Positions 1 through 55,302 of a stretch of DNA of 55,302 nt are shown here, one piece after another. A program made the translations under genes and the position numbers. Position 1 is the first letter of the stretch; each line of letters starts with the position of its first letter. This DNA comes from Campylobacterota bacterium (GTDB lineage Bacteria > Campylobacterota > Campylobacteria > Campylobacterales > Sulfurimonadaceae): positions 1-55,302 of the forward strand of contig VCAX01000002.1 in NCBI GenBank assembly GCA_013607665.1. Direction: 5' to 3'. Below the pieces are notes generated by a model. That model saw only the letters and a program-made list of their open reading frames with translations, had not been told where the DNA came from and did no database searches.

Positions 1-63
1 TTTAATATACTTTAATAATTGAGAGAGTATAATCACTCCTAACTAAAACACAAAGGAAACTAA

Positions 64-651
64 ATGAGAAAAAATTTACTGATTGCTTTAATGGCAGTAG
101 CAGTTGCATTCTTTACGACAGGATGTTCAACAATGCATATGGGTTGGACAGCAGTTACAGGACAGCATAAGCTAGACGATGGAGCAATGCCGGCATACGA
201 TGATATGTTTACAAAAGTTGTAGAGTATGGTGATCCTGCTCGTGCTATGATGAAAGAGTGGAAAGTTGATGAAGGTGTATCTGGTGATGATGTTAAAGAG
301 TCTATTGAAGCATTGACTGAAGAGTACAATATGAGACTTACTGGTTATGTGAAAATGTATACATTAGAAGATGCAAAACCAGATCAAGTTGCAGAAGCAA
401 GAATCTACTCATTATGTAATCTTACTACAGCGAAAATTTTCTTGAATTATTCAAGATATTATGGTGGTTTTATGCCATGTAGAATTATGTATGTGAGATA
501 TGGAAATGGTGATGCATATCTTATCAGTATGGATATGACACTTGCAATCCATGGTGGTTACCCATTACCTAAAGATATGTTAGATACAGCAAATAAAGTT
601 AAAGAAGCAATGGAAAAAGTTCCTGAGCGTGCTGCACACGGTGACTTCTAG
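64..651 (+). CDS. Lipoprotein, possibly DUF302-like
   Basis: Signal peptide with lipobox (FFTTGCS); 195 aa; FMPCRIMYVRYGNGDAYLISMDM segment resembles DUF302 proteins. Confidence 0.6.
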   Translation: MRKNLLIALMAVAVAFFTTGCSTMHMGWTAVTGQHKLDDGAMPAYDDMFTKVVEYGDPARAMMKEWKVDEGVSGDDVKESIEALTEEYNMRLTGYVKMYTLEDAKPDQVAEARIYSLCNLTTAKIFLNYSRYYGGFMPCRIMYVRYGNGDAYLISMDMTLAIHGGYPLPKDMLDTANKVKEAMEKVPERAAHGDF

Positions 652-959
652 AAATCTTCTAGTTTAATCACCTCATAGGCCACCTCTTCATAGGGGTGCG
701 CCTCTTTTAAAATCTCTACCGCTTTTTGGATCAAATTATCACTGCATAACATCTCTACTTTATACTCCTCAACATGCTCAACGCTTCCTTTTTTACCGAT
801 GTACGGGTTTGCATTGCCAACAGGTCTAAACTGTCCACGCCCCAGTGTTTCAAAAGCACAGTTTTCATAATTGTCAAATTTTCCAACACCAATGCTAAAG
901 AGTGCTTCTTTTGTCTTCTCTTTTGCTTCAGAAGGAACATAATAGTTGAGTTTATACAT
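648..959 (-). CDS. YqfO/NIF3 C-terminal-like small protein
   Basis: 103 aa with the NIF3/CutA-like pattern MYKLNYYVPSEAKEKTKEALFSIGVGKFDNYENCAFET..GRGQFRPVGNANPYIG...HPYEEVAYEV. Confidence 0.65.
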   Translation of the reverse strand: MYKLNYYVPSEAKEKTKEALFSIGVGKFDNYENCAFETLGRGQFRPVGNANPYIGKKGSVEHVEEYKVEMLCSDNLIQKAVEILKEAHPYEEVAYEVIKLEDF

Positions 960-1920
960 TTGAGAGTTCCTTGAAATAGCTAAGCAACTCTGTATCGAGC
1001 GTGTATTTTTTCAGTGCAACATCTTCTATGCTTTTGTAGGAAAATCCACCATCATTGTAGCAAATTACACTATCATCCATCCCTTGTAAAAGTCCATTCA
1101 TTGCGTGAGAGACAAATTTATATGCCATAAGCCTATCATAGACAGTTGGATTGCCGCCTCTTTGGATGTAGCCTAGAATGCTCACTCGTGTTTCAATGCC
1201 AATTTTTTCTTCAAACCATTGTGCGATCTCTTGAGTATCCTCTTTTATCCCCTCAGAAATAATAGCAAGAAAATATTTTCGTCCATTGGCAATCTCTGTT
1301 TTGAACCGCTTCTCATAGGCTGCTAAATCAGAAGTGATTTCTGGAATGAGACAAAGCTCAGCCCCTGATGTCAAGGCTGAGACAAGTGCCAAATAGCCGC
1401 ACTCTCTTCCCATTGTCTCTATGACAAAGGCACGACCAAAAGAAGATGCAGTATCGCGAATGGCATCGATGGCAGTACGAATGATATTTAAAGCGGTATC
1501 TACTCCTAAACAGTAGGAAGTACCGGCTATGTCATTGTCAATCGTTGCAGGGATACCGCAAAATTTTATGCCATGTTCTTTGTAGAAAATCTCCATGCCC
1601 CGAAACGAGCCATCGCCACCAAGGAGTACCAGCATGTCGATTGCATGCTTCTGCAAGTTTTCTTTCGCCTGTTTTCTATAGGTTGCATGCATAAAACGCT
1701 CACTGCGTGAGGAGCCGATTTTTGTGCCGCCCTTATTTATGATACCGGCAACATCACAATAGGAAGCTTCTTTGATTTTGTTATCAATCAGTCCTTCAAA
1801 ACCATCATAAATAAAATAAGGTTTCAGTCTGTTTTTGAGTGCATACTCTACAAAATGTTTGAGTGCGGGATTCATACCTGAGACATCACCACCGGAACAT
1901 AATATTGCAATATTTTTCAT
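952..1920 (-). CDS. pfkA: 6-phosphofructokinase
   Basis: CSGGDVSGMNPAL N-terminus, GGDGSFRGM, IPATIDNDIAGTSYCLGVDTAL, ETMGRECGYLAL: classical PFK motifs. Confidence 0.9.
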   Translation of the reverse strand: MKNIAILCSGGDVSGMNPALKHFVEYALKNRLKPYFIYDGFEGLIDNKIKEASYCDVAGIINKGGTKIGSSRSERFMHATYRKQAKENLQKHAIDMLVLLGGDGSFRGMEIFYKEHGIKFCGIPATIDNDIAGTSYCLGVDTALNIIRTAIDAIRDTASSFGRAFVIETMGRECGYLALVSALTSGAELCLIPEITSDLAAYEKRFKTEIANGRKYFLAIISEGIKEDTQEIAQWFEEKIGIETRVSILGYIQRGGNPTVYDRLMAYKFVSHAMNGLLQGMDDSVICYNDGGFSYKSIEDVALKKYTLDTELLSYFKELSNV

Positions 1921-2008
1921 ACACTCTCCTAAAGAGTTTTTTTAAGTTTACCATCTTCTAAACTCAATTTAGATAAAATCACAGTAATATTTTAAATCAA
2001 GGCTTGAA

Positions 2009-3547
2009 ATGAAAAAAAGAGCGTTAGTTAGTGTAAGCGATAAAACCGGTGTAGTAGATTTTTGTAAATCACTTGTAAAAAATGGATATGAGATTATCTC
2101 AACAGGCGGAACATACAAGCTTCTGCGTGAGAGCGGCGTAGAAGCGATAGAGATCGATGAAGTGACAAAATTTCCAGAGTGTTTTGAAGGACGTGTGAAA
2201 ACACTTAACCCTTATGTGCATGGAGGAATTTTACATCGTCGTGATAAACAGTCGCATTTAGATCAGGCAAAAGAGCTTGGTGTGGAGGCGATTGATCTGG
2301 TATGTGTCAATTTGTATCCGTTTAAAGCAACGATTGAGAGAACGGACGACTTTGATGACATTATTGAAAACATTGACATCGGTGGTCCTGCAATGGTTCG
2401 TTCAGCTGCAAAGAACTTCGATGCAGTGCTCATTGTAACAGATATAGAGGATTATTCTGTTGTGATTGATGCAATCGAGAATGAGAAAAATACAAAAGAG
2501 TTCCGTCGTGGTTTTATGATCAAAGCATATGAACATACAGCAGCGTATGATGCAATGATTGCTAACTATATGAACGAGCGTTTCAATAGCGGTTTTGGTA
2601 AAAAGCAGTTTATTGTCGGTGAAAAAGTAATGAATACGCGCTATGGTGAGAACCCGCATCAAAAAGGTGCTCTTTATGAGTTTGACAAGCACTTTAGCAA
2701 CAATTTTAAAACACTCAAAGGCGAAGCGAGTTTTAACAACTTAAATGACCTCAATGGTGCTATCAAAATTGCAGCTGCTTTTGGTGATGACAACGCCGTT
2801 TGTATTACAAAACATGGAAATCCGTGTGGGTTTGCCATTCGTGATAATTTAGTAGATGCTTATACAGAGGCACTCAGGTGTGATCCTGTATCTGCATTTG
2901 GCGGTGTTGTTGCTGTCAATGGTGTCGCGACAAAAGAGCTGGCACAGAAGATGAATGAAATCTTCTTAGAGGTTGTTATTGCAGGGCGTATTACAGAGGA
3001 AGCACAAGAGGTGTTTGCTGCCAAGAAGCGTATCAAGCTTTTTGAGATGGGCAGTGATAAACTTGTACTTGCAAATGATATAAAAGATTTTAAGCATATC
3101 GATGGTGGATTTGTATTTCAAGATGCGGACAGAGTGCAGCATGATGAGGTGCAAAATGCAAAACTCGTCTCTAAAAATGCAGCAAGTGCAGCGGAGATGA
3201 AAGACCTTGAAATTGCTTACAAAGTTGCAAGTTTGACAAAATCTAACTGTGTAGTTTATGTAAAAGATGCAGCAATGGTGGCTGTCGGTATGGGAATGAC
3301 AAGCCGTGTTGATGCTGCACAGTGTGCGCTCAAAAAAGCAAAAGAGATGGGACTTGATGTTACAGGTGCAGCGCTTGCATCAGAAGCTTTCTTTCCGTTT
3401 AGAGACTCAATTGACGCAGCAGCTGCAGCTGGTGTGAAAAATGTCATCGAACCGGGTGGATCAATCCGTGATGATGAAGTAATTGCCGCCGCAGATGAGC
3501 ACGGTATGAGTCTCTATTTCTCCAATATACGTCACTTCTTACATTAG
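2009..3547 (+). CDS. purH: Bifunctional AICAR formyltransferase/IMP cyclohydrolase
   Basis: [55 protein letters not shown] motifs. Confidence 0.95.
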
Positions 3548-3560
3548 AAAGTACATAAAA

Positions 3561-3579
3561 GTAGCACTTTTTGTGCTAC
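3561..3579 (+). terminator. Hairpin 3' of purH
   Basis: GTAGCAC-TTTTT-GTGCTAC perfect 7-bp stem; no strong U-tract follows. Confidence 0.4.
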
Positions 3580-3589
3580 AATCTCAATA

Positions 3590-3610
3590 CTTGATTGACA
3601 TTGACTCAAC
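3590..3610 (+). promoter_or_regulatory. HAIR-like HspR operator upstream of cbpA/hspR
   Basis: CTTGATT-N7-ACTCAAC against HAIR consensus CTTGAGT-N7-ACTCAAG; overlaps candidate -35 TTGACA (3595-3600), 18 bp before -10 TATAAT (3619-3624). Confidence 0.7.
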
Positions 3611-3680
3611 TCTTATGATATAATTCTGCTTAAAGAAAATAATTTATACATTATAATAAAATAATAGGTAGGATAAAGAG

Positions 3681-4589
3681 ATGAGCAAATCATTATACGA
3701 TACATTAGAAGTTTCACAAAACGCAAGTGAAGCAGAAATCAAAAAAGCATATAGAAAATTAGCAAGAAAATACCATCCGGATATTTGTAAAGGTTCCGAT
3801 TGTGAGGAGAAGTTCAAAGAGATAAATGCCGCGTATGAAGTGCTAAGCGATAAAGAGAAAAAGGCACAGTACGACCAGTTTGGCGATGCGATGTTTGGGG
3901 GTCAAAATTTTCATGACTTCTCACGAGCGCAAGGTGGTAATGTGGATCTCGATGAGATTCTGCGTCAAATGTTCTCCGGTGGTGGAGGCGGCTTCGGTGG
4001 TTTTAGCAGCGGCGGAGGTCATCAGTCATACAGCAGCGGTGGATTTGGCGGTTTTGGCGGAGCAGGCGGCTTTCATCAAGAGCCTAATCTTGATATAGAA
4101 GCGAAGGTTACCATTCCGTTTAATGTCGCTATCTTAGGAGGAACACACTCTGTTTCTGTCAATGGTGAGCGTTTTGACATTAAAATTCCAGCCGGTGTAA
4201 AAAGTGGTGAGAAATTACGTGTTCGTGGAAAAGGGCATACACAAAACGGACGTTCAGGTGATCTCTTCTTAAAAATAACTGTCGCTGATTCTCCTGAGTA
4301 TGAGAGAGAAGGGGATGATCTCGTTAAAACTATTGATGTACCGCTGTATGCTGCACTCTTTGGTGAAAAGATAGCCGTGCAGACATTAGAGAAAGAGATC
4401 AAACTCAAAATCCCTCAAGATACGAAAAACGGGCAACGTTTCCGTGTGAAAGGTATGGGTGCAATGAATCGTAAAACAAAAACAAGAGGGGATTTGTACC
4501 TTAAAGCAAACATCATCAACCCAAAAGTAGATGATTTAGATAAAGAGTTGGTAGCAATGATGAAAGAAAAACTACCAAAGACACTGTAA
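3681..4589 (+). CDS. cbpA: DnaJ-family co-chaperone CbpA
   Basis: J domain with HPD (KYHPDICKG), Gly/Phe-rich linker, DnaJ C-terminal domains, no zinc-finger CxxCxGxG repeats. Confidence 0.88.
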
Positions 4590-4601
4590 AAGGAGTGAAT
4601 T

Positions 4602-4979
4602 ATGCATCACTATGACGAACCGGTATATTTAATCAGCATCGTTTCAAAGATTTTAGATATTCACCCACAGACATTGCGGCAGTATGAGCGTGAGAATCTT
4701 ATAACGCCTTCACGTTCAAATGGAAGAATACGGCTCTACTCGCAGCGTGATATTGACAGAATCAAGCTTATTTTGCGTTTGACACGTGAGTTGGGTGTTA
4801 ATCTCGCCGGAGTGGATATTATTTTACGTCTTAAAGAGAATGTAGATGCGATGGAGCGTGAGATCGCAGAGCTTCGTCATGAAGTTGAAGCGGCAAAGAA
4901 CTCTCGTTCTGTTTCTCCTGATAAAGCTTTAGTTACAAAAAAAAGTATTTATGAAATGATAATCTTCGAGGGAGATTAA
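4602..4979 (+). CDS. hspR: MerR-family heat-shock regulator HspR
   Basis: [47 protein letters not shown]; downstream of cbpA. Confidence 0.88.
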
Positions 4980-6244
4980 AGCCCCTCTTTGAGCCGTTCT
5001 ACTGTAACACCGACATTTTGAAGTTTTTTCTCCAAAGAGTCATATCCTCTGTCAAGATGATAGATACGATGGACATTTGTTTCTCCCTCGGCAATAAGTG
5101 CGGCTAAAACCAGAGCACTTGATGCTCTAAGATCCGTTGCCATAACATCCGTGCCACTAAGAGTGTTCTTCCCATTAATAGTAGCAGTATGCCCATTTAA
5201 AGAGATGTCTGCACCCATACGCTGTAGTTCGCTTACATGCATAAATCGGTTTTCAAAAAGACGCTCTTCTATGATGGAGACTCCTTCGGCTTGTGTTGCT
5301 AGTGCCATGAATTGCGCCTGCATATCAGTTGGAAAAGCTGGGTATTCCTGCGTGACGATTTTTACAGGTTTAATTGTTTCGGTAGGATGAATCGTAATAC
5401 TCTTTTCTTCAATATCAAGCTCAAATCCCATCTCTTCAAGTTTTGCAATGACCGCGCCTAAATGATTTGGTTCTGTGTTTGTAATGGTGAGTTGTGATCG
5501 GCTAATTGCACCTGCACAAAGATAGGTCCCTGCTTCGATTCTATCGGGAATGATACTAAATTCTGGAATCTCTAAAAGTGATCTGTCAGTTCCTATAATC
5601 TTTAACACCGCTGTTCCGATACCTTCAATTGCTACACCACTTGCGTGAAGCACTTCACAGAGTTGCACGACCTCTGGTTCACGTGCTGCATTTATGATGG
5701 TCGTCTCGCCTTTAGCAAGGGCTGCTGCCATTACAATATTTGCAGTTCCGGTTACTGTGATTTTGTCAAATATGATTTCACAGCCATTAAGTCCGTTTGG
5801 TGCTGTTGCTTCAATATAGCCGGCTTTGATTTGGATATTTGCGCCCATCTGTTCTAAAGCTTTAAGGTGCAGATCAATAGGACGCTGCCCAATGGCACAA
5901 CCACCCGGCAAAGAGACTTCACAATGCCCAAAGCGTGCTAAAATCGGACCAAGTACCAAGATGGAAGCACGCATGGTTTTTACGATGTCATAGGTTGCTT
6001 TTGTCTCATGCATGGAAGATGTATCTACGATAACGCCATCATCTAAAAACTGACACTCAGCCCCTAGATTTGAGAGAAGTTTTAAGAGTGTTTTTATATC
6101 TGCAACAGAAGGAAGATTTTTAATAACAACGCTGTTTTTTGCAAGAATTGTCATGGCAATGAGCGGCAGAGATGCATTTTTCGCACCTGATATTTTTATT
6201 GTTCCATTGAGGGCTGATTTGCCCTTGATCTTTAAGTAATCCAT
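4976..6244 (-). CDS. murA: UDP-N-acetylglucosamine 1-carboxyvinyltransferase
   Basis: [54 protein letters not shown]. Confidence 0.95.
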
Positions 6245-6313
6245 AGTTCTCTTTAACTGTAAAATATTAATAGTATTATATCTTAAATTTGCTATACTAC
6301 CGTTAATAATTAG

Positions 6314-6742
6314 GTGAGGAATAAGATGAGCTCAGCGTTAGAGAGATTGAAAAATTTAACAAATAAAATATCTTCTTATGAACTTGCTAGAAAAAATAAT
6401 ATTGAACGTTTAAAAGAACTTTATCATGCAATAGGGATTGATGAAAAGGTGCAGAGCATGGAAGAACTTTTTGCATTTAAGGCTATTAATCTCTCTGGTG
6501 TGTCTCTGCAAGAAGAGAGTCTTGGTGTAATCAAAGAGGGAAAATATCTGCAGATTTTGGCTATTGCTTATGATAAAAGTGCAAAGGTCAAGAGTAAAAA
6601 TATCTCTTTAGCCTATTTTGGTCGCGTGGAGAGTGTTGATAGTGAGCTTAAAGATAAGATTGTCGAGTTTGTCATTCGCTACCGTTTTGAAAAGAGTTTT
6701 ATGACGCTTGAACATTATCATGGTATGTTTGAGCAGCTGTAA
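6314..6742 (+). CDS. Hypothetical protein
   Basis: 142-aa ORF in a tight same-strand run. Confidence 0.6.
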
Positions 6743-7303
6743 ATGCAGAAATTTTATTTTGAGTTGTGGCTTGCTTGGGCTTTGCGAGTTATCTTTTGTT
6801 CATTGGTTTTAGCTGTTTTCTTTGCTCTTTTGACTACTGCCGTACTTTACCTGAAGCAGGGCATGGTGAGTTTAAATGCAGAGGTACAAGCTGCACTTTT
6901 TGATCTGTTTTCGTTTTGGTTCTTTCTCTCTTTGAATATTGCTGTATTAATAGCGCTCTTTCGCAGTGTTAAGTATCTTTTTAATCACCCTCACGCAGGC
7001 TATATGCTGCGATTGAAAAAATGTTCCAAAGATAAGAGTGAAGAAGAAAAAGAGGCTTATATTGAATTTATCGGTTATGGTGATTTGATAAAGGTGTGGC
7101 GAAAGTGGTTTATGCTGCTTATTTGGATTGTAGGGAGCTTGATGATTCTCGCTTTGGTTATAACCTATCTTTTTACACCCTATAAAGCGCTTTTTGATTG
7201 GTTTAACGTCTATGTTTTATATGCTTTTATTTTGGCAGGCGGCTATCTCTCATTTATATTTATGCCAGCACGCTGTAAAAGTATGAGGATTGTGAAGTGT
7301 TGA
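6743..7303 (+). CDS. Hypothetical membrane protein
   Basis: 186 aa with about four hydrophobic segments, adjoining both neighbours. Confidence 0.6.
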   Translation: MQKFYFELWLAWALRVIFCSLVLAVFFALLTTAVLYLKQGMVSLNAEVQAALFDLFSFWFFLSLNIAVLIALFRSVKYLFNHPHAGYMLRLKKCSKDKSEEEKEAYIEFIGYGDLIKVWRKWFMLLIWIVGSLMILALVITYLFTPYKALFDWFNVYVLYAFILAGGYLSFIFMPARCKSMRIVKC

Positions 7304-8007
7304 TATTTTTAGACATTGAAACAAGCGGTTTTGAAAAAGAGGATAAGATCTGCTCTTTAGGCATGCTCTGTTTTGAAAAAGAGCATTGTAAAAAGAGTGC
7401 TTATGAGCTTGTCAATGAAGGCAAAAAGATACCTGCAAAGGCTTCAGCTCTGCACAATATTACCAATGAGATGATAGCAGAGAAACCACCTCTGCGTGAG
7501 AGTGAAATTTTTGCTTTTTTACACGATGCTAATTGCGAGGAGAATGTTTTAGTTCTTCACAATGCTCCTTTTGTCTTGGGGATGTTGGAGTCTTTAACAT
7601 GGCATGGTAAAATTATAGATACACATAGAGTAGTCAAGCACCTCATAGCGGAGTGTGAACTTTTTACACTGGAGTTTTTGCGCTATGAGCTGAAACTTTA
7701 CAAAAATGAAGCAGCGTTAAAAGAAGTGTGTGGAATTAAAGATGCTTTGATTGCACATCATGCACTGAGTGATGCTGCAGTGATAAAACTGCTTTTTGAT
7801 TATCTCACGCAGTGTACGGACATTGAACAGATGAATGCACTCAGTTTTGAAAATGTACTGCTTGAGAAGTTCTCTTTTGGAAAGTACAGCGGCAGATATA
7901 TTGAAGATATTGCCATGAATGACAGAGCATATCTGTTGTGGATGCTTGGATTAGAGAATTTGGATGAAGATCTACGGTACTCGATCGAGTATTACTTGGA
8001 AGGATAG
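7297..8007 (+). CDS. 3'-5' exonuclease (DEDD), with C-terminal DUF3820-like segment
   Basis: FLDIETSGFEKEDKICSLG ExoI motif; C-term FSFGKYSGRYIEDIAMNDRAYLLWML. Confidence 0.75.
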   Translation: MLIFLDIETSGFEKEDKICSLGMLCFEKEHCKKSAYELVNEGKKIPAKASALHNITNEMIAEKPPLRESEIFAFLHDANCEENVLVLHNAPFVLGMLESLTWHGKIIDTHRVVKHLIAECELFTLEFLRYELKLYKNEAALKEVCGIKDALIAHHALSDAAVIKLLFDYLTQCTDIEQMNALSFENVLLEKFSFGKYSGRYIEDIAMNDRAYLLWMLGLENLDEDLRYSIEYYLEG

Positions 8008-8009
8008 AT

Positions 8010-8390
8010 ATGAGAGTTGCTGTTGAATGCCAGTCGCCATTGTTACAAAAATCGCTAGAGCTGTTTTTGGCAAAATATTTAAGTGCTGCAAAAAAATGTG
8101 ATATTATTATTCGAGATGAAGCCTGCCTTGGTGATGAACGCTGCTTTTACATAGGCAGCAGTGCAGAAGCTGATTTGCAAAAGCCCTTTTCAAAATCGCA
8201 GCTTATTCTGGCGCTGGAGCAAAAGTATAATGCGCTCTATGCTGCTGAAGATCAGGAAGCTCTTATTAAACAAGAGTATGAAGAGGAAGATTCTATGGAC
8301 TTTTCCATTTTGCAAAAACGTATAGAATTCCTCACGCAAGAGTATCAGGAAAATATTTTACGGGCGGTCAAAGCATTTTATGAAAAATAA
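8010..8390 (+). CDS. Hypothetical protein
   Basis: 126-aa ORF overlapping rsmD start by a few bases. Confidence 0.6.
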   Translation: MRVAVECQSPLLQKSLELFLAKYLSAAKKCDIIIRDEACLGDERCFYIGSSAEADLQKPFSKSQLILALEQKYNALYAAEDQEALIKQEYEEEDSMDFSILQKRIEFLTQEYQENILRAVKAFYEK

Positions 8391-8976
8391 TTCAAAAAAA
8401 CTGACCAAAAGAATCATTGCCGGAAAATATAAAGGTAAAACACTACAATTGCCTTCAAAAACAACGACACGCAGTTCAAAAGCAATAGTGCTGGAGTCTT
8501 TTTTTAATACTTTGCAGTTTGATATCATTGATGCGGTTTTTGTTGAGGTCTTCTCAGGTTCAGGGTCAATCGGGCTTGAAGCACTCAGCCGCGGAGCAAA
8601 ACAGATATATTTCATGGAAAAAGATCGTGATGCACTTAAAGTGCTCAAACAAAATATTGCACTTACTGATCCTAATGCCTGTGAGGTCTTTTCAGGGGAT
8701 AGTTTTGAGAATATTACGCAAGTTTTGGCACGTTTGAGAAAAATGAAACAAAAGGCATATTTTTATATTGATCCGCCTTTTAGCATTCGTGAGGGCATGG
8801 AAGATATTTATGATAAAACAATGGCACTTATTGCATCTTTACCTGTAGAGAGTGTCCGGATGATCATAATAGAGCACATGACAGGCCTGGAGATAGCGCA
8901 AAATCTTGGATCATACAGCATAAAAAAATCTAAAAAATTTGGAAATACTTCACTTACTTACCTGAGTGCAGAGTAA
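8380..8976 (+). CDS. rsmD: 16S rRNA (guanine966-N2)-methyltransferase RsmD
   Basis: RIIAGKYKGKTLQLP, FVEVFSGSGSIGLEALSRGA, YIDPPF catalytic motif. Confidence 0.9.
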   Translation: MKNNSKKLTKRIIAGKYKGKTLQLPSKTTTRSSKAIVLESFFNTLQFDIIDAVFVEVFSGSGSIGLEALSRGAKQIYFMEKDRDALKVLKQNIALTDPNACEVFSGDSFENITQVLARLRKMKQKAYFYIDPPFSIREGMEDIYDKTMALIASLPVESVRMIIIEHMTGLEIAQNLGSYSIKKSKKFGNTSLTYLSAE

Positions 8977-9028
8977 AATGGAATAAAAATTGCTAAATTC
9001 TTGATAAGAATTCAAGGATTAGCATAAA

Positions 9029-10075
9029 ATGAAATATTTACTTACTCTCTTACTTCTTGTATCATCTCTTTACGCGACAAAGATAAGTGATGTTTCAAGT
9101 ATTGTCGGTGTTCGGGAGAATCAGATTATCGGTTACTCTTTGGTCGTTGGTTTGAAAAAGACGGGTGACGGAACTACGTCAAAGTTTACGCTTCAGTCAA
9201 TTTCAAATATGCTCAAAGCAATGAATATCGATATGAATCCAGTTGATATAAAATCTAAAAATGTTGCGGCAGTTGTTGTTACAGCAACTCTAAAACCCTT
9301 TGCGAGACAGGGAGATAAGTTTGATGTAACGGTCTCTTCCATCGGTGATGCAAAATCTCTTGAGGGTGGAACGCTTTTGATGACTCCTTTAAAAGGGGTG
9401 GATGGTAAAATTTACGCATTGGCGCAAGGTCCGCTGAGTATTGGCGGGTTGAATCAAAGAGGTGCGGGTGCAGAAACGCATCCAACGACAGGAATTGTCT
9501 TTAACGGTGGTTTTGTAGAGCGTGAGATCAATATAGATCTTTTTCATCAGCAGTATGCAACGCTTTCACTGAAAGACTCAGGTTTTAAAAATGCCGTTGC
9601 TGTGCAAAAAGCGATTAATGCCTACTACAATACACAAGTGGCAGTAGCTATGGACTCACGCAGCATAAAGCTCAAACGCCCGCAAAACCGTTCAATGATA
9701 GAGTTCTTAGCTGAAGTGCAAAATATCGATATGAACTATCAGCCGAAGAAAAAAATCATCATCAATGAAAAAACTGGAACTATCGTTGCTGGTGTGGATA
9801 TAGAGTTGAGACCAATCGTTTTGACACATGGAGATATTACAATAAAAATAGTCGAGCAAGATGCTCTTTCGCAACCACAAGGTTCTATGAAAGTGGATAA
9901 TAATCTCGTTATCGGGATGAATGAAAATGAGATATATACAAAGAAAGGGACAACAACCGTTGCCAATCTTGTGCGTTCTTTGCAAAAGCTCGGTGCTTCG
10001 CCAAAAGATATTATTTCGATTTTAGAGGCGATGAAGAGTGCAGGGAGCATCTCTGCTGAGTTAAAGGTTATATAA
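9029..10075 (+). CDS. flgI: Flagellar P-ring protein FlgI
   Basis: KISDVSSIVGVRENQIIGYSLVVGLKKTGDGT; downstream of signal peptide. Confidence 0.95.
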   Translation: MKYLLTLLLLVSSLYATKISDVSSIVGVRENQIIGYSLVVGLKKTGDGTTSKFTLQSISNMLKAMNIDMNPVDIKSKNVAAVVVTATLKPFARQGDKFDVTVSSIGDAKSLEGGTLLMTPLKGVDGKIYALAQGPLSIGGLNQRGAGAETHPTTGIVFNGGFVEREINIDLFHQQYATLSLKDSGFKNAVAVQKAINAYYNTQVAVAMDSRSIKLKRPQNRSMIEFLAEVQNIDMNYQPKKKIIINEKTGTIVAGVDIELRPIVLTHGDITIKIVEQDALSQPQGSMKVDNNLVIGMNENEIYTKKGTTTVANLVRSLQKLGASPKDIISILEAMKSAGSISAELKVI

Positions 10076-10383
10076 TGGACTATGGATTGAATGCAATTTC
10101 TGCGCAGGCACAAATGCTTACACAGAACAAAGATATACCAAAAATAGATGCTCACGCAGAAGATACTCAGCTGCGAAAGCAGACAGATGCATTTGAGGCA
10201 ATTATCATTAAAATGTTGATGGATAATGCAATGAAAGATAGTAAAGATCTCTTCTCATCTCAAAAGGATCCGGGAGAGAAAATCTACAAATCGATGTATC
10301 GAGATGAACTCTCAAAAGCAAGTGCCGGGAGTTTTGGTTTTTCACAAATGCTCTATGACTATTTAAGTCGAAAAAATTCGTGA
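10075..10383 (+). CDS. flgJ: Rod-binding protein (FlgJ N-terminal-like)
   Basis: AFEAIIIKMLMDNAMKDSKDLFSSQKDPGEKIYKSMYRDELSKASAGSFGFSQML; adjacent to flgI. Confidence 0.75.
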   Translation: MDYGLNAISAQAQMLTQNKDIPKIDAHAEDTQLRKQTDAFEAIIIKMLMDNAMKDSKDLFSSQKDPGEKIYKSMYRDELSKASAGSFGFSQMLYDYLSRKNS

Positions 10384-10408
10384 AATGGGTTTAGAAAATC
10401 ATAATTTT

Positions 10409-10416
10409 GCCGATAT
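10409..10416 (+). promoter_or_regulatory. Candidate sigma28 (FliA) -10 element upstream of flgM
   Basis: GCCGATAT, 43 bp before the flgM start; matches the FliA -10 core GCCGATAA; -35 weak. Confidence 0.4.
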
Positions 10417-10458
10417 GTCTGTATAAAGAAATACTCTAACACAGAAGAAGGATTTAAT

Positions 10459-10668
10459 ATGATTTCAAATATTAACTCTTCAGCTGTTCGCGGTACTTAC
10501 GCAAACAGTTTGAATGAAAACAAAGAATTAAAAGCAAACGCGAAGTTGACTGCATCAGAGGATGGCAGTAAAAACAAAATAGAAAAACTTAAAGAGGCTA
10601 TAGATGCCGGTGAGTATAAAGTCGATCTTTCGGCTTTAGCTACGAAAATGGCAGACGAGTTACTTTAG
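10459..10668 (+). CDS. flgM: Anti-sigma28 factor FlgM
   Basis: 69 aa; C-term KLKEAIDAGEYKVDLSALATKMADELL typical of FlgM. Confidence 0.8.
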   Translation: MISNINSSAVRGTYANSLNENKELKANAKLTASEDGSKNKIEKLKEAIDAGEYKVDLSALATKMADELL

Positions 10669-10694
10669 GTCACTAAAAAATATGGGGGTGTAAG

Positions 10695-11123
10695 ATGCTT
10701 ACTCATCACTTACAAAATGCTTTAGAAGATTTACGAGATCTTATTAAAATTACCGAGTCAGATATAGAAGATATAAAAAAAGCACACCATGACCCTCAAT
10801 TTGACAGACTCTCTCTCAAAGAAGAGAAGCTCAAAGCCTTTGAGACAAAAAAAGCGATGATAGACCATGAAATCTCTTCATTAATGACGGCTAATCCGAA
10901 CGTAGCACTTCCTGATTTGTTAAATGAAGAGCAGCATGGAGCATTGGAAGAGTTGAAAGAGGAACTTTCAAAGTTACATGATGTAAACAAGAAATACGCA
11001 AAATTGGTACTTGTTGTCAGTAATTTGTATAACACTTTCTTAGAAAGAGTTGTGCCAACAGAGATGCAGGGTTATAAAAAAGTAGCCTCAAAAGAGTCCA
11101 ATGTGCTTGAAGTGAGAGTATAA
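10695..11123 (+). CDS. flgN: FlgN-like flagellar chaperone
   Basis: 142-aa helical protein between flgM and flgK. Confidence 0.6.
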   Translation: MLTHHLQNALEDLRDLIKITESDIEDIKKAHHDPQFDRLSLKEEKLKAFETKKAMIDHEISSLMTANPNVALPDLLNEEQHGALEELKEELSKLHDVNKKYAKLVLVVSNLYNTFLERVVPTEMQGYKKVASKESNVLEVRV

Positions 11124-11124
11124 A

Positions 11125-13005
11125 ATGGCAACACTTTTTAATACACTCAACATTGGCTACAGTGGACTTGCTGCATCACAGGTTGGAATTAATACAACCG
11201 GACATAATATTTCAAATGCAGAAGTAGAGGGATACACAAGACAACGTGTTGTGACATCGGCCGCTACTCCCCTAAGTACATCTGCAGGAAATGTTGGGAA
11301 CGGTACGGAGATACAAGATATTGGCAGAATTTTTGACAATTTTGTTTTTGATAGATACACGACAATATCAGGTGAAAAAGAGTACAGTGATTATGAAAGA
11401 CAGACGCTTGAGACACTCTCTTCATATTTTCCTGATATTGATGGAGTAGGACTAAAAACGGATATGTCGGAGTATTTCAATATGTGGCAAACTTTTGCCG
11501 ACAATCCGGATAATGATGCCATTAAAGTTGCGCTTGCAGAACAGACACAAACATTTACGGAACACCTTACGCAGACACAAGACCAGATATTGGCGTTACA
11601 GCAACAGGTAAACAGTCAATTGGCAATCGACGTAGAAGAGGTAAATACACTTGCAAAAGAGTTAGCAGAGTTAAATACTGCTATTGAGGTGGCGGAGTCA
11701 TCTGATGGCTATGCAGCCAATGATCTTCGAGATAAAAGGAACGTGATTGAACGTGATTTGGCTCGTCTTATCGGAGCGGAAGTAAATCAAGGACAATTAG
11801 AATCCAACTTGCAATTAGATTCAAGCTCAAATATAAGCTCTGGAAGTTATACATTGAGTGTGAATGGATTTAATATTGTAGACGGAAGTAGCTTTCATCC
11901 CCTTAAAATCACAAATGAGGGGAATCAATATGGTTTTTATGAACTCTCCTATGAACGTCAGGATGGTGTCTTAATTCCTATGGAAGAAGAGATTATGGGT
12001 GGAAGGATAGGTGCGGCACTAGATCTCAGAGGTGGGACTATTGATACGACAAGCGGTATGCCTGTTGATGGAGTACTGCAAAAAACTATAACCGAACTTG
12101 ATGCTTTTGCAAAAGGTTTCATAGAATCGACAAACAATCTCTATGCACAGAGCGCTACAACTCGCATGGAATCTAATGTTCTTGATATTACACAAACATC
12201 TGCCATTATGAACTCAAATCTCAATGTCAATAAAGGAGCTTTTGATATCATTATTTATGATATTGATGGTAATGAGGTTGGTCGTAGAAGTATTAATATT
12301 GACGAGGGGACATCAATGTCGGGTGGAGTTGGTACAAACTCGATTGAAGGGCAGCTTTTGGCGAACATAGATGACAATGATGATTCTAATGCAAATAATG
12401 ATATAGATGATTTTGTTCAATTTAGTTTTCAGCCATCTGCATCTGGAGAGTTGCGACTTGAATTTACTATGGATGCGCTCAAAGAGTCACAGGGATATAG
12501 TTTTGCCATTGAGGATCAATTAAGTGATGGAGGTTATGCATCAGGGACAAATTTTGCCGGAGCACTCGGACTTGGAAATTTCTTTGATGGGGATAGTACT
12601 CGTAATATGCAGCTCACTCAAGAGTATAGAGATAATCCAACAACATTACATGCCGGTTTTTCTTCTGTAGCAGGTGATAATCGAACAGCCTTGAGCATGG
12701 TGCAACAGCAGTTTGAGTCCTATAAATTTGAAGTTGGAAGTGAAACGTATGATACAACACTTTATGGCATGTATGATTTAACGGCAACATATGTCGGAAT
12801 ATCTACTAATTCAGCTATAACAAGAAATGATACAGTCACAGCGCAGTTTAATGCAACTGAGATGGAATATTTTTCTATTTCAAAGGTCAGTATCGATGAA
12901 GAGATGACCAATCTTATTAAATACCAAACATCGTATGGTGCGGCTGCAAAAGTCATAACGACAGTCGATCAAATGATGCAGACGCTTTTGGGCATTAAAC
13001 AGTAA
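11125..13005 (+). CDS. flgK: Flagellar hook-associated protein FlgK
   Basis: TLNIGYSGLAASQVGINTTGHNISNAEVEGYTRQRV N-term; C-term EEMTNLIKYQTSYGAAAKVITTVDQMMQTLLGI. Confidence 0.93.
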   Translation: MATLFNTLNIGYSGLAASQVGINTTGHNISNAEVEGYTRQRVVTSAATPLSTSAGNVGNGTEIQDIGRIFDNFVFDRYTTISGEKEYSDYERQTLETLSSYFPDIDGVGLKTDMSEYFNMWQTFADNPDNDAIKVALAEQTQTFTEHLTQTQDQILALQQQVNSQLAIDVEEVNTLAKELAELNTAIEVAESSDGYAANDLRDKRNVIERDLARLIGAEVNQGQLESNLQLDSSSNISSGSYTLSVNGFNIVDGSSFHPLKITNEGNQYGFYELSYERQDGVLIPMEEEIMGGRIGAALDLRGGTIDTTSGMPVDGVLQKTITELDAFAKGFIESTNNLYAQSATTRMESNVLDITQTSAIMNSNLNVNKGAFDIIIYDIDGNEVGRRSINIDEGTSMSGGVGTNSIEGQLLANIDDNDDSNANNDIDDFVQFSFQPSASGELRLEFTMDALKESQGYSFAIEDQLSDGGYASGTNFAGALGLGNFFDGDSTRNMQLTQEYRDNPTTLHAGFSSVAGDNRTALSMVQQQFESYKFEVGSETYDTTLYGMYDLTATYVGISTNSAITRNDTVTAQFNATEMEYFSISKVSIDEEMTNLIKYQTSYGAAAKVITTVDQMMQTLLGIKQ

Positions 13006-13007
13006 CA

Positions 13008-13805
13008 ATGCCAAAAGCGAGTCTTTTTTTACTTTTTTTTATCTTTTTTTTCGCATTTTTCGGATCTTATTTCTATAGTGTCAGTCCCTTTACACTCGAT
13101 GCGCACGCTATACTCGTCTCCCCCTCAATGCAGCATCCACTTGGTACGGACAGATTAGGCAGAGATATACTTGCTCGTTTGATTGAAGGTGGAAAGGTCT
13201 CTTTGATTATTGGTGTGGGCAGTGCGCTTATTGCATCCTTTATAGGACTTCTTCTTGGCTCAATAGCAGGATATTTTCGTGGGTTTGTAGATAAGAGTTT
13301 TATTGTACTCGTTGATCTATTCTTAACATTTCCTACTTTTTTCTTACTTTTGGCACTGGTTTCGTATGTTAATGCCTCGGCTTTGGTGCTTATTGTGATA
13401 ATTTCCATAACAGGGTGGATGACGACAGCGCGGCTGATTCGTTCAGAGAGTTTTAAAATAACATCACAGCCCTATATCAAAATACTCAATATCGCAAAAG
13501 TAAAAAAAAGTAAAGTGCTTTTTAAATATTATGCACCAATTCTCGCACCTATTTTCTTTGTTAGTTTTACTTTTGGTGTCGGGGGTGCTATACTTGCAGA
13601 ATCAGGATTGAGTTTTTTAGGTCTTGGTATTGTTGCACCACAAATGAGTTGGGGCACGATTTTAAGTGGTGGAAAAGATGTGGTAGAAATTGCATGGTGG
13701 GTGAGTTTCTTTCCGGGATTGATGATATTTTTAGTGACATTCGCACTCATCAATATCTCTAACTATCTGCAGCAGTTAACCAATCAAAAAGAGATACAAG
13801 GATAA
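13008..13805 (+). CDS. ABC transporter permease (DppC/OppC family)
   Basis: HPLGTDRLGRDILARLIEGGKVSLIIGVGSALIASFIG...; binding-protein-dependent permease EAA-type loop. Confidence 0.85.
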   Translation: MPKASLFLLFFIFFFAFFGSYFYSVSPFTLDAHAILVSPSMQHPLGTDRLGRDILARLIEGGKVSLIIGVGSALIASFIGLLLGSIAGYFRGFVDKSFIVLVDLFLTFPTFFLLLALVSYVNASALVLIVIISITGWMTTARLIRSESFKITSQPYIKILNIAKVKKSKVLFKYYAPILAPIFFVSFTFGVGGAILAESGLSFLGLGIVAPQMSWGTILSGGKDVVEIAWWVSFFPGLMIFLVTFALINISNYLQQLTNQKEIQG

Positions 13806-13809
13806 GAAG

Positions 13810-14874
13810 ATGAAAGAAGGACAACTCGGTTACTATTTTATAGTTATGGCAAGTGTAATTATTGTTCTTGCCGGCGTGAAATTCGCTTCGGTCATTATAG
13901 TTCCTTTTCTACTCTCACTTTTTATAGCCATTATTCTCTCACCCATATATAATTTTTTTCGATCAAAACATATTCCTGATATTCTTGCTATAACTATTGT
14001 TATGATACTGTTTTTATTCTTTTTAGCACTCATTGCAAAACTTATAGGAAGCTCTGTGCATCAGTTTAGTGCAAATATTGATCTTTATGCCGACAAACTC
14101 TCTTTGTATTATGAGGACTTTGCAAAATTTTTACAGGGTTTTGGCATTGAGATACCGGCAAGTGAGATATCTAGTTTGATTAATTCTAAAGAGATTATGC
14201 GTTTTTCAACAGCAATCATCGAAGGTATCAGTTCAATTTTTAAAAATGGTTTTATTGTCATACTGACAGTGGTTTTCATGCTTTTGGAATCACAACATTT
14301 CATTGCTAAAATTGAAGCAACAGACAAAGAAAAAGCAACTATAAAACATATCAATCAAATCTTTTCTCAGATAAAAAGCTACATGGTTATAAAAGCACTC
14401 ATATCGGCTGTAACAGGTTTTATTATCTACCTGTCTCTTTCATTTATTGGTACTGATTATGCCTTTTTATGGGGTATGTTGGCATTTTTACTTAACTTCA
14501 TTCCAAATATCGGTTCTATCATTGCTGCTGTACCGGCCGTACTCATAACACTTGTTCAGCTGGGTGGGGTTTCAGTCTTACTTGTTTCTGCTTTGTATCT
14601 TATTGCTAATGTCGTGATTGGCTCGATCGTAGAGCCTAAAGTAATGGGAAAAGGTTTGGGACTTTCAACATTGGTTGTTTTTATCTCTTTAATCTTTTGG
14701 GGATGGCTGTTAGGCCTTGTCGGAATGCTACTCTCTATTCCACTCACTATTATGGCAAAAATCGTTTTTGCAGCTAATGAAAATACAAAATGGATCGCTA
14801 TACTGCTTGGAAGTGATGAAAATCTGCAAGAGAACAAACTGCTTACAAAAGTAAGAAAAATAAAAGAGCAATAA
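13810..14874 (+). CDS. AI-2E family transporter / PerM-like permease
   Basis: 354 aa, multiple TM segments; FLLNFIPNIGSIIAAVPAVLITLVQLG motif. Confidence 0.85.
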   Translation: MKEGQLGYYFIVMASVIIVLAGVKFASVIIVPFLLSLFIAIILSPIYNFFRSKHIPDILAITIVMILFLFFLALIAKLIGSSVHQFSANIDLYADKLSLYYEDFAKFLQGFGIEIPASEISSLINSKEIMRFSTAIIEGISSIFKNGFIVILTVVFMLLESQHFIAKIEATDKEKATIKHINQIFSQIKSYMVIKALISAVTGFIIYLSLSFIGTDYAFLWGMLAFLLNFIPNIGSIIAAVPAVLITLVQLGGVSVLLVSALYLIANVVIGSIVEPKVMGKGLGLSTLVVFISLIFWGWLLGLVGMLLSIPLTIMAKIVFAANENTKWIAILLGSDENLQENKLLTKVRKIKEQ

Positions 14875-14889
14875 AGCTATAATCAACGC

Positions 14890-14909
14890 ATGATTTTAAT
14901 GATAGATAA
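14890..14909 (+). repeat. Left attachment-site direct repeat (5' end of trpG)
   Basis: ATGATTTTAATGATAGATAA, identical to 35330-35349. Confidence 0.9.
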
Positions 14910-14928
14910 CTACTGTTTCAACTTGTAA
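14890..14928 (+). pseudogene. trpG: Displaced 12-codon 5' stub of trpG (MILMIDNYCFNL*)
   Basis: First eight codons match trpG MILMIDNY at 35330, then the frame runs into island DNA and a TAA. Confidence 0.8.
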
Positions 14929-15083
14929 CAGTAGTTGTCGTCAGTAGTTTGCACGACTCGTCACAACTCTTCAAACCCCTTGAAATAGGCTCTTAAATCC
15001 ACTACAATTTTCTCAGATAGCAAACCGGTTTCTATCCACAAATTATCAATACTCTTCAAATAAGGGTAGAACAGGGGTAGAAT

Positions 15084-16205
15084 ATGTCTAGAATTAAGTC
15101 AAAAAAACATGTCGGGGTATATCAACATTTGTTAGCAAATGGAGATGTGTCTTATTACTATAACTACAAAGATATAGATGGTAAAAAAGTTTGGGTATGT
15201 GTTGGGAAAAAATCTGATGGATATTCAGAAAGAGATGCTGTAAGCCAAAGAAGAAAAGTATTAGCTGATATATCATATGCAGATGAGCCACTCTACATTA
15301 AAAAAAGGAAGCAACAAGAGATTATAAAAGTTAGAGAACTTGCTCAAAAATATTTTGATGAAAAAAAGGATATGAAGAATTATAGGGATGCATATTTGAA
15401 GTATTTAAATCAAATAGATCCTTTTTTTGGAGACAAAAATATTTATAAAGTAAAAGTTGAAGATGTACGAGATTTTAAAAAGTATCTTATAGAAAAGAAA
15501 AAGTACAAGCCAGCTTCTGTGAACTATTATCTTGCTTTACTAAGGGCAATTATAAATTATGCAATTAGCGAAGATGTTATAACTCTTGAAAAAAATCCTT
15601 CTGTTGAAGTGAAACTTTTAAAATTAAATAATGAAAGGCAAAGGATATTATCCGAAGATGAAATAGAATTTTTACTTGCAGCATTGATACACAATCCAAA
15701 AGCATATCTTTTTACATTAATTGGGATATGCACAGGGGCAAGACCACAAGCAATAATTAACTTAAAAAGAAAAGATATTGATGCAAGAAGCGATAAAATC
15801 TCTTTTATGCCTATGAAGAAGGGCCCTCAATATACGGTTTCTATCCATGAAAAACTGCAAGTAACACTATATGATTGGGTTAGAAGCTTGAATCCTGAAG
15901 ATTATATTTTCTTTAGAGAAAATCCTAAGATGGATAAAACGAAACACATTTCATATATTGCTATAAAAGCAAAAATCAAACCTATAATGGATTCTCTTTT
16001 TAATCAAGGGCTAGAAGCAAATGATAGAATCAATAAAGTTAGCTTGTATACATTAAGACACTCTTTTGGCTCATTATTGTCAGCTAAAGGGGCGAATGCT
16101 TTTGTAATAAAAAAATTAATGAATCACTCCAGTATAAAAACTACAGATCGATATATTAAAGTTCCACATGTAGAGGCTAAAAAATATATTGATGCAATTT
16201 TATAG
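15084..16205 (+). CDS. Tyrosine recombinase / integrase
   Basis: TGARPQAIINLKRKDI box; LYTLRHSFGSLLSAKGANAFVIKKLMNHSSIKTTDRYIKVP catalytic R...HxxR...H...Y. Confidence 0.93.
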   Translation: MSRIKSKKHVGVYQHLLANGDVSYYYNYKDIDGKKVWVCVGKKSDGYSERDAVSQRRKVLADISYADEPLYIKKRKQQEIIKVRELAQKYFDEKKDMKNYRDAYLKYLNQIDPFFGDKNIYKVKVEDVRDFKKYLIEKKKYKPASVNYYLALLRAIINYAISEDVITLEKNPSVEVKLLKLNNERQRILSEDEIEFLLAALIHNPKAYLFTLIGICTGARPQAIINLKRKDIDARSDKISFMPMKKGPQYTVSIHEKLQVTLYDWVRSLNPEDYIFFRENPKMDKTKHISYIAIKAKIKPIMDSLFNQGLEANDRINKVSLYTLRHSFGSLLSAKGANAFVIKKLMNHSSIKTTDRYIKVPHVEAKKYIDAIL

Positions 16206-16211
16206 GAGTGT

Positions 16212-16805
16212 ATGATGAGTAAAGAAATATCATTTTTAGATATACACGAATATTCTGAAAAGGCTTTGAGATATTTATATTCATCTTTGAAATCACTGTA
16301 TAATGTAGATAAAGAAAATCAAAAGTTGCTTATGTTCTTTGTAATATCATTAATTGATGAAGACAAGTCCTTAAAAAAGATTATTGAAGAGATGGATAAA
16401 ATAGATGGTATTAGAGCTAAAAAGAGTAAACTAAAAATTGAAAAAATAGCAGAAACATGGTTGAAAAAAGCATATTTTCAACATCTGTATCATAATTATT
16501 CCATAATAAGAGGATACTTTACAAAATTTACAAAGGAGATTATTAGGCCAAAGTCCAAATTGGGGACAGATAAGTTAAAAAGGACAAGTGTTTATTACTT
16601 TGAACGCTACAATGACAAGTACAAGAAAAAACTAAAACGCTGCAGAAGTAATGAGCGGGTACTTGAACTGCAAAAGAAATATCCAAAATTAAATGTAGTT
16701 GATGCTTTTGCATTTGGGTTAATTATAGAGAAATTTGCAACAACCAATGAAGATCTTGAATGGTTTGAAAATATAGTGAGGATACTCATCAAGAAAAAAG
16801 AGTAG
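16212..16805 (+). CDS. Hypothetical protein, coupled to integrase
   Basis: 197 aa, begins 7 bp after the integrase stop; lysine-rich, no recognised motif. Confidence 0.6.
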   Translation: MMSKEISFLDIHEYSEKALRYLYSSLKSLYNVDKENQKLLMFFVISLIDEDKSLKKIIEEMDKIDGIRAKKSKLKIEKIAETWLKKAYFQHLYHNYSIIRGYFTKFTKEIIRPKSKLGTDKLKRTSVYYFERYNDKYKKKLKRCRSNERVLELQKKYPKLNVVDAFAFGLIIEKFATTNEDLEWFENIVRILIKKKE

Positions 16806-16866
16806 ATATATGCTATAATTACATAATAAATCGGTTTTAGGTAGATTTATTGAGTAAAGGAAAACT

Positions 16867-17517
16867 ATGCAAAGAGAACTTGAGAGAGAACTAAAACAGT
16901 ACCCGTCAAGAATCATCGAACACGCTACACTCTCTCAAATTCTTTCAAATCTCGGCTATAGCAGGATAAATGACAAGATAGTCCAACTCAAAACCAAAGG
17001 GGTATTGACTGCCTTAAAAAGTGGTCTCTATCTTTACAATCCCGTATATGATGAATCATTGGTTTCAAAAGAGATTATTGCCAATCTGCTTTTGGGACCC
17101 TCATACATCTCCTTTGATTATGCACTCTGGTTTCACGGTCTCATCCCGGAAAGTGTAGAGACGATACAATCAGCCACAACGAAACGCTCCAAGTCGTACA
17201 ATACACCTCTTGGGGTCTTTAGCTACGGGCAGGTAAAAAAAGAGCTTTATGGTATTGCTATAGAGATACACAACTCCAAAAGTGGGAATTTTCTCATAGC
17301 ATCAAAAGAGAAAGCACTCTGTGATAAAGTCTATTATACCAAGGAGATGCCTATTAGAAGTAAAAGTGCAATGGTGGAGTTTTTAGAGGATGATCTCAGA
17401 ATTGATTTGGATGAGCTGGTCGATTCCGATATTAAGGTATTTCAAGAGTATTACAAAGTTACAAAATCAAAAAAAATTGCCCTGTTGCAAAAAATTATAG
17501 AGGAGTTGCAAGTATGA
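16867..17517 (+). CDS. AbiEi-family type IV antitoxin
   Basis: N-terminal winged-helix-like region; YISFDYALWFHGLIPESVETIQSATTKRSKSY, ASKEKALCDKVY; followed by AbiEii. Confidence 0.82.
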   Translation: MQRELERELKQYPSRIIEHATLSQILSNLGYSRINDKIVQLKTKGVLTALKSGLYLYNPVYDESLVSKEIIANLLLGPSYISFDYALWFHGLIPESVETIQSATTKRSKSYNTPLGVFSYGQVKKELYGIAIEIHNSKSGNFLIASKEKALCDKVYYTKEMPIRSKSAMVEFLEDDLRIDLDELVDSDIKVFQEYYKVTKSKKIALLQKIIEELQV

Positions 17518-18368
17518 GCATAATAGAGCAGATGCTGCAAAAATATAACCCACAGAGTCAAAATGAACTGATTAATGCACTCAAAGAGATATTTCAGAAG
17601 ATTACACTTCTTGGGCTTTACAGGGGTGATTTTTTCAAAGAGGCTGTATTTTACGGAGGTACATCTTTGAGAATACTCTACAGACTTGAGCGGTTTTCGG
17701 AAGATCTGGATTTTTCACTGCTCAAAAAAGATTCGCAGTTTGATATTGAAAAATATTTTCCATGCATTGAGAGTGAATTTGAAGCACTTGGTATCCCTGT
17801 ATCATTAAGTAAAAAGATTAAAAAAGGAGATGGCAATATAGATTCCGCTTTTTTGAAAAATGATACAGCCATCTACACACTTGGTATTGAGGCCAAAGGG
17901 ATAGAGAATATCCACTCTGGTGTAAAGCTCAAAATAAAAATAGAGGTCGATACCAATCCACCGCTAAAATTTCAGAGCGAATCAAAAACACTGCTGCTTC
18001 CGATAACTTTTAATGTCAGAACAATGACTCTTCCAAATCTTTATGCAGGCAAGATGCACGCACTCCTTTTTAGAGCTTGGAAAAACAGAGTTAAGGGAAG
18101 AGACTGGTTTGATTTTGAATGGTACGCTAAAAAAGGGGTGAAACTTAATCTTGAACATCTGTGTGAGCGGATGAGGGAGAGTGGTGATTTTAATGGAGAT
18201 ACTTTAACGCAAGAAGAGTTTGTATGTATGCTCAACGACAGAATAGAAAATCTCAATATCGAACAGGCAGTCAATGAAGTAAAACCGTTTGTAAAAGATC
18301 AAAGTGTCTTTGATTTTTGGTCAAGAGAGTATTTTAAACTTCTGGCTTCAAAAATAGAGTTTGTTTAA
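17514..18368 (+). CDS. AbiEii/AbiGii-family nucleotidyltransferase toxin
   Basis: FYGGTSLRILYRLERFSEDLDFSL nucleotidyltransferase motif; overlaps upstream antitoxin by 4 bp. Confidence 0.85.
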   Translation: MSIIEQMLQKYNPQSQNELINALKEIFQKITLLGLYRGDFFKEAVFYGGTSLRILYRLERFSEDLDFSLLKKDSQFDIEKYFPCIESEFEALGIPVSLSKKIKKGDGNIDSAFLKNDTAIYTLGIEAKGIENIHSGVKLKIKIEVDTNPPLKFQSESKTLLLPITFNVRTMTLPNLYAGKMHALLFRAWKNRVKGRDWFDFEWYAKKGVKLNLEHLCERMRESGDFNGDTLTQEEFVCMLNDRIENLNIEQAVNEVKPFVKDQSVFDFWSREYFKLLASKIEFV

Positions 18369-18457
18369 ATTTATGTATCGTTTTTTTTGCATAATTTCAT
18401 TAAAGTGCCTGATATAGGGCTTTAAAAACGACGATTGTGGTACGGTTTTTTTCAGCA

Positions 18458-18540
18458 GGGGACATTTTGGCTGTATATAACGACTAATTAGCTAAATTTG
18501 TCCCTTGAGAGGGGATACAATTGAGCTATATATGAACGAC
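18458..18540. repeat. Imperfect direct and inverted repeats between abiEii and XRE gene
   Basis: GGGGACATTTTGGCTGTATATAACGAC (18458-18484) against GGGGATACAATTGAGCTATATATGAACGAC (18511-18540); hairpin partner AGCTAAATTTGTCCC (18490-18504). Confidence 0.55.
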
Positions 18541-18560
18541 AGTGAGTAGTGGTGGACAGA

Positions 18561-18815
18561 TTACTTTTGATTTATTGACGGGATAAGAACAGATACTTCT
18601 ATTTTAAACTCGGAAGCAATCTTGTAAAGATGTTCCAAATTGTAATGAACACCATGTTTTCTGGTTTCAATTTTTGCAACATAATTAGGTGATTTATGGC
18701 CAAGAATTTGAGCAAGCTTTAACTGGCTTACCTTACGCTTCTTCCTCTCAGCTTTAACATTTTCAACAATTTGATCCATAAATTTTGCCAAAGCTTTTTC
18801 TGTTTCCAAGTACAC
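18561..18815 (-). CDS. XRE-family HTH regulator
   Basis: KRKVSQLKLAQILGHKSPNYVAKIETRKHGVHYNLEHLYKIASEF; apparent GTG start. Confidence 0.8.
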   Translation of the reverse strand: MYLETEKALAKFMDQIVENVKAERKKRKVSQLKLAQILGHKSPNYVAKIETRKHGVHYNLEHLYKIASEFKIEVSVLIPSINQK

Positions 18816-18859
18816 ACCTATGAGTTTTTGTAATCATAGTTGTTATGTAAAAACTAAAC

Positions 18860-18877
18860 AAACACTTATAAGTGTTT
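18860..18877. promoter_or_regulatory. Perfect 18-bp palindrome, candidate XRE operator
   Basis: AAACACTTATAAGTGTTT is its own reverse complement; lies in the divergent 18815/18919 intergenic region. Confidence 0.65.
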
Positions 18878-18918
18878 ATAAAGATAATTTACTGTAAAAT
18901 AGATGTATTAAATTTTAT

Positions 18919-19182
18919 ATGGAGAAGGCTATGTTAGAATATTTGGTACATGTATTTTCCAGAATAGTTTTTGGGTATCTAGGTGGAGCGTTGGTAGCTG
19001 CTGCAATATTTGCTGCATATTGGTATGGGTATGATTTTGAGTATGCAAAACAAACAGCTATAGAGATCTCTCAAGGTAAACTTTTTCAGTTTTTATTGTG
19101 GTTGCCATTAGTTGTGGCATGGTTTAATCCAAGTGGAAAGGGTGGTTGCCATAAAATATATTATGGATACTATAGCATATGA
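18919..19182 (+). CDS. Small membrane protein
   Basis: 87 aa with two hydrophobic segments. Confidence 0.5.
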   Translation: MEKAMLEYLVHVFSRIVFGYLGGALVAAAIFAAYWYGYDFEYAKQTAIEISQGKLFQFLLWLPLVVAWFNPSGKGGCHKIYYGYYSI

Positions 19183-20000
19183 GACTAGCGATGATAAGAA
19201 GCTCGATTTTCCTCTTGGCAGGCTTATTGCTTTTGTCTGCGTGCAGTACAAAAAAAGTTACAAAACCAATCTCTGCTCAAAATGTCTCTTTTAATGGATA
19301 TCTGACAAATATGGGATATAAAAAAGATGGGAGTCATGCGTATCGTAAAAATCTTCCTTATGAGAGTTGCTCCAAAGAGTATCACAAAGATTTAAAACTG
19401 TTGGATAAATATGCCGAGGTAAACATTGGACCGGCATGGGGTCAAGATTTTGACTTTGCATTGCATGATGGCAAACACTATATAATTAATGGTAAGTGCT
19501 GTGTTTTAAGAGAACAAGACAGGCTGCTTTTTTCTATCAAAACGGTCTCTTCTTATAAAAATGACACCTGCAATCTCTTTATTGAAAAGTATTCTCCACA
19601 AGAGAGCCAAATGAAAACAGCACAGATTTTAAAAATTCAACAACAAAGAGATGCTGAGTATAAGAAAAAACAAGCAGCAATCAAACTAAAAAAACAGCAG
19701 GAACGACAAAGACAAGAGCAACAATATGCAGAACTTCGTAATCGCAAAGGGGAGCATCTTTTGCACTTTTTTAACCACTCTATTACACATGTTGATCGAT
19801 ATGACAGATTTTTTGACAAAGATATGCAGGTTAGACTCTGCCAACTAAAATGCAAAGAGCTCACGAAAAATGAGACTGGATATACAGATATACAAAGTGC
19901 TTTAAATGATGGATGGCATTTTGTGACAAAGCTGGATGTTGCAAAATATGATGACTATAAATGTTCCTGTAGAGGGGAGAAAGTTATTTTAAGAAAATAG
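19179..20000 (+). CDS. Lipoprotein of unknown function
   Basis: Signal peptide with lipobox LLLLSACSTKK; coiled/charged middle (KKKQAAIKLKKQQERQRQEQQ); Cys-containing C-term. Confidence 0.65.
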   Translation: MRLAMIRSSIFLLAGLLLLSACSTKKVTKPISAQNVSFNGYLTNMGYKKDGSHAYRKNLPYESCSKEYHKDLKLLDKYAEVNIGPAWGQDFDFALHDGKHYIINGKCCVLREQDRLLFSIKTVSSYKNDTCNLFIEKYSPQESQMKTAQILKIQQQRDAEYKKKQAAIKLKKQQERQRQEQQYAELRNRKGEHLLHFFNHSITHVDRYDRFFDKDMQVRLCQLKCKELTKNETGYTDIQSALNDGWHFVTKLDVAKYDDYKCSCRGEKVILRK

Positions 20001-20201
20001 AGCAGTTACAGATTGAAAATGCTAAAATATCCTATGCAGTTTTTAATCTTACTTTTTTTACTGGCATTGGTAGCACTCCTTTTCAATATGTAACTAGCTG
20101 CAAGTTTTATAGGCGGACTCTTTTTGCTTGTGGTTTTGATAGAGCTAAATATGCAAAAAGCAAAAAACTTTTTAAATGATATTTTTTAGCAGGAGCAGTT
20201 T

Positions 20202-20318
20202 ATGCGAGATGATTTTTACCTAAACTTGATACTTGGTGCTTTTACACTTGCAGTAGTTATTATTGCTATTGCAAAATATCGTTATGAGAATGGTTACTCA
20301 AAATATAGTTCAAAATGA
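20202..20318 (+). CDS. Small single-TM protein (38 aa)
   Basis: MRDDFYLNLILGAFTLAVVIIAIAKYRYENGYSKYSSK, preceded by AGGAG. Confidence 0.4.
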   Translation: MRDDFYLNLILGAFTLAVVIIAIAKYRYENGYSKYSSK

Positions 20319-20432
20319 GAATGTTTTTTACTTTTTAATGTTCATTAGATAGTCATTTTTATTTACCTATAAAAGTATATATAAAAAGTAAAAATATTAA
20401 ATTATTTATGTTATAATTATCTTAACAGGTAA

Positions 20433-21080
20433 ATGAGGATAATTATGGCAAAAACTATCGGTTATATTCGAGTCAGTACAGACCAGCAAGATCTGCAAAA
20501 TCAACAACACTCTATTTTAGATTATGCAAATAAAAACTCACTTGGTAAAGTTAAGTTTATAGAAGTGAAGATGAGCAGTCGCAAAAAAGATGAAGATAGA
20601 AAAATTGATGAACTGTTTGAGTCTTTGCAAGCTGATGATCATTTAATAGTTTCGGAATTAAGCCGTATAGGTAGAAGTGTTGTCAATGTTGTAACGATTG
20701 TTAACAGACTCATAGCAAAAGGTGTAAACCTTCATATCCTCAAAGAACAGCTTTTTATTAAACCCAATGAGCAAAACCCTTTCACAGATTTTCAGATAAA
20801 TATCTTCTCAGCTTTTGCACAATTGGAGCGTGATCTTATAAGTAAAAGAACAAAAGAAGCTCTGCAAGCCAGAAAAGCCAAAGGGATTAAACTTGGTAAG
20901 CCTAAAGGTACCATTCAAGGTAGCATCTACGATAAAGATAGAGAGAAGATAAAAGAGTTGCATGAACTAGGAGTTTCCCTAACTAATATCTCTAAAAAAC
21001 ATTTAGGCTATGGAACTATCAAGAGTCTGAGTGAATATGTAAAAAACAAACTATACAAAGAGGTGAAAAATGACAAGTAG
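20433..21080 (+). CDS. Serine recombinase (resolvase/invertase family)
   Basis: TIGYIRVSTDQQDLQNQ catalytic serine region; LIVSELSRIGRS; AQLERDLISKRTKEALQARKAKGIKLGKPKG; likely start 20445. Confidence 0.92.
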   Translation: MRIIMAKTIGYIRVSTDQQDLQNQQHSILDYANKNSLGKVKFIEVKMSSRKKDEDRKIDELFESLQADDHLIVSELSRIGRSVVNVVTIVNRLIAKGVNLHILKEQLFIKPNEQNPFTDFQINIFSAFAQLERDLISKRTKEALQARKAKGIKLGKPKGTIQGSIYDKDREKIKELHELGVSLTNISKKHLGYGTIKSLSEYVKNKLYKEVKNDK

Positions 21081-21297
21081 TGTAAAAACTGTTTTTGCTG
21101 AGGAATTTAGTATGCATTATGAGTTTTATAAAGAGTATGATGATATAGTTATACACAAAGATAACAAACAAGTTTTTAAAGCTAATTTCAAAGATGGTAT
21201 GGTGCAACTTGTGCCACTCAGCAATGATGCAGCGATTCAAAAAATAGAATTAGGATTGAGTGAGTTCGCTAAAGAGTTAAAGAGACAGGGGTTTTAA
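21070..21297 (+). CDS. Small hypothetical protein
   Basis: 75 aa, overlaps resolvase 3' end; possible internal start MHYEFYKEYDD. Confidence 0.45.
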   Translation: MTSSVKTVFAEEFSMHYEFYKEYDDIVIHKDNKQVFKANFKDGMVQLVPLSNDAAIQKIELGLSEFAKELKRQGF

Positions 21298-21326
21298 ATG
21301 AATGACAATAAATTTAGGTTTGTAGT

Positions 21327-23708
21327 ATGTCAAAAAAGAATTTAACAGAACGAGATATTTGTACAAAATATATAACTCCAGCACTAGTTGAATCTGGCTG
21401 GAATTTGCACTCTCAATTTAGAGAAGAAGTAACCTTTTTTACAAACGGTCGTATTTATGTTCATGGTAAAATGGTACGAAGAGGTGAGCAAAAAAGAGCT
21501 GACTATATTCTTTACTACAAGCCAAATATCCCTATAGCTATTATAGAAGCAAAAGATAATAAACACAGCATTGGTGATGGTATGCAACAGGGTCTAGGTT
21601 ATGCTGAAATTTTAGATATACCTTTTGTTTACAGTACAAACGGTGATGGTTTTTTGGAGCATGACCCTACATTAACTCATGGCATGCTTGAAAAAGAAAT
21701 ATCACTTAATAATTTTCCATCTCCAGACGAGCTTTGGCAAAGATATAAAAAATATAGAGGTATCGAGGAAGACGAAGCTGAAAAAGTAGCACTTTCCCCT
21801 TACTACATCGATGATCCAAAAAGAGAGCCAAGATATTATCAAAAAAATGCCATTAATAGAACTATAGAAGCTATTGCAAAAGGACAGAAAAAAATCTTGC
21901 TTGTAATGGCAACAGGTACAGGAAAAACATACACCGCATTTCAGATTATATACAGACTCTATAAATCAAAAAAAGCAAAAAGAATCCTTTTCTTAGCCGA
22001 TAGAAATATATTGGTAGATCAAACCAAGATAGGTGATTTTAAACACTTTGGTGACAAGATGACTAAAATTACAAATAGAACTATTGATAAATCTTTTGAA
22101 ATCTATCTTTCACTTTATCAGGCTATTACTGGCAACAGTGAAGAAAAGAAGATATTTAAAGAGTTTAGTCGTGACTTTTTTGATCTCATCGTCATAGATG
22201 AGGCTCACCGAGGAAGTGCAGCGGAAGATAGCCAATGGAGGGAAATATTAGAGTATTTTGATAGTGCTGTACAGATAGGTCTTACGGCAACTCCAAAAGA
22301 GACAAAATATGTGAGTAACATTTCATACTTTGGCGATCCAGTTTATACTTACTCTTTAAAACAAGGAATAGATGACGGGTTTTTAGCTCCGTACAAAGTG
22401 ATCCGTTTAGCACTTGATAGAGATGTTGAGGGGTGGAGACCTTATAATGGGCAAACAGATGATAAAGGTGAAGCTATTGAAGATAGAGAATACAATACAA
22501 AAGACTTTGATAAAAACCTTATTCTTACTCAAAGAACCAATCTTGTCGCAAAAAAAATAACTCAATATCTAAGCGAAAATGATCCATATATGAAAACCAT
22601 TGTCTTTTGTGTAGATATAGATCATGCAGAAAGGATGAGACAAGCTCTTGTAAATGCTAACCCTGCTATGGCGAAAGAGAGCAGAAAATATGTTATGCGT
22701 ATTACAGGAGACAATGAAGAAGGAAAAAAAGAGCTAGATAACTTCATAGACCCAGAATCTACTTATCCAGTCATAGCTACTACTTCAAAACTTATGACGA
22801 CTGGTGTAGATGCTCAAACTACAGGACTCATTGTACTTGATAGCAATATAGGTTCAATGACAGAGTTTAAACAGATAATCGGTAGAGGTACAAGGATAAA
22901 TGAGACTTATGGGAAATTATACTTTACTATTATGGATTTTAGAAATGTTACAAGACATTTTGCTGATTCTGATTTTGACGGTGATCCAGTTCAGATATAT
23001 GAGCCAAAAGACGATGATCCTATTACACCTCCAGAAGAAGAGATTCCAGAAGAGTTTAGTGATACTTTAAATGAGCTAAGTGAGCCTTATGGTGAAACTA
23101 CAGATGTATCTATAACAGACGGAGAAGACGGCACTTCAAAATTTACTCGCCATATAGTAAGCGGTGTAAAAGTAAAAGTATTAAACAAGCGTGTGCAGTA
23201 CATCGGAGCGGATGGGAAGCTTATCACGGAGTCACTCGTGGACTATAGCCGTAAAAATATCAAAAACAGATATGCAAGTTTGGATGAGTTTTTACAAGAG
23301 TGGAGTATGGCAGAGCAAAAAGAAGCTATCATTAAAGCTCTAAGCGATCAAGGTGTGTTTTTTGATGAACTTGAGAGTGAAGTAGGCAAAGAGGGTCTCG
23401 ATCCATTTGATCTTATATGTCATATAGCATTTGATAGACCAGCTCTTACTCGAGCCGAACGAGCAGGAAAATTAAAGCAAAATAGCTATTTTAATAAATA
23501 CTCAGATAAAGCAAAAGCAGTTATAAATGCTCTTTTAGATAAATATACAGAATCAGGAATAGAGAGTATCGAAGATATTGCAGTGCTAAAAGTACCACCA
23601 TTTAATGAGTATGGTACGATGACAGAACTTACGAAACTTTTTGGTGGTGGAAGAGCTGGCTATCAGTCTCTTATCAAAGAGATAGAGCAACATTTATATG
23701 CATCTTGA
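21327..23708 (+). CDS. hsdR: Type I restriction endonuclease subunit HsdR (EcoEI-like)
   Basis: PD-(D/E)xK-like region RADYILYYKPNIPIAIIEAKDNK; Walker A MATGTGKTYTAF; DEAH box IDEAHRGSA. Confidence 0.93.
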   Translation: MSKKNLTERDICTKYITPALVESGWNLHSQFREEVTFFTNGRIYVHGKMVRRGEQKRADYILYYKPNIPIAIIEAKDNKHSIGDGMQQGLGYAEILDIPFVYSTNGDGFLEHDPTLTHGMLEKEISLNNFPSPDELWQRYKKYRGIEEDEAEKVALSPYYIDDPKREPRYYQKNAINRTIEAIAKGQKKILLVMATGTGKTYTAFQIIYRLYKSKKAKRILFLADRNILVDQTKIGDFKHFGDKMTKITNRTIDKSFEIYLSLYQAITGNSEEKKIFKEFSRDFFDLIVIDEAHRGSAAEDSQWREILEYFDSAVQIGLTATPKETKYVSNISYFGDPVYTYSLKQGIDDGFLAPYKVIRLALDRDVEGWRPYNGQTDDKGEAIEDREYNTKDFDKNLILTQRTNLVAKKITQYLSENDPYMKTIVFCVDIDHAERMRQALVNANPAMAKESRKYVMRITGDNEEGKKELDNFIDPESTYPVIATTSKLMTTGVDAQTTGLIVLDSNIGSMTEFKQIIGRGTRINETYGKLYFTIMDFRNVTRHFADSDFDGDPVQIYEPKDDDPITPPEEEIPEEFSDTLNELSEPYGETTDVSITDGEDGTSKFTRHIVSGVKVKVLNKRVQYIGADGKLITESLVDYSRKNIKNRYASLDEFLQEWSMAEQKEAIIKALSDQGVFFDELESEVGKEGLDPFDLICHIAFDRPALTRAERAGKLKQNSYFNKYSDKAKAVINALLDKYTESGIESIEDIAVLKVPPFNEYGTMTELTKLFGGGRAGYQSLIKEIEQHLYAS

Positions 23709-23745
23709 TTTGGAAAAGTATGCTTAATAAGATAAGGAATATGAG

Positions 23746-25833
23746 ATGTTAACAAGAGAAAAAGCACAACAGTATTTAAAAGACTCTCTTCAAAATGAAA
23801 AGGCTGATTTTAGAGAAGATCAGTATGAAGCTATTGATACGGTTGTAAACCAGAGAAAAAAAGTTCTTGTTGTTCAAAAGACTGGCTGGGGTAAGAGTAG
23901 TGTGTATTTTATTTCTACCAAGTTTTTAAGAGAGCAAGGAAGTGGACTTACAATTATTATCTCTCCTTTGTTAGCATTGATGAGAAACCAAATAGATTCA
24001 GCTAAAAAACTTGGACTGAATGTTGTAACAATTAATTCATCCAACACGAATGATTGGGCTTTTGCAAAAGCTCAAATTTTACAAAATAAAGTTGATGCAT
24101 TACTTGTTTCTCCAGAAAGATTGGCAAATGAAAACTTTATGCAAGAGATATTGGAACCAATTTCTGGAAGTATTGGACTATTTGTAATCGATGAAGCACA
24201 CTGTATTAGTGATTGGGGTCATGATTTTCGACCTGATTATAAAAGAATTACAAATATATTAAAACAAATGCCTGCAAACACACCTATTTTAGCAACGACT
24301 GCAACAGCTAATGATAGAGTGATTACTGATATTGAAAATCAAATAAGTGGACTTATAACCATTAGAGGAAGTCTTAAAAGAGAAAGTCTTTCTTTGAATA
24401 ATCTTAGACTTCCTGAGCAATCTCATAGACTTGCTTGGCTTCTTGAACATTTACCCTCATTTAAAGGTTCGGGAATTGTATATGTTTTAACACAAAGAGA
24501 TGCAAAAGTAGTTGCACAGTGGCTTAGTCAAAATGGTATTACAGCAAGTGCTTATTTTAGTGGTGTTGAGCATGATGATTTTGAAAATAGTGATGAGTAT
24601 AGAATTTTTTTAGAGAATCAACTTATCAATAATGAGATAAAAGTTTTGGTTGCTACATCAGCTCTTGGAATGGGATTTGATAAGAGTGATTTAGGTTTTG
24701 TAATTCATTATCAAGCTCCAGGATCAATTATAAGTTATTATCAACAAGTTGGTCGTGCAGGTCGTGGTATAGATGAAGCCTATGGTATTTTACTCAGTGG
24801 ACATGAAGATGATGATATTCATGATTTTTTTAGAGGCTCATCTTTTCCAAAAGAAGAAAATATCACTTTAGTATTAGAGCATTTGGATAATAGTGATGGG
24901 TTGTCTATAGTGGAGTTACAAAAAGAGCTTAACTTAACTCAAGGAGAAGTTGAAAAGACATTAAAGTATCTTAATGTAGAAACTCCTTCTCCTGTAACCA
25001 GGATAGGCTCAAAATGGTATAGAACACCAACTAAATATGTTCATGATAGAGAAAAAATCGAAGCTATTTTAGCTATCAGGCAATCTGAATGGGATGAGAT
25101 GCAAAGTTATTTAGATACTGATGAATGTTTAATGTTATTTTTGCAAAATGCCTTAAATGATCTAAATCCTCAGATATGTGGAAAATGTGCTAATTGCTTA
25201 ACCCCATTAAGTGGTACATTCTCCCACGAAAATGGTTTGAAAGCCGCCGACTTCTTGAAAAAAAGCGACATAGTTTTTAGTCCTAAAAAGCAAGTAAAAC
25301 TGGATGCTCTAAGTAAATATGGCATTAGAGGTAATATCAGATCAGAATTAAGAGCAGAAGAGGGAAGAATTTTATCTAGATGGGAAGATGCTGGATGGGG
25401 AAGAGTTGTTGCAAAAGATAAACATCAAGGTAAATTTTCAGATCAGCTTGTAGATGCATTTGTAAAGATGATTAAAAAATGGAATCCTTCTCCTGTACCA
25501 CAGTGGGTTACATGTATTCCATCTCTAAATCATCCAACTTTAGTCCCAAATTTTGCACAAAAAGTAGCAAAAAAACTAAATTTACCCTTTATTGCAGCTG
25601 TGAAAAAGATAAAACAAAATCAAGCTCAAAAAATGATGAACAATGCTTATCATCAAGCCAAAAATCTTGATGGAGTCTTTGAAGTGGAAGATAATATACC
25701 TGATAAGGCTGTTCTATTGATAGATGATATCATTGATTCTGGTTGGACAGTCACGGTTGCCTCGGCTCTTTTAAAGCAAAAGGGAAGTGGTGAAGTATTT
25801 CCTGCTTCACTCGCCACAACTGGAAAAATGTAA
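23746..25833 (+). CDS. RecQ-like helicase fused to C-terminal phosphoribosyltransferase domain
   Basis: Walker A-like QKTGWGKSSVYF, DEAH in FVIDEAHCISDWGHDFRPDYKRI, GRAGRG; Cys cluster CGKCANC; C-term AVLLIDDIIDSGWTVTVASALLKQKG PRPP-binding motif. Confidence 0.88.
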   Translation: MLTREKAQQYLKDSLQNEKADFREDQYEAIDTVVNQRKKVLVVQKTGWGKSSVYFISTKFLREQGSGLTIIISPLLALMRNQIDSAKKLGLNVVTINSSNTNDWAFAKAQILQNKVDALLVSPERLANENFMQEILEPISGSIGLFVIDEAHCISDWGHDFRPDYKRITNILKQMPANTPILATTATANDRVITDIENQISGLITIRGSLKRESLSLNNLRLPEQSHRLAWLLEHLPSFKGSGIVYVLTQRDAKVVAQWLSQNGITASAYFSGVEHDDFENSDEYRIFLENQLINNEIKVLVATSALGMGFDKSDLGFVIHYQAPGSIISYYQQVGRAGRGIDEAYGILLSGHEDDDIHDFFRGSSFPKEENITLVLEHLDNSDGLSIVELQKELNLTQGEVEKTLKYLNVETPSPVTRIGSKWYRTPTKYVHDREKIEAILAIRQSEWDEMQSYLDTDECLMLFLQNALNDLNPQICGKCANCLTPLSGTFSHENGLKAADFLKKSDIVFSPKKQVKLDALSKYGIRGNIRSELRAEEGRILSRWEDAGWGRVVAKDKHQGKFSDQLVDAFVKMIKKWNPSPVPQWVTCIPSLNHPTLVPNFAQKVAKKLNLPFIAAVKKIKQNQAQKMMNNAYHQAKNLDGVFEVEDNIPDKAVLLIDDIIDSGWTVTVASALLKQKGSGEVFPASLATTGKM

Positions 25834-26969
25834 TGAATGATCTAAGTTTAAATGCACAAGCAATTATTTTATTAACAGCTTATTTTAACAAGGGGGATAA
25901 ACCTCTCACAATAATGGAGTACTCAAAATTTGCGTCATGGCTTCTTCAAAACAATATGAAACCATCAGATCTTTTAGAATTAAATACTCGGGAAATTTTA
26001 GAAAATTGGGATGATACAAAAATTACACAAGATCGAATACTGTCTCTATTAGCAAGAGGAAACGCAATGGCAATTTCTCTTCAAAAATGGCAAAACTGTG
26101 GAATTTGGATCATTACAAGAGCAGATTCAGAGTATCCAGTAAGATTAAAAAAGAGATTAGGACAAAAGGCTCCGCCAATATTATATGGTGCAGGTAATAA
26201 AAAAATACTCAATACCAAAGGTGTCGCTATTATTGGTTCAAGAGATGCATCCTCGGATGATTTAGACTTTACATTTAAATTAGGAGAAAAACTTGCACAA
26301 TCAGGCTATAGTGTTGTTTCAGGTGCTGCAAGAGGAATTGACGAATCCTCAATGCTTGGATCAATAAATGCTGATGGAACAACTATTGGTGTAGTCGCTG
26401 ATGCCTTGATGCAAAAAGTGCTATCTAAAAAATATAGAGATGCAATACGAAATAATAATTTGGTATTAATTAGCCCATATTATCCAGATGCAAGATTTAG
26501 TGCTGGTAATGCAATGGGCAGAAATAAATATATTTATGTTTTGGCAGAATCTTCGATTGTGATTCATTCAGGACTCAAGGGTGGTACATGGGAAGGTGCA
26601 AAAGAGAACTTAAAAAATGGTTGGGTAAGCCTTTTTGTAAAGCAAAGTGAGGATACCAATACAGGAAATCAGAAGCTTCTTGAAATGGGTGGTTTAGAGT
26701 TAAAAGATTTAAATTCTTTGGATTATTTATTTACTCTAAATCAAGATATTAAAACAGCTACAGTTGCTAAAAAAGAGACATTGGATAAAAGAATTTTAGA
26801 CTTAATATCTTTAGAAAAATTAACAGTTAAAGAGATTGCAGAAAATCTTAAAGAAACTCAAAATATAATTAAAAAAACTATAGATGAACTCTTAAAATCT
26901 GGAGATGTTGAAAAACATCCAAATAGACCTTTACGCTTTAGTAAAGCTATAAAATTACCTGGACTATAA
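25833..26969 (+). CDS. DprA-like (Rossmann) protein
   Basis: GVAIIGSRDASSDDLDFTFKLGEKLAQSGYSVVSGAARGIDESSMLGSINADGTTIGVVADAL; C-term helical HTH-like tail; TAATG coupling to the upstream helicase. Confidence 0.87.
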   Translation: MNDLSLNAQAIILLTAYFNKGDKPLTIMEYSKFASWLLQNNMKPSDLLELNTREILENWDDTKITQDRILSLLARGNAMAISLQKWQNCGIWIITRADSEYPVRLKKRLGQKAPPILYGAGNKKILNTKGVAIIGSRDASSDDLDFTFKLGEKLAQSGYSVVSGAARGIDESSMLGSINADGTTIGVVADALMQKVLSKKYRDAIRNNNLVLISPYYPDARFSAGNAMGRNKYIYVLAESSIVIHSGLKGGTWEGAKENLKNGWVSLFVKQSEDTNTGNQKLLEMGGLELKDLNSLDYLFTLNQDIKTATVAKKETLDKRILDLISLEKLTVKEIAENLKETQNIIKKTIDELLKSGDVEKHPNRPLRFSKAIKLPGL

Positions 26970-26995
26970 AACAAATTAAAAGGAACAAATAAATT

Positions 26996-28426
26996 ATGGC
27001 AGATATTTCAAATATCGTAAAATCAATTCAAAACATTATGAGAACAGATACGGGTGTTGATGGAGATGCTCAAAGAATATCCCAACTGGTGTGGATGCTT
27101 TTTTTAAAAGTATTTGATGCAAAAGAGGAAGAGTTTGAACTAGAAGATGAAAATTATAAGTCTCCGATCCCCGAAAAACTTAGATGGAGAAGTTGGGCTA
27201 CTGATGATGAGGGGCTTACAGGTGAAGAGCTTATGCTTTTTATCAATAATGATCTTTTTCCTACACTAAAAGAGCTTGATATCACCACATCAAATGCTTA
27301 TGCTCCACTTGTTAAGGGTATGTTTGAAGATGCCTATAATTATATGAAGTCTGGAACACTTTTAAGACAAGTAGTAAATAAACTTGAAGAGATACATTTT
27401 GATAACCTATCAGATAGACATCTTTTTAACGATATGTATGAACAGATACTAAAAGATCTTCAAAGTGCAGGAAATGCAGGAGAGTACTACACACCTAGAG
27501 CTGTGACAGAGTTTATAGTGCAAATGGTCGACCCAAAACTTGGTGAGAAAGTGTTTGACCCAGCATGTGGAACAGGAGGCTTTCTTATTAGCTCCATAAA
27601 CCATATCATGAAAAGCGATGTAAAAACAGCAGAAGATAAAAAAACATTGGAGCAGACGATTCAAGGGATAGAGAAAAAACAGCTCCCTTACATGCTATGT
27701 TTAACAAACCTTATACTTCACGATATAGAAACGCCAAATATCAGACACGATAACTCACTTTCATACCCCCTAAAAGACATCACTCCAAATGAGAGAGTAG
27801 ATTGTATCGTAGCAAATCCACCTTTTGGAGGAACAGAAGAGCAAGGTATAGAAAACAACTTCCCAGCAAGCTACCGTACAAGGGAGACGGCAGACCTCTT
27901 TTTACTCTTATTTATCCAGATGCTAAAACCAAGAGGAAGAGCTGGAATAGTGCTTCCAGATGGTACACTTTTTGGTGATGGTGTAACAGCAAGGATAAAA
28001 GAGAAACTATTTGCTGAATGTAACCTCCACACCATAGTAAGACTGCCAAACGGGATATTTGCTCCCTATACTGACATAAACACAAACCTACTTTTCTTTA
28101 CAAAAGGTGAGCCAACGAAAGAGATATGGTACTATGAGCAGCCACTCCCACAAGGGTACAAAAAATACACAAAAACGAAACCTGTAAAATTACAAGACTT
28201 TGATGAATTGAAAAAATGGTGGAATAAAAGAAGCGAAAATGAACAGGCTTGGAAAGTAAGCATCGATACTATAAAAGCGAATAACTTCAACCTTGATGTT
28301 AAAAATCCGCATAAAGATGAAGTAGAGGAGGAACTAACTACAAGTGAAATTATAGAGAAAATAGAAACTTCGATGAGCAAAAGTGCGGAGTTGTTAGAAC
28401 AAGTTAAAAAAGAGGTTCTAAATTAA
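26996..28426 (+). CDS. hsdM: Type I DNA methyltransferase subunit HsdM
   Basis: FDPACGTGGFLISSINHI SAM motif; NPPF (VDCIVANPPFGG) adenine MTase motif. Confidence 0.94.
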   Translation: MADISNIVKSIQNIMRTDTGVDGDAQRISQLVWMLFLKVFDAKEEEFELEDENYKSPIPEKLRWRSWATDDEGLTGEELMLFINNDLFPTLKELDITTSNAYAPLVKGMFEDAYNYMKSGTLLRQVVNKLEEIHFDNLSDRHLFNDMYEQILKDLQSAGNAGEYYTPRAVTEFIVQMVDPKLGEKVFDPACGTGGFLISSINHIMKSDVKTAEDKKTLEQTIQGIEKKQLPYMLCLTNLILHDIETPNIRHDNSLSYPLKDITPNERVDCIVANPPFGGTEEQGIENNFPASYRTRETADLFLLLFIQMLKPRGRAGIVLPDGTLFGDGVTARIKEKLFAECNLHTIVRLPNGIFAPYTDINTNLLFFTKGEPTKEIWYYEQPLPQGYKKYTKTKPVKLQDFDELKKWWNKRSENEQAWKVSIDTIKANNFNLDVKNPHKDEVEEELTTSEIIEKIETSMSKSAELLEQVKKEVLN

Positions 28427-29727
28427 TGAGTTTGAATATACAAGCAATAAGCTCATTTTTAACAGAGCGAAAAGAACGCCTTAAACCAGAAGAAGCCAAT
28501 AAGCTCAACTTAAAACGAATTGGAAAAATAGACTTTAGTGGACAAATTCACTTAGTAGAAAATAAACCTACAAAAACAAATATGATAATTGTCAAAAAAA
28601 GGGATTTAGTAATCTCTGGTATAAATGTAGCCAAGGGAGCATTGGCGGTTTATGAAGATGATGAAGATGTGATTGCAACTATTCATTATTCTGCTTATAG
28701 TTTTAATAAAGAAAAAATAGATATAAATTTTTTAAAATGGTTTTTAAAAAGTCCAGCTTTTATAGATGCTCTTGAAGCACAAACAGGTGGAGGAATAAAA
28801 ACTGAGATTAAAGCTAAAAAGTTTTTATCTTTAAAGATATATGTTCCTACATTAGCTGAGCAAAAAAATATTGAACTGCACCTTAATAAAATTGAAGAAA
28901 AGTATAATCAACTATCAGAAGAACTTAAAACTCAATCAGATTTAATATTAAAACTTAAAAGTTCAATTTTAAGTGATGCAGTAAGTGGGAAACTAGTTCC
29001 ACAAGATCCAAATAATGAAAGTGCAGAAGTCTTGCTACAGAAGATAAAAGCCGAAAAAGAGAAGCGCATAAAAGAAGGAAAAATAAAAAAACAAAAACCT
29101 CTACCACCAATTAGTGAAGATGAAGTACCTTATGAACTCCCAGATGGCTGGGTGTGGTGTAGATTAAGAGATGTTTGTAAACATATTACGGACGGAGAAC
29201 ATCAAACACCACCTAGAATAAGTTTTGGTAAAAAACTATTATCAGCCAAAAATGTTCGTGATGGCTTTTTAGATTATGATAATTGTGATTACATTTCTGA
29301 GGAACATTATGAAAAAGCTAGAAATAGATGTTTACCTGAAATAGGTGATTTACTTATTGTATCTGTTGGTGGTACTATCGGTAGAGCAAGCTTAGTCACA
29401 AAAAACAGTGACTTTGCTTTAGTTAGAAGTGTTGCATTAATTAAGCCATTACTAATTTCTTCTGAATACTTGAGAGTTGTTTTAAATTCAAAACTTTTGC
29501 AAGATATGATAAATTTAACTAAAAGAGGTGGAGCACAGCCTTGTTTATATTTAACATCTATAAATCAGTTTTTATTCCCTTTAGCATCTCTTGAAGAACA
29601 AAAACGAATAGTTAAAAAAGTAGAAAAGCTAATGGCTAGATGTGATGCATTGGAAATTGAAGTAAAAAAAAGTAAAATAGAGACAGAAAAACTAATGCAG
29701 CGTGTACTTAAAGAAGCGTTTAAATAA
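28426..29727 (+). CDS. hsdS: Type I specificity subunit HsdS
   Basis: Two TRD-like halves; SAEVLLQKIKAEKEKRIKEGKIKKQKPLPPI conserved spacer; LPDGWVWCRLRDVCKHITDGEHQTPP; TAATG overlap with hsdM. Confidence 0.92.
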   Translation: MSLNIQAISSFLTERKERLKPEEANKLNLKRIGKIDFSGQIHLVENKPTKTNMIIVKKRDLVISGINVAKGALAVYEDDEDVIATIHYSAYSFNKEKIDINFLKWFLKSPAFIDALEAQTGGGIKTEIKAKKFLSLKIYVPTLAEQKNIELHLNKIEEKYNQLSEELKTQSDLILKLKSSILSDAVSGKLVPQDPNNESAEVLLQKIKAEKEKRIKEGKIKKQKPLPPISEDEVPYELPDGWVWCRLRDVCKHITDGEHQTPPRISFGKKLLSAKNVRDGFLDYDNCDYISEEHYEKARNRCLPEIGDLLIVSVGGTIGRASLVTKNSDFALVRSVALIKPLLISSEYLRVVLNSKLLQDMINLTKRGGAQPCLYLTSINQFLFPLASLEEQKRIVKKVEKLMARCDALEIEVKKSKIETEKLMQRVLKEAFK

Positions 29728-29741
29728 AGAGGAGTTAAAGC

Positions 29742-31010
29742 ATGAATCGTTGGCAACAAAAATTTGATGAACATCCAATACATGAAACTTTAAAACAGTT
29801 AGAGAGTTATGTATCAAAACAATTTGATGATATAAAAGAAGATGAGACCCAAGAAAGAAGAAGATTTCTAAAAATCATTTCTACATATCAAGAGTTATTA
29901 TCTGAGCTCGACCCTGAACTGGTTCCAATAAATCAATTAGATACATTAAATGCTGGGCTAAGACATCAAAATATTTGGAATCAGGTTGCATCATATTCTG
30001 GAAATCAAAATAGCGGACATCTTGTACATGCCAACGATCATTTATCAAATCAATTAACTCAATTATCATTACTCTTGGCAATTGCAAAAAAAACAAAATT
30101 TATAAAGCCTTTGAAAAAGGTTGAAACTCTTGTAGATGATTTTTCACAAACTATCTCATCTCAAAAAACCAAACTTCAATTAGAACTAAAAGAATTAACT
30201 GATTCACTAAATACAAATAAACAAGAATTAGTGAAGCTTGAGCAACTTATAGAAACAAGAAAAAATGAAGCCGATAGGCTAATGTCTCAGTGGCAAAGCC
30301 AGTTTTCAGAATCTCAAGAAAGACGAAATACTGAATATGCTAACTGGTCTAAAAAACTTGATGAGCAAGCTCAAGAGGAGTTGGAACTTATTCTGAAAAA
30401 AAGTGACAGTGAATTAGCAAGTCATCAAAAATTGTTTGAAGAAAAAATCAAAGAGATTATTGACGATGGAAATGAAAAACATCAGGCAATACTAGAGCTT
30501 TATGAACTTACTGCTGGTGATAGTGTAGGGGCGGGATATATCAAAAATGCTGATAATGAAATGAAGCAAGCAAATATATGGAGACGGATATCTATAGGAT
30601 TTATTTCTTTAACTGTTGTATGGTTGGGCTTTGTCTATTTTTGCAATGCAGGAGCATTTGAATTTTGTAAAATTGGAGTAGAAGATTTCTGGGCAAAAAT
30701 TATTACTGCTTTCTCATTAACAGGTGTAATGTTATATGGTGCAGCTTATTCTTCTCAACAATCAACAAAACATAGGAACAATGAAAAACGAGCCAGATGG
30801 TTTGCTCTTGAGATTAAGGCATTTGATCCATTTATTAGTTCCTTACAAGAAGAACAACGGCATGAACTGAAGAAACAGTTAAGTGAAAGGTTGTTTGGTC
30901 AGAATGAGCATAATAATGTTAAAGATAGTAAGATTATAGATGAACATGCCTATAAAACGGTTATTGATGGGATTGTAAATGTGATTTCTAAAATTCCAAA
31001 AGGTGGTTAA
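29742..31010 (+). CDS. Coiled-coil protein with two predicted TM segments (accessory)
   Basis: 422 aa; long charged helical region followed by hydrophobic ISIGFISLTVVWLGFVYF and IITAFSLTGVMLYGAAY; 15 bp after hsdS. Confidence 0.7.
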   Translation: MNRWQQKFDEHPIHETLKQLESYVSKQFDDIKEDETQERRRFLKIISTYQELLSELDPELVPINQLDTLNAGLRHQNIWNQVASYSGNQNSGHLVHANDHLSNQLTQLSLLLAIAKKTKFIKPLKKVETLVDDFSQTISSQKTKLQLELKELTDSLNTNKQELVKLEQLIETRKNEADRLMSQWQSQFSESQERRNTEYANWSKKLDEQAQEELELILKKSDSELASHQKLFEEKIKEIIDDGNEKHQAILELYELTAGDSVGAGYIKNADNEMKQANIWRRISIGFISLTVVWLGFVYFCNAGAFEFCKIGVEDFWAKIITAFSLTGVMLYGAAYSSQQSTKHRNNEKRARWFALEIKAFDPFISSLQEEQRHELKKQLSERLFGQNEHNNVKDSKIIDEHAYKTVIDGIVNVISKIPKGG

Positions 31011-31012
31011 AG

Positions 31013-31861
31013 ATGAAAAACATTAATTTTAATCTATATCGGTATCAGATTTTGCCAAAAGATAGATATTTTCAAGGTGATCTATTTGGCGAGATTAAAA
31101 GTGTAGAAGATTTGATCGATAAGAAAAATGATTTGTTTTATAGCTCTATTAAAACTATAACTAATTGGAAAGGTAAGAAAAGTTCTCTCAAGGGACAGCT
31201 TGAGTATGACAAAGATAATTTTTTACTTTTTCGATTTGCTCCCAAAAGAACTACAAAAATAGAAAATGAAAATTTTGAGGAAGAAGAGTTTGAAAATTGG
31301 CCATCTATTTTAGTTGCTATTTGGAATCACCCACAAAAACAAATGATTATGATACAAGATAGGAAAAAAGCATTTTCAGATACGAAAGCAGTTTTGAAAA
31401 TTTTAATAGAATCAATAAACAACGCTTTAGAATCAAAGCAGCTAAAACTTTATGGCGAACCAATTTTCCATAAAGAAGCTTTTTGGAATATTATAGAACA
31501 GTATGATAGAAAGATAAAAAATATAAAGTTTGAACTTATTACTCCAAATATGGCAAATATATCTGGAGTTTTAAGTGATGATCTTAAAAACTTAGCAAAA
31601 GGGACAAATACTGCCAAAACATTGTTAGAAATAGATGCCGATGATGACTCAACTCTTCATATAGATAAGCAAAATAAACAAGTAGGGGATTTAGTTGATT
31701 ATGCTAGTGAAGGAGGGGGTAATATCTCTTTAAAAGCTCAAGGTATTAAAAAAAGAATCCAAACTGCAAATGCTGTAAAATCAGTAGAGATAGGGGAGAT
31801 CGAAATTTCAGGTAATAATGTTGAGAGAATTGCAGAGATATTAAAAAGAGTATTAGAATGA
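31013..31861 (+). CDS. Accessory protein of unknown family
   Basis: 282 aa, no motif recognised with confidence; overlaps next gene by 4 bp. Confidence 0.65.
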   Translation: MKNINFNLYRYQILPKDRYFQGDLFGEIKSVEDLIDKKNDLFYSSIKTITNWKGKKSSLKGQLEYDKDNFLLFRFAPKRTTKIENENFEEEEFENWPSILVAIWNHPQKQMIMIQDRKKAFSDTKAVLKILIESINNALESKQLKLYGEPIFHKEAFWNIIEQYDRKIKNIKFELITPNMANISGVLSDDLKNLAKGTNTAKTLLEIDADDDSTLHIDKQNKQVGDLVDYASEGGGNISLKAQGIKKRIQTANAVKSVEIGEIEISGNNVERIAEILKRVLE

Positions 31862-32295
31862 AAAATAATATCATTTTCAATATTTTTCTTTCAATAGGTG
31901 CTGGCTATTTACTCACGGAGTTACAGTCATTGTTGGGTACAATATATTTAACAAGCTTTTTAAAACAAAATCTTATTACTCTGCTAGTCGCTTTGATAGC
32001 TATAAATTCTGCTACATTGAGTATTGTATTGACAAAAGTGAGAGAACTTATAGATAAAAGTGGACAGCAGGGAGTGTTTGAAAATACAAAAAGTCAGATG
32101 ATTTTGTCGGTTAACGAGCAAGTTATACTTATTGTTGTAGCTATGTTGTTGTTAATAGTTCAAGATTCTGATTTTATAAAGTCACATATAGAATATGCAA
32201 GCTTTTTAAATGTATCTATTATTGGATGTTTTGTATATGCATTGAGAATTCTGCATGACACAGCTAAAAGTGTTTTTGTGATTTTGGATTATTGA
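31858..32295 (+). CDS. Small four-TM membrane protein (accessory)
   Basis: 145 aa with four hydrophobic segments; ATGA overlap with upstream gene. Confidence 0.65.
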   Translation: MKNNIIFNIFLSIGAGYLLTELQSLLGTIYLTSFLKQNLITLLVALIAINSATLSIVLTKVRELIDKSGQQGVFENTKSQMILSVNEQVILIVVAMLLLIVQDSDFIKSHIEYASFLNVSIIGCFVYALRILHDTAKSVFVILDY

Positions 32296-32313
32296 CAAAG
32301 GAGATAGTGAGAA

Positions 32314-32922
32314 ATGAACTTTCAATTTAAAAATTGGAAAGCTTTTAGAGAACAGTTGAAGTCACAAAACATTAAGATAGCAACTTTTGATTTTGTGTAT
32401 GAAAAATGTGAGTTTAAAATCATATATTCTATAGAACAAAATGCTTTTTATATTGCTAAACGAGGTATGCAAACAGTATTTGTTTTATTTTTAGATTGGT
32501 ATAAAATTACAGATAGAATAAAGAAAGATGCATACGACCAATTAAAGATTTGTAAAGACCTGCCATTTGAACCTCAAAAGCCATATAATCCATTTGATTT
32601 TTTATTGGCATTAGATAATCACTTAAAAGAAAATGTTAAATTTAAAAAAACAACCAAAACAGAATATTTTACAACAACTAAAAAAGCTATCCCAGATGAA
32701 GAAAAAATATATTTTCAAAGATGGATTCCTCATCTAAATGATAATAAAAATGTAACTGGAAAGAACCTTGAAAAAGTTAAAAATATTTTAGGATTTCGTT
32801 ATGCAACTTTTTGCAGAGAGAATAATGTAAGTGTGGGGTTTACAAATATACCAAATGATTTATCTTTTGAAGTTATTGAAGATCTTCAAAAAGTTTTAAA
32901 TGAGCAGAAGAAAAAGTTATGA
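32314..32922 (+). CDS. Accessory protein of unknown family
   Basis: 202 aa, last gene of the hsd-linked operon. Confidence 0.6.
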   Translation: MNFQFKNWKAFREQLKSQNIKIATFDFVYEKCEFKIIYSIEQNAFYIAKRGMQTVFVLFLDWYKITDRIKKDAYDQLKICKDLPFEPQKPYNPFDFLLALDNHLKENVKFKKTTKTEYFTTTKKAIPDEEKIYFQRWIPHLNDNKNVTGKNLEKVKNILGFRYATFCRENNVSVGFTNIPNDLSFEVIEDLQKVLNEQKKKL

Positions 32923-33012
32923 ATATTTTATTAAGCTTTATTTAAAAAAATATAATATAAGATTTTGATGTATGTTGCAAGTTTATGATGACTAGCGACT
33001 GCATCGAAGCAA

Positions 33013-33060
33013 AAGATTGTTTTGTAAAATGATGATAATGGATAAAATGAAAACAATCTT
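33013..33060. repeat. Perfect 11-bp inverted repeat in non-coding gap
   Basis: AAGATTGTTTT (33013-33023) / AAAACAATCTT (33050-33060). Confidence 0.55.
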
Positions 33061-33153
33061 CAAAGCCGATGGTGGAGGCAAACGGTTTTGTAATTATGAG
33101 TAAAAAAATGTATATAATAATGGAAAATAACTGCATAGAATAAATCAAAAAAT

Positions 33154-33234
33154 ACTAGTTTGGTTTATCTCTTTTAAAATGGACGCAATGAGTGGTAGCA
33201 AACAACCTACCCGAGGTTTACTAGTGACTTTTTT
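33154..33234 (+). ncRNA. Candidate structured RNA with terminator-like U-tract
   Basis: ACTAGT (33154-33159) pairs with ACTAGT (33220-33225); inner stem GGTAG/CTACC (33194-33211); TTTTTT at 33229-33234. Confidence 0.25.
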
Positions 33235-33310
33235 ATAAAATCAACAAATTAAAATGCTTAAATGGAAAAACATGCCTTTTGCTTCTTAAATATATTTTAA
33301 GGAGATAAGT

Positions 33311-33592
33311 ATGCAAGAAAAACTGCATGCATTAAAAGAAAAATATGGTGAAGCTCTCTCTAGAGAACAAGCTGCTGAGGCTTTACTGATAAGTATTTCT
33401 ACATTGGATAGATTAAAAAAAAAGGATGCTATTAGAAGAAGCCAGGACAGTAGTGAAGATAAGTTAAAAAAGAATGATGAGTCTATTCTGTGTCCATATT
33501 ATTATAAAGTAGGGCGGCAATATCGTTTTCCAGTTGAAAAGGTTGTGGAGTTTATATACAACAATCCATATTATAGAAGGAAGGTATTGTGA
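33311..33592 (+). CDS. AlpA/excisionase-like HTH protein
   Basis: 93 aa: LSREQAAEALLISISTLDRLKKKDAI ... YYKVGRQYRFPVEKVVEFIYNNPYYR, MerR/Xis-type helix-turn-helix. Confidence 0.65.
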   Translation: MQEKLHALKEKYGEALSREQAAEALLISISTLDRLKKKDAIRRSQDSSEDKLKKNDESILCPYYYKVGRQYRFPVEKVVEFIYNNPYYRRKVL

Positions 33593-35005
33593 GTCAGTTA
33601 CAAAACTGGCTCATGTTAAATGAGCCAATTCAAAATAAATCTGATGCTATTTTATCAAAAACTCCACCTAATTTAGTGAAATTGATAAAAATTGCAGATA
33701 AAAAAACCTTTGTTTCCATAGATGTTCTTACTATTACATCATTGAGTGTGCTTGCACCACTATGTAATGGTATTAAATTGTTTAGAAATCTTGATGATGT
33801 AGATGGTGATAGGGTAGTAGTGTATGTAGCTTCATTTTTTAGAAGTGGTGGAGGGAAAACAAGTGCTGTTAATCTTTTAAAAGATGCTTTTTTGGGATGG
33901 TTAGATGAATATTATGCTATCAAGTACCAGGAAAGTGAGAAAGTAAAAGAAGAGCTTGAAAAAGAGTTAGAAGTTTGTAAAGATGTTCAAGAAAAAAAAC
34001 TTTTGATCAAAAAACTAAATACTTTAAAAAATGGAGTAGATGTTTTTATCCCCAATGCCACAGAAGCGGGTCTTAAAGAGAGTTTGAAAAATGGTTCTAC
34101 TCCCTTAATAACTTTAGATAATCTTGGTAAGCTAATTGGTATTGCTAAGAGAAATGAGCATATAGGACAACTTTTAAAGATGGTTGATGAAATTTTTGAT
34201 AGTGCAAATTTTTCAACAAATAGAACTTTATCTCAAGGAAGAACTCAAAATATAAAGATTGGTGGACTAGGGCTTTATGCTGCATCTACATTAGGTAACT
34301 CTGGACTTTCATCAAAGATGATATATGAAGGTTTAGAAGATGGTTTATTAAATCGATTCTTGATTATATTTCAACAAGAGATTGAGAAAAATATACCGTT
34401 TGAAAAATATCTCAGTAAAGAGGAGTTAAAAGAATTTGTAGTCTTTGCAAAAAAGTTTTATGTTTATGCTTCAAAATATAACTTGCTTCTTAGTGAAGAA
34501 GCAAAAATTGAAGCTATAAAATTTAATGCAAAAATTAGTAAAGAATTTAGAACAAAATATTCTATTGGTGATGAAACATCTGGATTTACATCAAGAAGTA
34601 TTACGATGCTTTATAGGATTGCCATGATCTTTCATATTGCTGAAAATTGTAGGAAAGAGTCTTATAAAAACATTGAAGAATTGCTTGATAAAAAAGTGAG
34701 TTTTGACAGAGAGATGGTGTTACTAATCAAAAGAGACGATACTAAGTGCTATCGATTTTTTTGATTATGTAAAAAAAGAGCATACATTTAAAATTTTAGA
34801 TGTTGCAAATCAAAACAGTAGAAAATCAGCTTCCCAAAAAGTATTTGAAGCAATTCATCGATTGTGTGAAAAAAATAAACATTGTGTTGTGCGTGAAATT
34901 ACACAATCTTCAAAAGTAACTCAAAAAGATGGACTTTTACAGATACTTGATGACCTTGTTTCTATTGAGAAGATTAAAAAAGAGGGTGAATTTTACACCC
35001 TTTAA
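33589..35005 (+). pseudogene. DUF3987/YfjI-like ATPase-type protein, frameshifted near its C-terminus
   Basis: Frame 1 ends at 34764 (..REMVLLIKRDDTKCYRFF*); the other frame continues ..KETILSAIDFFDYVKKEHTFKILDVANQNSRKSASQKVFEAIHRLCEKNKHCVVREITQSSKVTQKDGLLQILDDLVSIEKIKKEGEFYTL* to 35005. Confidence 0.7.
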
Positions 35006-35026
35006 ATCAACAGTCAACAAACACCT

Positions 35027-35049
35027 AAAAGCCTTATATTTTGGCTTTT
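35027..35049 (+). terminator. Hairpin after the DUF3987-like gene
   Basis: AAAAGCC-TTATATTTT-GGCTTTT, extendable with a mismatch; short T-rich tract after. Confidence 0.5.
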
Positions 35050-35329
35050 GAGTGTTGTTTTATGTGGTTTCAACATTTTCAACAAAACTTAGTGTTGAAG
35101 AGTGTTGACTACTATCTTTCAACACCTTAGCTTCCCTAATTACTTGCTTAATGAAAATTGTTGAATGTTGAATATGTAGGGTAGATTTAATTCAAAAAAT
35201 ATTCAAGAAAGGGTATAATATGCCCTAGTTTATCCATAAGGGTAGATTTAGGGTAGAAATCTACTATTTTAGAAAATTTATAAAATTTAAAAGTCCCTTA
35301 TTTAGGGGTTGATGAGGAAAAAATAAACT

Positions 35330-35349
35330 ATGATTTTAATGATAGATAA
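35330..35349 (+). repeat. Right attachment-site direct repeat (reconstituted 5' end of trpG)
   Basis: ATGATTTTAATGATAGATAA identical to 14890-14909. Confidence 0.9.
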
Positions 35350-35899
35350 TTATGATAGTTTTACATATAATATTGTGCAGTATTGCCGTGAGCTTGGTAC
35401 GGATCTCAAGATCATCAGAAATGATGAGATGAGTGTGGAGGAGATTGAAGCGCTGCATCCTGAAAAGATCATCATCTCTCCGGGACCTGCCTCTCCTGAT
35501 GAAGCAGGTATCACGCTCGATGTGATTAAGCACTTCAAAGACAAGGTGCCGATTTTAGGTATCTGTCTTGGGCATCAGAGTATCGCACAGGTTTTTGGCG
35601 GAGATGTTGTGCGTGCAAAAAATATGATGCACGGAAAGACATCGACTATGCGTCAAAGTTCTGAGTGTGCGATCTTTAAAGATCTTCCGCGTGAGTTTGT
35701 TGCGACACGCTACCACTCTTTGATCGTCGATAAAAATACACTGCCGGATGTAATTGAGCCAAAAGCTTACTCAACAGATGACGAAGAGATTATGGCACTG
35801 AAAATTAAAGATAAAGATATCTATGGTGTACAGTTTCACCCAGAGTCTATCATGAGTGAATATGGTCATGAGATGATAGGAAACTTCTTAAAATTATGA
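35330..35899 (+). CDS. trpG: Anthranilate/aminodeoxychorismate synthase glutamine amidotransferase
   Basis: MILMIDNYDSFTYNIVQY; SPGPASPDEAG; GICLGHQSIAQVFGG catalytic Cys; FHPESIMSEYG. Confidence 0.93.
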   Translation: MILMIDNYDSFTYNIVQYCRELGTDLKIIRNDEMSVEEIEALHPEKIIISPGPASPDEAGITLDVIKHFKDKVPILGICLGHQSIAQVFGGDVVRAKNMMHGKTSTMRQSSECAIFKDLPREFVATRYHSLIVDKNTLPDVIEPKAYSTDDEEIMALKIKDKDIYGVQFHPESIMSEYGHEMIGNFLKL

Positions 35900-37098
35900 A
35901 ATATAGAATCATCTTATTTCTGATTTTAGGAATAGATGCACTTGTTCTTTTCTTTGAGGCTTCCCATCTTTCTATTTCTTCAAGTGGAGCGAGCATCCTG
36001 TATGGGCCTACTTCTTTCTTACAGCTTCTTGTAAAAAGTTCTCTAGCTTTCTTTGGCCATAATGACTTTGGGCTGCGTTTTATCTTTATATGTATGCACC
36101 TGTTGAGTGCTGTGCTCATCTACCTTATATCCGGGCGTTATTTAAAAGAGGAGAGAAACAGACTCTGGCTGCTGCTAACATTCGTTTTACTGCCTGGCGT
36201 TATCAGTTCTGCAGTGATGGTCAATCATGCAGGGCTTATCATCTTCGGTCTGCTTTTGTATCTCTATCTTGAAGATAAATGCTCCAAACTCTTTATAAAC
36301 CTTCTGCTGTTTATCTATGCACTTATTGATATAGGTTTTGTCTATCTCTTTTTAGGACTTGCATTTTATTATTTGTTTAACAAACAAACAAAAGAATTCG
36401 TTTACAATATTGCGCTCTTTTTTCTCTCTTCTTATCTTTATGGCTTTGATATCTATGGTTTTCCTCGCGGGCACTTTCTAGATACTATCGGTGTGTACAG
36501 TGCCATTTTTACGCCTATTATCTTCATTTACCTTTTTTATGTGCTCTACAGACGTTATCTTGCAGACAAAAAAGACAAACTTTGGTACATCGCTTCGACT
36601 GCACTGCTTTTTTCTCTGCTTATCTCATTTAGGCAAAAAGTGGACATAGAACATTTCGCTCCCTACTTGATTGTCGCTTTGCCTCTGGCAGCACAAACTT
36701 TTGCAAGCTCTTATAAAGTACGTCTAAAAGAGCACAGGCGAGGATATAGAGCCATTTTTATACTGGCTTTTGTTCTGTTGATACTCAATAGTTTGGTTGT
36801 TTTTTTCAACAAAGAGCTCTATCTTGTTCTAAATAATCCTAAAAAGAACTTCGCTTATAATGTAGGCATCGCTAAAGAACTTGCACAGCAGCTAGAAAAC
36901 AAGGGTGTGCATTGCGCGAAGACAGATGCAAAGATGCAAAGAAGATTGCGCTTTTACGGCATAAATGAATGCACAAAAAATAATTTAAAAGAACTGCCTC
37001 TCCAAAGTAAAACAGAGGAAGATGTAACCATACGTTACAAAAATAAAATTCTCTATAAAGCCACTGTTACTAAATTAAACAATAAACAGAGCAATTAG
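35896..37098 (+). CDS. Multi-pass membrane protein, glycosyltransferase family 39/ArnT-like
   Basis: Many TM helices; HNDFGLRFIFICMHLLSAVLIYLI resembles GT39/PMT loops. Confidence 0.6.
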   Translation: MKYRIILFLILGIDALVLFFEASHLSISSSGASILYGPTSFLQLLVKSSLAFFGHNDFGLRFIFICMHLLSAVLIYLISGRYLKEERNRLWLLLTFVLLPGVISSAVMVNHAGLIIFGLLLYLYLEDKCSKLFINLLLFIYALIDIGFVYLFLGLAFYYLFNKQTKEFVYNIALFFLSSYLYGFDIYGFPRGHFLDTIGVYSAIFTPIIFIYLFYVLYRRYLADKKDKLWYIASTALLFSLLISFRQKVDIEHFAPYLIVALPLAAQTFASSYKVRLKEHRRGYRAIFILAFVLLILNSLVVFFNKELYLVLNNPKKNFAYNVGIAKELAQQLENKGVHCAKTDAKMQRRLRFYGINECTKNNLKELPLQSKTEEDVTIRYKNKILYKATVTKLNNKQSN

Positions 37099-37177
37099 AT
37101 AGTTAAGATAAAGCAAAGATATTTATTAAATGAGTTTATGCTAAAATTACCCACAAATATTAAAATAGGGAGTTTCT

Positions 37178-38518
37178 ATGGCTCAAAAAGCGATACGAGA
37201 ATACGACGCAAAGTCAATTTTAGCAAAACACTGGAACAAATACTTTCCAGATTTTACTTATTCATATGAAACAGTTTTAGTAACTTCAGGTGCTGAACTA
37301 CTTGAAGCTGCAAAAGAAAAGCCGTGGTTAAAAGAGAAACCACTAGTAGCAAAACCAGATATGCTATTTGGTAAGCGTGGTAAAAATGGTCTTGTACTTT
37401 TTAAAGATCAAAAACCGGGTGATGTAACTTTAGAAAAAGCTGCAGCTTGGATCGATGAAAAAGCAAAAGAAAATGTTGAAGTATATTTTTCTTTTGATGG
37501 TGATACTCCAACAGGTGAGCCAAAAGTAGATAGATTAACTCACTTCATTGTTGAGCCATTCACTCCGCATGATCAATCAGAAGAGTACTATATCTCTGCT
37601 ACTTGTGTCGGTGATGAAGATGTTCTTTATATGTCAGCTGAAGGTGGTATGGAAGTTGAAGAGGGTTGGGATGAAAAAGTTACTGAAGTAGCGTTCCCGA
37701 TTACTGCAACAGAAGAAGAGATCGCTGAGAAAATCAAGGCGAACATTCCTGCAGATGTAAAAGAAGAAGATAAAGAAAACTTTGCGAAATTCGCTATCGG
37801 TTTCTTTAGAGCGTATCGTGAACTTAACTTCGCTTACCTTGAAATCAATCCGTTTGTTATGCAAGGAACAAAAATCGAGCTTTTAGATATGGTTGCTAAG
37901 CTTGATGATACAGCAGGTTTCATGATGGTAGAAGAGTGGGGTGATGTTGAGTATCCTACTGCATTTGGTATGGAATCAAAATCTCCTGAAGTTGAAGCTA
38001 TTGAAGAGGCTGATGCAAAAACTGGTGCTTCACTCAAGCTTACACTGCTTAAACCGGAAGCGAGAATCTGGACGATGGTTGCCGGTGGTGGTGCTTCAGT
38101 TGTATATGCTGATACAATCGCTGACTTTGCAGGTATTGAAGATCTTGCGAACTATGGTGAGTACTCTGGTGGTCCAACTACAGGTGAGACAAAATTCTAC
38201 GCTGAGACTATTTTAGATCTTATGACAAGAGAAAAAGATCCAAAAGGTCGTGATAAGATCTTAATCATCGGTGGAGCTATTGCAAACTTTACAGATGTTG
38301 CAAAAACATTTACAGGTATCATCCAAGCGTTTGAAGAGTATGCAGATAAGATGAAAGAGGTTGGTATCAAAATCTATGTTCGTCGTGGTGGACCAAACTA
38401 TGAAAAAGGTTTGAAAGATATCAAAGAAGCAGCTGACAGATTAGGTCTTGAGATTCACGTTTATGGGCCAGAAACACACGTTACAGATATTGTACGTATG
38501 GCATTAGAAGAGAAGTAA
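37178..38518 (+). CDS. aclB: ATP-citrate lyase subunit AclB
   Basis: 446 aa ATP-grasp/succinyl-CoA synthetase-like; LVAKPDMLFGKRGKNGLV, LEINPFVMQG; next to aclA. Confidence 0.9.
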   Translation: MAQKAIREYDAKSILAKHWNKYFPDFTYSYETVLVTSGAELLEAAKEKPWLKEKPLVAKPDMLFGKRGKNGLVLFKDQKPGDVTLEKAAAWIDEKAKENVEVYFSFDGDTPTGEPKVDRLTHFIVEPFTPHDQSEEYYISATCVGDEDVLYMSAEGGMEVEEGWDEKVTEVAFPITATEEEIAEKIKANIPADVKEEDKENFAKFAIGFFRAYRELNFAYLEINPFVMQGTKIELLDMVAKLDDTAGFMMVEEWGDVEYPTAFGMESKSPEVEAIEEADAKTGASLKLTLLKPEARIWTMVAGGGASVVYADTIADFAGIEDLANYGEYSGGPTTGETKFYAETILDLMTREKDPKGRDKILIIGGAIANFTDVAKTFTGIIQAFEEYADKMKEVGIKIYVRRGGPNYEKGLKDIKEAADRLGLEIHVYGPETHVTDIVRMALEEK

Positions 38519-38527
38519 GGAGAAAAG

Positions 38528-40345
38528 ATGGGCAAATTATTTACAAGAGACACACAGGCGATTTTCTGGAATAACAACAAAACTGCTATTCAGAGAATGC
38601 TTGACTATGACTATACAATTAAAAGAGAGACACCATCTGTTGCAGCTATCGTAGCACCTACAAGTGGAAACAAGTTTGAGAAGTTCTTTTGGGGTGGTGA
38701 TGAGATTATGATCCCACTTTACAAAAGTACTGCTGAAGCAAAAGCTGCACAGCCACAAGCTGATGTACTTTTAAACTTTGCATCATTTAGAACTGCTTAT
38801 GATGTGACTATGGAAGCATTGAATCTTGGTGGTTTCAAAACTATCATGATCACTGCTGAGGGAATTCCTGAGAGACTTGCACGTGGTATGAATGCATATG
38901 CTCGTGAGCTTGGTGTTGTTGTTATCGGGCCTGCTACTGTTGGTGCTATCGCTCCGGGTGCATTCAAAATTGCAAACATTGGTGGTACTATTGAGAACAT
39001 CATCAACTCTAAACTGCACCGTGCAGGTTCTTGTGGACTTGTAACACGTTCAGGTGGACTTTTTAATGAACTTTCAAACATCATCGCTATCAATGCTGAT
39101 GGTATTGCTGAGGGTGTTGCTATCGGTGGAGATAGATTTGTTGGCTCTGTTTTCATTGACAATTTACTTCGTATGCAAGAGAATCCAGATGTAAAATATA
39201 TGATTTTACTAGGTGAAGTTGGTGGTACTGAAGAGTATAAAGTGATCGAAGCAGTAAAATCTGGAAAGATCACAAAACCAATCATCGCGTGGTGTATCGG
39301 TACTATTGCTAAATACTATGATTCTGGTGTTCAGTTCGGTCACGCAGGTGCATCTGCAAATGCTGAGAGAGAGACTGCTGAAGCGAAAAACAAAGCAATG
39401 GCAGAAGCTGGTATTCATGTTCCTGCAACATTTAATGATCTTCCAGCGAAAATCAGAGAAGTATATGAAGACCTTAAAGCAAAAGGTGTTATCGGTGAGA
39501 TTGAAGAGCCAGAGATTAACATCGTACCAAAAGTACGCCGTCCTAAACAGTTCATCTGTACTATCTCTGATGACCGTGGTGAAGAGGCAACATATGCAGG
39601 TTTCCCAATCTCTAGCGTTGCTACTCCAGACACTGATAAAGGTATCGGTGATGTTATTTCCCTTCTTTGGTTCAAAAAACAGTATCCGAAATGGGCTACA
39701 GACTTCATTGAAACAGTAATCAAAACTGTTGCTGATCATGGTCCGGCGGTTTCAGGTGCGCATAATGCAAAAGTAACTGCTCGTGCTGGAAAATCTGTTG
39801 TTGAATCACTCGTAACCGGTCTTTTAACAATCGGTCCACGTTTTGGTGGTGCAATCGATGGTGCAGCGAAATATTTCAAATATGCAGACGATAACAATCT
39901 CTCTCCAAAAGAGTTCTTATCATACATGAAAAAAGAGGGTGTGCCAATTCCAGGTATCGGTCACCGTATTAAATCTTTGAAAAACCCAGATTTGCGTGTA
40001 ACCGGTCTTATGAACTATGCAGCAGAGCATTTCCCTGCTACACCACTTCTTGACTATGCAAAAACTGTAGAAGCATTGACAACAAGTAAAAAAGAGAACC
40101 TAATCCTTAACGTTGATGGTACTATCGGTATCTTAATGGTTGATATGTGGAGAGCGCTTGGATACTCTGAAGAAGAGATTAATGAGTTTATCGAATCAGG
40201 TACACTCAATGCATTCTTCATCGTTGGTCGTTCAATCGGTTTCATCGGTCACGTACTTGATGAAAAACGCCTTGCAATGCCAATGTATCGTCACCCAATG
40301 GATGATATCCTTTATGATGTTAAAAAAGCTGAGAAAATCGACTAA
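38528..40345 (+). CDS. aclA: ATP-citrate lyase subunit AclA
   Basis: 605 aa; His-loop FGHAGASANAERETAEAKNKAMAEAG; C-term citrate synthase-like PGIGHRIKS. Confidence 0.92.
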   Translation: MGKLFTRDTQAIFWNNNKTAIQRMLDYDYTIKRETPSVAAIVAPTSGNKFEKFFWGGDEIMIPLYKSTAEAKAAQPQADVLLNFASFRTAYDVTMEALNLGGFKTIMITAEGIPERLARGMNAYARELGVVVIGPATVGAIAPGAFKIANIGGTIENIINSKLHRAGSCGLVTRSGGLFNELSNIIAINADGIAEGVAIGGDRFVGSVFIDNLLRMQENPDVKYMILLGEVGGTEEYKVIEAVKSGKITKPIIAWCIGTIAKYYDSGVQFGHAGASANAERETAEAKNKAMAEAGIHVPATFNDLPAKIREVYEDLKAKGVIGEIEEPEINIVPKVRRPKQFICTISDDRGEEATYAGFPISSVATPDTDKGIGDVISLLWFKKQYPKWATDFIETVIKTVADHGPAVSGAHNAKVTARAGKSVVESLVTGLLTIGPRFGGAIDGAAKYFKYADDNNLSPKEFLSYMKKEGVPIPGIGHRIKSLKNPDLRVTGLMNYAAEHFPATPLLDYAKTVEALTTSKKENLILNVDGTIGILMVDMWRALGYSEEEINEFIESGTLNAFFIVGRSIGFIGHVLDEKRLAMPMYRHPMDDILYDVKKAEKID

Positions 40346-40365
40346 TTTTCTTTTCATGACATCTT

Positions 40366-40394
40366 TGAGTCAAAGAGTTTTTCTCTTTGGCTCA
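40366..40394 (+). terminator. Terminator-like hairpin after aclBA
   Basis: TGAGTCAAAGAG-TTTTT-CTCTTTGGCTCA, 12-bp stem with one G-T wobble, then CTTCTTT. Confidence 0.65.
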
Positions 40395-40488
40395 CTTCTT
40401 TAAAAATTTTCTTTCTCCTTTTTACGAATTACCATTTTATAACCAATTCTATGCTATTATTTTACATACTATAATTATGGAAATTTCT

Positions 40489-41079
40489 ATGAAAAACTAC
40501 ATTAAAGACCAGATAAAAAAATCGTATGAAACAAAACAGGCAATTTATGAAAATGAAGCACTTTTAAACAAAATAGAAGAAGTCGCACAGATGTGTGTTG
40601 ATCTCTATAAAGGTGATAAAAAGACCATTTTGGCCGGTAATGGCGGGAGTGCTGCAGATGCACAGCATATTGCGGCAGAGCTTGTCGGTCGTTATGGCTT
40701 TGACAGACCATCAATTCCATCACTTGCACTTACTACTGATACATCGAACCTGACTGCAATTGGGAATGATTATGGGTATGATCAAGTCTTCTCACGCCAG
40801 TTGGAGGGAATGGGACAAGCAGGTGATATTTTCATCGGTATTTCAACTTCAGGCAACTCGGTCAATATCATCAAAGCATTTGAGAGTGCCAAGAAAAAAG
40901 GCATTACGACTGTGGCACTTACAGGTCGTGATGGTGGTGCAATGGCAAAAATGGCGGATGTCGCTTTGGTCGTGCCGTCAAACTCTACGCCACGTATTCA
41001 AGAGTCGCATATTCTTATCGGGCATATAATTTGTGACATTATTGAAAAAGAGATCTTTGGTGATGGTGTAGGTGTGTAG
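40489..41079 (+). CDS. gmhA: Sedoheptulose-7-phosphate isomerase
   Basis: LAGNGGSAADAQHIAAELVGRYGFDRPSIPSLALTTDTSNLTAIGNDYGYDQVFSRQLE; ORF track start 40387 overlaps the acl terminator, so 40489 preferred. Confidence 0.93.
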   Translation: MKNYIKDQIKKSYETKQAIYENEALLNKIEEVAQMCVDLYKGDKKTILAGNGGSAADAQHIAAELVGRYGFDRPSIPSLALTTDTSNLTAIGNDYGYDQVFSRQLEGMGQAGDIFIGISTSGNSVNIIKAFESAKKKGITTVALTGRDGGAMAKMADVALVVPSNSTPRIQESHILIGHIICDIIEKEIFGDGVGV

Positions 41080-41082
41080 CTC

Positions 41083-41595
41083 TTGAAAAAAGCACTTTTT
41101 TTAGACCGTGACGGTGTTATCAATGTCGAAAAAGAGTATCTCTATGAAAAAGAAGATTTTGAGTTTATTGAGGGGATCTTTGAGCTTTGTCGTCACTATC
41201 AAGCGTTGGGATATTTGATTTTTGTGGTAACGAATCAATCGGGTATTGCACGCAAATTCTACAGTGAAGCAGATTTTTCTAAGCTCACGCAGTGGATGCT
41301 CAAAGAGTTTGAAAAAGAGGGTGTTCACATACAAAATGTCTATCATTGTCCTCATCATCCTGAGATTTCCGGCGAATGTGATTGCAGAAAACCCAAGCCG
41401 GGAATGCTGCGTGAGGCATCCGAAACCTTTGATGTCGATTTAAAGAACTCTATTATGATCGGGGACAAAGAGCGAGATATAGAAGCAGGATTAAATGCCG
41501 GTTTGCGTGAGACCTATCTTTTTGATGAATTTGAAAAGATCAAAACTACAAAAGCAACAAAAAAAGTAAAAAAATTAGATGAGATTTGGAAATAA
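41083..41595 (+). CDS. gmhB: D-glycero-beta-D-manno-heptose-1,7-bisphosphate 7-phosphatase
   Basis: ALFLDRDGVINVEKEYLY HAD motif; CPHHPEISGECDCRKPKPGM zinc motif. Confidence 0.92.
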   Translation: MKKALFLDRDGVINVEKEYLYEKEDFEFIEGIFELCRHYQALGYLIFVVTNQSGIARKFYSEADFSKLTQWMLKEFEKEGVHIQNVYHCPHHPEISGECDCRKPKPGMLREASETFDVDLKNSIMIGDKERDIEAGLNAGLRETYLFDEFEKIKTTKATKKVKKLDEIWK

Positions 41596-41598
41596 GCG

Positions 41599-42081
41599 AT
41601 GTTAATACTTAACAGTGGCGGAACATTTAATAAAAGATATAATGAGGAGAGCGGGGTGCTTGAAGTACCTTATGATAATGATGCGATCGATGAGATAATG
41701 GCTTCAATTAAGCATCACTATATGATCGCGGGTGTTGTCTATAAAGATTCACTGGATATGGATATTGAAGATAGAAAACGCATTGCAAGCATCATTGCCG
41801 AATCTGATGAGGCTGAATTCGTGCTGGTGCACGGAACAGACACAATGGATGAGACAGCGGAGTTCTTAGATGCTATTTTTGATGACAGAGTTATCGTACT
41901 CACAGGTGCTATGAAACCCTACAGCATTGAGAAATCTGAGGCAAGTTTCAATCTTGGTATGGCGATAGGTTTTGCCGAGACTCAGGAGATTGCAGGTGTC
42001 TATATCTGTATGAACGGGTATGTACGTCCATGGCAGGAGCTCAAAAAAAATCGTGCAATAGGGAAGTTTCAAGTTGTCTGA
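41599..42081 (+). CDS. Single-domain asparaginase-like protein
   Basis: ILNSGGTFNKRY and VLVHGTDTMDETAEFL; only 160 aa. Confidence 0.7.
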   Translation: MLILNSGGTFNKRYNEESGVLEVPYDNDAIDEIMASIKHHYMIAGVVYKDSLDMDIEDRKRIASIIAESDEAEFVLVHGTDTMDETAEFLDAIFDDRVIVLTGAMKPYSIEKSEASFNLGMAIGFAETQEIAGVYICMNGYVRPWQELKKNRAIGKFQVV

Positions 42082-44473
42082 AAAAGTTGCTTGTGATCAT
42101 TGCCATTTAGAGTTCTCCAAAGATGTAATGATAGAAGATGATGGGCACTACTTCTGCTGTAATGGCTGTCAAGGGGTCTTTCATCTTTTAAGTGAGCAGG
42201 GACTTGATGGCTTTTATAGTAAGCTTGGTTCTGAAAAACTCGCTCCACCTTCTCAGCAGTATGAAGACTCCTCAAACTTTGATACCCCTGCATTTTATGA
42301 ACGTTTTGTCAAAGAGAGTGAAGATGGTTTCTCTGAAGTTTCACTCATTATAGAGGGGATACACTGTGCAGCCTGTGTCTGGCTGAATGAAAAAGCACTT
42401 ATCAATATGGATGGCGTCATTGCTACAAACATAAACTATACAAACAATAAGGCAAAAATCGTCTGGGACGATGATGTTGTCAAACTCTCAAAAATCATCG
42501 ATATGATTCGTGCAATCGGCTACAATGCCTACCCTTATGATGCTTCACTGCAGGAAGAAAAAGCGAACAAAGAGAGAAAAGATTACTATCTTCGCATTGC
42601 TGTTGCCATTTTTGCCACGATGAATATGATGACGATAATGGTCGCGCAATATGCCGGCTATTTTACAGGTATCTCCGCAGATATAAAAAATGTCCTTAAT
42701 ATTGGAGAGTGGGTGCTTGCTACTCCGGTGCTTTTTTACAGTGGCTGGCCTTTTTTTAGAGGGATGTACTATGGAATGAAGACAAAAACGGTCAATATGG
42801 ACACGCTTGTTGCAACAGGTGCACTGCTGACCTATCTTTACTCTATCTATATCACACTCACGCAGAGTGGGGAAGCCTATTTTGACTCAGTCACGATGAT
42901 TGTTACTTTTGTACTTATTGGAAAGTTCTTAGAGGTTTTAAGTAAAAAAAGTATTGCCGATACGCTTGATATTATGAGTCAGCATCTTGTGAGTGATGTG
43001 CAGGTCGTGCAAGATGGAAAAATAGTGACGAAAAATGTCAATGATGTCGTCATTGGTGAGATGGTAGTGCTTAACAGTGGTGAGCGCGTTGCCATAGATG
43101 GTGAAGTGATTGAGGGAAGCGGCAGTTTTGATGAGTCAAGCCTAACAGGTGAGAGTGAACCGATATTAAAGAGTAAAGGTGATAGTGTTATTAGCGGGAC
43201 GGTAAGCATTGATGCCGACATTAAGTATGTGACAACAAAAGATTATGCACACTCTACTATGAGCAATATTGTCTCCCTGCTTGAAAATGCAATGAATAAC
43301 AAGCCGCGTATTCAGCAGTTAGCAAACAAGTTGAGTGAATATTTCTCCACAATTATTTTAGCCCTCTCCTTTTTGACTTTTGTTGCTTGGTACATCTACT
43401 CATCGAATTTTGAGCACTCTTTTATGATAGCTATCGCTGTTATTGTCATTGCATGTCCGTGTGCACTTGCATTGGCAACACCTGTTGCGACCTTAGTGGG
43501 ATTATCTATCGCTTCGAAGCGGGGTATTTTATTTAAAGAGGCAGCACAGCTTGAGACAATGGCAAAAGCAGATGTTTTAGCGCTTGATAAGACGGGAACC
43601 ATTACACAGGGACGTCCTGAAGTTATCCAAGAGAAACTTCATGCCTCTTTTGATAAATCACTTCTTTACTCTTTACTGTTACACTCAAAGCATCCTGTAG
43701 CCAAAGGGGTAGTCAATTTTATTGATGATGGATCGCTAACGTGTGTAGAGCTACAAAGCTTTCAAAGTATTCCTGCGCAAGGTATGAGTGCTATGTATGA
43801 TGGCAAGATGCTTGCAGGCGGCAATGCAAAACTGATGCAAAGTATCGGCATCGATGTTGTAAGCAGTAGTGAGAATAGTGAGTTTTACTTTGCTTATGAT
43901 GGCGTGCTGCTTGCTTCGTATGAGCTTTTTGATATGCCGCGTGAGGATGTTAAAGAGACAATAGAAAAGATTAAAAAAATGGGCATAGAGATTCTTATGC
44001 TCACAGGTGATCATCCAAAGAGTGCGGCAAAAGTGGCTGCTCTTGTTGGGATAGAACACTACGAGACAGACCTCTCTCCAGAAACAAAAGCGGATTATAT
44101 TGAAAAACTGCATCAAGCTGGCAAAATAGTTGTTATGGCAGGCGATGGTGTGAATGATATTTTGGCTCTGGCAAGTAGTGATATTGCCATCGCTATGGGT
44201 AATGGAAGTGATATTGCAATTGAAGTGAGTGATGTGGTACTTTTAAATGACAGATTTGGTGCTTTAGGCGATAGTTTTGGCATTGCAAAACGAACTTTTG
44301 TGATGATAAAAGAGAACCTATGGCTCTCTCTTGTCTATAATGCCATCACAATTCCTCTTGCAATGGCAGGCTATATTATTCCGCTTATTGCCGCGATATC
44401 GATGAGTGTGAGTTCACTGCTGGTTGTTGGAAATTCGATGCGAATAAAATTAGGCTATAAGGATAAAAGATGA
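42074..44473 (+). CDS. ccoI: Copper-transporting P1B ATPase (CcoI/FixI type)
   Basis: N-term CDHCHLEFS..CCNGCQGV, HMA CAAC; CPCALALATP, DKTGT; followed by ccoS; likely TTG start. Confidence 0.9.
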   Translation: MSEKVACDHCHLEFSKDVMIEDDGHYFCCNGCQGVFHLLSEQGLDGFYSKLGSEKLAPPSQQYEDSSNFDTPAFYERFVKESEDGFSEVSLIIEGIHCAACVWLNEKALINMDGVIATNINYTNNKAKIVWDDDVVKLSKIIDMIRAIGYNAYPYDASLQEEKANKERKDYYLRIAVAIFATMNMMTIMVAQYAGYFTGISADIKNVLNIGEWVLATPVLFYSGWPFFRGMYYGMKTKTVNMDTLVATGALLTYLYSIYITLTQSGEAYFDSVTMIVTFVLIGKFLEVLSKKSIADTLDIMSQHLVSDVQVVQDGKIVTKNVNDVVIGEMVVLNSGERVAIDGEVIEGSGSFDESSLTGESEPILKSKGDSVISGTVSIDADIKYVTTKDYAHSTMSNIVSLLENAMNNKPRIQQLANKLSEYFSTIILALSFLTFVAWYIYSSNFEHSFMIAIAVIVIACPCALALATPVATLVGLSIASKRGILFKEAAQLETMAKADVLALDKTGTITQGRPEVIQEKLHASFDKSLLYSLLLHSKHPVAKGVVNFIDDGSLTCVELQSFQSIPAQGMSAMYDGKMLAGGNAKLMQSIGIDVVSSSENSEFYFAYDGVLLASYELFDMPREDVKETIEKIKKMGIEILMLTGDHPKSAAKVAALVGIEHYETDLSPETKADYIEKLHQAGKIVVMAGDGVNDILALASSDIAIAMGNGSDIAIEVSDVVLLNDRFGALGDSFGIAKRTFVMIKENLWLSLVYNAITIPLAMAGYIIPLIAAISMSVSSLLVVGNSMRIKLGYKDKR

Positions 44474-44691
44474 GTACATGGGTTGTTGCGATGATGCTTG
44501 GTGTGTCGGTATTTTTAGGAAGTATTGCCGTTGTCGCACTGATGTGGGCAATTAAAAAAGGGCAGTTTGATGATCAAGAGAAGTTCTTAAATGGTGCTTT
44601 GTTTGATGATACAGATGAATTAAACGATGCATATCAGCGTGAATTAAAAAGAAAAGAGAGTGTGAAGAAAAAAGGGTATACACCCGAATAA
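44470..44691 (+). CDS. ccoS: cbb3 oxidase maturation protein CcoS
   Basis: VVALMWAIKKGQFDDQEKFLNGALFDD. Confidence 0.88.
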   Translation: MSTWVVAMMLGVSVFLGSIAVVALMWAIKKGQFDDQEKFLNGALFDDTDELNDAYQRELKRKESVKKKGYTPE

Positions 44692-44696
44692 AAGAT

Positions 44697-44716
44697 GAGC
44701 TGCCAAAAGGCAACTC
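44697..44716. terminator. Short hairpin between convergent ccoS and cytochrome c gene
   Basis: GAGCTGCC-AAAA-GGCAACTC with one mismatch. Confidence 0.4.
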
Positions 44717-44729
44717 AGATATCAGATAA

Positions 44730-45017
44730 TTATTTTCCGATAGTTTGTGCGAAAGCTTCTAAATCAGCATCAGAGTAACGTGCTACTTGACCTTTCATAA
44801 CACCTTTCATTGGTCCGCCGTAAGTTCCAGCTTTGTAACCTTTAAGAGCAGCAGCAATGTCAGCGTGAGTCATTTCAGATACAACTTTAGATTTACCCAT
44901 AGCTTTTTTAGACCAGTCTGCACCATGACATGCAGCACATGCTTTTCCGTTTACTGCAGCAGATGCAGCTGTTACCAATGCTAAAGTAGCGATTGAAGCG
45001 ATTACGATTTTTTTCAT
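44730..45017 (-). CDS. Cytochrome c553-like
   Basis: Signal peptide, CAACH heme motif, C-term YSDADLEAFAQTI. Confidence 0.88.
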   Translation of the reverse strand: MKKIVIASIATLALVTAASAAVNGKACAACHGADWSKKAMGKSKVVSEMTHADIAAALKGYKAGTYGGPMKGVMKGQVARYSDADLEAFAQTIGK

Positions 45018-45118
45018 TTTATTTCCTTAATATAAAGTTTCGATTACATTATAATGATTTAAGTCTTAAATAGTTGTTAATCAATTTAAAGGTATCATTT
45101 TATTAAAATTAATTTATT

Positions 45119-46138
45119 ATGGATGTGCATATGCGATACATTGAAGAAGATTTAAAAGATAAAACAGTACTTATTACGGGCGGAGCTGGATTTATTGGCT
45201 CAAATTTGGCCTTTTATTTTCAAGAAAATCATCCTGACGCTACTGTTGTCGTGCTTGACAGCTTTCGAAGCGGTGAGACTTTAAGCAATGGCAACTTGAA
45301 AAGTTTTGGGCACTTTAAAAATCTTTTGGGCTTTAAAGGCGAGGTTATCAGTGGTGACATTAATGATAAAGATCTGCTTTTAGACTTGGAAGTGAATTAT
45401 AAATTTGATTATATCTTTCATGAGGCGGCCATTAGTGATACGACAGCGTTAGAGCAGGATTTGATGATAAAAACAAATGTCAACGCTTTTAAAGATCTGC
45501 TTGATCTTGCAGTAGCACACGATGCAAATATGATTTATGCCTCTTCAGCAGCGACATATGGCGGCAGTGACACCTTTAAAGTAGGCCATGAAGAGCCTAA
45601 CAATGTCTATGGTTTTTCAAAAGTGATGATGGACAACATCGCTTATGATTACATGAAAAGCTCCGATATCAGCATTGTCGGGCTTCGCTACTTCAATGTT
45701 TATGGTGCAAGAGAGTACTTTAAAAATACAACGGCTTCCATGGTGCTGCAGTTTGGACATCAACTCTTAGCAGGGAAAAATCCGCGTCTATTTGAAGGCA
45801 GCGACAAAATTTTGCGTGACTTTATCTATATAGAGGATATCATTCAGGCAAATATCAAAGCTATGGCACCGAAAAAGAGCGGTGTCTATAATGTAGGAAC
45901 AGGAAAAGCAAGAAGTTTTCAAGATATTGTAGATATTTTACAAAAGGAACTGGGTACATCTGCGACATGTGAATATATACCAAATCCTTATGTCGGTTCG
46001 TATCAGTTCTTCACGCAAGCAGATATTGAAGATACAAAAGAGTATCTTGGCTATGCACCGGCATATGAGATGGAAGAGGGCATTAAAGCTTATGTTCCTG
46101 AGATAAAACGAATTTATGAGACGGAAGTGAAAAAATAG
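45119..46138 (+). CDS. hldD: ADP-L-glycero-D-manno-heptose-6-epimerase
   Basis: VLITGGAGFIGSNLAFYFQENHP; VYGFSK; within heptose cluster. Confidence 0.9.
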   Translation: MDVHMRYIEEDLKDKTVLITGGAGFIGSNLAFYFQENHPDATVVVLDSFRSGETLSNGNLKSFGHFKNLLGFKGEVISGDINDKDLLLDLEVNYKFDYIFHEAAISDTTALEQDLMIKTNVNAFKDLLDLAVAHDANMIYASSAATYGGSDTFKVGHEEPNNVYGFSKVMMDNIAYDYMKSSDISIVGLRYFNVYGAREYFKNTTASMVLQFGHQLLAGKNPRLFEGSDKILRDFIYIEDIIQANIKAMAPKKSGVYNVGTGKARSFQDIVDILQKELGTSATCEYIPNPYVGSYQFFTQADIEDTKEYLGYAPAYEMEEGIKAYVPEIKRIYETEVKK

Positions 46139-46140
46139 CA

Positions 46141-47571
46141 ATGCATATTTTAAAAGAGGCAAACCCTAAAATATTAGTCCTTGGGGATTTAATGATAGAT
46201 CATTATCTCTGGGGAAGTTGTGAGCGCATAAGTCCCGAGGCACCTGTGCAGGTTGTGGATGTAGCAAAAGAGACGACAGTCCTTGGTGGTGCAGGGAATG
46301 TCATAAATAACCTCAAGGCTTTAGGGGCAAGTGTAAGTGTTGCCGGTGTTATCGGTGATGATGCAAACGGGGAAGAGTTGCGTGAGATGCTGCGTGAGAT
46401 AGATGTAGATACACACAACCTTGTCACGCAAGCGGGAAGAAAAACATCAAAAAAGAGCCGTGTAATCGCTGTGAGTCAGCAGATACTTCGCTATGATAAA
46501 GAGAGTAAGGATGCCATTACGCAAGTATCAGAAAAGAAAATATTGGACGCTATTGCAGCAGATATCGCTGCGTATGATACGCTGATTTTGTCTGATTATG
46601 GCAAAGGTGTCTTGACAGAAGGGCTTTGTCAGGCAGTCATAGCCCTCGCAAATGCAAATGGTGTAAAAGTTTTGGTCGATCCAAAGGGGAGTGATTTTAG
46701 CAAATACAGAGGTGCTTATCTGCTTACACCCAACAAAAAAGAGGCACAGCTTGCTACCGGCATAGAAATAGAGGATGAAGTAACACTTAAAGAAGCTCTG
46801 CTCAAACTCAAAAGTGAGTGTAATTTAGATATTTCCCTTATTACACTCTCTGAAGATGGGATTGCCATTTTTGATGAAAAACTGAAACGATTTCCAACAG
46901 TAGCCAAAGAGGTCTTTGATGTAACAGGGGCGGGGGATACTGTCATCGCTTCCATTGCCTATGCTTTGAGTGCAATAAAAAGCATCGATGAAGCGGCACA
47001 GTTCGCTAATCTCGCTGCCGGTGTAGTTGTAGGAAAAATAGGTTCTGCAACGGTCACGATAGATGAGATAGAGGAGTATGAAGCGAGTCTGCATAAGAGC
47101 TCTTCGGATGCGCATATTAAAACATTTGCAGAGATAGATGTGATTGTAAAACGTTACAAGTCACAAGGTAAGCGGGTCGTTTTTACCAATGGCTGCTTTG
47201 ATATTTTGCATGTGGGGCATGTCAAATATCTCCAAGAGGCAAAGAGTTTTGGAGATATCTTGATAGTAGGGCTTAATTCTGATGCTTCTGTCTCTCGTCT
47301 TAAAGGTCCAACACGCCCTGTCAATGCTGCAGAGGATAGAGCCTATCTGCTTGCTGCACTTGAAGCAGTGGATTTTGTCGTTCCTTTTGAAGAAGATACG
47401 CCTTATGAGCTCATTAAAATGATAGCACCGGATGTACTTGTGAAGGGCGGAGACTACGAAGGAAAAGCTGTAGTAGGTACAGAATTTGCTAATGAATTAA
47501 AACTTGTGGACTTTGTCGATGGCAAAAGCACAACAAAAACTATAGAAAAGATACAAGGACAGACATGCTAA
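46141..47571 (+). CDS. hldE: Bifunctional heptose kinase/adenylyltransferase
   Basis: PfkB domain DVTGAGDTVIASIAYAL; C-term FTNGCFDILHVGHVKYLQEAK. Confidence 0.94.
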   Translation: MHILKEANPKILVLGDLMIDHYLWGSCERISPEAPVQVVDVAKETTVLGGAGNVINNLKALGASVSVAGVIGDDANGEELREMLREIDVDTHNLVTQAGRKTSKKSRVIAVSQQILRYDKESKDAITQVSEKKILDAIAADIAAYDTLILSDYGKGVLTEGLCQAVIALANANGVKVLVDPKGSDFSKYRGAYLLTPNKKEAQLATGIEIEDEVTLKEALLKLKSECNLDISLITLSEDGIAIFDEKLKRFPTVAKEVFDVTGAGDTVIASIAYALSAIKSIDEAAQFANLAAGVVVGKIGSATVTIDEIEEYEASLHKSSSDAHIKTFAEIDVIVKRYKSQGKRVVFTNGCFDILHVGHVKYLQEAKSFGDILIVGLNSDASVSRLKGPTRPVNAAEDRAYLLAALEAVDFVVPFEEDTPYELIKMIAPDVLVKGGDYEGKAVVGTEFANELKLVDFVDGKSTTKTIEKIQGQTC

Positions 47572-48170
47572 AAAAAATAACACTACTGAGTGCAAGTGCT
47601 TTAACGGCATTTGCGATGCATACAGGTGAGATTAACATAAACAATAAAGATCTGGAAGTTAGTGCACAGTTCGATATGGGTCAGTTTAATGATGCTGTAG
47701 AGCCCAATACAATGTTTGTAGGTGCGAAGTTTTTAAATGCAGATGAAGAACATTCTGATAATGAAAAAGTTGACCTTAAACCATATTTTGAAGGGAACTT
47801 TCTTATGATGCGTCCTATCAGTGAGAGAGGTATGCGAATAGGGATGGGAGCTAAAGTTGCTTTTACCAAGGACTATATGGCCGTTCCTTTAGGACTTCAG
47901 TTCGCTTATAAGATTCCTGCCAATGATTTTGTACCAATGTATCTCAATGGTGAGCTTTATTATGCACCATCTGTGCTTTCATTTGGTGATGCTGACAGTT
48001 ATTTAGAATATCGCATCTCTTATGATATTGAAATCATAGATAATGGAAGCATTACTATGGGATATAGAAGTATGGATACAAACTATAAAGCAAATAAAGG
48101 TTATTCTGCAACGGGTGGAGATTTTGCTTATAACTCCTACTGGTATGTAGGCTTTAAAATAGGCTTCTAA
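47565..48170 (+). CDS. YfaZ-like outer membrane protein
   Basis: Signal peptide; beta-rich 201 aa ending GFKIGF. Confidence 0.6.
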   Translation: MLKKITLLSASALTAFAMHTGEININNKDLEVSAQFDMGQFNDAVEPNTMFVGAKFLNADEEHSDNEKVDLKPYFEGNFLMMRPISERGMRIGMGAKVAFTKDYMAVPLGLQFAYKIPANDFVPMYLNGELYYAPSVLSFGDADSYLEYRISYDIEIIDNGSITMGYRSMDTNYKANKGYSATGGDFAYNSYWYVGFKIGF

Positions 48171-48174
48171 TACT

Positions 48175-49149
48175 TTAGAGCACTTCTTTTACAGCTTCAC
48201 TTACCTCTGAAGCTGTAATGCTTTTCATGCACTCATGATGTCCAAGTGGGCACTCTCGTTTCATACATGGACTGCACTCCATCTCATGGCGTACTAATTT
48301 ACTTCTTTCGTTCATCCATTGCGAAGTCTCTTTGTATTTTGTCGGTCCAAAGATAGAGATGGTTGGGACCTGATAGGCAGCGGCTACATGCATCGGTCCA
48401 CTGTCATTTGTAATAAAAAGTGAACAGCCGCCTATATTGGCACAGAGCTCTTCTATAGTTGTTTTTCCTGCAAGATTTATATAGTTTGATACACCAAGCT
48501 TTTTAAGATTTTCTTCAATCTCTTGTGCCATTGCCACTTCATTTGGTCCGCCAAAGATGATGATGTCGTATTTATCTGCATACTCAGCGGCAACTTGTGC
48601 AAAACGATCCGGATACCATCGCTTCGCACTGCCGTAGGTTGCTCCGGCATTGATGCCGAGAGTCGGTCTCTCAAACTGCTTTGGTTTGATGTAGAGTTTG
48701 AGTGGTGGAATTTCTTCCTCTCTAAATTCATTGATATTGACCATTGCCAACTCTGCATACTGTTTAACAAGGTGTTTATTTGCTTTTATCTTTGGCGTAT
48801 GGGAGAGTAGAAACATCGAGTGCCAGGAACGTTTGGCAATGGTAAGCACTGTACCTGTAAAGCGAAGCAGTAGTGAGGAGTGGAGCTGGTTGCGAAATGT
48901 GATTGCCATGTTGAAAGGGCCGAGTTCGCGAGCGAGATTATAGGTGGCAAGCAGACGTGATGGGGCTTTTTTCGTCTCATCCACTATTGCTTTTTCACAG
49001 AGTGGATGGTGTTTGAGTGCTTCAATGCTGACGTAGGAGCCTATGAACGTAAATTTTGCGTGAGGATAGTGTTGTGCCAAGAGCTCAATGGCAGGTGTTG
49101 CCATAATGGCATCACCGAGCCAGTTTGGTAAAATTATGAGTATTTTCAT
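48175..49149 (-). CDS. waaF: ADP-heptose:LPS heptosyltransferase II
   Basis: ILIILPNWLGDAIMATPAIELLAQHYP; LGINAGATYGSAKRWYPDRFA; SLFITNDSGPMHVAAA. Confidence 0.92.
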   Translation of the reverse strand: MKILIILPNWLGDAIMATPAIELLAQHYPHAKFTFIGSYVSIEALKHHPLCEKAIVDETKKAPSRLLATYNLARELGPFNMAITFRNQLHSSLLLRFTGTVLTIAKRSWHSMFLLSHTPKIKANKHLVKQYAELAMVNINEFREEEIPPLKLYIKPKQFERPTLGINAGATYGSAKRWYPDRFAQVAAEYADKYDIIIFGGPNEVAMAQEIEENLKKLGVSNYINLAGKTTIEELCANIGGCSLFITNDSGPMHVAAAYQVPTISIFGPTKYKETSQWMNERSKLVRHEMECSPCMKRECPLGHHECMKSITASEVSEAVKEVL

Positions 49150-50438
49150 CCTATCCTCTCACTTGCATTGACTTTTTGACCGACCTCTTTGGTAATGAAT
49201 ATATAAAGTGGTGCAGAGCCAATCGTAAGTATTTCATCTTCTACTTTTTGTCCTGTTTTTGAGTAAACTTCAAAAAACTCTTCATTTTTGAGTGTTGTTT
49301 CTTTAAGTGACCAATGCACCTGTAAAAGCTGCTCATTGACCCAGAATTGGATGATGTAGTAGCCTCTTTTAATATCGAGACGCAGGAACTGGGCATTTTT
49401 AAGTGTGTGCAGCATGTATTTATAGACTGCATAGGCTTCTCGTTTTCTGATGCCTTCTCGATTGTCAATGAGTCCACACCCAGGGGCGATAAGCTGGTGC
49501 CACGATACTGCATCAACCTGTTGGCTTGCAAAGGCTAAAAGATAGTAGCGCAGCATATAGTCACTGTAAGTCTCTTCGCTGACACACTCATACTCACTCG
49601 TTGGTGCATAGGGTGCAGTGCCGCTTATAGGCCAGTTTGTCTCTGTGATATAGAGCTTTTGTTTCGTTTTTGGAGAGAGCCAAACCATGGTGCTTAGCAG
49701 TGCGATCTTATCTGTAAGAGAGAAGCCTAGTTGCGTGTTTTCAGGAGCACCGCGTCTGTCAACATAGAGCAGTGAGGCAATGCCGTCATATTTGCATTTA
49801 CAGAAGTTAAAGAGCGTATGCACAGTATAGTAAAGTTCAAAATCAATGACACCGCTGCCAATAAGTTCGATATCTTGGAATTTTGAAACTTTCAAATCAT
49901 AGGCGATCTTGTAAAATCGTAAATATTCGCCTGCAGAGAAAAATCCCCATTTACTACGGTTGATCGTTGACCCAATTTCAAAAAGAGCAACATCTTCACG
50001 CAAGAGAGAAAAGATAGTTTCTAAATCTTTTTGTAAAAGGTTCAAATCTTCTATGTGTTCTCTGTCTTGCATGATTTTTAGAATGATTTTTCTTTGTTTG
50101 TTTGCTTTGATAAAAGCGGCGAGCTGGGGTAGTTTTTCCATCTCCCAAAGCTTTAACCGCACTACAATAGTCTCTACAGAGAGTTCTTCTAAAAGCTCTT
50201 GCGTGAGTGCCGGTTCTCTTTCAAAATCAACACCCAAAGCAAAGAAGTATGTCGTGTCTATCTCTTTTCTTTTGACAAAAGGCATCGCAAGGAGTGAGAG
50301 CGGCAGAAAAACAAGTGAAGCAAAAAACATATAGAGTAAAGAAGCACGCTCTTTTTTACGCATTGTTTTTTTGTACTCTTTATCTTTAAGCAGTGCCGGT
50401 TGGTCGGAATAGTCATCCCATGTAAAAGGTTTTTTCAT
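49146..50438 (-). CDS. Predicted glycosidase-like (TIM-barrel) membrane-anchored protein
   Basis: N-terminal TM, LYITETNWPISGTAPYAPTSE motif; start trimmed from 50681 because the longer form overlaps the divergent gene at 50476. Confidence 0.55.
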   Translation of the reverse strand: MKKPFTWDDYSDQPALLKDKEYKKTMRKKERASLLYMFFASLVFLPLSLLAMPFVKRKEIDTTYFFALGVDFEREPALTQELLEELSVETIVVRLKLWEMEKLPQLAAFIKANKQRKIILKIMQDREHIEDLNLLQKDLETIFSLLREDVALFEIGSTINRSKWGFFSAGEYLRFYKIAYDLKVSKFQDIELIGSGVIDFELYYTVHTLFNFCKCKYDGIASLLYVDRRGAPENTQLGFSLTDKIALLSTMVWLSPKTKQKLYITETNWPISGTAPYAPTSEYECVSEETYSDYMLRYYLLAFASQQVDAVSWHQLIAPGCGLIDNREGIRKREAYAVYKYMLHTLKNAQFLRLDIKRGYYIIQFWVNEQLLQVHWSLKETTLKNEEFFEVYSKTGQKVEDEILTIGSAPLYIFITKEVGQKVNASERIG

Positions 50439-50475
50439 AAGGCGGATTATATCCTTTTTAAGGTAAAATCTCCAT

Positions 50476-51441
50476 ATGCGAATATTAGTTGTACGAACAG
50501 ACAAGCTTGGGGACTTCATAACGGCACTGCCGAGTATGTATGTTTTAAAAAAGCAAAATCCACAAAATAGAATTATTGCACTCGTTGCACCGCTAAACAG
50601 AGCACTTGCCCAAGCGTGTGATTTTATCGATGAGGTGATTGTTGATGATGGTAAAAGTTCTCTTTTTGCACTCTCACGCAAACTGCGAGCTGCTAAGATA
50701 GATGCTTCTGTTACACTCTTTTCAAATACACGTGTGGCTCTGGCTCAGTTTTTAGCAGGTATTGCAAAACGCATCGCTCCTGCTACGAAAATAGCACAGA
50801 TCTTTTACAACAAAAGAGTAGTGCAACGTCGCAGTGAAGTAAAAATGGCTGAGTTTGAGTACAATCTCGCGCTCACACAGGCACTGTTTTCAGACATTTC
50901 ATTCGATTTCCCAAAATCGCTTTTACATTTTGATGATGCGAAAAAGGTCTATGAGGTTTTTTGTGCGAACTATGACATATCACGTGATGTTATCGCTTTT
51001 CATGTCGGTTTTGGTGGATCATCCGATGCAAATTGGAATCTCGATGAGTATAAAGAGCTTATTCGGGCAAAACTTACAGATAAAAAGTACCAGATCGTGC
51101 TTACGTTCGGCCCTGATGAAAAAGAGCTTTATGAGGAGATGCAAAACCGTCTTATGGGCGAGGATATTGTATTTTACCTCTCACTTGAGGGCATTGTTAC
51201 CTTTGCAAAGTTACTGAGTCAATTTAAACTTTTTGTCTCTACTTCAACGGGTACATATCATCTGGCTTCTTTAGTCGGATGTCCTACAATGACCTTTTTT
51301 GGTGACAGCAAATTTGCAAGTGCCGCACGTTGGAAAAGCATAGGGGATGAAAAACTGCAAAAGCACTATATGCTGCCGATGGATGAGAGTAAAAGAAGAG
51401 TAATTTTTGAGGAAGTAAAGCAAGAACTACTTGCCTTTTAG
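50476..51441 (+). CDS. Glycosyltransferase family 9 (heptosyltransferase-like)
   Basis: RILVVRTDKLGDFITALPSMYVLKKQNP; LFVSTSTGTYHLASLVGCPTMTFFG. Confidence 0.88.
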   Translation: MRILVVRTDKLGDFITALPSMYVLKKQNPQNRIIALVAPLNRALAQACDFIDEVIVDDGKSSLFALSRKLRAAKIDASVTLFSNTRVALAQFLAGIAKRIAPATKIAQIFYNKRVVQRRSEVKMAEFEYNLALTQALFSDISFDFPKSLLHFDDAKKVYEVFCANYDISRDVIAFHVGFGGSSDANWNLDEYKELIRAKLTDKKYQIVLTFGPDEKELYEEMQNRLMGEDIVFYLSLEGIVTFAKLLSQFKLFVSTSTGTYHLASLVGCPTMTFFGDSKFASAARWKSIGDEKLQKHYMLPMDESKRRVIFEEVKQELLAF

Positions 51442-52185
51442 CTCTTTGTTCAGCTCATAGAGTTTGATGTATTTGTAAAAATTCGTCACCATATGTGAGT
51501 AGGCAATAACTAAACCGATATAACCATCACGAAACCCTTGCTTGAAAAAGTATGTTTTAATGAAGGAGTATGCTCCGTTAAAAAAAGCTTTTGCAGGAGA
51601 TGAAGATTTTTTGCCTGCATTGTTTTTTGCAAAAAGAGTGGAGTAGGTATTTGCCTTCGTTACAAACTGCTCAATGCTTTGGTAGCTGTAATGCTCCATG
51701 TTTCCTTGCAAAACTTCTGTTTTTAAGCCATCTGTGATGATATCTTCATGGACATCATTGTCATTATACCTTGTCACACTCTTGTTGTAGAGACGTTTTA
51801 TCTTTTGATTGTTCCAGCCGCAGTGTTTTACTTCTCTCTCTTTGTAAAAGGCACGAGAATTGAGAATGTAAACAGTATTTGCATCGAGTTGTTTTGTGGC
51901 AAGTACCTCTCGCAGCTCTTTATCGACAACTTCATCACTGTCAACGATTAGAATCCATTCATTTTTTGCATAACTTGCTGCCTTGTTCTTTGTCCAGCCA
52001 AAACCTTTAAATGCACCCTCTATCAAGGTCACATTGGAAAATTCTTTTGCGATATCCATCGTTTTGTCTGTAGATCCGTTGTCATAAACAATGACCTCTT
52101 CAAACTCACGCAAGGCTTCAAGCGTTTTTTTGATGGTGGCTTCGTTGTTCTTGGCTAGAACTACGGCGGAGATATTACCAATCAA
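51427..52185 (-). CDS. Glycosyltransferase family 2 (LPS core, WaaE-like)
   Basis: ISAVVLAKNNEATIKKTLEALREFEEVIVYDNGSTDKTMDIAKEF; HEDI motif. Confidence 0.88.
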   Translation of the reverse strand: MIGNISAVVLAKNNEATIKKTLEALREFEEVIVYDNGSTDKTMDIAKEFSNVTLIEGAFKGFGWTKNKAASYAKNEWILIVDSDEVVDKELREVLATKQLDANTVYILNSRAFYKEREVKHCGWNNQKIKRLYNKSVTRYNDNDVHEDIITDGLKTEVLQGNMEHYSYQSIEQFVTKANTYSTLFAKNNAGKKSSSPAKAFFNGAYSFIKTYFFKQGFRDGYIGLVIAYSHMVTNFYKYIKLYELNKELKGK

Positions 52186-52915
52186 TCTCTTTTCCTTTGA
52201 GTCTTTTTTTGAAGTTTTTTACTTTTTTGTTCTGTAGAGAGTAGTAAAGTGCTTTTTGTACAAAATCTTCACACACATCATGCTCTTTTGCATATTCAGT
52301 CGCGATACTGGTGAGTGCCTCTTCGCTTGCCCAGAGTTTTGAGAAATTTTTGGCTCTTTCATCACAAGAGAGTGTAAAAAAGCGCATACGATTGACATCA
52401 ACGATTTTAAAGGAATAGTTATCATTTTCCTTTTTAATGAGAATATTTCCTGGGGAGTAGTCTTCATGAAAGATTCCTGCATTATGCAGAGCAAGAGTAA
52501 AACTGGCAAAGGCTTTAAAAACACCCTCTCTGTCGGGAAACTCTTTTTCTAAGAGAGGCTCACGAATAGTAAAGTCATAGGCAAATTCTTCACTGACAAA
52601 GTAACTCTCATCTAAAAGACCATTTTTGAAAAATTCAATATAACCTATGGGAGTAGGTGTAAAGTTACCAAGTTTTAGTGAGTAGTCAAAGGATTTCTTT
52701 GCTTTGGAATCTTTAAAAAAGGTATAGGCAATTTTATTAATGATATTTGGAACTTTAAAAGCTTTTACAACGGTAGAAATACCCTTATAAGGGATAATCT
52801 TTAGTTCATTACGTGCTTTATGAATAGAAGTATCGTTTTTATTAAAGTAGTCTTGAATATTGAGTAAAAAATCTTTAAATATATTTTCAAACGATGGATT
52901 TAGGCTCTGTTTCAT
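52175..52915 (-). CDS. LPS core kinase (Kdo/RfaY-WaaP-like)
   Basis: Kinase-like HEDYSPGNILIKKE and DVNRM motifs. Confidence 0.8.
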   Translation of the reverse strand: MKQSLNPSFENIFKDFLLNIQDYFNKNDTSIHKARNELKIIPYKGISTVVKAFKVPNIINKIAYTFFKDSKAKKSFDYSLKLGNFTPTPIGYIEFFKNGLLDESYFVSEEFAYDFTIREPLLEKEFPDREGVFKAFASFTLALHNAGIFHEDYSPGNILIKKENDNYSFKIVDVNRMRFFTLSCDERAKNFSKLWASEEALTSIATEYAKEHDVCEDFVQKALYYSLQNKKVKNFKKRLKGKEIDW

Positions 52916-52972
52916 AGATATCTCATAAATAATTTTGTATAATAAAATAATTATACAAAAAAAGGTATTAGC

Positions 52973-53998
52973 TTGAAGTTAAATTTTCGAAGAGGCAGTG
53001 CATATGCATCAAAAAGAGCACGAGAATATTTAAAAGGCAAAGACCCTCAAGATATTCAAAAGATCACAGTTATCCGGCATGCTGCCATTGGTGATTTTAT
53101 GAATATACGACCTTTTTTGATAGAACTTAGAAAGTTTTTTCCAAATGCTCATGTGACTTTAAGTGTAGTGAAACACTATATGTACGGCATACCGCATGAT
53201 TTGATTGATGATGTTCATGTTGTAAGCCGATATAAAGAAGATGGTTCCAAGACAGGATTGTTACAACGAGTAAGTGAAGCAAAGACTTTACCGGCACAGG
53301 ATATTATTTTTGATTTGACAGATAGTACTTTGAGCCTGCTTGTGGTTTTTTTAAACAAAGCAAAATTAAAAATTGGGTACCCCTATAGAGCCGTGCGACG
53401 AACTTTTTTTGATATAGCCACGTTAAGAAGTGATTTTGTAGTAGAAGCGGTTTCTGTTGAGCATATGCTGAATATTTTAGGAGCCAAAACAGATTTTCCT
53501 CTGCGTTATGGCTTGGATGTATTCTACCCCAAAAAAGAAGATAGCAAACAGATAGTCTATTTTGCAGGTGCTTCTGTAAAAAGCAAGTGTTGGGAAGCAT
53601 CCAAGTTTACAGCACTTATAGATAAGATGTCAGAAGCTTATCCTATGTACAATCATATTATTTTGCAGGGGATTGGGAAGGATGAAAAGTTTTATGATAT
53701 ATATGACCCATTACAAGCAAAAGAGAATGTGAAACTACAAGAGGTGATGCCCATAGAGGAGGTAATGCAGTTTTTAAAAAACAGCAGATGTCTTGTTTCT
53801 AATGATACGGGTGTACGTAATATGGGTATAGCATTGGAAATTCCTACGATAGGGATATTTTTTGAGATACCACCGTTTCGTTACTGGCCGCGTGAAGAGA
53901 AGCATGATTGTGTTTTTACCATCGAGTACGAGAGTCCCGCAGTTGATGATGTTTTTAATGCAACAAGCCATATGATAGATAAGTTGTATGAAAAATAA
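52973..53998 (+). CDS. Glycosyltransferase family 9
   Basis: ITVIRHAAIGDFMNIRPFLIELRKFFPNAHVTL; CLVSNDTGVRNMGIALEIPTIGIFF. Confidence 0.82.
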   Translation: MKLNFRRGSAYASKRAREYLKGKDPQDIQKITVIRHAAIGDFMNIRPFLIELRKFFPNAHVTLSVVKHYMYGIPHDLIDDVHVVSRYKEDGSKTGLLQRVSEAKTLPAQDIIFDLTDSTLSLLVVFLNKAKLKIGYPYRAVRRTFFDIATLRSDFVVEAVSVEHMLNILGAKTDFPLRYGLDVFYPKKEDSKQIVYFAGASVKSKCWEASKFTALIDKMSEAYPMYNHIILQGIGKDEKFYDIYDPLQAKENVKLQEVMPIEEVMQFLKNSRCLVSNDTGVRNMGIALEIPTIGIFFEIPPFRYWPREEKHDCVFTIEYESPAVDDVFNATSHMIDKLYEK

Positions 53999-55076
53999 AA
54001 AGATACTTGAACTGTGTTTAGCGCCAGGGCTTGGTGGTTTAGAGATGTTTGTAGCACATTGTTACAAATATTTTAGCAAAGAGGGGGAATGTAGCGTTGT
54101 TGTCGCACCAAACTCAAAGCTTGACAATTACTTGGGAAATATAGAAAAATTTCACCTTCAGAGAAATAAGTTTTTCCCTTTCTTACCTGCAAAAAAACTC
54201 GCACATTATATTGATAATAATGATATAGATATTATTCATTTTCACTGGACACGAGATATGATAACGGCTGTTTTGGCTAAAGTATTGAGTAAAAAGAAGC
54301 CAAAACTTGTGCAGAGCCGTCACATGGGAATGACACGTTTTAAAGATGATGTTTATCATAAATGGCTCTATAAAAATATAGATATGATGCATGCTGTAAC
54401 ACAGCAGGTAAAAGAGCAGTTAGAAAAATACATACCACAGGAAGTGCGGCCAAAGATTGAGATGATTTATCTTGGTGTCGAAGAACCGAAAATAGATGAA
54501 CAAAAAGTTGCCTCTTTAAAAGAAAAATATGCTTTGCATGATGACTTTGTCGTTGGCATAGTAGGAAGAATCGAAGAGGGAAAAGGGCAGTATAAAGTTA
54601 TAGAAGCAATAGCAGGTTTGCGTGAGCTCAATATAAAAGCAATGATTGTTGGTTCTGCAATGGATGAAGAATATTTAGAAGTTCTCAAAGAGAGAGTTTC
54701 CTCTTTAAACATGGAAAATAAAGTTATATTCACCGGTTTTACAAAAGATGTGAATGAACATATGAAACTCTTTGATGTTTTGATTTTGGCGACAGAAAAT
54801 GAAACATTTGGACTGGTGATTATTGAAGCGATGATTAATAAAATACCTGTAATTGCCACAAACAACAAGGGTGGACCGTTGGAAATCATCGAAAATGGGC
54901 TAGATGGAATTTTGTTTGATGGAAGTGTGGATGATTTGAGAAAAAAAATCTATATGCTCCATAATGATGAAAATGTAAAAAATAAAATTGCAATCAATGC
55001 ATTAAAAAAAGTAGTGCAAAAATTTAATCAAGAGAAACAACTCGCAAAGATATATGATGTTTTTGAAAAAATATAA
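53988..55076 (+). CDS. Glycosyltransferase family 4
   Basis: LCLAPGLGGLEMFVAHCYKYFS; VGIVGRIEEGKGQYKVIEAI; ATENETFGLVIIEAMINKIPVIATNNKGGPLEII. Confidence 0.92.
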   Translation: MKNKKILELCLAPGLGGLEMFVAHCYKYFSKEGECSVVVAPNSKLDNYLGNIEKFHLQRNKFFPFLPAKKLAHYIDNNDIDIIHFHWTRDMITAVLAKVLSKKKPKLVQSRHMGMTRFKDDVYHKWLYKNIDMMHAVTQQVKEQLEKYIPQEVRPKIEMIYLGVEEPKIDEQKVASLKEKYALHDDFVVGIVGRIEEGKGQYKVIEAIAGLRELNIKAMIVGSAMDEEYLEVLKERVSSLNMENKVIFTGFTKDVNEHMKLFDVLILATENETFGLVIIEAMINKIPVIATNNKGGPLEIIENGLDGILFDGSVDDLRKKIYMLHNDENVKNKIAINALKKVVQKFNQEKQLAKIYDVFEKI

Positions 55077-55302
55077 AAAAGAAGATTTAAAAAACATAGA
55101 GAAAATCGGTGTACTCATGTTTGGCCTTTTGGGAGATGTGATTTTACGAACACCTGTTTTGCATGCGCTCAAAGAGATATATCCCAATGCAAAAATAGTT
55201 GCATTTGTAGATTCAATAGGCAAGGCTGTTTTAGAGAACAATAGTGATGTTGATGAAATTATTGTTTTTGATAGAGCCACTTGCAAATTCAAACTCACAT
55301 AG
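55054..55302 (+). CDS. N-terminal fragment of a GT9 heptosyltransferase-like protein (truncated or window edge)
   Basis: IGVLMFGLLGDVILRTPVLHALKEIYPNAKIVAFVD is a GT9 N-terminus; ORF stops at 82 aa exactly at the window end. Confidence 0.6.
   Translation: MMFLKKYKKEDLKNIEKIGVLMFGLLGDVILRTPVLHALKEIYPNAKIVAFVDSIGKAVLENNSDVDEIIVFDRATCKFKLT

Follow-up and report, generated by a model that had tools for sequence, protein, structure and literature searches.

The window (the whole 55,302-nucleotide stretch of DNA that was analysed) possesses an operon with the gene order hsdR-psyrT-psyrA-hsdM-hsdS-X-Y-Z-W, in which X, Y, Z and W denote the four genes that trail hsdS. The operon is situated between two direct repeats, together with genes of recombination and defence. 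The features are as follows.

14890-14909, + strand: left direct repeat ATGATTTTAATGATAGATAA, candidate att site, near a tyrosine integrase
15084-16205: tyrosine integrase (PF00589, 1.9e-17), adjoining the left repeat
17514-18368: AbiEii, with a probable AbiEi partner at 16867
20433-21080: Mpi-type serine recombinase, inside the island
21327-23708, + strand: hsdR, type I restriction subunit (PADLOC, E = 0, 1145.6 bits)
23746-25833, + strand: psyrT (PADLOC PsyrT, 1.2e-291)
25833-26969, + strand: psyrA (PADLOC PsyrA, 3.8e-132)
26996-28426, + strand: hsdM, type I methyltransferase (PADLOC, 1.2e-214)
28426-29727, + strand: hsdS, type I specificity subunit, directly 5' of X (PADLOC, 3.2e-87)
29742-31010, + strand: X, 422 aa, coiled-coil protein with a C-terminal transmembrane (TM) region, member of an hsdS-linked family; separate module
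31013-31861, + strand: Y, 282 aa, soluble, candidate RexA-like sensor
31858-32295, + strand: Z, 145 aa, four-TM membrane protein, candidate RexB-like effector
32314-32922, + strand: W, 202 aa, DUF6037 (PF19503) protein; separate accessory gene
33311: excisionase-like HTH, inside the island
33589: DUF3987 protein, inside the island
35330-35349, + strand: right copy of ATGATTTTAATGATAGATAA, at the trpG start codon

The four open reading frames proposed in the initial annotation were all confirmed in the sequence with their coordinates and lengths, as was the ATGA overlap of Y and Z. The spacing is 14 bp between hsdS and X, 2 bp between X and Y, -4 bp between Y and Z and 18 bp between Z and W, and W is separated from the next ORF by a gap of 388 bp. 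From this close packing, X, Y, Z and W are probably co-transcribed with hsdS. Promoter- and terminator-like matches around the operon were at or below background in the scans. Y and Z showed 91-93% and 90-92% identity, respectively, in two other Arcobacteraceae genomes, X showed 70% identity in genome G157 and W is intact in Malaciobacter halophilus. The conservation of all four ORFs in other genomes supports their being real coding genes. The four TM segments claimed for Z were recovered by a hydropathy scan, three of them at the strict cut-off and the first one in close orthologs. The two segments claimed for X stood only in part, as one is clear (residues 283-301) and the other (about 315-335) falls short of the threshold.

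The region between the repeats spans 14890-35349 (about 20.4 kb). The direct repeats are of 20 bp, and the trpG start codon used as the target is not destroyed. In three genomes of the same genus the empty arrangement was found, with a relative of the gene ending at 14874 placed directly before trpG. The repeats, the integrase and the empty trpG site in the relatives therefore indicate that the four genes ride on an integrative defence island, where Y-Z is carried alongside type I restriction-modification (R-M), PsyrTA and AbiE. Neither the island boundaries nor the presence of psyrTA inside the hsd operon is mentioned in the initial annotation of the four genes. PsyrTA was recognised by the adjacent PsyrT (helicase/phosphoribosyltransferase) followed by a DprA-like PsyrA, and the complete pair sits between hsdR and hsdM. 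Genome G005 has the same arrangement plus a 538-aa HNH protein, while M. halophilus has no psyrTA between hsdR and hsdM.

The four genes had been described as a single cassette, but comparison of gene content distinguished three separable modules, X, Y-Z and W, with independent distributions. In M. halophilus the order is hsdR-hsdM-hsdS-Y-Z-W, with neither X nor psyrTA. In G005 it is (hsdR)-psyrT-psyrA-HNH-hsdM-hsdS-kwaA-kwaB-Y-Z-(PDC-S32-like protein), without X or W, and Kiwa fills the slot of X (L024:8476-12428) immediately 5' of Y-Z. G157 contains X without Y-Z, in a defence island that also encodes a ThsB-type TIR protein. In G288 an hsdS-domain gene is directly followed by Y-Z. It could be argued that the four genes encode one multi-protein accessory complex of type I R-M and form a co-evolved cassette, as they are tightly packed on one strand and as hsdS lies directly or nearly directly before Y-Z in four genomes (window, M. 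halophilus, G005 and G288). Such a complex is very improbable, however, because phages and other genomes carry Y-Z but neither X nor W, X stands beside hsdS in Vibrio and several Campylobacterota with no Y-Z pair and alone in G157, and a DUF6037 gene without Y-Z is present in G069. These independent distributions have already largely refuted the idea of one complex. The operon is better described as a set of modular cargo slots round a type I R-M core, filled by psyrTA, HNH, X or Kiwa, Y-Z, and DUF6037 or a PDC-S32-type protein. The HsdS of M. halophilus (L005:8097-9989) is 630 aa long and has a C-terminal extension of ~200 aa where a separate X would be. The protein encoded 3' of Y-Z in G005 is 367 aa long, with the PADLOC PDC-S32 match at its C-terminus.

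None of the four families had been recognised with confidence in the initial annotation; W is now assigned to DUF6037, X to an hsdS-linked family, and Y-Z is considered to be Rex-like. W matched DUF6037 (PF19503) in Pfam at 4.5e-10, with 40.3 bits against a gathering cut-off of 28.8, and it follows Y-Z in M. halophilus too. A literature search for DUF6037 found nothing. Relatives of X have hsd genes on one or both sides in Vibrio crassostreae and in genomes G099, G054, G292, G255, G329 and G243, and among the last four a Methylase_S match was obtained for the hsdS-type neighbour. Elsewhere the relatives of X are solo genes. The recurring linkage with hsdS suggests that X is anchored in the membrane and serves type I R-M as an accessory or back-up effector. 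Matches of X to LeoBC, DUF3112, JetC or assorted coiled-coil chains were judged to be coiled-coil/TM artefacts. In G329 (L104) the X relative is directly followed by hsdS, and an RloB gene (PF13707, 2.6e-42) is situated upstream. One X subfamily, from G239, G355 and G275 (L102, L103 and L105), occupies a conserved chromosomal position with no adjoining hsd genes, and one of its copies is broken by a stop. This subfamily may serve a non-defence role.

Y and Z had been proposed as a soluble protein with a small multi-TM partner, and they proved to be a real two-gene unit whose coupling holds across the readable loci. At every locus with a readable downstream flank, Z is placed directly 3' of Y. 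The two genes overlap by 4-26 bp everywhere except L028, where a 2-bp gap is present, and the partners in the Z position are 4-TM genes of 144-161 aa. Relatives of Y were found in prophages of Vibrio and enterobacteria, in phages of the P2-like and Mu-like kinds, in E. coli and at type I R-M loci. An E. coli prophage carries one beside the integrase at icd, and a relative of this pair is present in 41 of 5,426 E. coli genomes; looking the pair up by accession gave no result. Further relatives occur in a lambdoid STEC prophage, in a Vibrio Vinavirales element and in IMG/VR contigs that, from their neighbouring genes, were read as lambdoid, Mu-like and P2-like. In six viral contigs a repressor on the same strand lies immediately upstream of Y-Z. 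It is a CI-like Peptidase_S24 protein in L012, L036, L051, L053 and L054 (1.6e-13 to 1.5e-18) and a 199-aa HTH protein in the Mu-like element L115. As five distinct repressors are present in the six contigs, the link is a positional one; the copy in the window is itself not repressor-adjacent. The relatives are thus located in prophage immunity regions, phage accessory slots and defence islands, in agreement with the earlier suggestion of a membrane-effector anti-phage design, for which RexAB is the best mechanistic analogue. Homology of the genes to housekeeping or conjugation functions was looked for and none was found.

The anatomy of RexAB, a soluble gene of ~280 aa followed by a four-TM gene of ~145 aa, is also that of Y-Z. 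Lambda RexA and RexB (PF15969 and PF15968) are encoded in the same order, with 279 and 144 aa against 282 and 145 aa for Y and Z. The TM segments predicted for Z together with a close ortholog are 4-22, 39-57, 82-100 and 114-132, compared to 8-26, 48-66, 84-102 and 116-134 in RexB. Charge counts of Y-Z are similar to those of lambda Rex, and the repressor-adjacent pairs of the viral contigs reproduce the lambda cI-rexA-rexB layout. The anatomical match to Rex is therefore close in sizes, order, coupling, TM spacing, charge and repressor-adjacent location.

This closeness in anatomy is not accompanied by detectable sequence similarity to lambda RexA or RexB. Y gave no match at E<=1 to the RexA profiles (PF15969 and PADLOC RexA) and Z gave none to the RexB profiles (PF15968 and PADLOC RexB), while the lambda Rex proteins, taken as positive control, matched in both Pfam and PADLOC. 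BLASTP was null for RexA/RexB homology. HMMER against Pfam, PADLOC, NCBIfam and PHROGs and HHalign with ever larger alignments all failed to detect a direct relation. In HHalign, Y against RexA reached a probability of 0.25% and E 0.24, and 83 out of 200 block-shuffled controls did as well, so that the score represents chance. For Z against RexB an E of 0.04-0.05 was obtained. The mismatch of Z and RexB is uninformative, because two Y subfamilies whose Y proteins match one another at 7.6e-21 have Z partners that do not match either (E 0.056). A search of Campylobacterota genomes with PF15969 was uninformative, as the control genomes themselves were left without a match, and a PDB sequence search with Y profiles gave nothing usable. 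A visual agreement of motifs (FPS...EPL / WPS...EPI; DILTEHYLSEKGHLSA / DLVDYASEGGGNISLKA) was without statistical support and was not used as evidence. On sequence grounds Y-Z cannot be called Rex, and family membership is not established by profiles.

The AlphaFold (AF2) model of Y, built on a 15-sequence alignment, had a pLDDT of 82.8 and a pTM of 0.82; a single-sequence model was poor (pLDDT 34.5) and was discarded. Residues 144-242 of the model show a beta-alpha-beta-alpha-beta-alpha-beta pattern, which is compatible with the four-stranded dimerisation domain of RexA. The order of elements in the model is compatible with the RexA two-domain fold, composed of a split globular domain and the dimerisation domain. 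The first-ranked PDB match in Foldseek was 7r5s chain L, with a marginal E of 2.8e-3 and a low whole-chain TM-score. By the chain naming we take this chain to be human CENP-L. In BFVD, RdgC was found at rank 7, a weak match (E 0.014) again with low whole-chain TM-score. Above it were one weak match and five unnamed phage proteins of similar size, the best with E 6.4e-20. These five (A0A8S5PCY0, A0A8S5QGP5, A0A8S5S8L2, A0A8S5MSR5 and A0A6J5Q1Z2; 277-322 aa, E 6e-20 to 4e-7) share the predicted fold of Y and are candidate further Rex-like sensors. The RexA structure 8twq was absent among the best 50 PDB matches listed; RexA was crystallised in a closed state (PMC11077077), and for a protein of two domains this state may be of importance. 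The structural relatives named for RexA in the paper on its structure are RdgC and Iml3/Chl4 (PMC11077077), and Iml3 is the CENP-L ortholog (PMC5777823). Through CENP-L and RdgC, the model of Y points, weakly, to a kinship with Rex.

Other arrangements of the same parts can be imagined for Y and Z. The pair could be Kiwa-like or unrelated to both systems, with Z as membrane sensor, Y as DNA-acting effector and no kinship to Rex. Kiwa is built of the same kind of parts, a small multi-TM protein (KwaA) and a soluble partner (KwaB), and in G005 a true Kiwa pair (KwaA 2.7e-40, KwaB 4.7e-78) lies immediately 5' of Y-Z. This very co-occurrence presents the two as distinct pairs, however, and the order of genes is reversed in Kiwa. 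There is no profile match either way between Y or Z and KwaA or KwaB in PADLOC, HHalign gave E 0.38 both for Y against KwaB and for Z against KwaA, and the repressor-adjacent prophage location of Y-Z fits Rex. A Kiwa-like or unrelated pair is unlikely. Quite unlikely, too, is a reversed Rex logic or a toxin-antitoxin pair, in which a toxic Y would be held at the membrane by Z until infection releases it. A precedent for such logic is found in gp30/gp31 of mycobacteriophage Butters (PMC12894663), and the tight Y/Z overlap gives a fixed stoichiometry. In most Rex-type systems described, though, the membrane protein is the effector (PMC12894663), and G333 (L027) possesses an intact Y and a frame-broken Z, with an adjoining AAA ATPase gene, which is hard to reconcile with a Y that is toxic without Z.

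Taken together, Y-Z is probably a RexAB-type two-gene phage-exclusion (abortive-infection) module, and X and W are probably accessory modules of their own that share its transcription unit. The mechanism proposed here follows the Rex model given for lambda and Pseudomonas putida RexAB (PMC12894663). Y would act in the cytoplasm as a sensor that binds DNA, with two domains folded as in RexA/RdgC, and Z would be the effector, placed in the inner membrane with four helices. In an infected cell, Y may detect an abnormal intermediate of DNA or of protein and DNA and activate Z, which would then permeabilise or depolarise the membrane so that growth stops before phage release. The module would circulate in temperate phages and would here, with PsyrTA and AbiE, back up type I restriction as a second line of defence. 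A wider reading is possible, though doubtful. Y-Z may represent a large branch of Rex-type systems that has not been listed so far, with a RexA/RdgC/CENP-L-fold sensor and a fast-evolving 4-TM effector, and that moves back and forth between the immunity regions of prophages and the type I restriction operons of hosts. In these operons it might be functionally coupled to restriction, for instance by sensing DNA ends or recombination intermediates from HsdR cleavage or blockage, so that failed restriction would lead to membrane-mediated abortive infection.

Knowledge of RexAB goes back 70 years, yet the RexAB-like systems described number only five, and the trigger of RexAB is still a question (PMC12894663). 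The new feature of the present locus is that a divergent Rex-like pair stands outside a prophage, within a type I R-M operon of modular build. If Y-Z is Rex-like, its copies in E. coli prophages, several phage groups and R-M islands would provide tractable models for the RexAB trigger. It would also suggest that many Rex systems have been missed by sequence searches and would show that chromosomal defence islands recruit exclusion modules from prophages.

Among the known systems, RdgC resembles Y by its fold match at rank 7 in the phage library; it is a host protein which forms ring dimers and has no membrane partner, whereas Y has Z. Lambda rexAB is situated under the prophage maintenance promoter, whereas the Y-Z pair of the window lies in a host restriction operon. 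RexABpp of P. putida prophage P1 (PP_5643/PP_5644; PMC12894663) differs in size when compared by description, as RexApp is larger than Y (37.5 kDa with tag) and RexBpp has at least 181 residues against 145 in Z (PMC12894663). Like Y-Z, RexABpp is a Rex-type pair which BLAST failed to recognise, possesses a 4-TM effector and is located 3' of a CI-like repressor (PMC12894663).
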